Notes: generated by a model from the letters alone, not told the origin. A DNA stretch of 54,434 bases from Halorubrum tebenquichense DSM 14210 (GCF_000337415.1 NZ_AOJD01000024.1:20925-75358); one strand, 5' to 3'; counted from the first letter of the stretch, positions 1 through 54,434 are shown. Translations and numbers: made by a program.

Positions 1-1095
1 CCGGCTTCAGTCCGACCCGCTCCGCGAGCTTCGAGGCGGGGACCATGATCAGCAGCGCGACGAGCATCTCGACGCCGAGCAGGTAGCCGAAGAAGGCCTG
101 CGGCGAGAGGTCCACGCCGTACGAGAACCCGCCGAGCGCGACCGTGGTCTCCAGTCCGACCTCGAAGAACTGGGTGACGACCAACACGAAGAAGACGTAC
201 ACCATCCCGTTGGCGAACCGCACGAGCGTGTCGCCGACGAGCAGCGGGCGGAGGGGTTCGGGCATCTCGCGGAGGTCCGACCGGATCTGGTCGAGCCCCG
301 AGAACGAGTCGCCGATGGAGTCGTCGCTCGCGTCGTAGAGGACGTGTTGGACGAGCGTGCCGAGCGCGCCGAAGGCGACCGCGACCGCGAGGACGAACTG
401 GAAGCTCACGGTGAACTCGGACCGCAGACCGATGAGGACGGCCGCCAGCACCGGGCCGACGAGGAACGCCGTCCGCCGGAACGTCTCCGTGCTGGCGAAC
501 CCGGCGGCCAGCCGCGAGGGAGCCGTCGCCTGTTTGACCACCGCGAACGTCGCGCCCAGCCCGAACGACTTCCACGCCTGCGCCAGAACAAGCCCGACGA
601 AGATCCACACCCACGGTTCGACGGTGACGCCGGCGACGGTGACCGCGCCGATGCCCGGCGCGACGAGCCAGACGAGGAAGCCGACCGTCGACAGCAGGCC
701 GAAGAGGGTCAGCGCGTATCGGGAGCCGAGGCGGTCCGAGACCGCGCCGCCGGGGTACGGGTACAGCGCCGAGATGACGTTCCCGAACGTGCCGAACAGG
801 CCGACGACGAACCCGGACGCCCCCAAGGCGACCATGTACTCCGGGAGGAACCGGTTCGTCATCTGGAACCCCAGGCTGAACGCGAACATCGCGACCGATA
901 AGACGAGCACGTCGCGCTCCAGCGCGAAGAACTGCCGGAACCCGTCCAGCGCGTCCGGGGGTGCCGCGTCGTCGGGGCCGCCGTCCGTCGCGTCCGAGCC
1001 CTCGCCGCCGTCGCTCACCGAACCTCCTCCGCGGTCATCGAACGCTCGGAGCCGTCGACCCCGAGTCTGCCGGTGGATGCGTGTCCGAGAGCCAT
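1..1095 (-). CDS. MFS transporter, C-terminus cut by window edge
   Basis: This is a major facilitator superfamily permease read on the minus strand; its C-terminus lies beyond base 1. About 365 residues are visible, with many hydrophobic helices. The loop GAVSDRLGSRYAL is the usual MFS motif between helices 2 and 3, and a long acidic loop separates the two halves. I place the start at ATG 1095. A TATA-like GGTAATTTTTTGC lies about 27 bases upstream, which fits a leaderless mRNA. In-frame alternatives are ATG 1038 and GTG 1017; the segment between 1095 and 1017 is hydrophilic. The substrate cannot be told from sequence. It is a different gene from the MFS fragment at the right end, because both fragments contain the middle of the fold. 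Confidence 0.85.
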
Positions 1096-1174
1096 ACGCG
1101 CCGTCCGGTTCGCGCCGGCAAAAAATTACCTCGTCGGACCGGCGGCGGTCGCGTCTCGTTTTAGCTGACCCGGT

Positions 1175-4060
1175 TCAATTCTGCTCCCCCTCGGCGGCTC
1201 GAACGAGTTCCCGAAGCTCTCCCATCCCGAGCGGCTCGATCGGTTCGCGGGTCCCGTCGGCCGTGTAAAACAGGCTCGCCGAGACCGTCTTATCGGGGAA
1301 CCACTCGTCGAGGACGTGGTAGTACACGCTGAGCTGTTTCCGGTACTCGGACTGCGCCCGCGGGGTCGCGTCCGTCTTGTAGTCGACGATTTCGACCAGA
1401 TCGGCCGTCTCGTGGACGAGATCGGCGATCCCCGAGACGGTCACCCGGCGGCCGTCGACGTCGATCGGGAGCGTCACCGGCTCCTCGACGTGTTTCTCGC
1501 CCGGCAGGTCGTCGAGGAGGGCGACGACCCGGCGTTCGTGGTCGTTCGACGGCGTCACGTCGTCGCCGAGCGCGTACGCCTCGGCGAAGTCGTGGACGCG
1601 CGAGCCGAAGTCCATCCCGCGCGTCTCCGGCTCCGCGTCGGGACCGGCCTCCGGTCGTTCGTCGAACTCCTCGAACACCGTCTCGTCCATCAGCGAGTGG
1701 GGAGTGTGACCGACCGGGCCCTCCGGGGTCGTCACCGCGAACGGCAGTTCCGCGTCGGCCGGCTCGCCGCGGTCGAACGGTTCGACGGCGGGGTCCGTCT
1801 CCTCGACGGGGACGGGAAGCTCCTCGAGGAACGCGTTCGGCTCCTCGCCGGCCGCGAGGACGACGTGGCTCTCCGCCCGCGACACCGCGACGTACAGCAG
1901 GCGGCGCTCCTCGTCGTACTCTCTGGGGAGACAGCGCCGGATGACGTCGTACCGCCAGTTGTCGTAGACGTGCGGGTGGGTCCCGACCTCGGAGTACCGC
2001 TTCCGCGGCCGGAGTCCGACCGGGTCCTGATACTCGACGACGCTCGACCCGCCGCTCCGCGGCGGGAACCGCCCCTCGTTCATGTTCGCCAGCACGACGA
2101 CGGGGTACTCCAGCCCCTTCGCCGCGTGGATCGTCTGGACGGTCACCGCGTCGTCGCCCGCGTTCGCGCTGAGATCGACCGTGGTTCCGGTCTCGATACC
2201 GCGCTCGACGAGCCGGATCAGCTCGCCGCGGGTGACGGTCGTCGCGTCGTACGTCGACTGGACCGTGTGGAGGAGGAGGTCCGCGGTGTCGCCGGTGAAG
2301 CCGTAGCGGTCGAGGACGCGGCGCGCGACCGCGCCGACCGACTCCAGTTCGCGGAGCGAATCGCGGAACGCGACCGCGTCGGACGGGTACGACGCCGTCC
2401 CTAACGCGTGGTCGATCTCGTCGAACGCGTAGCCGGCCCGTTCGAGGACGACCGCCCAGCCGCGGTCGGCGTCCGATTCGAGGATCCGGAGCCACGCGAG
2501 CAGCAGCTTCGCCGGGTCGGTCCGGAACAGCTCGATCCCGCCGTCGTACGCGACCGGGAAGTCGTACTCGTCGGCGACGTCGAGGAGCTCCCGGCCGTAG
2601 TCCCGCGTCCGCGTGAACACCGCGACGTCGCCGTACTCCGGCGGGCGCGGCTCGCCGTCCTCGCCCTCGACCGCGTAGTCGTCGTTGCCGACGACGTCCT
2701 GAATCTTCGAGAGGACGGCCTCGTGTTCGTCCTCGTGGCGGATCCCCTCGACCACGGTGTTGTCGAAGGCCGCGTTCGAGGAGAGCTCGACCACGTCGTC
2801 GAGGGGGGCGTCGACCGCCTCGCCGCTCGTGGCCGGCGTCTCGATCGCCCGCTCGGAGAGGTCGATGACCGACGCCGTCGACCGGTAGTTCTCCCGGAGC
2901 TCGATCCGGGTGGGGTCGGGCGCGTCGAACGGGACCCGGTCGGCGTCGTCGTTGAGGTCCGCGGCGAACCGCGCCAGCCGCTCCTCGAAGTCGAGGATGT
3001 TCCGCACGTCCGCGTACTGGAACGAGTAGATGCTCTGTTTCCAGTCGCCGACGGCACAGAAGTTCTCCGTCCCGGAGAAGAGGAGGGCCAGCTTGAACTG
3101 GATCTCGCTGGTATCTTGGAACTCGTCGACCATCACGTACTCGAACTGCGCCGCCTCCCGGACGCGCGGGTCCTCGCGAAGGAGCACGAACGCGAACAGC
3201 TGGAGGAAGCCGAAGGTGAGGTAGTTCCGACGCAGGGCGAACCGGATATACTCGACGTAGACGTCGTGGACGAACGACTTGAGCCCCTCGCGGTCCTCGT
3301 CGAACACGCGCCTCGCCACCTCGTCGTCGAGCCGTTTCGTCCCGCGGCCGCCCCGCAGCTCCGACTTCGAGGGCGCGTCGGGGAGGTACGCCTTGTTCCG
3401 CCCGAAGCGGCTCAGGTCCTCCCGCAGCGCCGACTGTTTCCGCCCGTCGTTGCGGGGTTGGTTCGCGGCGTCGAACCGCTCTCTGAACGCGTCGAAGTCG
3501 CCGTCGAGGTGCGACTCGCCGTCGCCGTACCAGCCGTCGGTCGTGGGGAACACGCCCTTCGCGGCGAGCTCCCGGATCAGGTCGAGCAGCTCGCTCGGCT
3601 CGGAGAGCACCCGGTAGAAGTCGGCGTGCTCCGGGTGGTCGTCGCGGAAGCCGCCGAAGAACTCGCGGAACCGCTCGGCCTCGACCAGCTCGTCGTCGAT
3701 CACCCGCGTCGACCCCGTGATCCGCTCGTCGAGTCCGAGGTGCGTCGGGGCGGCGTGGCCGTGCTCCCGGAGAACCTCGTGACAGTGCGAGTGGAACGTC
3801 CGGATCGGGGCGTCGGCGAGCTCCCGCAGCCCGTACGCGCTGCGGCCGACGATCCGCTCTTTCATCTCGGTCGCGGCGCTCCGCGTGAACGTCGCGAGCA
3901 GGACGTCGTCGGGTTCGATACCGGCGCGGTCGACGACGTTCCCGTAGCGGCGGGCGACGGCGAACGTCTTCCCGGTCCCCGGCCCGGCGTCGACGAGGTA
4001 CACGCCCTCCGTGTTCTCGATGAGCCGCCGCTGCGCGTCGTTCGGCGTCGGGTCGCTCAT
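1175..4060 (-). CDS. AddA/UvrD-like helicase-nuclease subunit
   Basis: This 961-residue protein is a superfamily 1 DNA helicase fused to a RecB-type nuclease. The helicase motifs appear in order: Walker A GPGTGKT (26-32), motif II VDEFQDTS, motif III GDWKQSIYSF, motif IV LRENYRS, motif V TIHAAKGLEYPVV and motif VI LLYVAVSRAESH. The C-terminal nuclease shows RVHDFAE, GIADLV, IVDYKTD and QLSVYY, the full set of RecB-family catalytic positions. This is the architecture of AddA in AddAB enzymes, which process double-strand breaks for recombination. The start overlaps the stop of the upstream partner gene by ATGA, indicating coupled translation. A much longer reading frame runs on to 5491, but it only crosses the partner gene out of frame. 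The function is inferred from the family; an exact archaeal AddA orthology is not proven. Confidence 0.88.
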   Translation of the reverse strand: MSDPTPNDAQRRLIENTEGVYLVDAGPGTGKTFAVARRYGNVVDRAGIEPDDVLLATFTRSAATEMKERIVGRSAYGLRELADAPIRTFHSHCHEVLREHGHAAPTHLGLDERITGSTRVIDDELVEAERFREFFGGFRDDHPEHADFYRVLSEPSELLDLIRELAAKGVFPTTDGWYGDGESHLDGDFDAFRERFDAANQPRNDGRKQSALREDLSRFGRNKAYLPDAPSKSELRGGRGTKRLDDEVARRVFDEDREGLKSFVHDVYVEYIRFALRRNYLTFGFLQLFAFVLLREDPRVREAAQFEYVMVDEFQDTSEIQFKLALLFSGTENFCAVGDWKQSIYSFQYADVRNILDFEERLARFAADLNDDADRVPFDAPDPTRIELRENYRSTASVIDLSERAIETPATSGEAVDAPLDDVVELSSNAAFDNTVVEGIRHEDEHEAVLSKIQDVVGNDDYAVEGEDGEPRPPEYGDVAVFTRTRDYGRELLDVADEYDFPVAYDGGIELFRTDPAKLLLAWLRILESDADRGWAVVLERAGYAFDEIDHALGTASYPSDAVAFRDSLRELESVGAVARRVLDRYGFTGDTADLLLHTVQSTYDATTVTRGELIRLVERGIETGTTVDLSANAGDDAVTVQTIHAAKGLEYPVVVLANMNEGRFPPRSGGSSVVEYQDPVGLRPRKRYSEVGTHPHVYDNWRYDVIRRCLPREYDEERRLLYVAVSRAESHVVLAAGEEPNAFLEELPVPVEETDPAVEPFDRGEPADAELPFAVTTPEGPVGHTPHSLMDETVFEEFDERPEAGPDAEPETRGMDFGSRVHDFAEAYALGDDVTPSNDHERRVVALLDDLPGEKHVEEPVTLPIDVDGRRVTVSGIADLVHETADLVEIVDYKTDATPRAQSEYRKQLSVYYHVLDEWFPDKTVSASLFYTADGTREPIEPLGMGELRELVRAAEGEQN

Positions 4061-6639
4061 CGGTCCCCCTCCAAGAGCAGGTCGCGGTTGTCCACGCGCC
4101 GGTAGTTCGGCTCGCCGCCGAGCCCGTCGACCGGGAAGCGCTCTTCGCCGGCCCGTCGCCGGTTCAACTCCGTCAAGCGCTCGCCGACGAACGACTCGAA
4201 CGCGTCGAGGTCGCCGCGGAAGAACGCGCGCTTGCGGACGCCGTTGAGCGCCCGGATCGCCTGGTCCGCCCCCTTCTCGGCGTCGACGTCGCCGGACGTG
4301 CCGGCGTCGACGGCGGCGGTGAACCGCTCGGCGAACGCGGAGTCGCGAAGCTCGCTTTTGTCCGTCGTCTCGGGGAACGTCAGGTCCGCGACGGCGTCGG
4401 CGTAGGCCGCGTAGCCGAGGTCGTCGAACGTCTCCCGGCAGTCGGTGTAGCCGTCGAGCAGTTCCTCGTAGGCGTCGGGGGAGCCGACGTACTCGTCGAA
4501 CGCGACCGGGTGGTACGAGACCGTCGTGAGCGCGTCGTCGAGGTCGGCGTCGCCGGCGACCACGTCGTCCATCGGTTCGAGGAAGTGGAAGAACGTGAAC
4601 TCCAGCGGCTCGTCGGGCCGGAGTCGCCGGTAGTGGGTCAGGTACAGCGCCGCCTGGAAGTTCGGGGCGTCGGCCGGCGGGTCGATCGCCGCGCCTTTGA
4701 CGACCTGCGAGGCTCGCTTCTTCGACCCGCTCTTGTAGTCGAGCAGGTGCGTCGGCGCTCGCACGAGGTCGATCTTCCCCTTGACGCCGAGCGCGTCGTC
4801 CTCGAACCAGCGCTCGGTGAGGGGGGAGTCGACCGGGCGGTCGAAGTGGTCCGCGAAGAAGTTGCCGCCCCACCCCGACGCGGCCGTGAGAAAGTCGTCC
4901 GACTCCGGCGCGTTCTCGTCGAGGTACTCCGAGAGTAGCTCCAGTCCGATCCGGTACGTCCGCCGGCGGAGGGGCTCGTCCGCGGCCGAGAAGAACGCCT
5001 CGGTCTCGCCGAGCATGGCGTCGACGAGCTCGTCGCGGTCGGCCGCCCCGACAACCTCGGGGTGGTTCACGTAGAACTCCGCGAAGTCGTGGAAGAGGTT
5101 CCCCTCGACGAACCGCTCCTGATCGGGCGAATCGAGGAGCCGCCCGAAGCAGTAGTCGCGCGGGCTGTTGACGTAGCCGTTGAGGGCGGACTGGCTGACC
5201 GTCTCGACCGTCTCGGCGTCGACCCCGAGCGGCCGGCGGTCGAAGCCGTCCCCGGTCCGTCGGGGTCGCCGCCGGTGTTCGACCGAGTCGAGGTCGCTGA
5301 ACCGCTCGAACTCCGCGTCGAGCAGGTCGCCGAAGTACAGACATGGCGTGACCGGCTCGCCGCCCGCGGCGTCCCGGACCAGGTAGTACCCCCGGTCGCC
5401 GCTCTGGAGCAGCCGCTGGAAGTCGCCGACGTAGCGCTCGAACTGCGTCTCGGTGTCCACCCACGGGCGCTGCGGGGCGGAGTGTGTCCACTCCTCGCCC
5501 ATCCCGAGGTGGAAGACCACGGGCCGGTCCACGTAGGCGGAGGACTTCGCGTCGGCGAGGAGGACGCCCTCGTTCTCCCGGTCGACGGGGACCTCGTAGG
5601 TCTGGAGGTAGTAGGCGAGGCGGTCGACCGCGGCCTCGGTCACGGGGTCGTCCGCGAGACCGAGCTTCCGCAGCTCCTCGTCGAACCGCGCCAGTTCGAC
5701 GCCGGCCCGGTCAGCGTACGCGTCGAGCGCCGCCGCGAACGTCCGGTCCTCGACGGTGTCGCGAAACGCCCGAATCCACTCCACGTCCGGACCGTCGACG
5801 GTCGCGAGTCGGCGGTCGCGGTCGCGCACCGGAGCCTCCGCTCCCAACTGGGCCAGCAGGGGAGCGACGTCGCCGACGGTCGCGTCCGGGCCCCGGAAGC
5901 CGAGCCGGAGCAACTGGACGAACGCCCTGTGGTGCGGGTCGTCCGCGAATCCCGGTCCGCCGTAGAAGGGGACGCCGGCCGCTTCGAGGGCGGACTCGAC
6001 GAGCGAGGAGTACTGCCCGCCGCCGTCGAGGACGACCGCGACGCGGTCGGCGTTGCCCGCCGAGACCGCGTCGAGGAGCGCCGCGACGATGTCGGTCGCC
6101 GACTCGAAGACGTGGAACGGCGGGCGGTCGAACGCGTCGCCGGTGAAGAGGTCGACGCGGTCGAACGACTCCGGGAGGACGCTACGCTCTAAGGCGGTCA
6201 GCCGGTCGTGGCCGACGACGGCGACCGACCGGTCGTCGTCGATCGCGTACTCCGTGAGCCGCTTCGACGTGGTCCGGCGGCTCCGCATCGCCTCGACGAC
6301 CTCGCGGGTCGCGTCGTCGACGTAGGCGTCGTACTCGAAGATCGCGTCGAGGCGGCCCCGGTGTTCCCAACACTGGAGGACGTTCCCGACGGCGTACGCG
6401 ATCGCCGTCCAGTCGCGGTCCGTCTCCGAGGCGAGTTCGAGGAACGCGCGGCGGTCCTCCGCCTGTTCCCGGCGACCGGCCGCGAGGCGGCGCGGCGTGG
6501 TCGCGAACGTCCCGAAGTGCGGGCGGTCGAGGCGACGGTTGATCGCGCTCGCGAGCGGGGCGTCGGGAGCGACGACGAGGTCGTACTCCGCGAGTTCCGC
6601 GTGGAGTGCGTCGGCCGACTTCGCTTCGCGGATAGGCAC
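4057..6639 (-). CDS. AddB-like PD-(D/E)XK nuclease subunit
   Basis: This 860-residue protein is the likely partner of the helicase-nuclease that follows it. It has no Walker A at the N-terminus; the equivalent position reads VVAPDAPLASAINRR. That agrees with AddB-type subunits that keep a helicase-like scaffold without activity. The C-terminal nuclease is intact in motif: NLFHDFAEFY, GKIDLV, LLDYKSG and FQAALYL. Few cysteines flank the nuclease, so I cannot show the iron-sulfur cluster known in Bacillus AddB. The start is GTG 6639, with a TATA-like TATCTTTTTGTG about 27 bases upstream, so it is probably leaderless. The two genes share a single operon with an ATGA overlap. Together they would resect and cut duplex DNA ends. 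Confidence 0.8.
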   Translation of the reverse strand: MPIREAKSADALHAELAEYDLVVAPDAPLASAINRRLDRPHFGTFATTPRRLAAGRREQAEDRRAFLELASETDRDWTAIAYAVGNVLQCWEHRGRLDAIFEYDAYVDDATREVVEAMRSRRTTSKRLTEYAIDDDRSVAVVGHDRLTALERSVLPESFDRVDLFTGDAFDRPPFHVFESATDIVAALLDAVSAGNADRVAVVLDGGGQYSSLVESALEAAGVPFYGGPGFADDPHHRAFVQLLRLGFRGPDATVGDVAPLLAQLGAEAPVRDRDRRLATVDGPDVEWIRAFRDTVEDRTFAAALDAYADRAGVELARFDEELRKLGLADDPVTEAAVDRLAYYLQTYEVPVDRENEGVLLADAKSSAYVDRPVVFHLGMGEEWTHSAPQRPWVDTETQFERYVGDFQRLLQSGDRGYYLVRDAAGGEPVTPCLYFGDLLDAEFERFSDLDSVEHRRRPRRTGDGFDRRPLGVDAETVETVSQSALNGYVNSPRDYCFGRLLDSPDQERFVEGNLFHDFAEFYVNHPEVVGAADRDELVDAMLGETEAFFSAADEPLRRRTYRIGLELLSEYLDENAPESDDFLTAASGWGGNFFADHFDRPVDSPLTERWFEDDALGVKGKIDLVRAPTHLLDYKSGSKKRASQVVKGAAIDPPADAPNFQAALYLTHYRRLRPDEPLEFTFFHFLEPMDDVVAGDADLDDALTTVSYHPVAFDEYVGSPDAYEELLDGYTDCRETFDDLGYAAYADAVADLTFPETTDKSELRDSAFAERFTAAVDAGTSGDVDAEKGADQAIRALNGVRKRAFFRGDLDAFESFVGERLTELNRRRAGEERFPVDGLGGEPNYRRVDNRDLLLEGDR

Positions 6640-6753
6640 GCCTACCCGAGATACGGACGAGTCACAAAAAGATAGCGGGGCGACGCGATCGGACGGATCG
6701 ACGGACTCACCCCGGCGTCTCCGACGCGACCGCCGCTCACTCTCGCCGCGCCG

Positions 6754-7944
6754 TCACCAGTCGTACTCGTCGCGGGGGTCGACCGCGTCGCGCTCGCGGT
6801 CGAAGACGTGCTCGCCGTCGACGAAGACGTGTCGCGTCCGGCTGTCGTTCTCGTAGAAGACCCCGTCCCAGACCGCCACGTCGGCGTCCGTGCCGGCCTC
6901 CAGCGTGCCGACGCGGTCGTCGATCCCGAGGATCTCGGCGGGGTACCGCGTGACCGCCTCCAGCGCCTCCTCGGCGGGGAACCCCTCGCGGACCGCGAGC
7001 CCGACGCAGACGTCGAGGTGCTGTTGGGGGAGGACCGGCGCGTCCGTCTGGATCGCGACCTTCACCCCGGCCTCGCGGAGGATCGCGGGCGTCTCGAAGG
7101 TGATGTTGCGGAGCTCGTACTTCGCGCCCGAGTACAGCGAGGGGCCGACGATGGCCGGCACGTCCCGCTCCGCGAACTCGTCGGCGATCAGGTGGCCCTC
7201 GGTCGCGTGCTCGATCGAGAGCGACTCGATCCCGAACTCCTCGGCGATCCGGAAGACCGTCATGATGTCGTCGGTGCGGTGCGCGTGGACGCGGAGCGGG
7301 AGGCCCTCCGTGAGCACCCGCGCGAGGTTCTCCATGCCGAGGTCGCGCTCGAACGGCTCGCCCTCGTTGCGGGCGTGCTCGCGCCGGTCGACGTAGTCTT
7401 CGGCCTCCATCAGCGCCTCCCGGAGCGTGGCCGCGACGCCGGGGCGCGTCGAGGGCTGCCGGCCCTGCTCCTCGCCGTGGAAGCGCTTCGGGTTCTCGCC
7501 CATCGCCGCCTTCATCCCGTCCTCGCGGATCAGCATCTCGTCGGCGGTCAGCCCGTGGGTCTTCATCGAGCAGATGATCCCGCCGATGACGTTGCCGGAC
7601 CCCATCCGCGCCGAGACCGCGGTGACGCCGTTCTGGAACGCGTGTTTCAGCTCCTCGTCGCGGGGGTGGAAGCCGTCGAGCGCGTTGACGTGCGGGGTGA
7701 CCGCCGACGTGCCCTCGTTGACGTCGCCGTCCTCGGGTTCGCCCCACTCGGCCATGCCGGCGTGGCTGTGGGCGTCGACCAGCCCCGGCGTGACGTGGTG
7801 GCCCGAGACGTCGATCACGGTGGCTTCCTCCGGCGGGTCCCCGTCCCCGACGGAGGCGATCTCGCCGTCGTCGATGACGACGGTCGCGTCGATCGTTCCC
7901 CGCTCCGTTGCCGTGTGGACGGTCCCGCCGACGAGCGCGTACAT
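6754..7944 (-). CDS. metal-dependent amidohydrolase
   Basis: This 396-residue protein belongs to the amidohydrolase superfamily, in the imidazolonepropionase-like group. It shows VTPGLVDAHSHAG (metal ligand HxH), HAHRTDD and SIEHATEGH (further His ligands), and IQTDAPVLPQ (catalytic Asp). The N- and C-terminal strands form the usual small beta-sandwich, ending in DADVAVWDG and VFVDGEHV. The start ATG 7944 lies about 27 bases after the TATA-like CCGTTTAGTACC, which fits leaderless transcription. It stands alone between the nuclease operon and the modification island, so context does not reveal a substrate. Family members hydrolyse cyclic amides, hydantoins or dipeptides; choosing among these is not possible here. 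Confidence 0.85.
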   Translation of the reverse strand: MYALVGGTVHTATERGTIDATVVIDDGEIASVGDGDPPEEATVIDVSGHHVTPGLVDAHSHAGMAEWGEPEDGDVNEGTSAVTPHVNALDGFHPRDEELKHAFQNGVTAVSARMGSGNVIGGIICSMKTHGLTADEMLIREDGMKAAMGENPKRFHGEEQGRQPSTRPGVAATLREALMEAEDYVDRREHARNEGEPFERDLGMENLARVLTEGLPLRVHAHRTDDIMTVFRIAEEFGIESLSIEHATEGHLIADEFAERDVPAIVGPSLYSGAKYELRNITFETPAILREAGVKVAIQTDAPVLPQQHLDVCVGLAVREGFPAEEALEAVTRYPAEILGIDDRVGTLEAGTDADVAVWDGVFYENDSRTRHVFVDGEHVFDRERDAVDPRDEYDW

Positions 7945-8048
7945 GAAACGGGATTCAGCGGGGCGGTACTAAACGGTTCAGGCCGCGGATCGTCCCGTCG
8001 GAATCGATCCCCGATCCGAGACCATCGCGCTCGCCTCAGCGCGGACGA

Positions 8049-8279
8049 CTAACTCCGTTCGGCTCTCAGGATTAGTTCCGCCTTCTCCGTCAGGCTGTAA
8101 ACCGTCCTTCGACCGTCTTCTTCGCCCTCGATGTAGTCCGCTGCTTCGAGTTCGGACAGGTGCTGGTAGATCGTACTTCCCTGTACGTTGAGTTCCTTCG
8201 CCAGAACGTAGCCGTGCCTCGGCTCGTCTTCCAACAGAGAGAGGATGCGACGCTTCGAGTCCGTCAGCGTGAGTCCCAT
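8049..8279 (-). CDS. PadR-like winged-helix regulator
   Basis: This 76-residue protein is almost entirely one winged helix-turn-helix domain. The parts ILSLLEDEPRHGYVLAKEL, GSTIYQHLSELEAADYI and GRRTVYSLTEKA match the PadR/ArsR-type fold: helix 2, recognition helix and wing. It has no visible ligand domain. It is divergent from the methyltransferase-like gene at 8362, and the 82-base gap carries a TATA-like TTTATATTT for this gene plus short inverted repeats. The CTATGTA element beside the divergent gene recurs in front of the nuclease gene. I therefore infer that it controls the modification island, in the manner of the small controller proteins of bacterial restriction systems, although the fold differs. 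That role is inference. Confidence 0.75.
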   Translation of the reverse strand: MGLTLTDSKRRILSLLEDEPRHGYVLAKELNVQGSTIYQHLSELEAADYIEGEEDGRRTVYSLTEKAELILRAERS

Positions 8280-8310
8280 CAGCCGGCCGTTGGCGTAGCC
8301 CGGTGAAAAA

Positions 8311-8361
8311 CAATGTAAATATAAACGCCTATGCGTAGGTAAATTTCTATGTAATATCCGG
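8311..8361. promoter_or_regulatory. divergent promoter/operator of the modification island
   Basis: The gap between the winged-helix gene and the first island gene is AT-rich. Positions 8328-8339 are an inverted repeat CCTA-TGCG-TAGG. CTATGTAA follows at 8347-8354, and AATGTAAATATAAA at 8312-8325 serves as a TATA region for the leftward gene. The CTATGTA element appears again at 9906-9912 within a perfect dyad. Confidence 0.5.
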
Positions 8362-9075
8362 ATGGTGGAGAACTCAAGTAGCCAGCCCGCCCAAGATACT
8401 GGTAATCAAATGTATCTAGTCGATCTGCGGGAACAAATTCGGAGTTCGGACTCCCTTGACGCGGCTCTCCGATCTACAGACGGCGTCTGGGAGGACATCT
8501 ACGAGGCGATGGAGCCGACGGAGACGCTCTGGGTTATCGCCCCCAACGACTACCGTGACGGTCGGATGTGGCCGTGTGCGTTGGCATTTGCGGATTACAT
8601 TCGAGACGAAGCCGCCTTTGATCTCAAGAACACGATCAGCGTACATTCACGCGAAGGCACCACCGACGAGCCCGACCTCCGGCCGAGTTACTGCGACATC
8701 CTCTTTCTCGTGCGCGACAAGCGAGACTATCAGTTCCATAAGGACCGGATACGGGTCTCACACGTCTACGAGGGGAACGAGTGGGGTGATGACCGAGAGA
8801 CCGGCCAAAGCGCTTATCACGACACGGAAGTCAGACGGTACAACCCGGAGGGCAAAGACCCCGGTAACGTTTGGCTGCGCGAAGACCGCACTCGGACGAG
8901 CGATCAGTCCGTGGACCAAACCGACACCCTGTCTCTTTCCGAAGCCGTCCGACGATGCGTGTTAGCGGGTTCGGGCGACGAGGAGACGGTCAACGCGCTG
9001 TGGGCCGACGACTTCGCGGACGCGGTCACCGCCGAGAACCGAACGATGAACGATATCGAAGCGGGGACGTTGTGA
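8362..9075 (+). CDS. methyltransferase-like protein lacking catalytic motifs
   Basis: This 237-residue protein aligns by eye with the next gene, a beta-class DNA methyltransferase. ETLWVIAPNDYRDGRMWP matches GTMWIVVDTVMERGDLKLLP, the segment DILFLVRDKRDYQFHKDRI matches YVVYLSKSKDHKFDDEDR, and NVWLRED matches NLWRHPV. However, it has no SPPY/DPPY catalytic loop, and the C-terminal SAM-binding F-x-G-x-G is replaced by an acidic tail. It therefore looks like a paralogue that has lost catalysis but kept the core and target-recognition region. Its stop overlaps the next start (TGATG), so the two are translated together and probably form a complex. I infer a DNA-recognition or scaffold role. Base composition is visibly AT-richer than the flanks, which suggests transfer. 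Confidence 0.6.
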   Translation: MVENSSSQPAQDTGNQMYLVDLREQIRSSDSLDAALRSTDGVWEDIYEAMEPTETLWVIAPNDYRDGRMWPCALAFADYIRDEAAFDLKNTISVHSREGTTDEPDLRPSYCDILFLVRDKRDYQFHKDRIRVSHVYEGNEWGDDRETGQSAYHDTEVRRYNPEGKDPGNVWLREDRTRTSDQSVDQTDTLSLSEAVRRCVLAGSGDEETVNALWADDFADAVTAENRTMNDIEAGTL

Positions 9076-9857
9076 TGCCGGAACTCGACGACTTCTCCGA
9101 CCTCGACGTTTACTGGAGTTCCAGCGAGGAGATGGCCGAAGTCGAGGACGGGTCCGTACAGTCCGTCATCACGTCGCCGCCCTACTGGGATCTGAAAGAC
9201 TACGGGCACGAAGAACAGATCGGTACCGCCGACGAGTCCTACGAGCGCTACCACGACCGTCTAGACCGAGTCTGGAGCGAGTGCTACGATGTCCTCCGCG
9301 AGGACGGAACCATGTGGATCGTCGTGGACACGGTTATGGAGAGAGGCGATCTCAAGCTGTTACCGTATCACATTGCGGAGCGTGCGGAAGATGTCGGGTT
9401 CTTGCTACAAGACATGGTGGTCTGGCACAAGCCGACCGCCATCGCGGGGATGACCGACAGAAACGTCGTCAACAAAAAGGAGTACGTGGTATATCTCTCG
9501 AAGAGCAAAGACCACAAATTCGACGACGAGGATCGAGAGCACGGCCTCGAAGACCCCGCGGTGTCCGAGGGCGAGCGACTCGGCAACCTCTGGAGACACC
9601 CCGTCAAGCGCGGATCCGTCGGTACCAACGTGCTTCATAAAGCCCCCTATCCCGCGTCCCTCACCGACAGGATCGTGAAGGTCTCGACCGACGAGGGCGA
9701 CACCGTTCTCGACCCCTTCCTCGGTAGTGGCACGACCGCGAAGTCCGCCCTTCGGCTCCAGAGAGAGTGTATCGGCTACGAACTCAACGAGGACTTTGAT
9801 GACGTCATTGCTGACCGCCTCTCGGGTCTTACGCAGCAGTCGCTCACCGACTTCTGA
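9075..9857 (+). CDS. beta-class DNA methyltransferase (N4-C or N6-A)
   Basis: This 260-residue site-specific DNA methyltransferase has catalytic motif IV, VITSPPYWDLKDYG, near residues 31-44. The SAM-binding motif DPFLGSGTT lies near residue 215. This order (catalytic first, SAM site last) defines the beta class. SPPY favours N4-cytosine methylation, but N6-adenine cannot be excluded. The tail RECIGYELNEDFDDV is the usual end of motif I/II in this class. I chose ATG 9075 because it overlaps the previous stop by one base; GTG 9072 is an in-frame alternative one codon upstream. It is the only gene of the island with complete methyltransferase motifs. Its target sequence is unknown. It protects the host if the downstream nuclease is a true restriction enzyme. 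Confidence 0.9.
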   Translation: MPELDDFSDLDVYWSSSEEMAEVEDGSVQSVITSPPYWDLKDYGHEEQIGTADESYERYHDRLDRVWSECYDVLREDGTMWIVVDTVMERGDLKLLPYHIAERAEDVGFLLQDMVVWHKPTAIAGMTDRNVVNKKEYVVYLSKSKDHKFDDEDREHGLEDPAVSEGERLGNLWRHPVKRGSVGTNVLHKAPYPASLTDRIVKVSTDEGDTVLDPFLGSGTTAKSALRLQRECIGYELNEDFDDVIADRLSGLTQQSLTDF

Positions 9858-9890
9858 GTCCGCGACCGCTTGGATTCACCGTCGCGTAGA

Positions 9891-9912
9891 TACATAGAGA
9901 ACCACCTATGTA
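9891..9912. promoter_or_regulatory. perfect dyad TACATAG-N8-CTATGTA, candidate operator
   Basis: Two perfect 7-base arms (9891-9897 and 9906-9912) are separated by 8 bases between the methyltransferase stop and the nuclease start. The right arm repeats the CTATGTA found at 8347-8353. It lies just upstream of a TATA-like TTTATACTATATCC at 9927-9940. A regulator bound here could block or recruit the basal factors for the nuclease gene alone. Confidence 0.6.
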
Positions 9913-9926
9913 ACGGCGATTACGGA

Positions 9927-9940
9927 TTTATACTATATCC
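9927..9940 (+). promoter_or_regulatory. TATA-like box of the nuclease gene
   Basis: TTTATACTATATCC lies about 27 bases before the GTG start at 9964, which fits a leaderless mRNA. The nuclease gene therefore has its own promoter, separate from the methyltransferase pair. Confidence 0.55.
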
Positions 9941-9963
9941 GATGATAGGGAGCGAATACCGAT

Positions 9964-10836
9964 GTGTCTGACAGCGACCCTTGGACGGACGTTCTCGGAT
10001 ATACCGATCTGGGAACCGAACGTCGCGAAGTCATCAAAGAAGAAATAAAAGAACTCGTTCAGAACCTTCCACAGGACCATCCGGGGATCTTCGAAGCCCA
10101 CGACGTCTCCGCCCGGGACTACTCCCGGAACCTCGACACGGCGATCCACTCGTTGGACGGCACAATCAAGGCCAAGAGAGGCAAAGACAACGAGGACGTC
10201 GTTCGGGAGGTCTTCCTCGGACCCGGTCAGGAAGCCGGGCTACTCGAGTTCACTGACCAGCGGGGGAGCGAACGGATCGACTTCAAGGGCACGCTCGCCA
10301 CGGGAGACACGTTCGCGATGGACGTGAAGGGTGGCGAAGGACAGTCGATCGGACACCTGCTCGTTCCGTCCAACACCGACGTCCTCTCTCTGTGGAGCGA
10401 GCGCAACTCCCGGAACACGAAGTCCCCCGCGTCTCGACTGAACGAAGTCATCAACCGAGCGGTTCGCTGGAGCCTGAACCAGAGCGAAGACCTCTCCGTG
10501 ATGGTCGTGCGCGACGAGCCCGCGGGGGCGCGGACGGACGAAGGCGAAGTCATTCCCGACGTTGTCGTGTTCCCCGAGGAGTTCCCGACGCCCGAGAACC
10601 CGAATCCCTCGATGCCCGACATCGATGACCTCGAATACGCCAGAATCGTCTTCGAGATACTCACCGGAAACGGAGACCTCAGCGCCGAGGAGACGCGGAA
10701 ACACATCTGGTGGCACGAACTCGAGTACCGGCACGACGAGGGGAAGATCGACAAACGGATCTACAACGACTACGACGACAGCATCACTCTCACTACTCAG
10801 TCCATCGAGTTCGAACGCATCTCGGACGTTTCGTGA
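9964..10836 (+). CDS. putative PD-(D/E)XK restriction-type endonuclease
   Basis: This 290-residue protein follows the DNA methyltransferase and is not a family I can name. It contains a candidate PD-(D/E)XK core: RIDFKG (Asp 106), then FAMDVKGGEGQ with Asp 120, Lys 122 and a following Gly-rich turn. That is the usual D-x(10-20)-(D/E)xK arrangement of restriction nucleases. The N-terminus is helical and charged, and the C-terminal third, rich in aromatic and acidic residues, could recognise DNA. The start is GTG 9964; an ATG at 9962 is out of frame. The gene has its own TATA box and an upstream dyad, unlike the two coupled genes before it. The restriction role is inferred from motif plus position. 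Confidence 0.6.
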   Translation: MSDSDPWTDVLGYTDLGTERREVIKEEIKELVQNLPQDHPGIFEAHDVSARDYSRNLDTAIHSLDGTIKAKRGKDNEDVVREVFLGPGQEAGLLEFTDQRGSERIDFKGTLATGDTFAMDVKGGEGQSIGHLLVPSNTDVLSLWSERNSRNTKSPASRLNEVINRAVRWSLNQSEDLSVMVVRDEPAGARTDEGEVIPDVVVFPEEFPTPENPNPSMPDIDDLEYARIVFEILTGNGDLSAEETRKHIWWHELEYRHDEGKIDKRIYNDYDDSITLTTQSIEFERISDVS

Positions 10837-11011
10837 CGAACGCCAACTGCGTCGAAGTGACGAGCGACGCCGCGTATCGACCCGACCGCTTCGGACGGAT
10901 CGGCGCTGGTCCCGACGGCGGCTCGGGCGAGGTACGTGGATAACTTATTTATCCGACGCCCGTGACGCCAGTAACAAGTCCGTTTGTAGTAGGACAACAA
11001 AAATTGTACAC
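10837..11011 (+). promoter_or_regulatory. promoter region of the first cob gene
   Basis: This gap carries an inverted repeat GGATAA-CTTAT-TTATCC at 10938-10954, which doubles as a TATA-like region. TGTAGTA follows at 10985-10991, and ATTGTACA at 11003-11010 directly abuts the start codon. TGTAGTA followed by ACAA also occurs at 17413 and 37348. The first 90 bases look like unremarkable spacer. Confidence 0.4.
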
Positions 11012-11761
11012 ATGCCACGGGAAACACTACTCCTCGTCGGGCGGAACGAGGTGCGATCGGTCGCGGAGCGGCACGCCGATCGGTTACGGAGCGCCGGTAT
11101 CGCCGACGCGGTCACTACCGCGACGTACGCGGTGGAGCCGGAATCGGAACTCAGAGGGGCGCTATCGGACGTCCGCGGAGACCGCGTCTACGCGGTCCCG
11201 ATGTGCTTCGCGCACACCCACGAGACGCTGAAAGACGTTCCGAGGGCGTTGAACCGGCTCTCCGGCGAGGTGCGGTACTGCGACCCGATCGGGGAGCGCC
11301 GGGCCGTGACCGAGGCGATCCGGAACCGGGCCGAGGCCGCGAGCGACGCCGACGCGCTCGTGCTCGTCGCCCTCGGGAACAGCCGCGACGACCACGCGCG
11401 AACGGCCGCGGCGTCCCACGCGGCCCGCCTCCGGGCCGAGTTCGACGAGGTCCGCACCGCGTACCTCCTCCAGAGCCCGGCCGTCGAGTGCGCGCGGTAC
11501 ACGCTCGACGCCGACCGCGCGGTCGCGTGTCCGCTGTTCGTCGGCGACTGCGAGGCGACCCGAGACCGGATCCCGGAACAACTCGAGTTACATCGCGGCG
11601 GGATCGACTACGCCGACCCGTTCGGCGCGGACGACGTCGTCACCGACGCGATCGCCGCCGCGGTCGAGCGCGCCCGCGAGACTCCGCCGGCCGCCGCGCC
11701 GGGCCCCGACCTCGTCGCCGACGCGGACCCCGTGGCCACGGACGGCAGCGGGCGGGACTGA
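11012..11761 (+). CDS. divergent CbiX-like chelatase family protein
   Basis: This 249-residue protein has the two-half layout of CbiX/SirB cobalt chelatases, which insert Co2+ into sirohydrochlorin. VPMCFAHTHETLKDVP matches the second metal-binding motif, including a His. The first motif, normally LLVGHGSR, reads LLLVGRNEVR, so the key His is missing. In the second half the same position reads VALGNSRDD. It may therefore be a non-catalytic or altered chelatase, or act on another substrate. An intact CbiX occurs at 28202, so this copy need not be the enzyme. The gene is monocistronic with its own promoter and is convergent with cbiE. It is clearly part of the cobalamin cluster by position. Confidence 0.65.
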   Translation: MPRETLLLVGRNEVRSVAERHADRLRSAGIADAVTTATYAVEPESELRGALSDVRGDRVYAVPMCFAHTHETLKDVPRALNRLSGEVRYCDPIGERRAVTEAIRNRAEAASDADALVLVALGNSRDDHARTAAASHAARLRAEFDEVRTAYLLQSPAVECARYTLDADRAVACPLFVGDCEATRDRIPEQLELHRGGIDYADPFGADDVVTDAIAAAVERARETPPAAAPGPDLVADADPVATDGSGRD

Positions 11762-11880
11762 CTCGCTTCGTCTCGTCTTCTCTCCCGAACCCAATCGAAG
11801 CCGGGCGCGAGTCGGCCCGATTCCGCCGGTCGTTTTCCGCCAGTCAGGGTCAACCGATCCGGTTCCATGGGTCCGGTCCC

Positions 11881-12663
11881 CTACCGTCGAACGACCAGCA
11901 CGGACAGGTCGGAGAACGGCGAGTCGCTCGGCTCGTCGCCGCCCGCGTGTCCGGCGAGGTCGCGGAGCGTCGTCCGGGTGATGCGTTCGTCGTCGTGGGT
12001 GAGTCGCTCGCAGACGAGCGCCTCCGCGTCCGGGTCGCCGCCGTGGTCGAGCAGGTCGGCGGCGACGTCGCCGGGCATCCGGTCGAACGGGCGGGGCAAC
12101 ACGAGCAGGTGACGGCTCCCGACGTCGCGGCGGAGCCGGTCGATCTCCTCCGTGAGGTCGCCGCTCTTGTGGAGCGTGACGAACGTCGAATCTTCCACGG
12201 GCGTGCGCGCTCGACTGGCCGCGACCTGGAGCGAAGAGATCCCCGGGACGACGCGCACCTCGGCCGACCCGCCGGTCGCGTCGTCGACCGCGCGCTCGAC
12301 CTTCCCGACGAACTGGTAGCCGGAGTGGTTCGGATCCCCCATCAGGACCGCCGCGCCCCGCTCCCCGCGGGCCACGCGGTCGGCGAACGCGTCGAGCGCG
12401 TCCGCCTCGTCGCGGTACCCGCAGGTCAGGCAGTCGGCGTCGGTGCGATCGCGGACGAACTCGACGACCGTCTCGAACCCGACGACGACGTCCGCCTCTC
12501 GGATCGCACGCTCCACTCTCGGCACGAGGTACTCCGGGTTTCCGGGTCCGATACCGACGGCGTGGACGGTCGCCGTCGACTCGCCCTCCGAGTCGGGCTC
12601 CGGACTGTCCGCGGCGTACGCCGCCGGGTCCGGCCCCTCGTCGAGGTCGTACCCGTCCGTCAC
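11881..12663 (-). CDS. cbiE: cobalt-precorrin-7 (C5)-methyltransferase CbiE
   Basis: CbiE adds the C5 methyl group in the corrin ring pathway using S-adenosylmethionine. The 260-residue protein has the tetrapyrrole methylase core: VGIGPGNPEYLVP near residue 36, MGDPNHSG, and VVPGISSLQVAA. The ending with CERLTHDDERI and FSDLSVLVV is typical of CbiE rather than its paralogues. An acidic 30-residue N-terminal tail precedes the fold. The start is GTG 12661-12663, overlapping the cbiC stop by GTGA, so the two are coupled. It is the last gene of the leftward cobN-cbiC-cbiE operon. CbiT, which completes the C5/C15 step, is encoded separately at 21877. Confidence 0.88.
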   Translation of the reverse strand: MTDGYDLDEGPDPAAYAADSPEPDSEGESTATVHAVGIGPGNPEYLVPRVERAIREADVVVGFETVVEFVRDRTDADCLTCGYRDEADALDAFADRVARGERGAAVLMGDPNHSGYQFVGKVERAVDDATGGSAEVRVVPGISSLQVAASRARTPVEDSTFVTLHKSGDLTEEIDRLRRDVGSRHLLVLPRPFDRMPGDVAADLLDHGGDPDAEALVCERLTHDDERITRTTLRDLAGHAGGDEPSDSPFSDLSVLVVRR

Positions 12664-13436
12664 GGGCCGTCACCCCGGAGCGCTTCGAGCGTCGTCTCGC
12701 CGTTCCGCACGTCGCTGGCGGCGTGGACGAGTTCGTTGGTGAGGCCGGCGGCCACGCCCGACCCGCCGCGTCGGCCGACGTTCGTGACCGCGGCGACGCC
12801 GTGCGCCTCGGCGACCTCGCGTATCCGCTCGCGGCTCTCGGCGGCCTTCACGAACCCGACCGGCGTCGCGACGACGACCGCCGGCCGCGTCCCCTGCTCG
12901 ATACAGTCGGCGAGCGCGAGCGCGGCGGTCGGCGCGTTCCCGACGACGGCTATCGCGCCCTCGTAGACGCCGCGCTCGTCGAGTTCGAGCACGCTCGCCG
13001 CGGTGCGGGTCATCCCGGTCTCCGCGGCGAGTTCCGTGCCGTTCCCGATCGCCTTCCTGACCTCGCAGTCGTGGCCCCGCCCCGTGACCCCCGACTTGAC
13101 CATCGTGATGTCCGTCACGATCGGTCGCTCGTCGAGGACGGCCTCCGCCCCGGCCGCGACCGGGTCGTTCGCGAACCGCAGCAGGTGTGCGAACTCGGGG
13201 TCGCCGGTGGCGTGGACGGCCTTCGCGCGCAGGCGGTCGGTCGGCGTCTCCTGCGGGACGAGCTCGTGGACGCGGTCCATGCTCGTCTCGGCGATGGCCA
13301 TCGCGTCCTCGGTCGTCGCGCCGAGGTCGGCGTACGCCGCGGTCTCCCCGGAGTCGGCCGTCTCACCGTCGTCGGTCGCCTCGCCCCCGTCGGTCGCCTC
13401 GCCCCCGTCGGTCGCCTCGCTCCCGTCAGTCGTCAT
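12660..13436 (-). CDS. cbiC: cobalt-precorrin-8 methylmutase CbiC
   Basis: CbiC moves the methyl group from C11 to C12 to give cobyrinate. The 258-residue protein contains the family signature DITMVKSGVTGRG and the His-bearing HELVPQETPTDR and AVHATGDPEFAHL segments. NVGRRGGSGVAAGLTNELVHA closes the fold. The first 30 residues are a Gly-Asp-Glu-Thr tail made by an 18-base DNA repeat (three units, 13374-13427), probably slippage-generated and not part of the enzyme. It overlaps cobN by 11 bases and cbiE by 4 bases, so the operon is tightly coupled. Confidence 0.9.
   Translation of the reverse strand: MTTDGSEATDGGEATDGGEATDDGETADSGETAAYADLGATTEDAMAIAETSMDRVHELVPQETPTDRLRAKAVHATGDPEFAHLLRFANDPVAAGAEAVLDERPIVTDITMVKSGVTGRGHDCEVRKAIGNGTELAAETGMTRTAASVLELDERGVYEGAIAVVGNAPTAALALADCIEQGTRPAVVVATPVGFVKAAESRERIREVAEAHGVAAVTNVGRRGGSGVAAGLTNELVHAASDVRNGETTLEALRGDGP
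13374..13427. repeat. 18-bp tandem repeat, three units, in cbiC 5' end
   Basis: The unit ggtcgcctcgcccccgtc occurs at 13374 and 13392 exactly, and at 13410 with one change. It encodes a repeated Asp-Gly-Gly-Glu-Ala-Thr tail. It is in frame and does not break cbiC. Confidence 0.85.
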
Positions 13437-16400
13437 CGGCGGTCACCTCCGTCGGGTCGCGCGAGGCGCGCTCCTCGATGTCGCCGTCGACGCTGAGGTT
13501 GCGGTCCCGCAGCTCGCGGACCGTCTCCCCGTCAGCGTCCCAGAGCCCGCGCTCGACGGCTTCGAGGAGGGTGTCCGTGATCGACTCCAGCGCCCACGGG
13601 TTGACGTCGCGCATCCAGTCGGCCCGGTCGTCGTCGAGCGCGTACTTCTCGGCCACGTCGCGCCAGAGCCGGTCGGAGACGACGCCGGTCGTTGCGTCCC
13701 ACCCGAGCGCCACGTCGACCGTCTTCGAGAGGTCGCCGGCCCCCTTGTAGCCGTGCTCCTCCATCGAGTCGAGCCAGTCGGGGTTGAGGACCCGCGCCCG
13801 CATCGCCTTCCGGACCTTCTCCTCGTTCGTGTAGACGTCGACGTTGTCGGGATCGGAGGAGTCGCCCACGTACGACGCCGGCTCCTCGCCGGCGACCTCG
13901 GTGACGGCGGTGATGAACCCGCCGTGGAACGCGTACCAGTCGGAGGAGTCGAACTCGTCCTGTTCCATCGTGTCCTCGATCTTCACCGTCGCCTCGACGT
14001 TGCCGAGCCGACGCTCGAACGCGTCGTGCGCCGCCGAGGCGGTGCCGCGGGAGCCGAGGGCGTAGCCGCCCCACTGGACGTACACGTCCGCCAGGTCCGC
14101 GGCGTCGTCCCAGTTCCCCTCGTCGACGGCCTTGTTCGTCCCCGCGCCGTAGCCGCCGGGGCGCGTCGTGAACACGCGGTGTCTCGCGGCCGCCTCGGGG
14201 TCGTCGTGTCCCTCGGCCGCCAGTTCCTCCGTCTCCTCCTCGACGTGCTTTTTGACGTAGTTCAGCTCGTGCGGCTCGTCGCGGTCGACCACGGCGTCGA
14301 CCGCGTCGTGGATCACGCTCGCGGCCTGCGGGAACGCGTCCCTGAACAGCCCGGACACGCGGGTCGTGGCGTCGACGCGGGGCCGGCCGAGCTCGTCGAG
14401 CGGGATCGGCTCCACGTCGTCGATCCGCCCCGCGTCGGTCCAGACGGGCTCGACGCCCATCGTGGCGAGGACCTGCGCGATCGTCTCGCCGCGGGTCCGG
14501 ACGGTCGGCGTCCCCCACGCGACGACGCCGATCTCCTCGGGGTACTCGCCCTGCTCGTCGCGGTGGCGGGCGAGCGTGTCGGCGGCGATCTCGCTGCCGA
14601 CCTCCCACGCGGCCTTGGCGGGCACCTTCCGCGGGTCGAGGGTGTAGAAGTTCCGGCCGGTCGGGAGCAGGTCGACGCCGCCGCGGGTGGGTGCGCCGGA
14701 GCCGCCCGGCGGGACGTACTCGCCGGCCAGCGCGTCGGCCGTGCGCGGGATCTCCGCCTCGGCACCCCGGACCCGCGGCGCGGCCTCCTCGGCGATGAAC
14801 CGCAGCGCGTCCCGGAGGTCGTCGTGGGCACCGCCGCGGACGCGGGCGTCGCCGAGCGGATCGACGCCGACGATCAGCAGGTTGATCGTCGTCTCGTCGC
14901 CCGCTCCGGCGGCCGATTCCGACTCGGGCACGTCGAAGCCGTGGGCGGCCAGCGCCCGGACGAGCTCTTTGCTCGTCTCGTACACCTCGTCCGCGGCCTC
15001 CCCGTAGGTCATGCCCAGCGTCTCGTCGTACTCGCCCGGCGCGTCGAGCATCCGGTCGTAGTCGACGCCGAGCACGCCGGCGACCGACTCGCGGAGGCTC
15101 GGGCCGCCCGGATTCTCCAGCCGGGTGAGCGCGACCAAGTACTCCACGAGCCGGTCGTCGACCGGGGGCTCGCCCATCGTGTGGAGCCCCAGCCGGATCT
15201 GGGTGTTCTTCACGTCGGTCAGGTACGCGTGGATCCGCTCGACGAGCTCCGCGACGGGGACCTCGTCGCCCTCGACGCCCCCCTCCGCGAGCGTCGATCC
15301 GGCCGCGTCCGGCCCGCGGACGTCGGCTCGCTCGTCGACCTCGCCCGCGACCCCGAGCTCCACGGCGAGGTCGAGGTCGTCGACCGTCTCGCGGATGAGA
15401 TCGCCGAGCCGGGCCCCCTCGTCGGTGCGGACCTCGGTGCCGCCGGCCTCGCGGTAGCGGCGGGCGAGGTCCTCCAGCTCCGCCAGCTCGTCGTAGCTGC
15501 CGGCGCGCCGCATCACCGGCGTCAGGTAGTCCACGACGGCGGCGTACGAGCGGCGCTTCGCCTGCGTCCCCTCGCCCGGGTTGTTGACGATGTACGGGTA
15601 GACGTTCGGGAGGTCGTCGATCAGGCCGTCCGGGGCCGACCCGGAGCCCAGCCCGACCGTCTTGCCCGGCAGCCACTCCAGCGAGCCGTGCGTGCCGAGG
15701 TGGACGACGGCGTCGGCGTCGAACTCGTTGCGGAGCCACCCGTAGAAGGCGACGTAGTCGTGCGGCGGCCACAGGTCGGAGTCGTGGTACACCTTCTCCG
15801 GATCCATCCCGAAGCCGCGCGGGGGTTGGACCGTGACGAGGACGTTCCCGAACTCGACGCCGGGGATCGCGAACGGCCGGTCGGGCGGGTCGCCCCACTC
15901 TTCGAGGACGCCGTCGCGGAACCGGTCGCTCCGCGCGTCGAACCACTCGGCGTACCGCGCCGGCGACACGGTGTCGACGCTGCGGTCGCGCACGTCCCCC
16001 GGCGCGACCCACCGGTCGTCGAGCGTGAGTTGGCTGGTCAAGGCGTCGATGAGCTCTTCCCCGTCGGCGACGGGGGCGGAGTCCATCTCGTCGCCGTCGA
16101 CGCCCGGATCGGGGCCCGTCGCGTCGCCGCCCCGCGAACCGAGGTCGTACCCGCGACCGTCGAGTTCCGCCAACAGGTTGACGGTCGACTCGGGCGAGTC
16201 GAGGCCGAACGCGGTCCCGATCCCGTCGTCGCTCGGCGGGTAGTTGTGTAACACGACCGCGACGTTCTTCTCGTCGTTCGGCGTGTGCCTGAGCGTCGCC
16301 CAGTTGACCGCGAGCCGCGCGGCGTGGTCGACGCGGTCCTCGATCGGGAAGTGCTGCTTGGGCGCGGAGCCGATGCCCGCGGCGTCGTCGGTCCGCTCTT

Positions 16401-17394
16401 TCCCCGAGATCGGGTGCGTGATCACGTTGCCGTCGAACTCGGGGAGCGCGACGGAGAGCGCGAGTTCGAACCCCATCACGCCGGTGTCGCTCGACTCGTA
16501 CCGGGAGCGCGAGCGCATCGTCGTCACCGTCTGTATCACGGGGACGCCGAGGTCGTCGAGGAACACGCCCTCCGCGTTCGCCCCCTCGTCCGCGGCGTCG
16601 CGCCCGCGCTCGCTCATCGACAGCGAGAACATGAACGACGAGAGGACGGCGTCGACGACCGGGTCGCCGCGGTCGTCGGTGAAGTAGTGCTCGGCCGTCC
16701 ACTTCGCGTCCTCTTGCCCCGCCTCGTCGCTGACTGGGTTACAGAACACGGGGAGCGCGTTCGCCCCGAGCGCCTCCAGCCGGCGGACCTGCGCGTCGAC
16801 GTACCGGACGTTCTCGTGGGTCCAATGCGACTCGTAGAACCAGACGCCGACCGTCGGCGCGTCCGGGTCGAACGTCGCGGTCAGTTCCTCGTGGTCCGCG
16901 CCGGGGTGATCGGGGTGGTAGACGCCCTCGGTCGGGAGCTCGATCGGGTCGTCGATCTCGCCCGCGGCCCCGTCTGCGTCGCCCGCGACATCGCCGTCGC
17001 CGTACTCCCGAGCGAGGAACCGGGTCCCGTTCGCGATGTTGACCGCCCCGCCGTGGTCGAGGTACTCGCAGACCGTCGCCCGGTCGGTCGGCGCGACGGT
17101 GGTGTCCTCCGGCGCGAAGGCGTCGCCCGTCGCCTTCACGACGAGCGGCACGCCGGCGTCTCGGAGCTCGTCGACCGCGAACTCGTACGCCGGCATGCTG
17201 TCCTTTCCGCCGTGGAGCCAGAGGACGACCGCGGCCGCGTTCCGGATCTCGTCGACGAACTCCGCCACGTCGCGCTGCTCGTCGAGGTCGCCGTCGGACC
17301 GAACGACGAGGTCGATCCCCGTCAGCCGTTCCGCGGCCGTCTGGACCGCCCCCAGCTCGTTCTCCGTCGCCGTGTAGAGGCCGATTTTTGTCAC
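13426..17394 (-). CDS. cobN: cobaltochelatase large subunit CobN
   Basis: CobN is the porphyrin-binding H-type subunit of the ATP-dependent metal chelatase family (relatives ChlH/BchH). At 1322 residues its length is normal. Recognisable parts are the N-terminal MTKIGLYTATENELG, VVLWLHGGKDSMPAYEF, and VHLGTHGSLEWLPGKTVGL, the conserved HGxLEWLPGK loop. Further conserved pieces are NVYPYIVNNPGEGTQAKRR and TRPGGYGAGTNKAVDEG. In aerobic bacteria it inserts cobalt into hydrogenobyrinate diamide with CobS and CobT. Here those partners are absent, and a ChlI/ChlD-type ATPase is encoded divergently. The start is GTG 17394, only 33 bases from the divergent ATG, so the two promoters must overlap. It is the first gene of cobN-cbiC-cbiE. 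Confidence 0.92.
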   Translation of the reverse strand: MTKIGLYTATENELGAVQTAAERLTGIDLVVRSDGDLDEQRDVAEFVDEIRNAAAVVLWLHGGKDSMPAYEFAVDELRDAGVPLVVKATGDAFAPEDTTVAPTDRATVCEYLDHGGAVNIANGTRFLAREYGDGDVAGDADGAAGEIDDPIELPTEGVYHPDHPGADHEELTATFDPDAPTVGVWFYESHWTHENVRYVDAQVRRLEALGANALPVFCNPVSDEAGQEDAKWTAEHYFTDDRGDPVVDAVLSSFMFSLSMSERGRDAADEGANAEGVFLDDLGVPVIQTVTTMRSRSRYESSDTGVMGFELALSVALPEFDGNVITHPISGKERTDDAAGIGSAPKQHFPIEDRVDHAARLAVNWATLRHTPNDEKNVAVVLHNYPPSDDGIGTAFGLDSPESTVNLLAELDGRGYDLGSRGGDATGPDPGVDGDEMDSAPVADGEELIDALTSQLTLDDRWVAPGDVRDRSVDTVSPARYAEWFDARSDRFRDGVLEEWGDPPDRPFAIPGVEFGNVLVTVQPPRGFGMDPEKVYHDSDLWPPHDYVAFYGWLRNEFDADAVVHLGTHGSLEWLPGKTVGLGSGSAPDGLIDDLPNVYPYIVNNPGEGTQAKRRSYAAVVDYLTPVMRRAGSYDELAELEDLARRYREAGGTEVRTDEGARLGDLIRETVDDLDLAVELGVAGEVDERADVRGPDAAGSTLAEGGVEGDEVPVAELVERIHAYLTDVKNTQIRLGLHTMGEPPVDDRLVEYLVALTRLENPGGPSLRESVAGVLGVDYDRMLDAPGEYDETLGMTYGEAADEVYETSKELVRALAAHGFDVPESESAAGAGDETTINLLIVGVDPLGDARVRGGAHDDLRDALRFIAEEAAPRVRGAEAEIPRTADALAGEYVPPGGSGAPTRGGVDLLPTGRNFYTLDPRKVPAKAAWEVGSEIAADTLARHRDEQGEYPEEIGVVAWGTPTVRTRGETIAQVLATMGVEPVWTDAGRIDDVEPIPLDELGRPRVDATTRVSGLFRDAFPQAASVIHDAVDAVVDRDEPHELNYVKKHVEEETEELAAEGHDDPEAAARHRVFTTRPGGYGAGTNKAVDEGNWDDAADLADVYVQWGGYALGSRGTASAAHDAFERRLGNVEATVKIEDTMEQDEFDSSDWYAFHGGFITAVTEVAGEEPASYVGDSSDPDNVDVYTNEEKVRKAMRARVLNPDWLDSMEEHGYKGAGDLSKTVDVALGWDATTGVVSDRLWRDVAEKYALDDDRADWMRDVNPWALESITDTLLEAVERGLWDADGETVRELRDRNLSVDGDIEERASRDPTEVTADDD

Positions 17395-17427
17395 AAGCTA
17401 TTAAACCTCCTCTGTAGTAACACAAGT
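17395..17427. promoter_or_regulatory. 33-bp overlapping divergent promoter
   Basis: The starts of cobN (leftward) and the ChlI/ChlD gene (rightward) are separated by only 33 bases. TATTAAACC at 17399-17407 sits about 25 bases before the rightward ATG. TGTAGTA (17413-17419) and CACAAG (17421-17426) lie in the place expected for the leftward TATA box. CACAAG is also present at 17392-17397, across the cobN start. Both mRNAs are probably leaderless and mutually exclusive. Confidence 0.6.
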
Positions 17428-19617
17428 ATGGTTGATTTGGGAACAAAGAAAAAAGTTTCCACCCCCTTGCCGGCCGTCGTCGGGCAGGCGGATCTCAAAC
17501 GGGTGCTCCTGGCGCTGGCGGTCGAACCGAGCCTCAGCGGGGCCCTTCTCAGGGGAGAGAAGGGGACCGCCAAGTCGACGTCCGTCAGAGCGCTCGCGGA
17601 CCTGTTGCCCGAACGGGCGGTCGTCGCCGACTGCCCGTACGGCTGTCCGCCGCCGGACGCGACCGAGGCCGGCGACGGTCACGCCCCGGGCGACCGGTGC
17701 GCGTCCTGCCGCGAACGCGAGGACCCGCCGGTGGAGACGAGACCGGCTCCGCTCGTGACGCTCCCGCTCGGCGCGACCCGAGACCGGGTGGTCGGGACGC
17801 TCTCCGTCGCCGACGCGCTCGACGGCGACGCCGAGTTCGACCCCGGCCTGCTCGCCCGCGCCAACCGCGGCGTCCTCTACGTCGACGAGGTCAACCTGCT
17901 TCCGGACCACCTGATCGACGTGCTGCTGGACGCGGCCGCGACGGGGACGAACCGAGTGGAGCGCGACGGCGTCAGCGTCACCCACCCCGCCGACTTCACG
18001 CTGATCGGGACGATGAACCCGGAGGAGGGGGAGCTTCGACCCCAACTGCGCGACCGCTTCGACCTCTGCGTCGACGTCGCGGGGAGCGACGAGATCGGCG
18101 AGCGCGTCGAGATCCTGAACCGCGTCGTCGACGACGGCGACGGACGTGACCTCCGCGAGGAGTACGCGGCGGAGACCGCGGCCCTCCGCGAGCGCGTTCG
18201 CGAGGCCCGGAACCGCCGGCCCGCGATTCCCGAGGGGTTCAAACGCGATATCGTCGAGCTCTGCCGCGACGCGGGCGTCGACGGCCACCGAGCAGACTTC
18301 GCCGTCGCCCGGGCCGCGCGGGCGTTCGCCGCCCTCGACGGACGACCGAAGGTCATCGAGTCGGACGTGACGGACGCCGCCGAGTACGCGCTGAACCACC
18401 GGTTACGGAGCCGCCCGTTCGACGAGGCGGCCGATCCGGAGGAGGTGGTGGACGATCACTTCGACGACGACGCCGAGGGCGACCGCGATCCGGCGGACGA
18501 CGTCGACCCGCGGGGAGACGGTGACCGGACGGATAGCGAGGATTCCGGCGAGGACGGGAGCGAACCGGACAGGGAATCGGGAGCCGACGGCGGGTCGGAC
18601 GGCGGGGAGCGTCGTCCCGGCGCGGGCGACGAGGGAGGCTCCGACGAGCCCGCTACCGACGGGCCCGACCGCGATCGGCCCGGCGGTCGTGACGGCTCCG
18701 ATTCGCGGACCACCGGCGACGCGGAGCGTCCGGTGAGCGACGCGGCGACCGCCGACCGCACCGAGGGGGAACAGGGCGACGGTGACGACACCGACGGCGA
18801 GGACGAGGCCGCACCGATCCCCCCGGGCGGCGCTCGCGCGGGAGTCGGCGACGCGACGGCTCCGGAAGTTCCGTCGCCCGAGGATCCCGATGCCGCGACG
18901 GGGGGCGGTGGCGGCCGACACGCGGCGGCACCGTCTCCCGAGGGTCACGGGCCGAGGGTACGGGCGGAGCGCTCGCCGGAGTCGGGATCCGTGGACCCGG
19001 CGGCGACCGTCAGAGCCGCGGTGCGGGACGGCCGGTCGCGACCGGCCGAGACCGACCTCCGACGGGCGGTCCGAGCGGCCGACGCCGAGACGCTCACGGT
19101 GTTCGTCGCGGACGCCAGCGCCTCGATGGCACCCGCCATGCGCGCCGCCAAGGGCGTGGCGCTGGAGCTGCTTCGCGACGCGTACACCGAGCGGGACGAG
19201 GTGGCGCTGGTCTCGTTCGGCGGCGACGGGGCCGAGGTGCTCCTCCCGCCGACGACGAGCGTCTCGCTGGCCGCGCGCCAGCTGAAGGAGCTCCCGACGG
19301 CGGACCGGACGCCCCTCCCGGACGGGCTCCGCAAGGCCGCGGCGCTCGTCGAGCGCGAAGCCCCGGCCGCGGCGACGGTCGTGCTCGTCTCCGACGGCCG
19401 CGCCAACGTCGCGAACGGCAGTCCGACGACCGCGACCCGGCGAGCGGCCGAACGGGTCGCGGAGACGGACGCGTCCGTCCTCGTCGTCGACGCGGGCGAG
19501 TCGAGGGCCGGCGTCCTCGACGTCGTCTGCGAGGCCACGGACGCGAGCCGGACCCCGCTCGCCGCGCTCTCGGCGGAATCGGTGCTCGAAGACCACTCCG
19601 GTTTCGGCGGAGCGTAA
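17428..19617 (+). CDS. ChlI/ChlD-type chelatase AAA+ ATPase with VWA domain
   Basis: This 729-residue protein joins the two motor subunits of Mg/Co-chelatases in one chain. The AAA+ part has Walker A GEKGTAKST (43-51), Walker B VLYVDEVNLLPD, sensor GTMNPEEGELRPQLRDRFDL, and four Cys (69, 73, 91, 94) that resemble a small metal site. A very acidic linker of over 150 residues, rich in Asp, Glu and Gly, follows. The C-terminal VWA domain begins with the MIDAS DASAS near 562-566. It is annotated as a Mg-chelatase in many haloarchaea. Its position opposite cobN and beside cbtBA argues for cobalt chelation with CobN in place of CobS/CobT. I chose ATG 17428 because it fits the TATA box at 17399. Confidence 0.85.
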   Translation: MVDLGTKKKVSTPLPAVVGQADLKRVLLALAVEPSLSGALLRGEKGTAKSTSVRALADLLPERAVVADCPYGCPPPDATEAGDGHAPGDRCASCREREDPPVETRPAPLVTLPLGATRDRVVGTLSVADALDGDAEFDPGLLARANRGVLYVDEVNLLPDHLIDVLLDAAATGTNRVERDGVSVTHPADFTLIGTMNPEEGELRPQLRDRFDLCVDVAGSDEIGERVEILNRVVDDGDGRDLREEYAAETAALRERVREARNRRPAIPEGFKRDIVELCRDAGVDGHRADFAVARAARAFAALDGRPKVIESDVTDAAEYALNHRLRSRPFDEAADPEEVVDDHFDDDAEGDRDPADDVDPRGDGDRTDSEDSGEDGSEPDRESGADGGSDGGERRPGAGDEGGSDEPATDGPDRDRPGGRDGSDSRTTGDAERPVSDAATADRTEGEQGDGDDTDGEDEAAPIPPGGARAGVGDATAPEVPSPEDPDAATGGGGGRHAAAPSPEGHGPRVRAERSPESGSVDPAATVRAAVRDGRSRPAETDLRRAVRAADAETLTVFVADASASMAPAMRAAKGVALELLRDAYTERDEVALVSFGGDGAEVLLPPTTSVSLAARQLKELPTADRTPLPDGLRKAAALVEREAPAAATVVLVSDGRANVANGSPTTATRRAAERVAETDASVLVVDAGESRAGVLDVVCEATDASRTPLAALSAESVLEDHSGFGGA

Positions 19618-19655
19618 GTTTTACAATCTGAGTTTACTTTGTCCAAATCGGATTT

Positions 19656-19844
19656 ATGTCGACGAACTCCGACACAGTCGCCGACCGGTTCGCCGCCGCC
19701 GGGGCACGGATCGACCCGCTGACCGCGCTCACCGCGCTGGCGCTCGTCGCGGCGCTGGGCTTCGCGCTCCTGTTCCTCCAGGATCCGCTGGCCCACGACG
19801 CGTTACACGACTTCAGACACGGGGCCGGCATCGTCTGCCACTGA
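19656..19844 (+). CDS. cbtB: cobalt transporter subunit CbtB
   Basis: This 62-residue membrane protein has one helix (roughly residues 24-42) and the tail HDALHDFRHGAGIVCH, rich in His. That matches CbtB, the small partner of the CbtA cobalt transporter. A TATA-like TTTTACAAT about 30 bases upstream suggests its own promoter as well as read-through from the chelatase gene. Its stop overlaps the cbtA start (TGATG). Cobalt import next to the chelatase makes functional sense. Confidence 0.85.
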   Translation: MSTNSDTVADRFAAAGARIDPLTALTALALVAALGFALLFLQDPLAHDALHDFRHGAGIVCH

Positions 19845-20566
19845 TGATCGATCGACTCCGATCCGGCGTCGCCGCCGGAGCCATCGCCGGGCTCGCGTAC
19901 GGGCTGTTCACGTGGCTGGTCGCCTCGCCGCTCATCCACCACTTGGAGCACCTCGCGTCCCATGGCGGCGACCACGGACACGACGCGGCACCCGCCGTGG
20001 GCGAGACCGCGACGGCGGTCGTCAGCGCCGGCGGCGGCGTCCTGTGGGGCGTCCTGTTGGGGGCCGCGTTCGGCGTCGCGTACCACCTGTTCGAGCCGGC
20101 GCTCCCCGGCGGAGCGCTGAAGCCGTACGTCCTCGCGGGGACCGGATTCCTGACGGTCTCGGTCGCCCCGTGGACCGTTCTCCCGCCGGCCACGCCGGGC
20201 ATGGAACCGCTGTACGGGACGTCGCTCCGCGTTCCGCTCTACCTCGGGCTGATTGTTCTCGGCGGTCTCGTCGCGGCGACGAGCGTCCTCGGGCACGTCC
20301 GCGCGAGTCGGACCCGCGGTCGGGGTGCCGGAATTCTCGTCGCGTCGCTTCCGTTGGCGGCGCTCGGGCTGCTCTCGGTCGTCGCTCCGCCGACGCTGGC
20401 CGGCGGGGGCGCTCCCCCCGAGCTGTCGGCCGCGTTCCGGTGGCTCGTCGGGTTCTCGCAGGCCGGGCTCTGGACGCTGATCGCCGTCGCCTTCTCGCGT
20501 TTCGACCGACCCGTCGGTCGGCGCGGCGCGGGCTCGCCGACCGCGACCGCGAGGGGAGCGGACTGA
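19844..20566 (+). CDS. cbtA: cobalt transporter subunit CbtA
   Basis: This 240-residue integral membrane protein has five or six hydrophobic helices, the expected number for CbtA. A His-rich loop after the first helix (HHLEHLASHGGDHGHD) is a plausible Co2+ binding site. The segment LPPATPGMEPLYGTSL is typical of the family. It is translationally coupled to cbtB and to the following ferredoxin-like gene by one-base TGATG overlaps. Together they would import cobalt for CbiX and CobN. Confidence 0.85.
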   Translation: MIDRLRSGVAAGAIAGLAYGLFTWLVASPLIHHLEHLASHGGDHGHDAAPAVGETATAVVSAGGGVLWGVLLGAAFGVAYHLFEPALPGGALKPYVLAGTGFLTVSVAPWTVLPPATPGMEPLYGTSLRVPLYLGLIVLGGLVAATSVLGHVRASRTRGRGAGILVASLPLAALGLLSVVAPPTLAGGGAPPELSAAFRWLVGFSQAGLWTLIAVAFSRFDRPVGRRGAGSPTATARGAD

Positions 20567-20910
20567 TGGAGCGACGAACGGAACGGATACACGAGCGCGG
20601 AGTGAGCGCGACCGTCCTCGTCTGTACCAACGAGCGGACCGAGCACGCCGCCTGCGCCGCCGTCGACGGCGGTGCGGTCGCCGACGCCGTCCGCGACTGG
20701 CTCCGCGAGCGCGACCGCTACTGGTCGGAGGTCGCCGTCGCGGAGACGTCCTGTCTCGGGATGTGTAGCGAGGACGGCGTCGCGGTCGTCGTCCAGCCGG
20801 ACGACGAGTGGTTCGCGGAAGTGACGGTGGAGGACGTGCCGGCGCTCATGGGAGAGACGGTCGGTGCCGCCGCCGACGCCGCCGCGACGGAGCCGGCGAC
20901 GACCGGCTGA
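20566..20910 (+). CDS. thioredoxin-like [2Fe-2S] ferredoxin
   Basis: This 114-residue protein resembles the thioredoxin-fold 2Fe-2S ferredoxins. Cys occur in VLVCTNERTEHAACAAV and TSCLGMCSEDGVAV, four in total at the expected places. The same domain is fused to the C-terminus of CbiX at 28202. In cobalamin clusters such proteins are thought to supply electrons or to help cobalt handling; the precise role is not established. It ends the rightward operon and stops 12 bases from the convergent regulator. Confidence 0.8.
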   Translation: MERRTERIHERGVSATVLVCTNERTEHAACAAVDGGAVADAVRDWLRERDRYWSEVAVAETSCLGMCSEDGVAVVVQPDDEWFAEVTVEDVPALMGETVGAAADAAATEPATTG

Positions 20911-20921
20911 ACGGCCGGGGC

Positions 20922-21725
20922 TTAGAACGCGTCCGAGTCGAGCACCCGGTGCGGCACGTTGCTGTCACGGAGCTTGGAGGTGTGTCGCGGAATCTCGTCG
21001 GTCACCGCGACCAGGAGCACGTCGAGGCCGAGCATCCCCGCCTCGGCGACGCCCTCCGCGGTCCCGAACCTGACGTCCGGGTCGACGCCGCTCCGAGAGA
21101 CGAGCGCGTACGCCTCCGTCCCGGCGACCGCGACGAGGCCCTCGTCCGGGACGTGCGCCGAGATCACGTCCGGATCCGGGCGGTCGTCGTCGGTGACGGT
21201 CGGGACTGGCAGCACGGAGACGGTCCCGGTGTCGTAGTCGACGACCCCCTCGAAGTCGGCGATGCCGACGGCCTCGCCCTGCTCCGCGCTCGTGACGGTG
21301 ACCGCGGTCGCGGTCCCGCCCGCGGGGTTGGCGTGGAGGACGCCGTTCCGCATCACGAGTCCGACCTCTCTCCCCTCCGCCACGTCGTCCAGCGCGATCG
21401 CGGCGTCGACCTCGACGCTCCCGAGGACGTCGGAGTTCACCCGTTCGAGGTAGGTCTCGAGGTCGTCGGTCCGGGAGATGAGCCAGTCGACCCCCTCCTT
21501 GGTCACCTCGTACCGGCCGCGACCGCCCTTCTCCACGTAGCCGGCCTCGACTAGGTCCCGGACGTAATCGCTGACCGCCTGCGAGGTCACCCCGATCGTC
21601 TCCGCGATCTCGCCCTGACTCACCGCCGGCTGGCGGGCCGCGATCTCCACGAGCACCTGATAGCGCGTCGCGCTCCGCTTGTTTTCGAGGACGTCCGGCG
21701 ATCCGCCCTCCGCTGCGTCACCCAT
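20922..21725 (-). CDS. MarR-like winged-helix regulator, likely of cob genes
   Basis: This protein of about 267 residues starts with a winged-helix domain: QPAVSQGEIAETIGVTSQAVS, DYVRDLVEAGYVEKG and GRYEVTKEGVDWL. A roughly 180-residue C-terminal domain follows that I cannot assign beyond a haloarchaeal domain of unknown function; it could bind a ligand such as a corrinoid or metal. I chose ATG 21725 over GTG 21746. A TATA-like CTTTATTT (minus strand, 21747-21754) is about 26 bases upstream of it and would lie too close to the other start. It sits between two cob transcription units and is divergent from cbiT, so a role in controlling them is likely but inferred. Confidence 0.75.
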   Translation of the reverse strand: MGDAAEGGSPDVLENKRSATRYQVLVEIAARQPAVSQGEIAETIGVTSQAVSDYVRDLVEAGYVEKGGRGRYEVTKEGVDWLISRTDDLETYLERVNSDVLGSVEVDAAIALDDVAEGREVGLVMRNGVLHANPAGGTATAVTVTSAEQGEAVGIADFEGVVDYDTGTVSVLPVPTVTDDDRPDPDVISAHVPDEGLVAVAGTEAYALVSRSGVDPDVRFGTAEGVAEAGMLGLDVLLVAVTDEIPRHTSKLRDSNVPHRVLDSDAF

Positions 21726-21804
21726 TGTCGGTCCTTCAGATGCCACAAATAAAGCCCTGTTGTCTATTTCACGGTCTACTTGCGCTGAGAGCGGTTTTCA
21801 GCCC

Positions 21805-21836
21805 GTCTGGTGTAAAGCAGACTTTTTTTAATACAA
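21805..21836 (+). terminator. hairpin with T-tract upstream of cbiT
   Basis: GTCTG (21805-21809) pairs with CAGAC (21818-21822) and seven T residues follow. The shape is that of a U-tract terminator. The T-tract also runs into TTTAATACAACC, which would be the TATA region of cbiT, so the two readings compete. No gene ends just upstream on this strand. Confidence 0.35.
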
Positions 21837-21876
21837 CCAAAATTGTTTTGTGGCGCGGCACGGTTGTACATCTCGA

Positions 21877-22446
21877 ATGCAGGCGACGAAACTCCCGAAC
21901 GACGCGAAAGCGGGCCCGACCAAGCCGGAGGTCCGCGCGGTGTTGGCGCGGAAGCTTGCGCTCGGACCCGACGACCACTTCGTCGAGGTCGGTTCCTGTA
22001 CCGGCGCGGTGACGGTCGAGGCCGCTCGCCGCGCGGGGCGGGTGACGGCGCTCGAACGGAAGGCGGACCGGCTCGAAACCACCCGGTCGAACCTCGCCGC
22101 GAACGAGTACGACGCCGACGTTCGGCTCGTCAACGCCGAGGCACCGGAGCGGCTCCCGGACGACGGTGACGTCGTCTTCCTCGGCGGGTCGCGGAACTAC
22201 GAGCGGGTCCTCGACGCGGCCCTCGCGGCCGGCTACGACCGGATCGTCATGAACGTGTCCCGCCTCGAGGTCGCGGGGGAAGCGGCCCGCGCCTTCCGCG
22301 ACCGCGACCTCCTCGACGAGGCGCTGTGCCTCCAGATGGCGACCGGCTACGACCTCGCGGGCGCGACGAGCTTCGACGCCGACAATCCGGTGTACATGCT
22401 CGTCGGCGAGCCGGAGTCGGGCGGGGAACCGGGTGACGGCGAATGA
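21877..22446 (+). CDS. cbiT: cobalt-precorrin-6B (C15)-methyltransferase CbiT
   Basis: CbiT methylates C15 and removes the acetate carboxyl at C12. The 189-residue protein is a Rossmann methyltransferase of the CbiT type: LPNDAKAGPTKPEVRAVL, then FVEVGSCTGAVTVEAA (SAM loop), VTALERKADRLETTRSNL and VVFLGGSRNYERVL. I chose ATG 21877; GTG 21850 in frame would add nine residues without homology. It opens the long rightward cob operon, whose promoter region (21750-21876) is shared with the divergent regulator. Confidence 0.9.
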   Translation: MQATKLPNDAKAGPTKPEVRAVLARKLALGPDDHFVEVGSCTGAVTVEAARRAGRVTALERKADRLETTRSNLAANEYDADVRLVNAEAPERLPDDGDVVFLGGSRNYERVLDAALAAGYDRIVMNVSRLEVAGEAARAFRDRDLLDEALCLQMATGYDLAGATSFDADNPVYMLVGEPESGGEPGDGE

Positions 22447-22474
22447 CGCGGAACGCCCGGACCGGAGGCGGCAG

Positions 22475-23218
22475 ATGACCCTGTACGGCGTGGGGCTCGG
22501 CCCCGGAGACCCCGACCTGATCTCCGTCCGCGGCCGGGAGGTCCTCGACGCGGTCGACGTGGTGTACTCTCCGGGTCGGCTCTCGCGGGCGGTGGCGACC
22601 GAACACGTCCCGGAGGACCGGATCGGGGACCTCGACTTCCCGATGACGAGCGACGAGGAGCGGCTGCGCGAGGCGTGGAGGGAGGCCGCCGCCGAGATCG
22701 CCCCCGAAGCGCGCGCCGGCGACGCCGCGTTCGTCACGCTCGGCGACCCGAACGTCTACTCCACGTTCGGCCACCTGCTGCGGACGCTCGACGCGTTCCA
22801 TCCCGAGGTCGACGTGGAGATCGTGCCCGGGATCAGCGCGATGACGGCGTTCGCGACCGCGCTCGACGTCGAGGTCGAGGCCGGAGCGGGGCTCGCGCTC
22901 CGCGAGGCCGCCGGCGGACGCGCCCCCACCGGGCCCGACAGGATGGTCCTGTTCAAGGTGACCGACGCCCCCGAGACGGCTCGCAAGCTCAACGAGGCCG
23001 ACTACGACGTGCGGTTCGGGCGTCGGCTGTTCATGGAGGCGGGCGAGACGGTCGTCACCGAGGACGCCGAGGCGGTCGCGGACCGCGACTACTACACGCT
23101 CGCGTACGCCGAGCGCCGCGGTCTGGAGACGTCGCGCGCGACCGACGAGTTCGCGGCCGAGGCGGACGCGAGCGGCGGCGTCTCCGGGACCCCCGACGCG
23201 GAGGTCAGCGATGACTGA
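22475..23218 (+). CDS. cbiL: cobalt-precorrin-2 C20-methyltransferase CbiL
   Basis: CbiL methylates C20 early in the pathway. The 247-residue protein starts with the tetrapyrrole methylase motif TLYGVGLGPGDPDLISVRG. Next come VVYSPGR, FVTLGDPNVYSTFGHLL and VEIVPGISAMTAFA, which fit the C20 subfamily. I prefer ATG 22475 because GGAGG lies about six bases upstream; GTG 22433 in frame would add 14 residues and overlap cbiT. Its end overlaps the cbiF start by eight bases. Confidence 0.88.
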   Translation: MTLYGVGLGPGDPDLISVRGREVLDAVDVVYSPGRLSRAVATEHVPEDRIGDLDFPMTSDEERLREAWREAAAEIAPEARAGDAAFVTLGDPNVYSTFGHLLRTLDAFHPEVDVEIVPGISAMTAFATALDVEVEAGAGLALREAAGGRAPTGPDRMVLFKVTDAPETARKLNEADYDVRFGRRLFMEAGETVVTEDAEAVADRDYYTLAYAERRGLETSRATDEFAAEADASGGVSGTPDAEVSDD

Positions 23219-24212
23219 CGGAGCGACCGGGCCGGGGCCGGACGGCTCGGCCGACTCGCGGGCGGCCGTCGACGCCGTCGGCGACCGGACGGGAGGCGAA
23301 CTCGACCCGCGGGTCCGCGAGCACACCGCCGGCGAGGACCAGGCCGGCATTCCGTTCATCGGGGCCGGCCCGGGCGATCCCGGGCTCCTCACCGTGCGCG
23401 GCAAGGAACTGGTCGACGAGGCGGACCTCGTCGTCCACGCCGGGTCGCTTGTCTCCAGCGCGCTCTTGGAGGAGCACTGCGCGGACGCGGAGCTGGTGAA
23501 CTCCGTGGGCAAGGACCTCGAGGAGCTGATTCCGCTGATGCGGGACGCCCACGAGAGCGGGCGCACCGTCGTCAGGCTCCACAGCGGCGACCCCGCGGTG
23601 TACGGGGCCGCCCTCGAACAGATCGACGCGCTCGAACGCGAGGGCGTCCCGGCGTACATCGTCCCCGGCGTCACGTCGTCGTTCGCGGCGGCGGCGACGC
23701 TGCGCACCCAGCTCACGCTGAACGGCGTCGCGAACCACGTCGCGTTCACGCGTCCGCGGGGGAAGACGCTCGACGCCGAGGACGACCACGTCGCCGAGTT
23801 CGTCGAGATGGGCGACGTGACGACCTGCATCTACCTCGGCACGCACGCGGTGAGCGACGCGATGGACCGCCTGCTCGACCGGGACGGCGTCGACCCCGAC
23901 ACGCCGGTCGCGGTCGTCTACCACGCCTCGTGGGACGACGAGGACGTGATCACCGGATCGATCGCCGACATCGGCGAGAAGGTGGAGGCCGCGGGCTACC
24001 GCGCCTCGGCGATGGTCCTCATCGGCGAGGCCGCGACGGGCGCGGGATACGACCGCTCGTACCTCTACGGCGACTGGGCGAACGGCGGCGCGGCGGACGC
24101 GGCGAGCGGCGGAACGGCGGACGCGGCGAGCGGCGGAACGGCAGACGCGGCGAGCGGCGGATCGGACGACGCGAGGGACGCGGAGTCGACCGAAACGGAG
24201 GCAGACGACTGA
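23211..24212 (+). CDS. cbiF: cobalt-precorrin-4 C11-methyltransferase CbiF
   Basis: CbiF methylates C11. The 333-residue protein has FIGAGPGDPGLLTVRGKEL, VHAGSLVS, LHSGDPAVYGAALEQ and YIVPGVTSSFAAAA, all typical of CbiF/CobM. TRPRGKT and CIYLGTHAV complete the core. It has an acidic N-terminal extension and a C-terminal Gly-Ala-Asp tail encoded by a tandem repeat; both lie outside the enzyme fold. It overlaps cbiL by eight bases and cbiG by one (TGATG). Confidence 0.9.
   Translation: MTDGATGPGPDGSADSRAAVDAVGDRTGGELDPRVREHTAGEDQAGIPFIGAGPGDPGLLTVRGKELVDEADLVVHAGSLVSSALLEEHCADAELVNSVGKDLEELIPLMRDAHESGRTVVRLHSGDPAVYGAALEQIDALEREGVPAYIVPGVTSSFAAAATLRTQLTLNGVANHVAFTRPRGKTLDAEDDHVAEFVEMGDVTTCIYLGTHAVSDAMDRLLDRDGVDPDTPVAVVYHASWDDEDVITGSIADIGEKVEAAGYRASAMVLIGEAATGAGYDRSYLYGDWANGGAADAASGGTADAASGGTADAASGGSDDARDAESTETEADD
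24085..24165. repeat. 24-bp tandem repeat at the 3' end of cbiF
   Basis: About three near-perfect copies of a 24-base unit (gcggacgcggcgagcggcgg plus four bases) encode Ala-Asp-Ala-Ala-Ser-Gly-Gly repeats. The repeat is in frame. Copy number probably varies between strains by slippage. Confidence 0.8.
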
Positions 24213-25216
24213 TGAGCACCGACAGCGACGACGGGACGAACGCGAGTGGCACAGACGGGACCGACGACTCCGGCGGCGGGCACTGTTCGACGGCGGACTC
24301 CGACGGCGAAGTGGCGGAGGAGATCGCGGTCGTCAGCTTCGAGCGGAAGCTCGACACCGCGAGGGAGATCGTCGAGGGGATCGGCGACCGCTACGAGTCG
24401 ATCGACGTGATCGAGTACCACGGCGACGTGTTCGCCGAGCACTGGGGCGAGTACGACTGCTTCGTCGGGCTGATGGCCTCCGGGATCGCGATGCGGAAGA
24501 CCGCGCCCCTGCTCGACGACAAGTGGGACGACCCCGCGATCGTCGTGGTCGACGAGGAACTCACGTGGGCGATCCCGATCACCGGGGGCCACCACGGCGC
24601 GAACCAGGTGGCGGACGACCTCGCGAGCCTGGGCGCGGTCCCGGCGGTGACCACCGCCTCGGAGGCGGCGGACAAGCAGGGCGTCGAGAAGCGGGCGAAG
24701 GCGCTGTCCGCCCACGTCGTCAACGGCGACTCCACGGTCGCGACGAACTTGGCCGTCCTCGACGACGAGCTCGGCCCCGTCGAACGGCTCGACGGGCCGC
24801 GAGCGGTGCTGGTCGACGACGACGTGACGGTCCTCGAACGCAACCTCGACGACGGCGTCGTGCTCGGCACGGGCTCCGTCTCCGGCGCGGACGAGGACCG
24901 GTTCCTCGAGGCGTGGGACCGGGCGCTCGCCGAAGTCGATCGCGAGTGGGCGGACGTCGAGTTCGTCGCCACCGCGACGCGGAAGGCCGACGAGGAGGGG
25001 CTCCTCGCCGCGGCCGCGACGCGCGACGTCGGGGTCGTCGCGTTCGACAGGGAGACCCTGCTGGAGTTCGAGGGGCCGACGCCCTCGAAGGCGAAGGAGC
25101 TCATCGGCTGGCCGGGCGTCGCCGAGGCGAGCGCCATCGCCGGCGGGGCCGACCACGACCTCGTCGCGGAGAAGACCAGCCACGAGAACGAAGTGACCGT
25201 AGCGGTGGGGCGATGA
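24212..25216 (+). CDS. cbiG: cobalt-precorrin-5A hydrolase CbiG
   Basis: CbiG opens the delta-lactone ring and releases the two-carbon fragment as acetaldehyde. The 334-residue protein contains [42 protein letters not shown] (conserved GGHxGAN) and [12 protein letters not shown] in the N-terminal half. [11 protein letters not shown] and [17 protein letters not shown] mark the CobE-like C-terminal half. The first 40 residues are acidic, low-complexity sequence. The stop overlaps the next start by ATGA. Confidence 0.9.
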
Positions 25217-26184
25217 CGGGGAACGGCTCGGCCCCCGGCGGCGCGGACGGCGCGCCGGACGCCGTGGGAACCCTGTACGTCGTCGGCATCGGTCCGGGCC
25301 TCCCGCACGCGATGACCCAGCGGGCCCGCGACGTGATACGCCACGCCGACTGCGTCATCGCGTCGAACCTCTACCAGGAGTTCCTCCGGCGGGACGGCAC
25401 GATCCCGCCGGAGTCGCGGACCGAGGACGCCGCGGCCGCCGACGGCGGTGCCGCGCCGGACGGCGGTGCCGCGGTCGACCCGGCAGCCGAGGGCGTCGAC
25501 GCCGCCGACTGGACCGCCGGGAACGTGGGCACGCACCCCGACGGCGAGACCGTCGAGATCGTCCGGTCCTCGATGGGGCAGCAGATCGAACTCGCCCGCG
25601 AGGCGTTCGAGCGCGTCCGGGCCGGACAGGACGTGGCGCACGTCTCCGGGGGCGATCCCAACGTGTACGGGAAGTCCGACCTCGTCTACCTGATGGCCGA
25701 CGAGGACGACGCCGACGACGTGCCGATCGAGATCGTGCCCGGCGTGACGGCCGCGCTCGGGGGTGCCGCGATGGTCGGCGCGCCGCTCTCGAACGACTTC
25801 TGTACGATATCGCTGTCGGACAAGTGGCGCGGCTGGGAGGAGATCGCGGAGAAGCTCCGCGCCGCGGCGGTCGCGGACTTCTCGATCGTCCTCTACAACT
25901 GCTGGCGGGACTACGAGCGCGCGATCGAGGTGCTCCGCGAACACCGGACCGACGACGCCCCGGTCGCGATCGTCAACGACGCCGGCCGCGGCGAGGCCGG
26001 CCGCAACCTCGACGACGAGACGTACACGCTGACGACGCTCGGCGAGGCGACAGAACACGGCGACGAGGTCGGCGGGATGGGCACGTCCCTGATCGTCGGC
26101 ACGCACGAGACGGAGGTCTGGGAGAACGACTACGACCGGTTCCTCGTCACCCCGCGTGGCGGGCGAGACGTCGACGACTTCTGA
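25213..26184 (+). CDS. cbiH1: precorrin-3B C17-methyltransferase CbiH, first copy
   Basis: CbiH/CobJ methylates C17 and contracts the ring. The 323-residue protein has [60 protein letters not shown] and [15 protein letters not shown], typical of the C17 group. An insertion of about 40 Ala/Gly/Asp residues follows the first helix. A second CbiH follows directly. This copy has [13 protein letters not shown] where the other has [13 protein letters not shown], so they are not recent duplicates and may have divided roles. Confidence 0.82.
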
Positions 26185-26186
26185 CA

Positions 26187-27197
26187 ATGAGTGACACGAC
26201 CTGCGGAGCGACGGACGAATCGAACTCGAACAGTGACGATACAGAAACGAAGACGGCCACCGACGGCGGCGCGGCGACGGAGGCGTCGAGCGGCTCGTCG
26301 TCCGCGTGCGGCGCGAGCGGCTCCGGGAACGCCGGCGACTCCGGCGGCTCCTCGTCGTGCGGGGCCTCGAAGTCCGCGGCGACGGACGAGAAGGTCGGAT
26401 CGACCGCCGACGACTTCGACGCCGAGCCGGGGCGGCTGGTCGCCGTCGGACTCGGTCCCGGGCAGCCGGAGGGGATGACCGCGCGGGCCCGGGCGACGCT
26501 GCTGGAGGCGGACCACATCGTCGGGTACACGACGTACATCGACCTGATCCCGGACGAGGTCACCGAGGCCGCCGACGAGCTGTACGACACGCCGATGTGC
26601 GGCGAGGTCTCGCGGACCGAGGAGGCGGTCGACCGGGCGCTCGCCGGCAACGACGTCGCCATCGTCGGCTCCGGCGATCCGAACGTGTACGCGCTCGGCG
26701 GGCTCGCCTTGGAGATCGTCGAGTCGAAGGGGGCGACGGCGTCGGCGCTCGACTTCGAGGTCGTCCCGGGCGTCCCGGCCGCGCAGTCGTGCGCGGCCCG
26801 CGTCGGCGCGCCGCTCGTCAACGACTCGGTGTCGATCTCGCTCTCGGACCACCTCACGCCGATGGCGGAGATCGAGTCGCGGCTCCGCGCGGTCGCGGCG
26901 GAGGGGTTCACGGTCGCGATATACAACCCGTGGAGCCGGAAGCGACGCGAGAACTTCGAGACGGCCTGCGAGATCCTCCTCGAACACCGGCCGGCCGACA
27001 CGCCCGTCGGGGTCGTCCACGGGGCCGGCCGCGACGACGAGACCGTCGAGATCGTCGAGCTCGGCGAGCTGAAGTCGCTCGGCGAGACCGACCTCGTCGA
27101 CATGACGACCACGCTGCTCGTCGGCAACGAGGAGACGTACGTCTGGGACGGCCGGATGATCACTCCGCGCGGCTACGAGAGCAAGTATGACTACTGA
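26187..27197 (+). CDS. cbiH2: precorrin-3B C17-methyltransferase CbiH, second copy
   Basis: This 336-residue paralogue of the preceding gene has [56 protein letters not shown] and [14 protein letters not shown]. The last is the classic CbiH/CobJ C-terminal signature, so this copy may be the main C17 enzyme. Before the fold is a 70-residue Ser-Gly-Asp tail carrying three Cys-Gly-Ala units ([21 protein letters not shown]), which could bind metal. It starts three bases after the previous stop and overlaps the following ferredoxin gene by 11 bases. Confidence 0.85.
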
Positions 27198-27495
27198 GAG
27201 CGCCGACGCGACGACCGCGGCCGACAACGGTGCGGAGTCGACCACGTATCGCGTCTCCGTCGATTTGGACGCCTGCGACGGCGTGTTCGCCTGCCTCGTC
27301 CGCGACGATCGGTTCGTCGAGGCCGACGACGGCCTCGTCGGCTTCGACCCCGCGGACGCCGCCGCCCCGATCGAGCGCGACGCCGACGGGGTCGCCGCGA
27401 CGTTCCGCGACGGGCGCATCGACGAGGCGCGGGCGGGCGCGGCGGCCTGTCCGCTCGACGCGATCACCGTCGAGGAACGCGAGGGGGAGCCATGA
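27187..27495 (+). CDS. small ferredoxin-like protein
   Basis: This 102-residue acidic protein has Cys in VDLDACDGVFACLVRDDRF and AAACPLDAITVEE. The pattern resembles ferredoxins with one 3Fe-4S or 4Fe-4S cluster, with only three Cys visible, so a 3Fe-4S cluster is more likely. It could deliver electrons to the CbiH pair: one CbiH family type, CbiH60, carries a 4Fe-4S cluster in the protein itself. That link is inference. It overlaps both neighbours (11 and 4 bases), so it is an integral operon member. Confidence 0.7.
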   Translation: MTTESADATTAADNGAESTTYRVSVDLDACDGVFACLVRDDRFVEADDGLVGFDPADAAAPIERDADGVAATFRDGRIDEARAGAAACPLDAITVEEREGEP

Positions 27496-28205
27496 GCACG
27501 GTCGAGACGACGCCGGACGACATGCTCGCTCGGCACCCGGAGACGGCCTACTTCTGGGGCCACGTCGCCGGCGGCGGTCGAGTGACCGAGCAGGGGGTCG
27601 AGATCGTAGTCTCCGACGGGGACGCCGCGCGGCGGCTGTCCGCGATCGCCGGCGGCGGGACCGTCGACCACCGGATCGCGGAGCGCGAGTTCGCCCACGA
27701 CACGGCGGTCACCCGCCAGTCCGACGAGTACACCGTCCAGGTCATCGACCCGACGCTGGCCGCGAACGCCGCCGCGGCGCTCGGACTGCCGGTGGGATCG
27801 GACCCCGGCGGGTACCGGTTCGACGCCCTCCGCGACCACCGTCGGGAGCTCCTCCGCGGGCTGTTGGAGGGCTGCGGCGTCGTCTGCTTCCGCGAGTCGA
27901 GCGCCGCGGTCGGCGTCTCGTTCGTCCACGACGACGCCCGGCTGTTGGAGCGGATCCGGACGGCCCTCGACGCCGAGGGGTTCGACGCCGAGGAGCCGCA
28001 GCCGGCCTCGTCGGGCGGGCACTGGTTCGGCGTCGCCGACGGCGACACGGCCGCGTTCGCCGAGTGGGTGTACGAGGGGGCCGGCGACAGCGGGCTGTTC
28101 GCGACGGACCGCCGGCGAAAGACGCTTCGCAGCGTCGAGCGGGCCGCGGGCCTCGACGTCGGGAGCCTCATCGGACCGACCGACGCGGACGGGGGCGACC
28201 CGTGA
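27492..28205 (+). CDS. LAGLIDADG-like protein in the cob operon, function unknown
   Basis: This 237-residue protein has no cobalamin enzyme motif I recognise. Two segments look like LAGLIDADG helices: AYFWGHVAGGG near residue 19 and ELLRGLLEGCGVV near residue 122. Each is followed by strand-rich sequence. After the second come LLERIRTALDAEGF and a C-terminal WVYEGAGDSGLF...RRRKTL, as in LAGLIDADG nucleases. The acidic residue before the final Gly is Gly in the first and Cys in the second, so DNA cutting is unlikely. It overlaps its neighbours by ATGA and GTGA, so it is co-translated with cob enzymes. I infer a domesticated nucleic-acid-binding or structural role. Confidence 0.55.
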   Translation: MSTVETTPDDMLARHPETAYFWGHVAGGGRVTEQGVEIVVSDGDAARRLSAIAGGGTVDHRIAEREFAHDTAVTRQSDEYTVQVIDPTLAANAAAALGLPVGSDPGGYRFDALRDHRRELLRGLLEGCGVVCFRESSAAVGVSFVHDDARLLERIRTALDAEGFDAEEPQPASSGGHWFGVADGDTAAFAEWVYEGAGDSGLFATDRRRKTLRSVERAAGLDVGSLIGPTDADGGDP

Positions 28206-29419
28206 GCCGAGCGGCGGACGCGGTCGGGATCGGCAGCGAGGAGACCGCGCTGCTCGTCGGCCACGGCTCCCGCCGGGACAAGTCGAACGAGGCGGTGCGC
28301 GAACTCGCGGCCGGTCTGGAGGACCGCCTCGGGGTCTCGACCGACGCCGCGTTCCTCGAGCTCGCGGAGCCGTCGATCCCCGACGCGATCGGGGCGCTCG
28401 CGCACAGTTCGTCGCGGATAACGATGGTGCCGCTGTCGCTGTTCGCGGCCGGGCACGTCAAGAACGACCTCCCGCTCGCCGTGAAGCGGGCGCGGAGCGA
28501 ACACCCGGGCGTCACCTTCCACGCGGGCGCGCACCTCGGCATCCACCCGGCGATACTCGACCTGCTCGACGACCGGGCTCGGGACGTGGAGGCCGAGTTG
28601 GGGGTCGACCGCGAGGACGACGACGTCGCCGTCGTGGTCTGCGCCCGCGGCTCCTCGGACCCGGACTCGAACGCCGACGTACACAAACTCGCCAGGCTCC
28701 TGTACGAGGGTCGCTCGTTCGACCGAGTCGAGGCGGGGTTCATCGGCGTCACGGAACCGCTCTTGGACGAGGTGCTCCACGACGTCGCCAAGACGCGACC
28801 GGACGCGATCGTCGTGCTGCCGTACATGCTCGGCGACGGCGTCCTGACCGGCCGGATCCGCGACGGTACCGCGGAGTTCGACGCCGAGTACCCGTACGTG
28901 GACGCCGCGGCCGGGGACCCGCTCGGAACGGACAGCCGCCTGCTGGACGTGCTCTCTGACCGGTGGCAGGAGGCGCGGACCGACTCCGTCGACATGTCGT
29001 GTGACACCTGTAAGTACAAGGTCGAACTCGACGGGTACGAGGAGGACGAGGGCGGCGCGCGCGCCATGCTCCGCGCGTTGACCCACCAGCAGGCGCACGA
29101 GGACCGCGACGAGGTCGCCGACGAACCGCACGCCCACGACGCGCCCGGGACCCACCTCGCCGTCTGTACGAACCAGACGTGCGCGGCGGGCGGTTCGCCA
29201 GCCGTCTTGGAGTCTCTACGTCAGGCCGCCCGAGACGCGGACGCCGACGTTCACGTCACGCGGTCGTCGTGTTTCGATCAGTGCGGCGACGGCCCGATCG
29301 TCGCGCAGTATCCAGACGGCGTCTGGTACGGGGCCTGTGACGACGAAGACGCAGCCCGGATCGTCTCCGCCGTCGAGCGGGACCGAATCGTCAGCGACCT
29401 CGTTCACCAAACGCTGTGA
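28202..29419 (+). CDS. cbiX: sirohydrochlorin cobaltochelatase CbiX fused to [2Fe-2S] domain
   Basis: CbiX inserts Co2+ into sirohydrochlorin at the pathway entry. The 405-residue protein has the active N-terminal half with ALLVGHGSRRDKSNE and VPLSLFAAGHVKNDLP, including both His ligands. The second half keeps the fold but reads VVCARGSSDPDSN, so its first His is lost, as in known two-half CbiX. Next is a linker with SCDTCKYK and several His (metal-binding potential), then a thioredoxin-like 2Fe-2S domain (VCTNQTCAAGG and SSCFDQCGDGP). The start is GTG 28202, overlapping the previous stop by GTGA. The fused ferredoxin is homologous in pattern to the free one at 20566. Confidence 0.88.
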   Translation: MSRAADAVGIGSEETALLVGHGSRRDKSNEAVRELAAGLEDRLGVSTDAAFLELAEPSIPDAIGALAHSSSRITMVPLSLFAAGHVKNDLPLAVKRARSEHPGVTFHAGAHLGIHPAILDLLDDRARDVEAELGVDREDDDVAVVVCARGSSDPDSNADVHKLARLLYEGRSFDRVEAGFIGVTEPLLDEVLHDVAKTRPDAIVVLPYMLGDGVLTGRIRDGTAEFDAEYPYVDAAAGDPLGTDSRLLDVLSDRWQEARTDSVDMSCDTCKYKVELDGYEEDEGGARAMLRALTHQQAHEDRDEVADEPHAHDAPGTHLAVCTNQTCAAGGSPAVLESLRQAARDADADVHVTRSSCFDQCGDGPIVAQYPDGVWYGACDDEDAARIVSAVERDRIVSDLVHQTL

Positions 29420-29441
29420 GAAATTCCAACTACGATACACA

Positions 29442-29819
29442 ATGAGCTGTGACGAAATCGAAGCCCTACGACTCGGCCTGATGAACGCGCTCGGAACCAC
29501 CGACGACGCCGTGCGACGCCACGCGGAGCAGGAGCTCGGCGACGCGCTGGACGGCGACACGCCGGTCGCCGCCCTCGCTGCGGCGGAGTCCCTGACCGAA
29601 CTCCGACGCCACTTGGACGCCGCGCTCGTCGACTTGGAGGAGGAAGTCGCCGCCCTCGACGCGGACGACCCGGAGTACGGGTACGCCCGCGGGCGTCTCG
29701 TGGCGGTCCGCGACGCCGAGCGATCGCTGGCTCGGCTCGCCGACGCCGGCGAGTCGCTGCTCGACGACCTCGGCGACGCGCACCACACGCTACACGAGGT
29801 GTTTCCCGTCGAGGAGTGA
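29442..29819 (+). CDS. DUF3209 family protein
   Basis: This 125-residue, mostly helical acidic protein begins MSCDEIEALRLGLMNALG and ends HHTLHEVFPVEE. It matches the DUF3209 family, which is found at the end of haloarchaeal cobalamin operons; function unknown. It starts 22 bases after cbiX and closes the operon. The palindrome GTCGTCGCGACGAC at 29834-29847 follows its stop and may assist termination. Confidence 0.75.
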   Translation: MSCDEIEALRLGLMNALGTTDDAVRRHAEQELGDALDGDTPVAALAAAESLTELRRHLDAALVDLEEEVAALDADDPEYGYARGRLVAVRDAERSLARLADAGESLLDDLGDAHHTLHEVFPVEE

Positions 29820-29833
29820 TCGGAGGCCGTACC

Positions 29834-29847
29834 GTCGTCGCGACGAC
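29834..29847. terminator. 14-bp palindrome after the cob operon
   Basis: GTCGTCGCGACGAC is a perfect palindrome 15 bases after the DUF3209 stop. There is no T-tract, so its terminator role is only suggested by position. Confidence 0.25.
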
Positions 29848-29889
29848 GACGCTGTGTCCGTCAGTGCGGGACAAGAACGGGGCGGCTCT

Positions 29890-30036
29890 CGCGCAGCGCG
29901 GGCTCATCCCGCTGCGCGTTAGACGGACGCAGGGTCCGTCGCACGCGCGGTGAAGTCGCTACACGCTGCGTGCGACTACCGAGTTTACCGGAGTACAAGG
30001 AGAAAGCCTCGCGCTTCAGCGCGGGGGGATGTCAAG
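29890..30036 (+). mobile_element. orphan IS200/IS605-type right end (omega-RNA-like)
   Basis: A hairpin CCTCGCGC-TTCA-GCGCGGGG (30007-30026) followed by GGATGTCA is the form seen at the right ends of haloarchaeal TnpB (IS1341/IS605) elements. There the 3' part of the transposase transcript makes a guide RNA. Upstream are three further hairpins: 29890-29918, GACGGAC-GCAGG-GTCCGTC at 29922-29940, and TCGCACGC...GCGTGCGA at 29939-29975. No tnpA or tnpB is present, so it is a remnant, a MITE-like copy or a stand-alone RNA. Confidence 0.55.
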
Positions 30037-30066
30037 CGGTGCGAGCCGACTTCGCGCGCTCCACCG

Positions 30067-30426
30067 TCACTCCGCGTACGCCTCGATGAGGGAGCGAAGC
30101 TCGTCTTCGCTCTGCAGGCCGACGACCTCCTCGACCTGTTCGCCGCCGGCGAACAGGACGAGCGTCGGGACGCCCCGGACGCCGTAGGCGGTAGCGAGCT
30201 GCTGATTAGCGTCGACGTCAACCTTGGCGACGGCCGCCTCGGTATCCGCGGCCAGGTTCTCGACGACCGGTTCGAGCATCTGGCAGGGGCCACACCAGTC
30301 GGCGTAGAAGTCGGCGAGGACGACGTCGTTCTCGGCGACGATGTCATCGAGTTCGGCTTCGTCGCCGACGTAGCGCGGCTCGTCCGCGGAAACGTTGCCA
30401 GCGTCGGATACAGTATCGGTTGCCAT
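30067..30426 (-). CDS. trxA: thioredoxin
   Basis: This 119-residue thioredoxin has the active site WCGPC (44-48) and the cis-Pro loop GVPTLVLF. It reduces protein disulfides or persulfides in the cytoplasm. The start is ATG 30426 with the Shine-Dalgarno-like AGGTG directly before it; a TATA-like CCTTATTC about 27 bases upstream also allows leaderless initiation. Two ACAATAC elements 10 bases apart (30474-30490) lie 48-64 bases upstream and are shared with the other sulfur genes. It is the leftmost gene of the sulfur island. Confidence 0.92.
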   Translation of the reverse strand: MATDTVSDAGNVSADEPRYVGDEAELDDIVAENDVVLADFYADWCGPCQMLEPVVENLAADTEAAVAKVDVDANQQLATAYGVRGVPTLVLFAGGEQVEEVVGLQSEDELRSLIEAYAE

Positions 30427-30473
30427 CACCTGCCCATACGCTCCAGCGACGAATAAGGTTTTGGTTAATACAC

Positions 30474-30490
30474 ACAATACTATACAATAC
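30474..30490. promoter_or_regulatory. double GTATTGT element upstream of thioredoxin
   Basis: ACAATAC occurs at 30474-30480 and again at 30484-30490, one helical turn apart (GTATTGT on the gene strand). Distance to the start is 48-64 bases, directly upstream of the TATA box. Confidence 0.55.
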
Positions 30491-30578
30491 GACGGTGAAC
30501 GCAGTTCCCGAGCACGTTACCGCGCGAGTAGTAAGGAAATCGCTGCTGCGCCGACTCGTCCGAATAAAAAGGGCGAAG

Positions 30579-30983
30579 TTAGCTTTCTGCGGCGGGAGCC
30601 GGCGTATCGGACTGCTCGTACTTGGTTTCGAACTCCTGGATGAGCTGGCCCATCTTCGCGTACCAGTCGTTGAGCATCCGCTGCATGTCGTCGGTGATCT
30701 TCGACGGGTCCGTCGGCGAGTAGACGTGGTAGTAGCCGCCCTGGTCGTAGTTGATCTGCTCTTTCTCGATGAAGCCCGTCTGGAGCAGGCGCTGGACGGC
30801 CCGATACGCGGTCGAGCGCTCTCGATCCACGCGCTCCGCGAGTTCATCGACGGTCAGCGGTTCCTCCGCCCCGACGAGCGCCCGGAAGCACTCCCTGTCG
30901 AGCTCCTTGAGCCCGTGGAAGCACTCCAGTAACCCCTCACACTCCATGTCTTGACGGAGCTGTTCGGCCATCGAATCTGGCAT
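30579..30983 (-). CDS. TrmB-like winged-helix regulator with Cys
   Basis: This 134-residue protein has a TrmB-type winged helix: FRALVGAEEPLTVDELAERV, ERSTAYRAVQRLLQTGFIEKE and the wing YYHVYSPTDP. A C-terminal helix (MQRMLNDWYAKMGQLIQEF) could mediate dimerisation. Three Cys near the N-terminus (15, 21, 32) suggest redox or persulfide sensing; this is inference. I chose ATG 30983 because a TATA-like CTTTTAACGG is centred about 32 bases upstream. The palindrome ATTGTACAAT lies 50-59 bases upstream of the start, so it may regulate itself. It is the best candidate for the regulator of the sulfur island. Confidence 0.75.
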   Translation of the reverse strand: MPDSMAEQLRQDMECEGLLECFHGLKELDRECFRALVGAEEPLTVDELAERVDRERSTAYRAVQRLLQTGFIEKEQINYDQGGYYHVYSPTDPSKITDDMQRMLNDWYAKMGQLIQEFETKYEQSDTPAPAAES

Positions 30984-31032
30984 TGTAATCGATCCGAGGT
31001 AGGTCCGCAACCGTTAAAAGACTTTTGTACGG

Positions 31033-31042
31033 ATTGTACAAT
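31033..31042. promoter_or_regulatory. palindrome ATTGTACAAT upstream of TrmB-like gene
   Basis: This perfect 10-base palindrome is identical to the one at 32461-32470. It lies upstream of the TATA box of the TrmB-like gene. Confidence 0.55.
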
Positions 31043-31150
31043 TTTGTGGTGGGCCGAGTGCGTGCGGAAGAACGGTACGAGGGCGGGTGTCCGGCCCGAC
31101 AAACGGTCTCGTAGCGTAAATCGGCGCGGCTCGGGCGTCGGGCCGGCGGA

Positions 31151-32218
31151 TCAGTCGACGGCCGCGGTCGCCTGACGACGAGTCTGACGGAGCGACGCGA
31201 CGGTCGTGTAGAGGATCGCGAAGGCGACGACGACCGCGGCCCCGATGACGAGCACCAGCCCGAGCAGTTCGAGCGTCGAGTTCCCGAGGAAGGAACCGAT
31301 CTCGCCGATACCCACCGCGACGGAACCGATCAACAGCATTCCCCCGAAGTAGATCTTGATTCCGTCGGCGTCGACGACGGCGGTCGCGGCGGAACCGACG
31401 CGAGCGCCGAGCGCGCTCCCGAACAGCAGCGGAGCGACGATACCGAGGTTCACGCCGCCGCCCTGTCCGTAGAGGTAGCTCCCGAGGCCGCCGGAGAAGA
31501 CGATCTCGAAGAGGTCGGTCCCGACGGCGACGGGCACCGGGACGCCGATCGCGTAGATCATCGCCGGCATCCGGATGAACCCGCCACCGACGCCCAGGAA
31601 GCCGGACAGCAGGCCGGTCGCGAAGGCGACGGTCGTGATGACCCACGCGGAGACGCGGACGTCGCCGCGGAGCGTCACCATCGGCGGAATCCGGACCGTC
31701 CGCTGGATCGTCTTCGCGATTTCGGGAATCTCGTACTCGCTGAGGTCTTTGTCCGCCGCCTCGTGGTCGACGCCGCCACCGCCGTCGCCCTTCAGGGCGT
31801 CGCGGGTGACCATCGCGCCGACGCCGCCGAGTAGAACGACGTAGGCGACGCTGATGACGCCGCCGGCGAGCCCCAGAGACTCGAGGTAGTAGACGCTGGC
31901 GCGCCCGACCTCGATACCGATTGTCGTCCCGGTTATCATGATGACGCCGAGCTTGTAGTCGACCTGGCCGAGGTCGTGGTGTTTCAGGGTCGCGATGACG
32001 GCCGTCCCGAAGACGAACGCCATCCCGCTGCCGACCGCGACGGGAGCCGGGTAATCCAACATCAGCAGGGCGGGGGTAACGAGGAACGACCCGCCCATAC
32101 CGAAGAATCCGAACAGGACCCCGACGACGAGGCCGAACCCGACGAACAGTGCCAGCATCTCGGGGCTGGTCCCCGCGATCCCGAGCCCGTCGAGTAGACT
32201 ACTGAACACTCGCTTCAC
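31151..32218 (-). CDS. TauE/SafE-type sulfur anion exporter
   Basis: This 355-residue membrane protein of the TauE/SafE (TSUP) family has about eight helices in two related halves. FFGMGGSFLVTPALLMLDYPAPVAVGS and FLGVGGGFIRMPAMIYAIGVPVPVAVGTD are the family repeat, cited here as pattern. Members move sulfite, sulfoacetate or similar anions. The GTG start at 32218 follows GGAGGTG and overlaps the small membrane gene before it by 20 bases. Among sulfur-transfer genes, a role in sulfite or thiosulfate export is likely. Confidence 0.85.
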   Translation of the reverse strand: MKRVFSSLLDGLGIAGTSPEMLALFVGFGLVVGVLFGFFGMGGSFLVTPALLMLDYPAPVAVGSGMAFVFGTAVIATLKHHDLGQVDYKLGVIMITGTTIGIEVGRASVYYLESLGLAGGVISVAYVVLLGGVGAMVTRDALKGDGGGGVDHEAADKDLSEYEIPEIAKTIQRTVRIPPMVTLRGDVRVSAWVITTVAFATGLLSGFLGVGGGFIRMPAMIYAIGVPVPVAVGTDLFEIVFSGGLGSYLYGQGGGVNLGIVAPLLFGSALGARVGSAATAVVDADGIKIYFGGMLLIGSVAVGIGEIGSFLGNSTLELLGLVLVIGAAVVVAFAILYTTVASLRQTRRQATAAVD

Positions 32219-32363
32219 CTCCGATCAGGAGCCTCATAAGATAGGGACCGAAGAGCCGTTCGAGACCTCCGTACCCCACGTACAGCACGATCGCTTCCAG
32301 TAGGATCGCGCCGATGAGCAGGGCCGTCTCCGGGTCCCACGCAGGGATCTCTAGTCCTGCCAT
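32199..32363 (-). CDS. small one-helix membrane protein
   Basis: This protein of about 54 residues has one clear membrane helix (ALLIGAILLEAIVLYVGYGG) and a short charged tail. It resembles small haloarchaeal proteins of unknown function found before TauE/SafE genes and may be an accessory subunit. ATG 32363 is preceded by a purine-rich GGGAGAGAG. GTG 32420 in frame would add 19 residues and fits the TATA-like GTTATAGGC at 32442-32450 as a leaderless start, so the start is uncertain. Confidence 0.6.
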   Translation of the reverse strand: MAGLEIPAWDPETALLIGAILLEAIVLYVGYGGLERLFGPYLMRLLIGGEASVQ

Positions 32364-32460
32364 CGGTTCTCTCTCCCGCTGTCGAACTCGGTAATTCGCT
32401 GTTGGCACATTTCTGCTCACTCTCCAGTACCTCCCTCGTGCCTATAACGGTTTTGGGATT

Positions 32461-32472
32461 ATTGTACAATAC
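32461..32472. promoter_or_regulatory. ATTGTACAATAC element between TauE and Usp units
   Basis: This perfect palindrome ATTGTACAAT is followed by AC, so it also contains ACAATAC. It is about 45-55 bases upstream of the predicted transcription start of the leftward unit and could also act on the rightward Usp gene. Confidence 0.55.
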
Positions 32473-32619
32473 TATATTCCAGTAACCTCGGGCGGAGTAC
32501 CGATAACTTAAGAGTAACATATGACGCTCCGCCACCGCCGGAACCGACCGGAGTTCGATCGCGGACGGCACCGCCGCGTCCCCCCAACCGTGTTATCCGT
32601 GCTCAGCGAAGGTGTCGAC

Positions 32620-33465
32620 ATGAGAGCGCTCTGCGCGACCGACCTTTCGGCCGCCAGTGAGGCCGCGATCGGGAACGAGACCTGTCTCCGGTGTCTGGGC
32701 CGCGTCGGCGTCGACACGATTCATCTCGTGACAGTCGTTCCGGCGAACGTCCACTCCGGGATGCCCGGCGTGAACTTCGAGGAGCGACGTCGACGGGGAC
32801 TAGACCGGTATCGAGCGGTGATCGAGAACGCCGGGTTCGACGTCGAGGCCCACGTCGTCCGCGGGACCCCGTATCGACGTATCAACGGCATCGCTGAGAC
32901 CGTCCACGCCGATCTGTCCGTCGTTAGCTCGCGGGGACAGAGCCCGTTAGAGAACCGGATCGTCGGCTCGACCGCCCGCAACCTCGCCCGGACGACCGTC
33001 GTTCCGCTGTTGGTCAACCGGGTCGAGCGGGCGACGGCCGACCCCGAGGTCCTCCGGGAACGCCTCTTCCGGCGCGTTCTCTTCGCGACGGACTTCTCGG
33101 AGAACGCGGACCGGGCGTTCGACGCGTTCTCGTACCTCCGTCACGCGACCGAGGAGGCGACGCTCGTTCACGTTCGGTCGCCGAAAGACGATGACGTCGA
33201 CGCCGGTGTCAGTCCGCGGGAGCGGTTGGCCGAGCACGCGAGCACGCTGGAGAACTGGGGCATCGAGACGCAGCTCGAGGTCCGGCACGGCGACCCCGCC
33301 GACGAGGTCCTCGCCGTCGAAGCGGAGGTGACGCCGTCGACGGTCCTCGTCGGGTCGAAGGGGCGAAGCCGCGTTCGACGGCTCCTGTCGGGCAGCGTCT
33401 CCGAGGAAATCGTCGCACGGGCGACGGGAAACGTCCTCTTGGTTCCGCCGCCCCGGGCGGTCTGA
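32620..33465 (+). CDS. tandem universal stress protein
   Basis: This 281-residue protein has two UspA domains. The first begins MRALCATDLSAASEAA and the second, near residue 158, LFRRVLFATDFSENADRAF. The second keeps the ATP-binding loop VLVGSKGRSRVRRLLSGSVSEEIV; the first has VVSSRGQSPLENRIVGSTARNL. I start at ATG 32620 because it matches the UspA N-terminus; ATG 32521 in frame adds an Arg-rich tail with no homology. Such proteins bind nucleotides and help in stress. It is divergent from the TauE unit across an ATTGTACAAT element. Confidence 0.82.
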   Translation: MRALCATDLSAASEAAIGNETCLRCLGRVGVDTIHLVTVVPANVHSGMPGVNFEERRRRGLDRYRAVIENAGFDVEAHVVRGTPYRRINGIAETVHADLSVVSSRGQSPLENRIVGSTARNLARTTVVPLLVNRVERATADPEVLRERLFRRVLFATDFSENADRAFDAFSYLRHATEEATLVHVRSPKDDDVDAGVSPRERLAEHASTLENWGIETQLEVRHGDPADEVLAVEAEVTPSTVLVGSKGRSRVRRLLSGSVSEEIVARATGNVLLVPPPRAV

Positions 33466-33769
33466 GAACGGTCGACGGGTGTTCGACGCGCTCCCGGAGA
33501 CGAGCGTTGTCGTCATCCGAAAGCCACCGCACGAGCCGGCTGGGGGGCCACGAAACGAACCCGCCCCGGGCCGGTCAATCGTCCGTGGGTACTGTTCCGG
33601 GATCGGACGCCGCGGGCGAAGGCGGTTCGTTGGTACCGAAATCGGGGATCCCTCCCGCATCTGACCGGACTCTCCCGTACCTGACGCGAACATCGGGCCG
33701 GCGGTCACGTAGAACGCGGCCGCACCGTGGTTGTCGCTCGTGTCCGGAGGTGTCGTGTTCGGTACCGGA
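33466..33769. other. gene-free convergent spacer
   Basis: These 304 bases lie between the stop of the Usp gene and the stop of the permease gene. I see no RNA gene, no intact reading frame with a recognisable fold and no strong repeat. Confidence 0.5.
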
Positions 33770-34945
33770 CTACAACAGGACGGCACTGGCGGCGTATGCG
33801 AGCGCGAACGAGAGGACGAACGACCCGGTCCACGCGCCGAGTGTCACGCCGATCTTCCGCGCGTCGACGGCGTTTCGACCACCGATCGCCGCCCCGCTCC
33901 CGATGATCGCGCTCACGACGATCTCGTTGAACGAGACGGGGACGCCGAGCAGGACGGCAAGCTGTGCGATGAGGAACGACGGGACGAGCGCCGAGATGGC
34001 GCGCCGCGGCCCCAGCGACGAGTAGTCCTGCGCGAGCGACTTGATCATCCTGGGAGCCCCCATCCAGGAACCCGCGAGCATCCCGAGGCCGCCGCCGACC
34101 AGCACCGCGACTGTCGACACCGTCTCGATCTCCTCAAGAAGCGGGATCAGCGGTCCGACCGCGAGGCCGACCTGGCTGCCGCCCGCGGAGAACGCGACGA
34201 GCGAACCGAGCGCCAGCAGCACGCGCTGGAGGCCCCCGCGTCGATCGCGGCCGACGTCCCACCGGACCACGGCGGCGACTGCGGCGGCCGCACCGACGGT
34301 AACGAACACGGCCGACGCGGTCCCGTCGGCGGCCAGGACTTGCTGCCCGGTTTCTCGGACGGTCCCGGCCGAGCCCCTCCCCCCGAGGAAACTGAACTCG
34401 ATGTTCACGAGGACGGCCGTGACGAGGCCGACGAGAACGGGTATACTGTACCGTTCGGGAACGTCCGGCCGCGGGAGGACGCTCGCGCTGGCGTACGCGA
34501 TTCCCCCGCCGACGAACGGCGTCAGCACCCAGACGGCCGCGATCTGCTGGTACTTCGACCAGACCGGCGTCCCGCCGAGCGCGAGGCCGACGCCGATGAC
34601 GGCACCGGTCACCGTGAACGCGGTCGCGATCGGATACCCCGTCACGATGCCGACCGCCATCAGCCCCGCACCTAACACCAGCACGAGGATGACGCCGGCG
34701 ACGGGCATGCTCATTCCGCCGACGAGCCCGCTTCCGACGGCCTCCGAGACGTTTCCGCCCTGTGTAACGGCACCGGCGAACCCGAAGACACCGACCAAGA
34801 GGGCGGCTCGCATCGTCCCGATGGCGTTAGCGCCGACGGCGGGCGCGAACGGAGTCGCACCGCTCGACCCGGCACCGATGACCCACGCCATGAACAGGCT
34901 GGCAAGCGCTGCCCCGATGAAGAGGGCGATGAGAGCGGGATCCAT
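33770..34945 (-). CDS. PiT-family anion permease, possibly sulfate
   Basis: This 391-residue membrane protein has about ten helices and the two family repeats of PiT permeases: FAPAVGANAIGTMRAALLVG and VSFNEIVVSAIIGSGAAIGGRNAVDARK. PiT proteins carry phosphate, but a branch (CysP type) carries sulfate or thiosulfate. The canonical GANDVAN of phosphate carriers reads GANAIGT here, with Asp lost, and the gene is last in an operon of sulfur genes. I therefore favour a sulfur oxyanion. It starts 23 bases after the YeeE gene. Confidence 0.72.
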   Translation of the reverse strand: MDPALIALFIGAALASLFMAWVIGAGSSGATPFAPAVGANAIGTMRAALLVGVFGFAGAVTQGGNVSEAVGSGLVGGMSMPVAGVILVLVLGAGLMAVGIVTGYPIATAFTVTGAVIGVGLALGGTPVWSKYQQIAAVWVLTPFVGGGIAYASASVLPRPDVPERYSIPVLVGLVTAVLVNIEFSFLGGRGSAGTVRETGQQVLAADGTASAVFVTVGAAAAVAAVVRWDVGRDRRGGLQRVLLALGSLVAFSAGGSQVGLAVGPLIPLLEEIETVSTVAVLVGGGLGMLAGSWMGAPRMIKSLAQDYSSLGPRRAISALVPSFLIAQLAVLLGVPVSFNEIVVSAIIGSGAAIGGRNAVDARKIGVTLGAWTGSFVLSFALAYAASAVLL

Positions 34946-34968
34946 TGAAATGGGAAAGAGGGGAGAAG

Positions 34969-35427
34969 TTAGTCTGCGCCCGCCGCGGCGGCGTCGCGGG
35001 CTTCGCTGCGGCTCCGCCAGTACCCCTGCGCGTACGCGCCGAGGAACATCCCGGCGAGCGCCCAGAGGATAGTGATGTTGCCGACGCCGAGGCTCGCGTA
35101 CGCGGCACCCGGACAGATGCCGGAGAGCCCCCAGCCGACGCCGAAGACGGCACCCCCGACGAGGACATTCCGGTCGAACGGCTTCAGCCGCCGCTCGTAG
35201 GGGGTGCCGGTGAGCGGCGCGGCGTCCCGAATCCGGGGGAGCAGCGCGAACGCCACACCGGAGACGATTGCGGCACCGAACATCACGAACGGCAGGCCGA
35301 GGTCGTCGAACTGAAGGAAGTTCAACACGACCTCCGGGCGAGCCATGTGGCTGAACCCGAGCCCGAACCCGAATATCAGCCCGCCGACGAAGATCAGCGG
35401 CTTGAACAGCGGATGCCGGTCCGCCAC
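34969..35427 (-). CDS. YeeE/YedE transporter half, second
   Basis: This 152-residue membrane protein has about four helices with GFGLGFSHMARPEVVLNFL, VGWGLSGICPGAAYASLG and a Cys in the SGICPGA loop. This matches one half of YeeE/YedE transporters, which take up thiosulfate in bacteria using Cys residues. The start is GTG 35427, overlapping the previous stop by one base (TAGTG). A longer reading frame upstream is only the shadow of the first half. The two halves together would form one transporter. Confidence 0.85.
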   Translation of the reverse strand: MADRHPLFKPLIFVGGLIFGFGLGFSHMARPEVVLNFLQFDDLGLPFVMFGAAIVSGVAFALLPRIRDAAPLTGTPYERRLKPFDRNVLVGGAVFGVGWGLSGICPGAAYASLGVGNITILWALAGMFLGAYAQGYWRSRSEARDAAAAGAD

Positions 35428-35984
35428 TACGGGCTCACCCCCAGCGCGGCGACGACCTGTGCCGTCCCGATCGCCACCGTCAGGAACGTCAGCACGCCGA
35501 CGATCGAGGTCTTCGACGCGGAGCCGACCCCGCAGACGCCGTGACCGGACGTACACCCCTTGCCGATCCGGGTGCCGATCCCGACGAGGATCCCGCCGGA
35601 GAACAGCCGCCACGGCTGGACGTCGGTGGTCCAGAGCGTGACGCCGGCGACCTCGTATAGCTGTCCGGTGGATCCGGGTTCGTATAGGGAGGTCGTCACC
35701 GCGCCGGACTGGACCGTGGCCGCGAACGCGAGCGCGCCCAGGACGATGCCGGCCGTGAACACGAGCCGCCAGTCCCGCGAGCCGACGTACCGCTGAAACC
35801 GGGACTGGCCGGAGACGTACGACAGCGTCGACTCGAGGAACGTGCTCGCCCCGGCGGGGATACCGGTCCCGACGTAGATGACGACGGTCCCGAGGCCGAC
35901 GAGGAGCCCGCCGACGGCGTACCGGCTGACCCCGTTGGGGAACAGCTCGGCGACAGCCTGAAGCAGTACTGGGTCAGCGACCAT
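35427..35984 (-). CDS. YeeE/YedE transporter half, first
   Basis: This 185-residue membrane protein with about five helices carries GIPAGASTFLES and IGKGCTSGHGVCG, the conserved Cys-bearing motif of YeeE/YedE thiosulfate transporters. It starts eight bases after the rhodanese-hydrolase stop and is coupled to the second half. The pair matches the split organisation common in prokaryotes. Substrate is inferred from the family: thiosulfate or a persulfide donor. Confidence 0.87.
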   Translation of the reverse strand: MVADPVLLQAVAELFPNGVSRYAVGGLLVGLGTVVIYVGTGIPAGASTFLESTLSYVSGQSRFQRYVGSRDWRLVFTAGIVLGALAFAATVQSGAVTTSLYEPGSTGQLYEVAGVTLWTTDVQPWRLFSGGILVGIGTRIGKGCTSGHGVCGVGSASKTSIVGVLTFLTVAIGTAQVVAALGVSP

Positions 35985-35992
35985 TTGCGTCG

Positions 35993-37186
35993 TCAGTCAC
36001 CCGCGAGCGACTCCTGGCTCGCCGCGCAGTTGTTGGGGCCGAGTTCGAGGGTGAACGCCTCCTCGTCGTCGACGGCGTTCTGTCCGAGGTTCGTCGCGAT
36101 GATCTCCTCGTAGTTGGCCGGCCGCGGCGGCATGTCCGAGAGGATCAGGTCGACGAAGTCGTCCTCGGCCATCGTGAGCGCGTCCATCTCCTCGACCAGC
36201 GCTCCGATGGGCGCGGTGTAGGTGCCGTCGGCGGCGGGCTCCGCGGCGTCGCTGAAGTGCGCGCCGCCGATCAGGGTGTCGTCAGGCAGCGTGAGGATGC
36301 GCTCCCGTAGGGACTCGTAGAGCATGCGCGCGGCGTCCGGCGCGCCGTCGTCGCCCTCCTCCAAGTCGGGGCGGGCGACGCTCTCGACGAACAGCCCGTC
36401 GCCGGTCGCGAGGAGGCTCTCGTCGACGAGGTACGAGGTCATCCCGGTCGTGTGGCCGGGCGTGTGGACGGCCTCGATCGTCGCGTCGCCGACCTCGAAG
36501 GCGTCGCCGTCCGCGGCCGTGGTCAGCTGGTCGGCGTAGGTGACGCCGCGGTCGACGGCGGCCTCGGGGATGACGCCCTCGACGCCTTCCGCGTCGAGGT
36601 CGCGAACGCCCGAGATGTGGTCGGCGTGGACGTGGGTGTCCAGCGCGTACCGAAGGTCGACACCGAGGTCGTCAGCGTCCGCGAGGTAACGGTCGGTGAA
36701 CGCCCGCAGCGGGTCGATGATCGCGGCCTCGCCGTCGTCGCAGAGGAGGTAGCCGAGACAGCCCGAGGAGGGGCGCTGGTACTGGAGGAGCGTGCCCGCG
36801 CCGTCGTAGTCGGTGACTTCGACGGTCTCGTAGATGCTCGCCCAGCCGTTCATGCCGTCCTCGAGGTGGTCGACCTCGTACCCGCGTTCCGCGAGCGTGC
36901 CCGCGACGTACTCGCTGGCTCCGCCCTTCGCACACAGGACGGTCACCTCGCGGTCGTCGGGAATCCGGGCGAGGACGTCCTCGTCGATGTCGTCCTCGAG
37001 GAACTCGAAGTACGGCACGTTGATCGACGTGACGTTCTCGCCGTCGATGCGCCACTCCTCGTAGTCCGACGACATGCGTGCGTCGAGGAGGGTGACATCC
37101 TCGCCGGCGTCGATACGGTCCTTCAGCGTTTCCGGCTCGACCGACGCGACTTCGACGTCAGGAGTCGGGAAGTCATCAGCGTCCAT
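35993..37186 (-). CDS. rhodanese-metallo-beta-lactamase fusion (persulfide dioxygenase-like)
   Basis: This 397-residue protein fuses two sulfur enzymes. Residues 1-120 form a rhodanese with VTLLDARMSSDYEEWRI and VLCAKGGASEYVA, whose Cys is the sulfur acceptor. The rest is an ETHE1-type metallo-hydrolase: THVHADHISG, HTPGHTTGM and LATGDGLF give the metal ligands. Persulfide dioxygenases oxidise glutathione persulfide to sulfite; in this organism the thiol carrier would differ. The order (rhodanese first) is opposite to some bacterial fusions. ATG 37186 is chosen; TTG 37195 is a weak alternative. It leads the YeeE-YeeE-PiT operon. Confidence 0.85.
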   Translation of the reverse strand: MDADDFPTPDVEVASVEPETLKDRIDAGEDVTLLDARMSSDYEEWRIDGENVTSINVPYFEFLEDDIDEDVLARIPDDREVTVLCAKGGASEYVAGTLAERGYEVDHLEDGMNGWASIYETVEVTDYDGAGTLLQYQRPSSGCLGYLLCDDGEAAIIDPLRAFTDRYLADADDLGVDLRYALDTHVHADHISGVRDLDAEGVEGVIPEAAVDRGVTYADQLTTAADGDAFEVGDATIEAVHTPGHTTGMTSYLVDESLLATGDGLFVESVARPDLEEGDDGAPDAARMLYESLRERILTLPDDTLIGGAHFSDAAEPAADGTYTAPIGALVEEMDALTMAEDDFVDLILSDMPPRPANYEEIIATNLGQNAVDDEEAFTLELGPNNCAASQESLAGD

Positions 37187-37232
37187 GTTGTGCAACCACT
37201 TCTACCGGCCGGATGTACAAAAGGATTCCCAT

Positions 37233-37257
37233 AGTATTCCCCTAGACGAACAATACT
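37233..37257. promoter_or_regulatory. inverted AGTATT...AATACT element before persulfide operon
   Basis: AGTATT (37233-37238) and AATACT (37252-37257) form an inverted pair with 13 bases between. The right arm extends to ACAATACT (37250-37257). The near arm is 47-52 bases upstream of the start. Confidence 0.55.
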
Positions 37258-37390
37258 GCTAGATAGGGAATGTACCAGAGACGCCATTTTATGCCGTTTT
37301 AATGGTGTCAGGAGCGTTGTACGGGACATCTATCCCACATAGGAGTTTGTAGTAAGCACAAGAACCGACAATCTTTTACTCGGTTGGTGG

Positions 37391-37399
37391 GTATTGTGC
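37391..37399. promoter_or_regulatory. GTATTGTGC element before tusA
   Basis: This copy of the shared element lies 33-41 bases before the tusA ATG at 37432. TGTAGTA and CACAAG occur 37-43 bases further upstream (37348-37362), resembling the cobN/chelatase promoter. Confidence 0.45.
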
Positions 37400-37431
37400 G
37401 ACAGCTCCAATACAGACGGAGCAGACAACCA

Positions 37432-37677
37432 ATGAGTGCTGAATACGACATCGCGGAGACGCTCGACGTGAAGGGTGCATCGTGTCCCATGCCTGTGGTG
37501 AAGACGAAAGGCGCGATCGACGACCTCGCCGCCGGTGAGATCCTCGAGGTGCTGGCGACGGACTCCGGCAGTATGAGCGACATCGACGGCTGGGCGGCCG
37601 GCACTGCGGGCGTCGAGCTCGTCGAGCAGGAGGAAGGCGACGACGTGTACAAACACTACGTGCGCAAGACGGAGTAA
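37432..37677 (+). CDS. TusA-family sulfur carrier, first copy
   Basis: This 81-residue protein has the TusA signature LDVKGASCPMPVVKTK with the persulfide-carrying Cys. TusA proteins relay sulfane sulfur between rhodanese, DsrE and acceptors. ATG 37432 is preferred over upstream GTG 37384, which would add a basic tail with no homology. The dsrE gene follows after two bases. Confidence 0.9.
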   Translation: MSAEYDIAETLDVKGASCPMPVVKTKGAIDDLAAGEILEVLATDSGSMSDIDGWAAGTAGVELVEQEEGDDVYKHYVRKTE

Positions 37678-37679
37678 CG

Positions 37680-38249
37680 ATGAGCACGGACACGCCCGAC
37701 GCGCCGACCGACGACGCTCCCTCGCGTGCGGAGCTGGCCGCCCGCGTCGACGAGCTGGAGGACGCGCTCGCGGAGGCCACCGGTGACGACGGCAAGAAGA
37801 TGAGCATCATCGCGACGAAGGGGACGCTGGACATGGCGTATCCCCCGCTCATCCTCGCCAGCACCGCCGCCGCGTTCGGTTACGAAGTGACCGTCTTCCA
37901 CACGTTCTGGGGGCTCGACATCCTCCACGAGGAGCGCTCGAAGCGCCTCAAGCTCAGCTCCGTCGGTAACCCCAACATGCCCCTGCCGAACGCCGTCGCG
38001 GCGCTCCCGGGCATGGACCGCGTGACGACGAGGATGATGGAGAAGAGGATCGCGGACAACGACACCGCCTCTATCGAGGAGCTGCTGGAGACGAGCCTCG
38101 ACATGGGCGTGGAGTTCCAGGCCTGTCAGATGACCATCGACCTGATGGACTACGACGAGGACGACTTCTACGACGGCGTCACCACGGGCGTCGGCGCGGC
38201 GACGGCCCTCCAAGACATGGCCGACGCCGACATCCAGCTCCTGGTCTGA
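37680..38249 (+). CDS. DsrE/DsrF family sulfur relay protein
   Basis: This 189-residue protein begins with a charged coiled-coil-like segment (RAELAARVDELEDALAEA). The DsrE fold follows: MSIIATKGTLDMAYPPLILAS, VTVFHTFWGLDIL and a Cys in VEFQACQMTIDLM, which matches the DsrE2 type. The membrane helices seen in some DsrE2 proteins are not visible. It is co-transcribed with TusA; the pair would pass sulfur in the persulfide pathway. Confidence 0.87.
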   Translation: MSTDTPDAPTDDAPSRAELAARVDELEDALAEATGDDGKKMSIIATKGTLDMAYPPLILASTAAAFGYEVTVFHTFWGLDILHEERSKRLKLSSVGNPNMPLPNAVAALPGMDRVTTRMMEKRIADNDTASIEELLETSLDMGVEFQACQMTIDLMDYDEDDFYDGVTTGVGAATALQDMADADIQLLV

Positions 38250-38269
38250 CCTCCGTTGAACGGACTCAA

Positions 38270-38477
38270 GAATCAGATTTTCCCGGGTCGTCGAGGCCGT
38301 CCCAGAGGCGGGGGAGGTCGAGCCGGTCACGCTCGATCCGCGCTGGTCGAGGTCGCCGACCCGAATACGGTAGAACCGTCGGTCGAGGGTTCGACGGCGT
38401 CTGACCCCGAGACTCGAATCGAGTGTCGCGGTCGCGACGCCCTCGTCGACGACAACAGTCGCGTACAGTCCGACTGA
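38270..38477 (+). pseudogene. frameshifted HalOD1-like domain remnant
   Basis: One frame reads RVVEAVPEAGEVEPVTLDP (from about 38284) and, after a shift near 38340, another frame continues LVEVADPNTVEPSVEGS, then TRIECRGRDALVDDNSRV before a stop at 38477. Joined, this resembles the haloarchaeal output domain HalOD1. It has no start signal and is broken, so it is probably decaying. The rest of the gap up to 38599 holds nothing I can name. Confidence 0.4.
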
Positions 38478-38599
38478 AGCAGACGAAACGTCCCTCCGGT
38501 AGCGGTACCTCAGACGGACCCTCCAGCAGCGGCTTTCGGTTTCAACGAGTAGGCCGGAGAGACTGTCGTAGGGGGAATCAGCGGGGAACGGTGATTGCG

Positions 38600-39718
38600 T
38601 CAGTTCCACTCCGAGTCGAGTGCGTCCAGCAGCCGCTCGGTCTCTGCGCGAGTGTTGACGGCGTGGACCGACGCGCGGACGGCGTTCGGCGTCGGCAGGG
38701 CCCGAACGACGATCCCCTCCGACGCGAGTCGGTCGACCGTCTCTCCGGGGTCGTCCACGTCGACTGTCACGAGTCCGGACTCGGGGGCCGCCGGGCTGAG
38801 AAGCCGGTCGTCGGGAATTCCGTCGGCCACCCGGCCGGCCAATTCCTGACTCCGGGCGGCGATGCGGTCGACTCCGACTTCATCTATCGCCTCGATGGCT
38901 TCCGCTAGGGCGACGTGCGGGGCCGGGTTGGCCGAGCCGACCTCGAATCGTCGGGCACCGGCCGCAAACTCGTAGGGATCCGCGGTCGGCGTCTCGACGC
39001 TTCGGTACCCGACCGTCGCGGGTCGCAGGGAGTCAGCAGCTGTCCGGTCGACGTAGAGAAAGCCGCCGCCCCACAGCCCCAGCAGCCACTTGTGCCCGGC
39101 CGCCGCGACGGCGTCCGCCCCCCACTCGCCGACATCGAGGGGAAGCTGTCCCGGCACCTGTACGGCGTCGACGAGCGCGAACGCGCCGGCTTCATGCGCG
39201 ATGTCCACGAGATCGGCGACGGGCAGCCGGGTGCCGTGCGTCCAGGTCACGGCGCTGAAACAGGCCAGGCGCGCGTCGGCGACCGCCTCGGCGAAGGCGT
39301 CTCGGTCGACGCGGCCGTCCTCCGTCTCGACGACGCGAACCTCGACGCCCTCCTGTTCTAGGCGTTGCCACGGGAGCGTCCCGGCCGGGTGTTCGAGATC
39401 GGTGCGTACAACCGTATCGCCGGGCTCCCAGTCGACGGCGGTCGCGACGGCGTTGACGCCCGCGGTGGTGCTCTCCGTGAGCGCAATCTCGTCGGCGTCC
39501 GCACCGACGAAGGCGGCGACGCGCTCTCGAACGCGGTCATAGGTGTCGAACGCCAGCTCGTACGGGTCGTTTCGCGTACTCGTTTCGTACTCGTGTGACC
39601 GTACGAATTCGTCGGCAGCCTCGACGACGTACCGCGGGCTCGGCCCGTGGGCACCGAAGTTCAGGTAGACGTCCTCGTGTAAGGCGGGCGTGTCGGCGCG
39701 AAGTTCTCTCGGGGTCAT
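38600..39718 (-). CDS. class V aminotransferase, desulfurase-like without catalytic Cys
   Basis: This 372-residue PLP enzyme has ALTESTTAGVNAVA, FALVDAVQVPGQLPLDV and AAGHKWLLG, in which Lys binds PLP. It looks like the cysteine desulfurase/selenocysteine lyase group. The C-terminal loop that carries the catalytic Cys in SufS/IscS here reads LPTPNAVRASVHAVNT, with no Cys. It may therefore be an epimerase, lyase or aminotransferase rather than a desulfurase. The neighbours deal with sulfur relay. A thioredoxin-like gene lies 15 bases upstream in the same direction, so they probably share an operon. Confidence 0.8.
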   Translation of the reverse strand: MTPRELRADTPALHEDVYLNFGAHGPSPRYVVEAADEFVRSHEYETSTRNDPYELAFDTYDRVRERVAAFVGADADEIALTESTTAGVNAVATAVDWEPGDTVVRTDLEHPAGTLPWQRLEQEGVEVRVVETEDGRVDRDAFAEAVADARLACFSAVTWTHGTRLPVADLVDIAHEAGAFALVDAVQVPGQLPLDVGEWGADAVAAAGHKWLLGLWGGGFLYVDRTAADSLRPATVGYRSVETPTADPYEFAAGARRFEVGSANPAPHVALAEAIEAIDEVGVDRIAARSQELAGRVADGIPDDRLLSPAAPESGLVTVDVDDPGETVDRLASEGIVVRALPTPNAVRASVHAVNTRAETERLLDALDSEWN

Positions 39719-39733
39719 TTCGTTGTCGGTGAG

Positions 39734-39985
39734 TTAGTCCCGATACCGGGCGAACAGTTCGCGAAGGGCCCGTTCGTTCTGGCCGCCTCGGAGCTGTTTC
39801 TCCGGTTGCCCGTCGACGGACTGGACGGACGTGGGCGCGCTCTGGGCACCGAACTCGACGGCGATTTCGAGATTCGATTCGATGTCGATCGTCAGGACCG
39901 TCGCGTCGGCGTCTTCGACGACCGTTTCGAGATCGGCGTCATCCAGCGAAATCGCGCGGCCCATCTCCGCTGTTCGTGTTGCCAT
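39734..39985 (-). CDS. thioredoxin-like protein lacking the active-site segment
   Basis: This 83-residue protein aligns with the thioredoxin at 30067 but lacks about 30 internal residues. ATVLTIDIESNLEIAVEFG corresponds to the join of VVLADF... and KVDVDANQQLATAYG, and the whole WCGPC helix is gone. The cis-Pro loop (SAPTSVQS) and C-terminal helix (ERALRELFARY) remain. The frame is open and it has a good promoter: TATA-like CTATTAACTATC plus a GTATTGT element. It is therefore probably expressed, either as a non-redox binding protein or as a decaying copy. Confidence 0.7.
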   Translation of the reverse strand: MATRTAEMGRAISLDDADLETVVEDADATVLTIDIESNLEIAVEFGAQSAPTSVQSVDGQPEKQLRGGQNERALRELFARYRD

Positions 39986-40031
39986 TATCGGATCCTGCGT
40001 CCCTGATAGTTAATAGTCTTGGGTTTTCTAC

Positions 40032-40038
40032 ACAATAC
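40032..40038. promoter_or_regulatory. GTATTGT element before thioredoxin-like gene
   Basis: ACAATAC on the plus strand, GTATTGT on the gene strand, 47-53 bases upstream of ATG 39985 and about 20 bases upstream of the TATA box. Confidence 0.5.
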
Positions 40039-40101
40039 AGTTGAGGGGCGAGTTGACTCCCGTGGGTATCGAGTGGGAGGGCGTGAAACGGACAGCGGCC
40101 G

Positions 40102-40728
40102 CTAACGCGACTCCGCGCCGGAGTGCTCGCGGCCGATGGCGCTCGCGAGCGCCAACAGGTAGCCCAGTCCGTACTGGACGTCTGAATCCCGTAATCCGCG
40201 GAGCAGACCGACCGCACCGACCTGCTCGGGGGCGTTCCGCTCCGCCTCCCCGACGCCCTCTAGGAGCGTCTCGATGCCGTCGCGAGTGTCGTCGTCCGCG
40301 GCCGTCTGCGCGACTTCGCCGACGGCGGCACCGGTGCCGGCCAGCGACGCGACCATCTCGTCGTCGAGCGCCGCCGTTGCCAGCGATCCGATCCCCGCGA
40401 GTTCGGCAAGTTCGTCGAGTGCGCCGCTCCGCTGGAGCGTGACCAGCGTGTCGAGGGCCTCGCGCAGTTCGTCGCCGTTCTCCCCGACCGTCTCGGCCAG
40501 TGCCACGGTCTCGTCCGTCGCGAGGCCGTCGGCGGACTCGGCGAGCGTCGACCCCGTGGCCGAGAGCTCGCGGACCATCTCGTCGTCGAGCGCGCTCTCG
40601 CCCAGCGAGATCACGTCCAGTAGCTCGTTGACTGCGCCGAGGTGTTCAACGAACTCGGCGACAGCTTCGGGGTTCTCTTCGATTGCTACCTCCAGCTCGG
40701 ACTGGTCGGGATTCTGCGGTTCGGACAT
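40102..40728 (-). CDS. DUF1641 family protein
   Basis: This 208-residue, Ala/Glu/Leu-rich helical protein has repeats such as ALDDEMVRELSATGSTLAES and ALDDEMVASLAGTGAAVGEV, typical of DUF1641. The family is often encoded next to sulfide:quinone oxidoreductases or formate dehydrogenases and may anchor or regulate them. Here it begins two bases after the SQR-like gene in the TusA-SQR-DUF1641 operon. There are no Cys and no membrane helix. Function unknown. Confidence 0.8.
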   Translation of the reverse strand: MSEPQNPDQSELEVAIEENPEAVAEFVEHLGAVNELLDVISLGESALDDEMVRELSATGSTLAESADGLATDETVALAETVGENGDELREALDTLVTLQRSGALDELAELAGIGSLATAALDDEMVASLAGTGAAVGEVAQTAADDDTRDGIETLLEGVGEAERNAPEQVGAVGLLRGLRDSDVQYGLGYLLALASAIGREHSGAESR

Positions 40729-40730
40729 GA

Positions 40731-41876
40731 TCAGAGCAGACCTCGTGCGGTCAGCCAGTACGACTCGTTGTACGCCAGCTTCGACCAGTGGAGTTTCTCC
40801 GAGGGCGGTGCCGGCGACGGCGGATTCTCGTAGTCGAACTCCACGAACGACGCCGCGTCCATCCCCGTCTCGATGAAGCACAGCGTCTTCCCGTCGTAGG
40901 TCGCCGTCGCCGGGCGGCCGCGAATCTCGCTGGCGAGGCGCTGGCCGACGACGCCGGCCTGGTAGTGCGCGACGCTGCCCGCGTTCGGGACGCCGGTGTC
41001 GGCGGTGTCGCCGAGCGCGTAGACGTTCTCGGCGGCCTCGGCCTCCAGCGTGCGCCTGTCGACGTCGACCCAGCCGTCGTCGCCGAGCCCCGCCTCCTCG
41101 ATGAGGTCGACGCCGGCGTGCGGCGGGATCGCCACGAGGAGATCGTACTCGAGCTCGGTCCCCTCCATCGACGTGATGGTCTCCGCCTCGGGGTCGATCG
41201 CCTCGGCGTTGAAGAACGTCTCCGTTCGGATGTCCCGTTCCTCCATGAGGGGGCGAGCCCACTCGGCGATGTGGGGGTTGCCGTGGACACGCTGGATCGG
41301 ATACGTGTACGTGATATCGACGTCTTCCCGGAGGCCGCGCTCGCGGAGCCAATCGTCGGCCATGAAGACGAATTCAAGCGGGGCGGCCGGACACATGTGG
41401 GGCGTCCCGATGACGCTCAACACGAGGTCGCCGTCGGTGAACGCCAGCAGCTCGTCGCGCAGGTCGGTCGCGCCCGACTCGCTGTAGTAGTCGTGACCGG
41501 CCTCCGCGAGGCCCGGAATTCGGTCGGGCTCCAGCGTCGACCCGGTCGCCAGCACGAGGTGGTCGTAGCCGACTGGCGGCGAGTTCCCGCGGAACCGGAG
41601 CCGCCGGGCCTCGGTGTCGATGTCGGATACGCGGTCGATCCGGAGGTCGATCGCGTCGTCGACGAGGTCGTCGAGCGCGCGACGACCGTCGCCGAGCTCG
41701 CGCTGGCCGAACGGCACGTACAGCCAGACAGGCTTGTAAACGTGGTCGGGGTCGTCGTTGACCAGCGTGACGCGGACGTCGCCGGCGTCCAGTTCGGGTT
41801 CGAGTCGGTCGGCGAGGTCGTTCGCGAGGACGGTCCCCCCGGTCCCGCCGCCGACGATAACGACGTGCTCGGTCAT
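40731..41876 (-). CDS. sulfide:quinone oxidoreductase-like flavoprotein
   Basis: This 381-residue FAD protein has VVIVGGGTGGTVLANDL (FAD-binding GxGxxG), LVLATGSTLEPDRIPGL, the second Rossmann strand LVLSVIGTPHMCPAAPLE, and VYALGDTADTGVPNAGSVA. The TPHMCPAAPLE segment, with Cys, and the C-terminal YNESYWLTARG fit the SQR family, which oxidises sulfide or persulfide and reduces quinone at the membrane face. Only some of the classic redox Cys are obvious, so its exact substrate is open. It is coupled to TusA upstream by an ATGA overlap. Confidence 0.83.
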   Translation of the reverse strand: MTEHVVIVGGGTGGTVLANDLADRLEPELDAGDVRVTLVNDDPDHVYKPVWLYVPFGQRELGDGRRALDDLVDDAIDLRIDRVSDIDTEARRLRFRGNSPPVGYDHLVLATGSTLEPDRIPGLAEAGHDYYSESGATDLRDELLAFTDGDLVLSVIGTPHMCPAAPLEFVFMADDWLRERGLREDVDITYTYPIQRVHGNPHIAEWARPLMEERDIRTETFFNAEAIDPEAETITSMEGTELEYDLLVAIPPHAGVDLIEEAGLGDDGWVDVDRRTLEAEAAENVYALGDTADTGVPNAGSVAHYQAGVVGQRLASEIRGRPATATYDGKTLCFIETGMDAASFVEFDYENPPSPAPPSEKLHWSKLAYNESYWLTARGLL

Positions 41877-42109
41877 GCTTTCTCCACGTAGAACGCGTTG
41901 TGGTCGTCGAGCTCTTCGACCGCGAGCAGTTCGTTACCGGCCTCCTCGGCCCACTCGGGAACGTCGGTGAGCGACTGGTCGGTGTCGCTCAGCAGTCGGA
42001 TCACGTCCCCCGACTCGGCGCTTCGAATCCTTCCGATGAGGTCCATGAGCGGGCCGGGACACGCTGCGCCTCTGGCGTCGACGGTGTCGTCGGGCTCGAT
42101 ATCAGTCAT
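41873..42109 (-). CDS. TusA-family sulfur carrier, second copy
   Basis: This 78-residue protein has VDARGAACPGPLMDLIGRI, the TusA motif with the catalytic Cys. It is a distinct paralogue of the copy at 37432 (CPGP instead of CPMP). It is the first gene of the operon with the SQR-like flavoprotein and DUF1641, so it could take sulfur from sulfide oxidation. Confidence 0.9.
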   Translation of the reverse strand: MTDIEPDDTVDARGAACPGPLMDLIGRIRSAESGDVIRLLSDTDQSLTDVPEWAEEAGNELLAVEELDDHNAFYVEKA

Positions 42110-42148
42110 AGGGGGCTCACGGGAGGCAGTTGGAACGGCCCGGTATTA

Positions 42149-42155
42149 GTATTGT
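42149..42155. promoter_or_regulatory. GTATTGT element before second tusA
   Basis: GTATTGT on the plus strand, thus reversed relative to the leftward gene and to most other copies. It is 40-46 bases before ATG 42109 and touches the TATA-like CTAATACC. Confidence 0.45.
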
Positions 42156-42237
42156 GCCAAGATTCCAAGATTCAGAAATTCTACGAGGGCCGAGTGGCCG
42201 GCCGAGAGACGGTCTCGAAATCGGAGAGGAGGAGCGG

Positions 42238-42831
42238 TCACCGATCGAATACGAGCCCGTAATGGTACGGCGGCAACTCGACCAGCCGGTCGAGCGTGAA
42301 CGGTGCGGCCGAAAGCACAACGTCCTCGGTTTCGCCCGGCGGCGTCCGAAGGGCCGTCGGGGGCCCCCGAGGTTCGGTTCCGACAGTCGTCGTTTCACGT
42401 GGGCGGTCGTGCCAGTTGACGATGATCAGGCTGCCGCCGGGTTCGATCGCCCGGAACGCCTGTTCGACCAATCCCGACTGGTCTCCCACCCCGTGGAAGG
42501 TGTTTGCCACAACGAGCGTGCTGACTGAGTCGGGGAGGACGTCGGTCAGATTCCGGGCGTCACCGTGGACCGGAACGACGTTGTCGATACCCTGCCGGTC
42601 GGCACGACCGTCGAGTTCATCGAGTAATGACGCATCCACGTCGACAGCGTACACGGACTCGGATTCCGCAATCCGAGCGGCCGGAAGCGCAAAGTAGCCG
42701 CTTCCACAGCCGACTTCAGCGACGGACTCGCCTGACTCAACACCGAGTTTCCGGAGCGTCGCGCCGGGCGTCGGCCAGAGTCTGCTCCACCAGTCCCAGT
42801 CAGGTTGACCGGTGTTCTGAAAGCGTGCCAT
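42238..42831 (-). CDS. class I SAM-dependent methyltransferase
   Basis: This 197-residue protein has the SAM loop SVAEVGCGSGYFALPAAR, VYAVDVDASLLDEL, and HGDARNLTDVLPDSVSTLVVAN. GGSLIIVNWHDRP follows as motif III. It resembles the small-molecule or arsenite/thiol methyltransferase-like group, but no substrate signature is visible. It follows a small membrane protein after five bases. Confidence 0.82.
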   Translation of the reverse strand: MARFQNTGQPDWDWWSRLWPTPGATLRKLGVESGESVAEVGCGSGYFALPAARIAESESVYAVDVDASLLDELDGRADRQGIDNVVPVHGDARNLTDVLPDSVSTLVVANTFHGVGDQSGLVEQAFRAIEPGGSLIIVNWHDRPRETTTVGTEPRGPPTALRTPPGETEDVVLSAAPFTLDRLVELPPYHYGLVFDR

Positions 42832-42836
42832 TCCGA

Positions 42837-43052
42837 CTAGGATCCCGACGTGTCCACTCCCAACAGGCGATACAGGAGACAGACTCGAACGAGCCCAGTC
42901 CCGACGAGAACGAGACCCAGCAGCGTCAGCACCGCGCCGACCGTCGTCCCGAGGCCGAGGAGGCCACCGAGTGTCGCCAGTCCGACCGCCGCCGAACCTA
43001 GCCCGAGACCGATCCGAATTCGTCTGTCTGCCGCACCAATATTGTTTTTCAT
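42837..43052 (-). CDS. DUF2892-type small membrane protein
   Basis: This 71-residue protein begins MKNNIGAADRRIRIGLGLGS, has two hydrophobic helices and ends CLLYRLLGVDTSGS. It matches DUF2892, whose members are often fused to or encoded beside rhodaneses. ATG 43052 fits a leaderless mRNA from the TATA-like ACTTAGGTAG; GTG 43058 in frame is an alternative two codons upstream. Confidence 0.78.
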   Translation of the reverse strand: MKNNIGAADRRIRIGLGLGSAAVGLATLGGLLGLGTTVGAVLTLLGLVLVGTGLVRVCLLYRLLGVDTSGS

Positions 43053-43143
43053 ACCCACAAGTATACTATACTACTACCTAAGTCTTTCCCGACGACTTCT
43101 CCCGTCGCACAGGCAGTCCGGCACGATCGCCCGCTTGGAGGCG

Positions 43144-44394
43144 TTACTGCTCAAGCTGGGACTGCCACCGCGTTGGTAGCTGAGCGTAAACGACGGCGTT
43201 GTCGACGAGTACGTCCACCGGAACGTACTCATCCGGGGCGTGGACTGTGTCGGTTCCGAGTGCGAACTCGACGGTCGGGATCCCCGCGTTCCGGAACTTC
43301 TTGGCGTCGCCACCGCCCGTAGCGCTCCGTCTGAAGACGCGATTTCCCGTGACCTCTTCCGCGGTCGACGCGACGGCTTCGACGAGCGGGCTGGTGGGAA
43401 CTTCGGCCGTCCCAACGCTCCAAGAGATGTCGGCGACTGTGATACCGTCGCAGTCGGCAACGCACTCGCGAATTTCAGCGAGCACATCGGGCGTGTGGAC
43501 GCCTGCGGTCAGTCGCACGTCAACTTCGGCGTGCGCGGACTGCGGGACGGTGTTTATCGCGTCCCCACCCTCGAGGACACCGAGATTGATCGAGGGGTAC
43601 CGGAACAGCTCTCGAGCGGTGGCCTCACCCATCGAGGGGGCGTAGTACTCGACCGATTCCTCGACGATCGGTGCCACGTCAGCGTCGATTTCGAGCCGCC
43701 GGGTGCCGAACCGTTCGCGCACCGTCTCGACGGCGTCGTAGAGCCGGTCGATGGCGTTGACGCCGAGTACCGGCCGGGAGCCGTGGGCCCCCTCACCGCC
43801 CGCTTCGAGCGTCAGCCAGATGCTGCCCCGGTCCGCGATCGTGACGGAGTGACGGCCTTCCTCGCAGGTCGGCTCGCCTATCACGCACGCGTCAGCGTCG
43901 AGCTTTCCAGCGTCCAGTACCGCTGGCAGGCCGGCGTCACCACCGACTTCCTCGTCGCTCACGAACGCGAATCGGAGGTCGACGGGTGGCTCCGTGTCGG
44001 TGGCTACGAAGGCCCGAACCGCGAACAGCATCGACGCAACGGCACCCTTCATGTCGGTTGCGCCGCGGCCGTAGACGCGCTCGTTGACGCGCTCGCCGAG
44101 CGGAGCGCGGGACCACGCCTCGGCGTCGAAGGGCACCGTGTCGAGGTGGCCGTTATACAGCAGCGTGTGATCAGAGCCACCCGGGAGTCGAACGAGCAGA
44201 TTCGGCTTCGTTGGGTCGGCCGCGAACCGCTCCACTTCGACCGGGAGCGGGTCGAGGAACTGTTCGATTTCGGCGACGATGTCACGCGTGTCGCCGGGCG
44301 GATTCGACGTGTCAACCGCGAGGAGATCGAGGGCGAAATCGACCAGATCCTCACGGTGCGCTCGCGCGTACTCGGCCGGCGTCGCGTCGCTCAT
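43144..44394 (-). CDS. M20 family metallopeptidase (ArgE/DapE-like)
   Basis: This 416-residue di-zinc hydrolase has LLYNGHLDTVPFD, VYGRGATDMKGAVAS, AFVSDEEVGGDAG (catalytic Glu) and ACVIGEPT, the M20 ligands in order. The dimerisation domain shows HGSRPVLGVNAIDR, and GGGDAKKFRNAGIPTVEFALG ends the catalytic domain. Members release amino acids from N-acyl or dipeptide substrates. It overlaps the small gene before it by ATGA. Its place in a sulfur island suggests cleavage of a Cys-containing conjugate, but that is speculation. Confidence 0.87.
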   Translation of the reverse strand: MSDATPAEYARAHREDLVDFALDLLAVDTSNPPGDTRDIVAEIEQFLDPLPVEVERFAADPTKPNLLVRLPGGSDHTLLYNGHLDTVPFDAEAWSRAPLGERVNERVYGRGATDMKGAVASMLFAVRAFVATDTEPPVDLRFAFVSDEEVGGDAGLPAVLDAGKLDADACVIGEPTCEEGRHSVTIADRGSIWLTLEAGGEGAHGSRPVLGVNAIDRLYDAVETVRERFGTRRLEIDADVAPIVEESVEYYAPSMGEATARELFRYPSINLGVLEGGDAINTVPQSAHAEVDVRLTAGVHTPDVLAEIRECVADCDGITVADISWSVGTAEVPTSPLVEAVASTAEEVTGNRVFRRSATGGGDAKKFRNAGIPTVEFALGTDTVHAPDEYVPVDVLVDNAVVYAQLPTRWQSQLEQ

Positions 44395-44603
44395 CGGTCC
44401 GCTGACTCCCTCCTCGCGGGGCGGAAAGCGGAACGAGACACGAGCGAACGCTCACGGTCCCCCCGCTCCGCGAGGTCGACGGTGAACCCCTCCTCTGCCG
44501 GCTGTGGCAGCTGGACGGCCGTGTGATCCCCCACGAGAATACGCTCGGGCGGTCGAGACGCCCCGTCGCGCCCCGGGTCTTCACCTACTGGTGTGGCCAC
44601 CAT
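44391..44603 (-). CDS. small hypothetical protein upstream of M20 peptidase
   Basis: This 70-residue acidic protein has no recognised domain (contains ILVGDHTAVQLPQPAEEGF). Support for it being real: the start ATG 44603 follows the TATA-like CTTTAATCG by about 27 bases, a GTATTGT element lies 47-54 bases upstream, and the stop overlaps the peptidase start by ATGA. Confidence 0.45.
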   Translation of the reverse strand: MVATPVGEDPGRDGASRPPERILVGDHTAVQLPQPAEEGFTVDLAERGDRERSLVSRSAFRPARRESADR

Positions 44604-44649
44604 GGGCGAAGATAGGGTGGCAGGGCGATTAAAGTTGTTCCCACATTCC

Positions 44650-44657
44650 ACAATACT
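44650..44657. promoter_or_regulatory. ACAATACT element before the hypothetical-M20 unit
   Basis: AGTATTGT on the gene strand, 47-54 bases upstream of ATG 44603, the same spacing as at thioredoxin and the thioredoxin-like gene. Confidence 0.5.
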
Positions 44658-45038
44658 CTATCGGAAGCGGCTGGCCGAGAAGGTAATATCCCGTACAGAC
44701 ACGTCTTATGAAAGACCGCTAAGAGAGGTCTGTGTTAAAACTCCAACATAGCACATGAGTGGGGCTCCCGATTGACCCGATACGGATCGGCCCGGACGAC
44801 GTCGGCGAAGGGCGACCCTCAGAATGGGCCACGAGGACGCAGCCGAACGCGTCCGAGCGTGTTCGCGGACGCCGGCTTCGGCGTCCCGGTCGGGTTCTCG
44901 GTCTCCGGGCTGCTCAGCGAAACGGTCGGCGCTGGTCGCGATCCACCGGTTCAGCGACGTGCGATCGCGCGCACCCCTGACGCCCTGTTTATATGCGACG
45001 TACCGGAGTCTCGCGAATGCGATCCGTTCGAAGAACGA

Positions 45039-45061
45039 ATGGGCGCTACAGGATTTGAACC
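45039..45061. repeat. duplicated 3' end of tRNA-Arg, att-like
   Basis: These 23 bases are identical to 45140-45162, the 3' end of the tRNA (acceptor and T-arm). The copies are 101 bases apart and in the same direction. Such copies arise when an element integrates at a tRNA end; here only about 80 bases lie between them. Confidence 0.65.
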
Positions 45062-45140
45062 TCGGTCGGGGCGAAGCCCCTCCCTGCTTCAAATCCTTCG
45101 GCCCAGTTTCGACTCCTCACTTCGTTCGTCGTCAGAGACA

Positions 45141-45215
45141 TGGGCGCTACAGGATTTGAACCCGTGGCAACTTGGTCCGAAGCCAAGCACTCTGTCCAAA
45201 CTGAGCTAAGCGCCC
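45141..45215 (-). tRNA. tRNA-Arg (anticodon UCG)
   Basis: The 75-base cloverleaf is complete: acceptor GGGCGCT/AGCGCCC with A73, D-arm starting TAGCTCAG, anticodon stem CTTGG/CCAAG with loop CTTCGGA (UCG) and T-loop TTCAAAT. CCA is not encoded. A TATA-like CTTAAC about 27 bases upstream serves as promoter. The 3' end is repeated at 45039. Confidence 0.95.
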
Positions 45216-45548
45216 GTGTCTGAGGTTACTTCGGAGACCGTGTTAAGTCCCGCGATTCGAAATCGGGGCCGCGCAGTCGGCCCGGGAACGCTCCCGTCTC
45301 ACCGGGCGGTAAATTAGCGGATGTGACACGTCGGGGCCCGCCGGCGGCGTTCGGTCTCGCTCTCACGACCGGATCCGACGGTTCAACGGTTTCGGGGACG
45401 CACGCAGGCGCGATTCGGGCTTACGCGTGGCGATCAAAAAGAATATTATTCGGAGCGGGCATGTTTCGGTAGTAGATGTGTCCTGGTCGCACGGCCTCAC
45501 AGCCGAACGAGCGGCTCGCGCCGACGTCGTCGCCCCCGAGGTGCGTCC
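45216..45548. other. tRNA promoter and leader of the next gene
   Basis: The 333 bases hold the tRNA promoter (leftward) near 45243. A TATA-like AAGAATATTATTCGG near 45442 faces right. That predicts a leader of about 80 bases before ATG 45549, with GAGGTG as ribosome binding site at 45536-45541. I see no gene in between. Confidence 0.5.
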
Positions 45549-46148
45549 ATGTATGAGCTGACGCCGCATTTCGACGCCGAGGTCGAACCCGGGACCAACA
45601 TCCTGTTGACCGGTCCGCCGCTGAGCGGGAAGCGGTCCATCATGATGGACATCCTCGCCGCGGGCACCGACCGCGACGAGGGGGCCATCGTGGTCACCAC
45701 GAAAGACGGTGCCGACCGGGTGCTCCGCGACTACGAGAAGCGGACGCCCTACGAGGGCAAGCCCGTCGCGGTCGTCGACTGCGTCACGCGCCAGCAGGGC
45801 GGCGAGATCGTCGAGTCCGACCGGATCAAGTACGCCTCCTCGCCGGTGGACATGACCGGCATCGGTATCAAGCTCTCCGAGTTCCTCCAGGCGTTCGGCG
45901 ACCGGGGCATCGAGCGGAACCGCGTGATGGTCCACTCGCTGTCGACGCTTTTGATGTACTCGGACCTCCAGACCGTGTTCCGGTTCCTCCACGTGTTCAC
46001 GGGACGCGTCCAGAGCGTCGACGGGCTGGGCCTGTACAGCATCGACTCGACGGCCCACGACGATCAGGCGATGAACACGCTCAAACAGCTGTTCGACGGG
46101 ATCATCACCGTCACCGAGGACGGCGAGCCGGAGATACGGCTCGCCTGA
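45549..46148 (+). CDS. RecA-superfamily ATPase-like protein
   Basis: This 199-residue protein has a P-loop variant ILLTGPPLSGKRSIMMDIL and later strands AIVVTTKDGADRVL and VMVHSLSTLLMYSDLQTVFRFL. It resembles the KaiC/RecA-like single-domain haloarchaeal ATPases of unknown role. The start is supported by GAGGTG eight bases upstream, unlike the leaderless neighbours. It is monocistronic. No partner domains for signalling are visible. Confidence 0.75.
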   Translation: MYELTPHFDAEVEPGTNILLTGPPLSGKRSIMMDILAAGTDRDEGAIVVTTKDGADRVLRDYEKRTPYEGKPVAVVDCVTRQQGGEIVESDRIKYASSPVDMTGIGIKLSEFLQAFGDRGIERNRVMVHSLSTLLMYSDLQTVFRFLHVFTGRVQSVDGLGLYSIDSTAHDDQAMNTLKQLFDGIITVTEDGEPEIRLA

Positions 46149-46233
46149 CCGGCCGGCGGCCGCCGAGGTTCTCGCCGCGGAGGGTCTCGCCGCCGGGGAT
46201 GCGTTTAATCGGGGCGCGCCCGAAACGGTGCGT

Positions 46234-46656
46234 ATGCTCATCACCGACGACGAGGGGCTCGACCGACTGCTCGACGCGGAGACGATCGCCGTCGTCGGCT
46301 GCTCGACGACGCCCGGGAAGGCCGCTCACGACGTGCCCGAATACCTCCAAGACCGCGGCTACCGCGTGATCCCGGTGAACCCGTACGCTGACGAAATACT
46401 CGGCGAGCCGGCGTACGACTCCCTCGGCGAGGTCGAGGAGGCGATCGACCTCGTCGACGTGTTCCGCCCGAGCGAGGAGGTGCCGGAGATACTCGACGCC
46501 GTCCGCGAGCGACACGGGTCACGCGGCGACGCGGGCGCGGCGTGGCTCCAACTCGGGATCAGTCACGACGAGGCGGCCGCGGACGCGGCGGCCGACGGAA
46601 TCGACGTGGTCCAGGACCGGTGTATCAAGGTCGAACACGGGCGACTGCGGGGGTAA
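46234..46656 (+). CDS. CoA-binding domain protein
   Basis: This 140-residue protein has the Rossmann motif TIAVVGCSTTPGKAAHDVPEYL, YRVIPVNPYADEILG and WLQLGISHDEAAADA. It corresponds to the CoA-binding family (YccU-like), also seen as the N-terminal domain of acyl-CoA synthetases. The C-terminal VVQDRCIKVEHGRL is typical. ATG 46234 follows a TATA-like GTTTAATCG by about 27 bases; GTG 46228 is an in-frame alternative. Confidence 0.87.
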   Translation: MLITDDEGLDRLLDAETIAVVGCSTTPGKAAHDVPEYLQDRGYRVIPVNPYADEILGEPAYDSLGEVEEAIDLVDVFRPSEEVPEILDAVRERHGSRGDAGAAWLQLGISHDEAAADAAADGIDVVQDRCIKVEHGRLRG

Positions 46657-46711
46657 CCGGCCGCAGACGACGCCGCGCCGACGCGTTCCCGCCCTTCCCT
46701 CCCGCTCTCCG

Positions 46712-47692
46712 TCACCCCTCCCACTCCTCGAAGCTCCGGTAGACGCCCTTCGAGAGGTAGCGCTCGGAGGAGTCACAGAACACGGTGACGACGGCGTCGT
46801 GCGGGGCGTCGATCTCGCCGTCGCGGATGTCGCGAGCGACGCGCTTGGCGGCGAGCGAGTTCGCGGCCGCCGAGGAGGCGACGAGCTGCCCCTCCTCGGC
46901 CGCGAGCCGTCCCATCTCCTCGTGGACCTCCCGGTCGTCGATCGCCTGGACCTCGTCGACGAGGTCGGGCTCGAACAGCTCGTTCGTGTCGATGTCGTGG
47001 GTGCCGATCCCCTCGGTCTTGTACTCCTCGTGTTCGACGTCCTCGCCGAAGAACTCGCGGTACGCCGAGCCGGCCGGCTCGACCGCGGTGACGTGGGTGT
47101 CCGCGTCCGCCTCCCGGAAGTACCGGGCCATCCCCATCAGCGTCCCGGCGGTGCCGCAGCCGGCGACGACCGCGCCCACCTCGCCGTCGAGGGCCTCGTC
47201 GATTTCGGGGGCGGTCGTCTCGTAGTGCGCCTCGGCGTTGAGCGGGTTCGAGAACTGCTGGGGGACGACGGCGTCGTCGAGCTCCTCCGCGATCTCGTGG
47301 GCGCGCTCGATGGCGAGCTCCATCCCCTCCTTGCTCGGGGTGTTCACGACCTCCGCGCCGAGCGCGCGCATGAGCTGCTGTTTCTCCACGGAGAAGCGCT
47401 CGGGGACGACGAAGATCGCGTTCAGGCCGAGCTGTCCCGCCGCGACGGCGATCCCGATGCCGGTGTTGCCGGCGGTCGGCTCGATCACGGTGCCGCCCTC
47501 GCCGACGTCGCCGCGCTCCAGCATCCGTTCGAGCATGTACTTCCCGATGCGGTCCTTGATGCTCGCGCCGGGGTTGAACGTCTCCAGTTTGGCGTACACC
47601 GGCACCTCGTCCGGCGAATCGTGGACGCGGGCGAGCGGCGTCTCGCCGACGGTCTCCAACACCGACGAGAGGGGCTCGGCGTGCGTGGTCAT
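46712..47692 (-). CDS. cysK: cysteine synthase
   Basis: This 326-residue PLP enzyme makes cysteine from O-acetylserine (or O-phosphoserine) and sulfide. It shows ETFNPGASIKDRIGKYML with the PLP Lys, PTAGNTGIGIAVAA (substrate loop) and GCGTAGTLMGMARYF (phosphate-binding loop). QLVASSAAANSLAA holds the Ser that contacts the PLP nitrogen. Length and motifs fit CysK/CysM. I start at ATG 47692; the longer frame upstream is basic noise. It lies outside the sulfur island and lacks its promoter element. Confidence 0.9.
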   Translation of the reverse strand: MTTHAEPLSSVLETVGETPLARVHDSPDEVPVYAKLETFNPGASIKDRIGKYMLERMLERGDVGEGGTVIEPTAGNTGIGIAVAAGQLGLNAIFVVPERFSVEKQQLMRALGAEVVNTPSKEGMELAIERAHEIAEELDDAVVPQQFSNPLNAEAHYETTAPEIDEALDGEVGAVVAGCGTAGTLMGMARYFREADADTHVTAVEPAGSAYREFFGEDVEHEEYKTEGIGTHDIDTNELFEPDLVDEVQAIDDREVHEEMGRLAAEEGQLVASSAAANSLAAKRVARDIRDGEIDAPHDAVVTVFCDSSERYLSKGVYRSFEEWEG

Positions 47693-47944
47693 AGTCCGGC
47701 AAAGGTTGCCGCGGGATTTGTGTGTTGCCATCGCTCCGTCCGGATCCGCGGATCCGGAGCGGCGGCGTGACTTGCCGGGAGTCGGTCGAAGAGTGCGCCA
47801 CGGGGCGGCCGCAGAGCCGGTACGGCGGACGCCTCGCGGGGCGGCCGCAAAGCGACCACGACGGACGCCCAGGGATCGGTCGCGCGTGCGAACGCGCGCC
47901 GCGGATCGAACACACTTATGGCGGTCGTCCGGCTCCGACACTGT

Positions 47945-49894
47945 ATGAGCGAGACCGATGCGGAGGCCGAGGTGACGGTCGTCCTGCCGGACGGATCAGA
48001 GCTGACCGTTCCGGCGGGCTCGACAGTCGAGGACGTCGCCTTCGAGATCGGCCCCGGGCTCGGTCGCGACACCGTCGCGGGGAAGATCGACGGCGAACTC
48101 GTCGAGAAGTACGCCGCGGTCCACGACGGCGCGCGGATCGAGATCGTCACCGACCAGTCCGACGAGTACCTCACGGTGTTGCGCCACTCCGCGGCCCACG
48201 TGTTCGCGCAGGCGCTCCAGCGGCTCCACCCCGAGGCGACGCTGACGATCGGCCCCGCGACCGACGAGGGGTTCTACTACGACGTCACCGACGTCGACCT
48301 CGACGAGGACGATCTGGCCGCCATCGAAGAGGAGATGGACGAGATCATCGCGGCCGACTACGACATCGAGCGCGAGGTCCGGTCGCGCGAGGCGGCGCGG
48401 GAGACCTACGCCGACAACGAGTACAAACGGCAGATCTTAGACGAGGAGGCCGACGGCGAGGAGGTCACCTTCTACGTTCAGGACGGCTGGGAGGACCTCT
48501 GTCAGGGCCCGCACGTCGAGTCGACCGGCGAGGTCGGCGCGGCGACGCTGCTCGAAGTGTCGGCCGCCTACTGGCGCGGCGACGAGGAGAACGACTCGCT
48601 GACGCGGGTGTACGGCACCGCCTTCGCGAGCGAGTCGGACTTAGAGGAGTACCTCGAACTGCGCGAGCAGGCCCAGGAGCGCGACCACCGGAAGATCGGT
48701 CAGGAGATGAACCTCTTCTCGATCCCGACGGTGACCGGACCGGGGCTCCCGCTGTACCACCCGCCGGGCAAGACCGTGCTCCGAGAGCTCTCGGACTTCG
48801 CGAACGAGCTCAACCGCGACCACGGCTACGAGGAGGTCGAGACGCCCCACGTGTTCCGGACGGAGCTGTGGAAGCAGTCGGGCCACTACGAGAACTACAA
48901 GGACGACATGTTCCTCCTCGACGTCAACGACGAGGAGTACGGCCTGAAGCCGATGAACTGCCCGGGCCACGCGACGATCTTCGACCAGCAGTCGTGGTCG
49001 TACCGCGACCTCCCGCAGCGCTACTTCGAGAACGGGAAGGTGTACCGGAAAGAGCAGCGCGGCGAGCTCTCGGGGCTCTCTCGCGTCTGGTCGTTCACCA
49101 TCGACGACGGCCACCTGTTCGTCCGGCCGGACCAGATCCGCCAGGAGATCGAGTCGGTGATCGAGATGATCTTCGAGGTCGTCGAGACGCTCGACCTGGA
49201 GGTCGAGGTCGCGCTGGCGACCCGCCCCGACAAGTCCGTCGGCGGCGACGAGATCTGGGAGTCCGCCGAGGAGCAGCTCCGGGACGTGTTGGAGTCCGGC
49301 GGCTACGACTACGACGTCGAGCCGGGCGACGGCGCGTTCTACGGCCCGAAGATCGACTTCGGCTTCGAGGACGCGCTCGGTCGCGTCTGGGACGGGCCGA
49401 CGGTCCAGCTCGACTTCAACATGCCCGAGCGGTTCGATCTCACCTACACGGGCGAGGACAACGAGGACCACCAGCCCGTGATGATCCACCGGGCGCTGTA
49501 CGGCAGCTACGAGCGCTTCTTCATGGTCCTGATCGAGCACTTCGACGGGAACTTCCCGCTGTGGCTCGCGCCGGAGCAGGTCCGTATCCTCCCGGTCTCC
49601 GACGAGACGCTCGGCTACGCGCACCGCGTGAAGAACGCCCTCGAAGACGAGGGGTTCCGCGTCGAGGTCGAGGACCGCGACTGGACGGTCGGCCGCAAGA
49701 TCCGCGCCGGCCACGACGACCGGCTCCCCTACATGGTCATCGTCGGCGAGGACGAACAGGAGGCCGGCACCGTCTCCGTCCGCGACCGCTTCGAGAACCA
49801 GCGCGGCGACGTCGACCTCGGCGACTTCGTCGACCACCTCGTCGAGGAGCGCGCGGAGAAGCGGACGGAGCCGGACTTCGTCGACGGCGAGTGA
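47945..49894 (+). CDS. thrS: threonyl-tRNA synthetase
   Basis: This 649-residue class II synthetase has an N-terminal TGS domain ([21 protein letters not shown]) and an editing domain of bacterial type with [11 protein letters not shown] and the HxxxH plus Cys pattern. The catalytic core begins at [20 protein letters not shown], with Cys in [10 protein letters not shown] and motif 2 [18 protein letters not shown]. The anticodon-binding domain ends [10 protein letters not shown]. It is thus the bacterial-type ThrRS found in haloarchaea. The start is ATG 47945, with a TATA-like ACACTTATG near 47910. Confidence 0.95.
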
Positions 49895-49921
49895 ATCGCC
49901 CGCGACTCGGCCGCCGCCGGT

Positions 49922-51487
49922 TCAGGCCGGGTCGACGCCGGTAATTTCGAACCGCGCGCCGCCCTCCGCGGACTCGACCGCTCGGACCGACCAGCCGTGC
50001 GCGTCGACGATCTCGGCGACGATGTTCAGGCCGAACCCGGTCCCGTCGCTGGTCGTCGTGTAGCCGGTCTCGAACACCTCCTCCCGCTCCGACTCCGGGA
50101 TCCCCTCGCCGTCGTCGGCCACGTAGAAGCCGTCGCCGCTCGCCGTCGCGCCGACCGTGATCGTGACGCCCTCGCCGCCGTGTTCCACGCCGTCGGCGGA
50201 CTCCGTCCCGCTGCCCGTGGAACCGTGTTCCACGCTGTTGCGGAACAGGTTCTCCAACAGCTGCCGGAGCCGCGCCTCGTCGGCCAGGATCTCGAACTCG
50301 TCGACGGTCACGCTGAGCGTGCCGTCCCCGTCGTCGGTGGTCTCCCAGGCGTCGCGGGCGAGGGCGGCGAGGTCGACCGGCTTCGGGTCGTCGACGTCGT
50401 TCCCCTCTCTGGCCAGCGTGAGCAGGTCCTCGATGAGCGTCTCCATCCGCGAGAGGGAGCGCTCGATCGGCTCGACGTGCTCGCTGTCGGTTTCGTCGGC
50501 GAGGAGGTCCAACCGGCCGCGCGCGGCCGTGAGCGGGTTCCGGAGGTCGTGGCTCACGACGCTCGCGAACTGTTCGAGCCGGTCGCGCTCGCGTTCGAGC
50601 CGCGCCGCCGCGCGCTGTCGCTCCAGTTCGTAGCTCACCCACCGCGTCAGCAGTTCGACGAACGTCCGCTGCGTGTCGGTGAACGGCTCGCCGCGGGGCG
50701 TCGTGGCGGCGAAACAGAGCGTGCCGTACCGCTCGCCGTCCACCTCGACTTTCCCGCCGATGTACGTCTCCAGTCCGAACGTCTCGTAGGCCGGGTCGCC
50801 GGTCCATCCCTCCTCGGACGCGTTGACGACGGTCAACAGGTCGTCTCGCTCGATCGTTCGCTTACAGTACGCCTCGTCGAGCGGACAGGACTTTCCGGGC
50901 TGTAAGAGTGGGTGCTCGGCGTGGGAGACCTCGACGTGTTGGGTCCCGTCCGCGATCCGCGTGAGGAACCCGTTCGGCACGTCGAGGTACTCGCAGCCGA
51001 GCGTCAGTATGGCTTCGACCTTCTCTTCGAAGGAGCGCTCGTGGTCCGACGAGACCGCGTAGAGCCGCTGGATCGCGCGGAGGCTCTCCCGCTGTCGCCG
51101 CTCCAGTTCGCGCTGCTCGGTGACGTCGCGAAGGTACACGGAGAGGCCGCTCTCGGAGGGAAAGACGCGCGCCTCGAACCAGGTGTCGAGCGGCTCGTAG
51201 TAGGAGTCGAACGAGACCGGCTCCTGCGTCTCCATGGCGCGGTGGTACTGCTCGTGGAACTCCGTCTCGGTCGATCCGGGTATCGAGTCCCACAGGTTAC
51301 GCCCCTCGACCGACTCTCCCGGACCGACAGCGCCGTCGCTCATCGCGGACCGCAGGATCCGGCGGCCCTGCTCGTTCGCGTAGGCGACCGTCCAGTCCGC
51401 GTCGAGGGCGAAGAACCCGTCCGCCATCCGGTCAAGGACGGCTTGGAGGTCCTGATCTGACGCCGATGCGCGCGGGTGGCCGGACAT
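49922..51487 (-). CDS. PAS-GAF sensor histidine kinase
   Basis: This 521-residue protein has in order a PAS domain (LQAVLDRMADGFFALDADWTV), a GAF domain (ILTLGCEYLDVPNGFLTRI to TLCFAATTPRGEPF) and a HisKA box (ASVVSHDLRNPLTAARGRL). The ATPase follows with NLFRNSVEHG, VADDGEGIPE and GTGFGLNIVAEIV. It has no membrane helix, so it is cytoplasmic. GAF Cys residues (CPLDEAYCKRTI) are common in haloarchaeal kinases. ATG 51487 starts the PAS; no response regulator is adjacent. Confidence 0.92.
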   Translation of the reverse strand: MSGHPRASASDQDLQAVLDRMADGFFALDADWTVAYANEQGRRILRSAMSDGAVGPGESVEGRNLWDSIPGSTETEFHEQYHRAMETQEPVSFDSYYEPLDTWFEARVFPSESGLSVYLRDVTEQRELERRQRESLRAIQRLYAVSSDHERSFEEKVEAILTLGCEYLDVPNGFLTRIADGTQHVEVSHAEHPLLQPGKSCPLDEAYCKRTIERDDLLTVVNASEEGWTGDPAYETFGLETYIGGKVEVDGERYGTLCFAATTPRGEPFTDTQRTFVELLTRWVSYELERQRAAARLERERDRLEQFASVVSHDLRNPLTAARGRLDLLADETDSEHVEPIERSLSRMETLIEDLLTLAREGNDVDDPKPVDLAALARDAWETTDDGDGTLSVTVDEFEILADEARLRQLLENLFRNSVEHGSTGSGTESADGVEHGGEGVTITVGATASGDGFYVADDGEGIPESEREEVFETGYTTTSDGTGFGLNIVAEIVDAHGWSVRAVESAEGGARFEITGVDPA

Positions 51488-51639
51488 GCGTGCTAGTACG
51501 TGACGATCCGGTTTAGTTGACCCGGATCGGCGTTTCGCCGGCTCGGACCGGCGTTCGGTCGTCCGGATCGGCGCTCGCGACTCCGGTGGCGCGGGCGGTT
51601 CCGTCGGGTTTTTTGCCGACGGTCGCCGGAACCGGACGC

Positions 51640-52812
51640 ATGTCAAATCGGCACGCCGAGCCCGACGCCGCGGAGCGACCGCCCGACGTCGGGGAGCTGA
51701 CGCCGCCGGATCGCACGCTGATGGGCCCCGGCCCGAGCGACGTTCACCCGCGCGTCCTCAAGGCGATGAGCACCCCCCTCGTCGGCCACCTCGACCCCTC
51801 GTTCGTCGAGATCATGGACGAGGTCCAGGAGCTGTTGCGGTACACGTTCCGGACGGACAACCGGTGGACGATCCCCGTCTCGGGGACCGGTTCGGCGTCG
51901 ATGGAGGCCGCGATCGGCAACCTCGTCGAGCCGGGCGACACGATGTTGGTCCCGACGAACGGCTACTTCGGGGGGCGGATGAAGTCGATGGCCGAGCGCG
52001 CGGGCGGCGACGTGGTCGAGGTGGACGCGCCGTGGGGCGAACCGCTCGACCCGGTCGACGTGGAGCGCGCGTTCGACGAACACCAGCCGGACGTGTTCGG
52101 GTTCGTCCACGCGGAGACCTCCACGGGCGTCCGCCAGCCGGACGTCCCCGAACTGACCGAGGTCGCGCACGCCCACGACGCGTTCGTGATCGCCGACTGC
52201 GTCACGTCGCTGGGCGGCGTCGAACTGCGCGTCGACGACTGGGGGGTCGACGTCGCCTACTCCGGGCCGCAGAAGTGCCTCTCGTGTCCGCCCGGCGCGA
52301 GTCCGCTCACGCTCAACGACCGCGCGATGGACAAGATCCTCGACCGCGACGAGGAGCCACGGTCGTGGTACCTCGACCTCTCGCTTTTGGAGGGGTACTG
52401 GGGCGACGACCGCTCGTACCACCACACCGCGCCGATCACGAACGTCTACGCGCTGCGCGAGGCGCTCCGCCTCGTCGCCGAAGAGGGAATCGAAGCGCGG
52501 TGGGCGCGCCACCGCGAGGTCGCCGGCGAGCTGAAGGCCGGCCTCCAAGAGCTGGGCCTCGAAATGAACGCGGCCGACGAGTACTGGCTCCCGAGCCTGA
52601 ACGCTGTCCGCGTCCCCGACGGGATCGACGACGGGGCCGTCATCGACCACCTCCTCGCGGAGTACGACCTGGAGATCGCGTCCGGACTGGGCGATCTGGA
52701 GGGCGATATCTGGCGGATCGGCTGTATGGGCCACTCCGCCCGCCCCAAGAACGTCGAGTACGTCCTCGCTGCGCTGGAGGACGCGCTCGCCGCGCAGGGA
52801 CACGGGGCCTGA
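51640..52812 (+). CDS. class V aminotransferase (serine/alanine-glyoxylate type)
   Basis: This 390-residue PLP enzyme has LMGPGPSDVHPRVLKAMSTP, VSGTGSASMEAAIGNLV, DCVTSLGGVELRVDDWGVDV and the Lys in SGPQKCLSCPPGASPL. This pattern fits the alanine-glyoxylate/serine-pyruvate aminotransferase group. It is distinct from the desulfurase-like gene at 38600. ATG 51640 follows the TATA-like GGGTTTTTTGCC by about 27 bases. Confidence 0.9.
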   Translation: MSNRHAEPDAAERPPDVGELTPPDRTLMGPGPSDVHPRVLKAMSTPLVGHLDPSFVEIMDEVQELLRYTFRTDNRWTIPVSGTGSASMEAAIGNLVEPGDTMLVPTNGYFGGRMKSMAERAGGDVVEVDAPWGEPLDPVDVERAFDEHQPDVFGFVHAETSTGVRQPDVPELTEVAHAHDAFVIADCVTSLGGVELRVDDWGVDVAYSGPQKCLSCPPGASPLTLNDRAMDKILDRDEEPRSWYLDLSLLEGYWGDDRSYHHTAPITNVYALREALRLVAEEGIEARWARHREVAGELKAGLQELGLEMNAADEYWLPSLNAVRVPDGIDDGAVIDHLLAEYDLEIASGLGDLEGDIWRIGCMGHSARPKNVEYVLAALEDALAAQGHGA

Positions 52813-52875
52813 TCGGTCGCGGGTCGGTACCGTCCCTCACGTCGGTTTTTGTCGACGGGCGGAGTGCGGCCCGAC

Positions 52876-53595
52876 GTGACCGACGCATTCGGACGCGCCG
52901 TCCGCGATCACCACCGCGGGGACCGGACCGACCACCTCTACCACTGCGACGGCGAGGAGCGGCGAGAACACCCGATCGAGGCGTTCTACTTCGCGGAGTT
53001 CGACCCGGAGAGCGACGCCGGATCGTGGCTGGCGTCGCGGCTTCGGGGACCGCTCGTCGACCTCGGCGCGGGGGCGGGTCGCCACGCGCTGCGGTTTCAA
53101 GAGCGGTTCGAGACGGTCGCGGTCGAACCGAGTCGGGCGCTCGTCGAGACGATGCGCGAGCGGGGGGTCGAAGACGCCCGCGAGGGCGACATGTTCGACC
53201 TCCGCGGGGCCTTCGACCGCGATCGGTTCGCCTCGGCGCTCGCGATCGGCACGCAGATCGGACTGGCGGGCTCGATGCGGGGGCTCTCCGAGTTCCTCGG
53301 CGACCTCGCGTTCGTGACGACGCCCGACGCGACCGCCGTGGTCGACTGCTACGATCCGGACCATTCGGAAACCGCGGACCTCCTCGGACACCGTGAGGAC
53401 CCGACCCCGGGACTCGGACACCGAGTCATGCGGTTCGAGTACGCGGGCGAGACGGACCGGACGCTCCGGTTCGGGCTGTTCTCGCCGGACCGACTCCGCG
53501 AGGCGGCGATCGGAACCGGCTGGGCGGTCGAGGCGGTCGACCGCGAGGGGACCGGCGAGGGGCCGCACTACCGGGCCGCGCTCGCGAAGCGGTGA
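52876..53595 (+). CDS. class I SAM-dependent methyltransferase
   Basis: This 239-residue protein has LVDLGAGAGRHALRFQERF (SAM loop), VAVEPSRALVETMRERGV and FASALAIGTQIGLAG. The N-terminal half contains DHLYHCDGEERREHPIEAFYF, which is common in haloarchaeal methyltransferases of unknown substrate. GTG 52876 follows TATA-like GGTTTTTGTCG by about 27 bases. Confidence 0.85.
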   Translation: MTDAFGRAVRDHHRGDRTDHLYHCDGEERREHPIEAFYFAEFDPESDAGSWLASRLRGPLVDLGAGAGRHALRFQERFETVAVEPSRALVETMRERGVEDAREGDMFDLRGAFDRDRFASALAIGTQIGLAGSMRGLSEFLGDLAFVTTPDATAVVDCYDPDHSETADLLGHREDPTPGLGHRVMRFEYAGETDRTLRFGLFSPDRLREAAIGTGWAVEAVDREGTGEGPHYRAALAKR

Positions 53596-53623
53596 GGGTA
53601 CCTCGGTTTCGAGGGGAGCCGCG

Positions 53624-54414
53624 CTACCACGCCGTCAGCGCCGCGCGGCCGTGGTCGTGGACGAGGATCGCGAGGAACGCGAGCACGCCGGTGACCGCGA
53701 ACGCGCCGCCGACGTAGAAGACGGACGCCATGCTGACCTCGACCATCAGCCAGCCGGCGATCAGCGGGCCCGCGACGGAGCCGGGCCGCCAGACCAGTTC
53801 GCGGATGCCGAAACTGGAGGCGACGCCGCCGTCGTCGGTCCCCTCGTCGGCGAACAGCGCCATGCTGGCCGGCTCGCGGAAGGAGTCGGCGACGCCGAGC
53901 AGCCCGGAGAAGGCGACGAGCGGGAGGTACGCCGGCGGGAGGTCGCCGAGGAACGGGAGCGTCACCCCGGCTCCGAGCGCGGTCCCGATCGCCTCAGAGA
54001 ATGGGATCCCCATCGCGATCAGCCCGTACGCGCCCCCGCCGGCGAAGACGAACAGCGACCGGCCGTACGCGTCGGAGAGCCGTCCCGTGAACAGCTGTCC
54101 GACCATGTTGGTCGCCTTCTCGGCGGTGACGGTGACGCCGATGGCGACCCCGGTGATGCCGAGTCCGCCCGTGGCCATCTCCGTGCTGGCGTAGATCGGG
54201 ACCCACGTCCGCACCATCGTCACGGCGAAGGCGTACTGGGCGCGGAAGCTGGTCATCGTGAGGATCCGTCGGTTCACGGCGAGATCGGAGAACGGGAACC
54301 CCTCGATCCGGGTGTCGTCGTCGTCGAGGAACAGCCACGTGACGACCCACGCGGCGACCATCAGCAGCGCGATGATCGTGAAGATGGGATCGAAACCGAC
54401 CGCGTCGTATATCC
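53624..54414 (-). CDS. MFS transporter, N-terminus lost at contig end
   Basis: About 263 residues of an MFS permease are visible. The second half is complete: GRLSDAYGRSLFVF (motif A), six hydrophobic helices, and the stop at 53624. Upstream of the first Met at 54361 the frame continues through GIYDAVGFDPIFTIIALL and runs into the adapter sequence at 54415, so the true start is missing. The substrate is unknown. The pattern TEMATGGLGITGVAIGVTVTAEKATNM differs from the left-end permease. Confidence 0.82.
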
Positions 54415-54433
54415 CTGTCTCTTATACACATCT
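54415..54433. other. Tn5 mosaic-end sequencing adapter
   Basis: CTGTCTCTTATACACATCT is exactly the 19-base Tn5 mosaic end used in transposon-based library kits. It is read-end contamination left on the contig. The bases from 54415 on should not be treated as genomic. Reading frames that begin with the peptide MCIRDR here are artefacts of it. Confidence 0.95.
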
Positions 54434-54434
54434 C

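Follow-up and report, generated by a model that had tools for sequence, protein, structure and literature searches.

A candidate haloarchaeal restriction-modification cassette with a catalytically dead and a live methyltransferase subunit

What does a DNA methyltransferase homologue without catalytic motifs do beside an intact relative and upstream of a nuclease-like gene? The question is raised by a four-gene unit of Halorubrum tebenquichense DSM 14210, located in a 54,434-nucleotide stretch of DNA (NZ_AOJD01000024.1:20925-75358; hereafter the window). The answer developed below is drawn from comparison of the unit with its relatives in other Halobacteria, from predicted structures, and from the known systems in which one methyltransferase activity is shared by two chains.

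The four-gene unit and its genomic setting

A divergent gene on the minus strand encodes a PadR-like winged-helix regulator (P0004, 76 amino acids; 8049–8279). It is followed on the plus strand by a catalytically dead beta-class methyltransferase subunit (P0001, 237 amino acids; 8362–9075), a live N6/N4 DNA methyltransferase (P0002, 260 amino acids; 9075–9857) and a PD-(D/E)XK-like nuclease with a GTG start (P0003, 290 amino acids; 9964–10836). A check of the sequence bore out the coordinates originally predicted for the two methyltransferase-like genes as well as their TGATG overlap at 9073–9077, where the P0001 stop and the P0002 start share one base.

The unit has a G+C content of 58%, against 71–72% on both flanks, which suggests transfer. 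Fourteen complete cassettes are found in diverse Halobacteria, with the same order throughout, so the arrangement is not a one-off. Their flanks are unrelated, except for a few partial matches and for the pair formed by the window and its sister genome; together with the constant gene order, this marks the cassette as a mobile unit of fixed order. The window's closest named relatives belong to Halobacteria, and one cassette is carried by a plasmid of Haloquadratum, a genus counted in the same family as the window.

No clean empty site was found among nine genus relatives that do not carry the cassette and whose left flanks match up to 7945–8003, mostly 7986–8003. To the right of the cassette, at 11000–17400, lie cobalamin-type genes (CbiX-like, CobN-like and others), and these are not adjacent to the left-flank amidohydrolase in the same nine relatives. 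Also beside the cassette, two minus-strand ORFs in overlapping frames (1175–6639) resemble a helicase-nuclease of the UvrD/AddA type and its AddB-like partner. Elsewhere, a decayed remnant (L033 in genome G362, 7906–8714) holds a broken dead gene and a nuclease tail, with the live methyltransferase undetected.

Two methyltransferase homologues, one dead and one live

The original prediction described the product of the gene at 8362 as a methyltransferase relative without the SPPY and SAM motifs, and named its assignment to an unrelated family as an outcome that would count against this. The profile search was run, and Pfam gives N6_N4_Mtase instead (PF01555; 28.3 bits against a cut-off of 26.7), a domain matched by 12 of the 13 dead-family members in the alignment at an E-value limit of 0.1. 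Direct BLASTP between P0001 and P0002 is weak (E=0.008), and comparison of the two family profiles with hhalign reaches E=2e-7 over 156 columns. The structure prediction that had been proposed as a check gave an AlphaFold model with a mean pLDDT of 69, in which the recognition region is poorly modelled (pLDDT 30–45). This model matches beta-class methyltransferases, namely M.RsrI (fold match E=1.8e-8) and M.MboIIA (Z 14.1, rmsd 3.4, 159 residues), with METTL14 as a weaker structural match. The Pfam assignment, the profile match to the partner and the fold match together exclude an unrelated family for this gene.

Motif IV ([DNS]PP[YFW]) occurs in 0 of 15 dead proteins and is absent from every reading frame of the dead genes; SAM motif I (D-x-F-x-G-x-G) is missing from the same 15, and [FY]xGxG[ST] appears in no frame. 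The loss first noted for the 8362 product is thus common to all of its relatives, and P0001 is a methyltransferase homologue rather than an active enzyme. A pseudogene or a sequencing error at 8362 is excluded, since 15 relatives lack the motifs, as do the other frames, and since a dN/dS of 0.08–0.18 places the dead gene under purifying selection. No viral relatives of the dead protein were found; a match to a Burkholderia phage methyltransferase was rejected as a dead relative because it is an intact SPPY enzyme.

The partner at 9075 is the live methyltransferase that it had been taken for. P0002 scores 156.9 bits against PF01555, and motifs IV and I are both present in 15 of 15 live proteins. 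In the window these are SPPY at 9174–9185 and the SAM site DPFLGSG at 9711–9731, both on the plus strand, and SPPY and D-P-F-x-G-S-G are invariant across the family. An SPPY motif suggests N4-methylcytosine, the candidate modified base of the live subunit.

Across 391 Halobacteria, the dead family is found at full length in 14 genomes, with one broken remnant besides, and the live family at at least 63% identity is found in the same 14. No close live relative lacking a dead partner was found in this set, and the enzymes that come next in similarity to the live one, at 39–41% identity, are solitary. A 15th pair, in a complete cassette, is present in a genus relative (G636). Within the sampled Halobacteria, the pair is obligate. 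At all 15 loci the two genes either abut or share up to 8 nt, and the subunit trees show the dead proteins as one clade and the live proteins as one clade. Pairwise distances of the cassette genes are also correlated, which was taken as a mark of joint transfer and not of contact.

One pair stands alone. At locus L032 (genome G185, 7556–10185), dead and live genes occur with neither nuclease nor regulator, directly behind a ParB-DUF488 gene and among plasmid- or provirus-like element genes; this pair branches first in both subunit trees, under a midpoint root used for drawing only. Its persistence there ties the dead subunit to the live methyltransferase and to methylation, not to the nuclease and cleavage. 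The Haloquadratum walsbyi PL100 cassette has a related stretch in its left flank, where a ParB gene is also found.

The two families are conserved in different places. The target-recognition region of the dead family (residues 122–172; 8725–8877, plus strand) is its best conserved part: pairwise identity averages 79% there and 26 of the 51 positions never vary, compared with 47% identity in the motif IV region and 45% in the C-terminal part. The live family keeps its motif IV region (87% identity) and core (80%), and its recognition region is among its least conserved parts (60%, 7 of 31 positions invariant). A solitary haloarchaeal CTAG-type family, used as a control, has no such drop (0.77 in the recognition region versus 0.75–0.82 elsewhere). 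The recognition interval spans 54 residues in the dead subunit and 31, or 23 fewer, in the live one; because the interval is as short as 33 residues in solitary CTAG-type enzymes, this length proves little alone and was dropped as a sole argument. The two genes had been described as aligning through both the core and the recognition area; they align poorly through the latter, which is where they differ most. An intact phage enzyme has a recognition region similar to that of the dead subunit, and the two share the pattern IRV...GK(D/N)PG(N/D)VW. Judged by conservation, the dead and live genes retain complementary halves of a single enzyme, a case of reciprocal decay. Since the dead relative has lost catalysis and kept the DNA-reading part, the two probably divide the work of one enzyme.

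The same pattern bears on a different role for the dead protein, in which both chains bind DNA, the dead one acts as an allosteric or dimer-completing scaffold that reads little sequence, and specificity comes from both. Beta-class enzymes frequently act as dimers (PMC9852454), so a dead copy could be kept merely to complete the dimer, but within the dead protein it is the recognition region, and not the rest of the core, that is best conserved, which makes a scaffold unlikely.

A nuclease-like gene and a candidate control circuit

The PD-(D/E)XK character originally proposed for P0003 is backed by invariant residues and predicted topology, without a profile match. Residues E77, D106, D120 and K122 (D120-x-K122) are invariant in 14 nuclease relatives, and the putative active site RID(106)...D(120)VK(122) maps to 10279–10329 on the plus strand. 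The predicted core runs alpha-beta-beta-beta-alpha-beta (helix 76–90; strands 94–98, 107–111 and 116–123; helix 155–173; strand 179–184). Searches of Pfam, NCBIfam and PADLOC, and of PDB sequences with the nuclease profile, returned no match; a single NCBIfam hit (E 0.09) and two from PHROGs (E above 0.2) are at chance level. Structural matches of the model are weak, the best reaching E 0.008 in Foldseek and a Z of 6, and unrelated folds appear among them. PD-(D/E)XK enzymes are frequent in this weak set, where BsmI is best (Z 6.0, rmsd 3.8, 129 residues) and AvaII, Hjc and RecU are among the matches listed. The single viral hit of the nuclease (L043) was excluded as a coincidental peptide match to a phage gene of structural appearance. 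Taken with the model, these sequence features make P0003 a probable new family of restriction endonucleases.

The nuclease family is found solely at loci of the dead/live pair, to which it is linked in 14 of 15 cases, 103–204 bp downstream. A live enzyme that recognises and methylates by itself, with the dead protein serving as the specificity subunit of the nuclease, would account for a nuclease found only with the dead protein and for the strong pairwise-distance correlation of the two (0.92). However, the L032 pair occurs without any nuclease, the dead and live genes overlap or abut while the nuclease gene keeps its distance, and the recognition region of the live enzyme is poorly conserved; this arrangement is a shade less probable still than the scaffold. 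Least credible is that the four genes form an epigenetic or plasmid-maintenance module in which the nuclease-like gene does something else: the nuclease family does match no known restriction enzyme, one cassette is plasmid-borne in Haloquadratum and one pair lies in an element resembling a plasmid or provirus, but the active-site residues are invariant, and restriction-modification systems typically show such scattered occurrence amid unrelated flanks.

The small divergent gene had been called PadR-like, and it scores 39.7 bits against Pfam PadR (cut-off 27), with other winged-helix families matching too. It is present at 14 of the 15 loci, divergent and, leaving aside L029 with its ambiguous dead start, 81–88 bp upstream of the dead gene, and P0004 is probably the controller of the cassette. 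Between regulator and dead gene, ahead of the methyltransferase pair, lies an operator-like palindrome, GCCTATGCGTAGGT in the window (8327–8340). Its consensus, ACCTATGCATAGGT, is found at this place in 14 of 14 cassettes, with a mean of 12.7 matches of 14 versus 7.7 in shuffled sequence. In a pattern search of the 3.3-Mb genome, the 12-base core of this palindrome was the sole site at up to one mismatch.

A degenerate copy of the palindrome precedes the nuclease gene, with a mean of 11.2 matches versus 8.0 shuffled over the 14 cassettes, and lies 59–60 bp before the start codon at 12 of 14 loci. In the window this second operator-like site, ACCTATGTAACGGC (9904–9917), is weak, and sites with three mismatches are at chance level there, so its case rests on its fixed position in relatives. 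The palindrome is a probable operator of the cassette's regulator, and the simplest reading of the sequence is that the cassette's own winged-helix protein binds it. A TATA-like stretch, TTTATACTATAT, is situated ∼30 bp before the GTG start (within 9900–9963), and the nuclease may thus have its own promoter.

A proposed division of labour and its relatives

We put at roughly 0.7 the probability that the unit is a restriction-modification cassette of a Type II-like kind whose methyltransferase is heterodimeric, the dead subunit reading the DNA and the live one methylating it. Linked methyltransferase and endonuclease genes, by which a Type II system is recognised, are found at 14 of 15 loci when P0003 is taken as the endonuclease. 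We infer a methyltransferase that would be an obligate heterodimer of two beta-class folds. The dead subunit would supply the target-recognition domain and read the site, and the live subunit, with its shrunken recognition region, would bind SAM and methylate. Unmodified DNA would be cut by the PD-(D/E)XK-like protein, either alone or docked on the pair, and the winged-helix protein would set the order of expression by binding the palindrome before the pair and before the nuclease. The original prediction that the dead subunit may set specificity is favoured by the strict co-inheritance and by the opposite halves kept, which are support and not proof. More tentatively, and with somewhat less than even confidence, the methyltransferase of a prokaryotic restriction system may have been duplicated and then permanently divided by reciprocal decay: one copy would have become a pseudo-methyltransferase that reads DNA, the other a methylating subunit almost without a recognition region. 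The reader would perhaps guide the new-family nuclease, and specificity could be changed by exchange of the dead subunit alone.

Several known systems resemble parts of this scheme. The split C5 methyltransferases M.AquI and M.EcoHK31I reportedly spread one activity over two genes in a restriction system; they are, however, one enzyme in two pieces, whereas the cassette has two full-fold homologues, one of them eroded. The layout also recalls Type II systems with controller (C) proteins, in which a methyltransferase, an endonuclease and a small DNA-binding regulator are joined by shared operators. C proteins are usually of the Xre-type helix-turn-helix kind, while the cassette has a PadR-like winged helix and an extra dead subunit. 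Searches of the open-access literature turned up no earlier restriction system with a dead/live heterodimeric methyltransferase, and archaeal restriction-system surveys made no mention of such a pair under the terms tried.

In the Type III Mod2 of EcoP15I, two beta-class chains, ModA and ModB, likewise share the work, one Mod copy making most base contacts and the other methylating (PMC4490356). The pattern seen in the cassette would be the expected trace of such a division of labour once fixed. EcoP15I nonetheless uses identical, competent chains and a helicase-nuclease Res, whereas the cassette has two permanently specialised genes; no Type III Res helicase was seen in it, its only nuclease-like gene coding for 290 amino acids and giving no helicase match. 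Closer in composition are METTL3-METTL14 and the ciliate MTA1-MTA9, which join a live methyltransferase to a homologue without the catalytic motif that aids substrate binding (PMC9852454). Those pairs are eukaryotic, belong to the MT-A70 family and have no cognate nuclease. The cassette pair is prokaryotic, and its dead chain carries a recognition region of its own; P0001 and P0002 both match PF01555, and neither matches the MT-A70 domain at E up to 1.

Pairs of a dead and a live methyltransferase are chiefly familiar from the eukaryotic METTL3-METTL14 and MTA1-MTA9. If the proposed reading is true, the haloarchaeal cassette would be a compact, mobile prokaryotic case that shows directly how a homodimer with one reading and one acting copy becomes a fixed heterodimer, and would offer a small genetic system for testing that change. 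It would also contribute a nuclease family that has no known match here and, for a restriction cassette, a control circuit based on a winged-helix protein.
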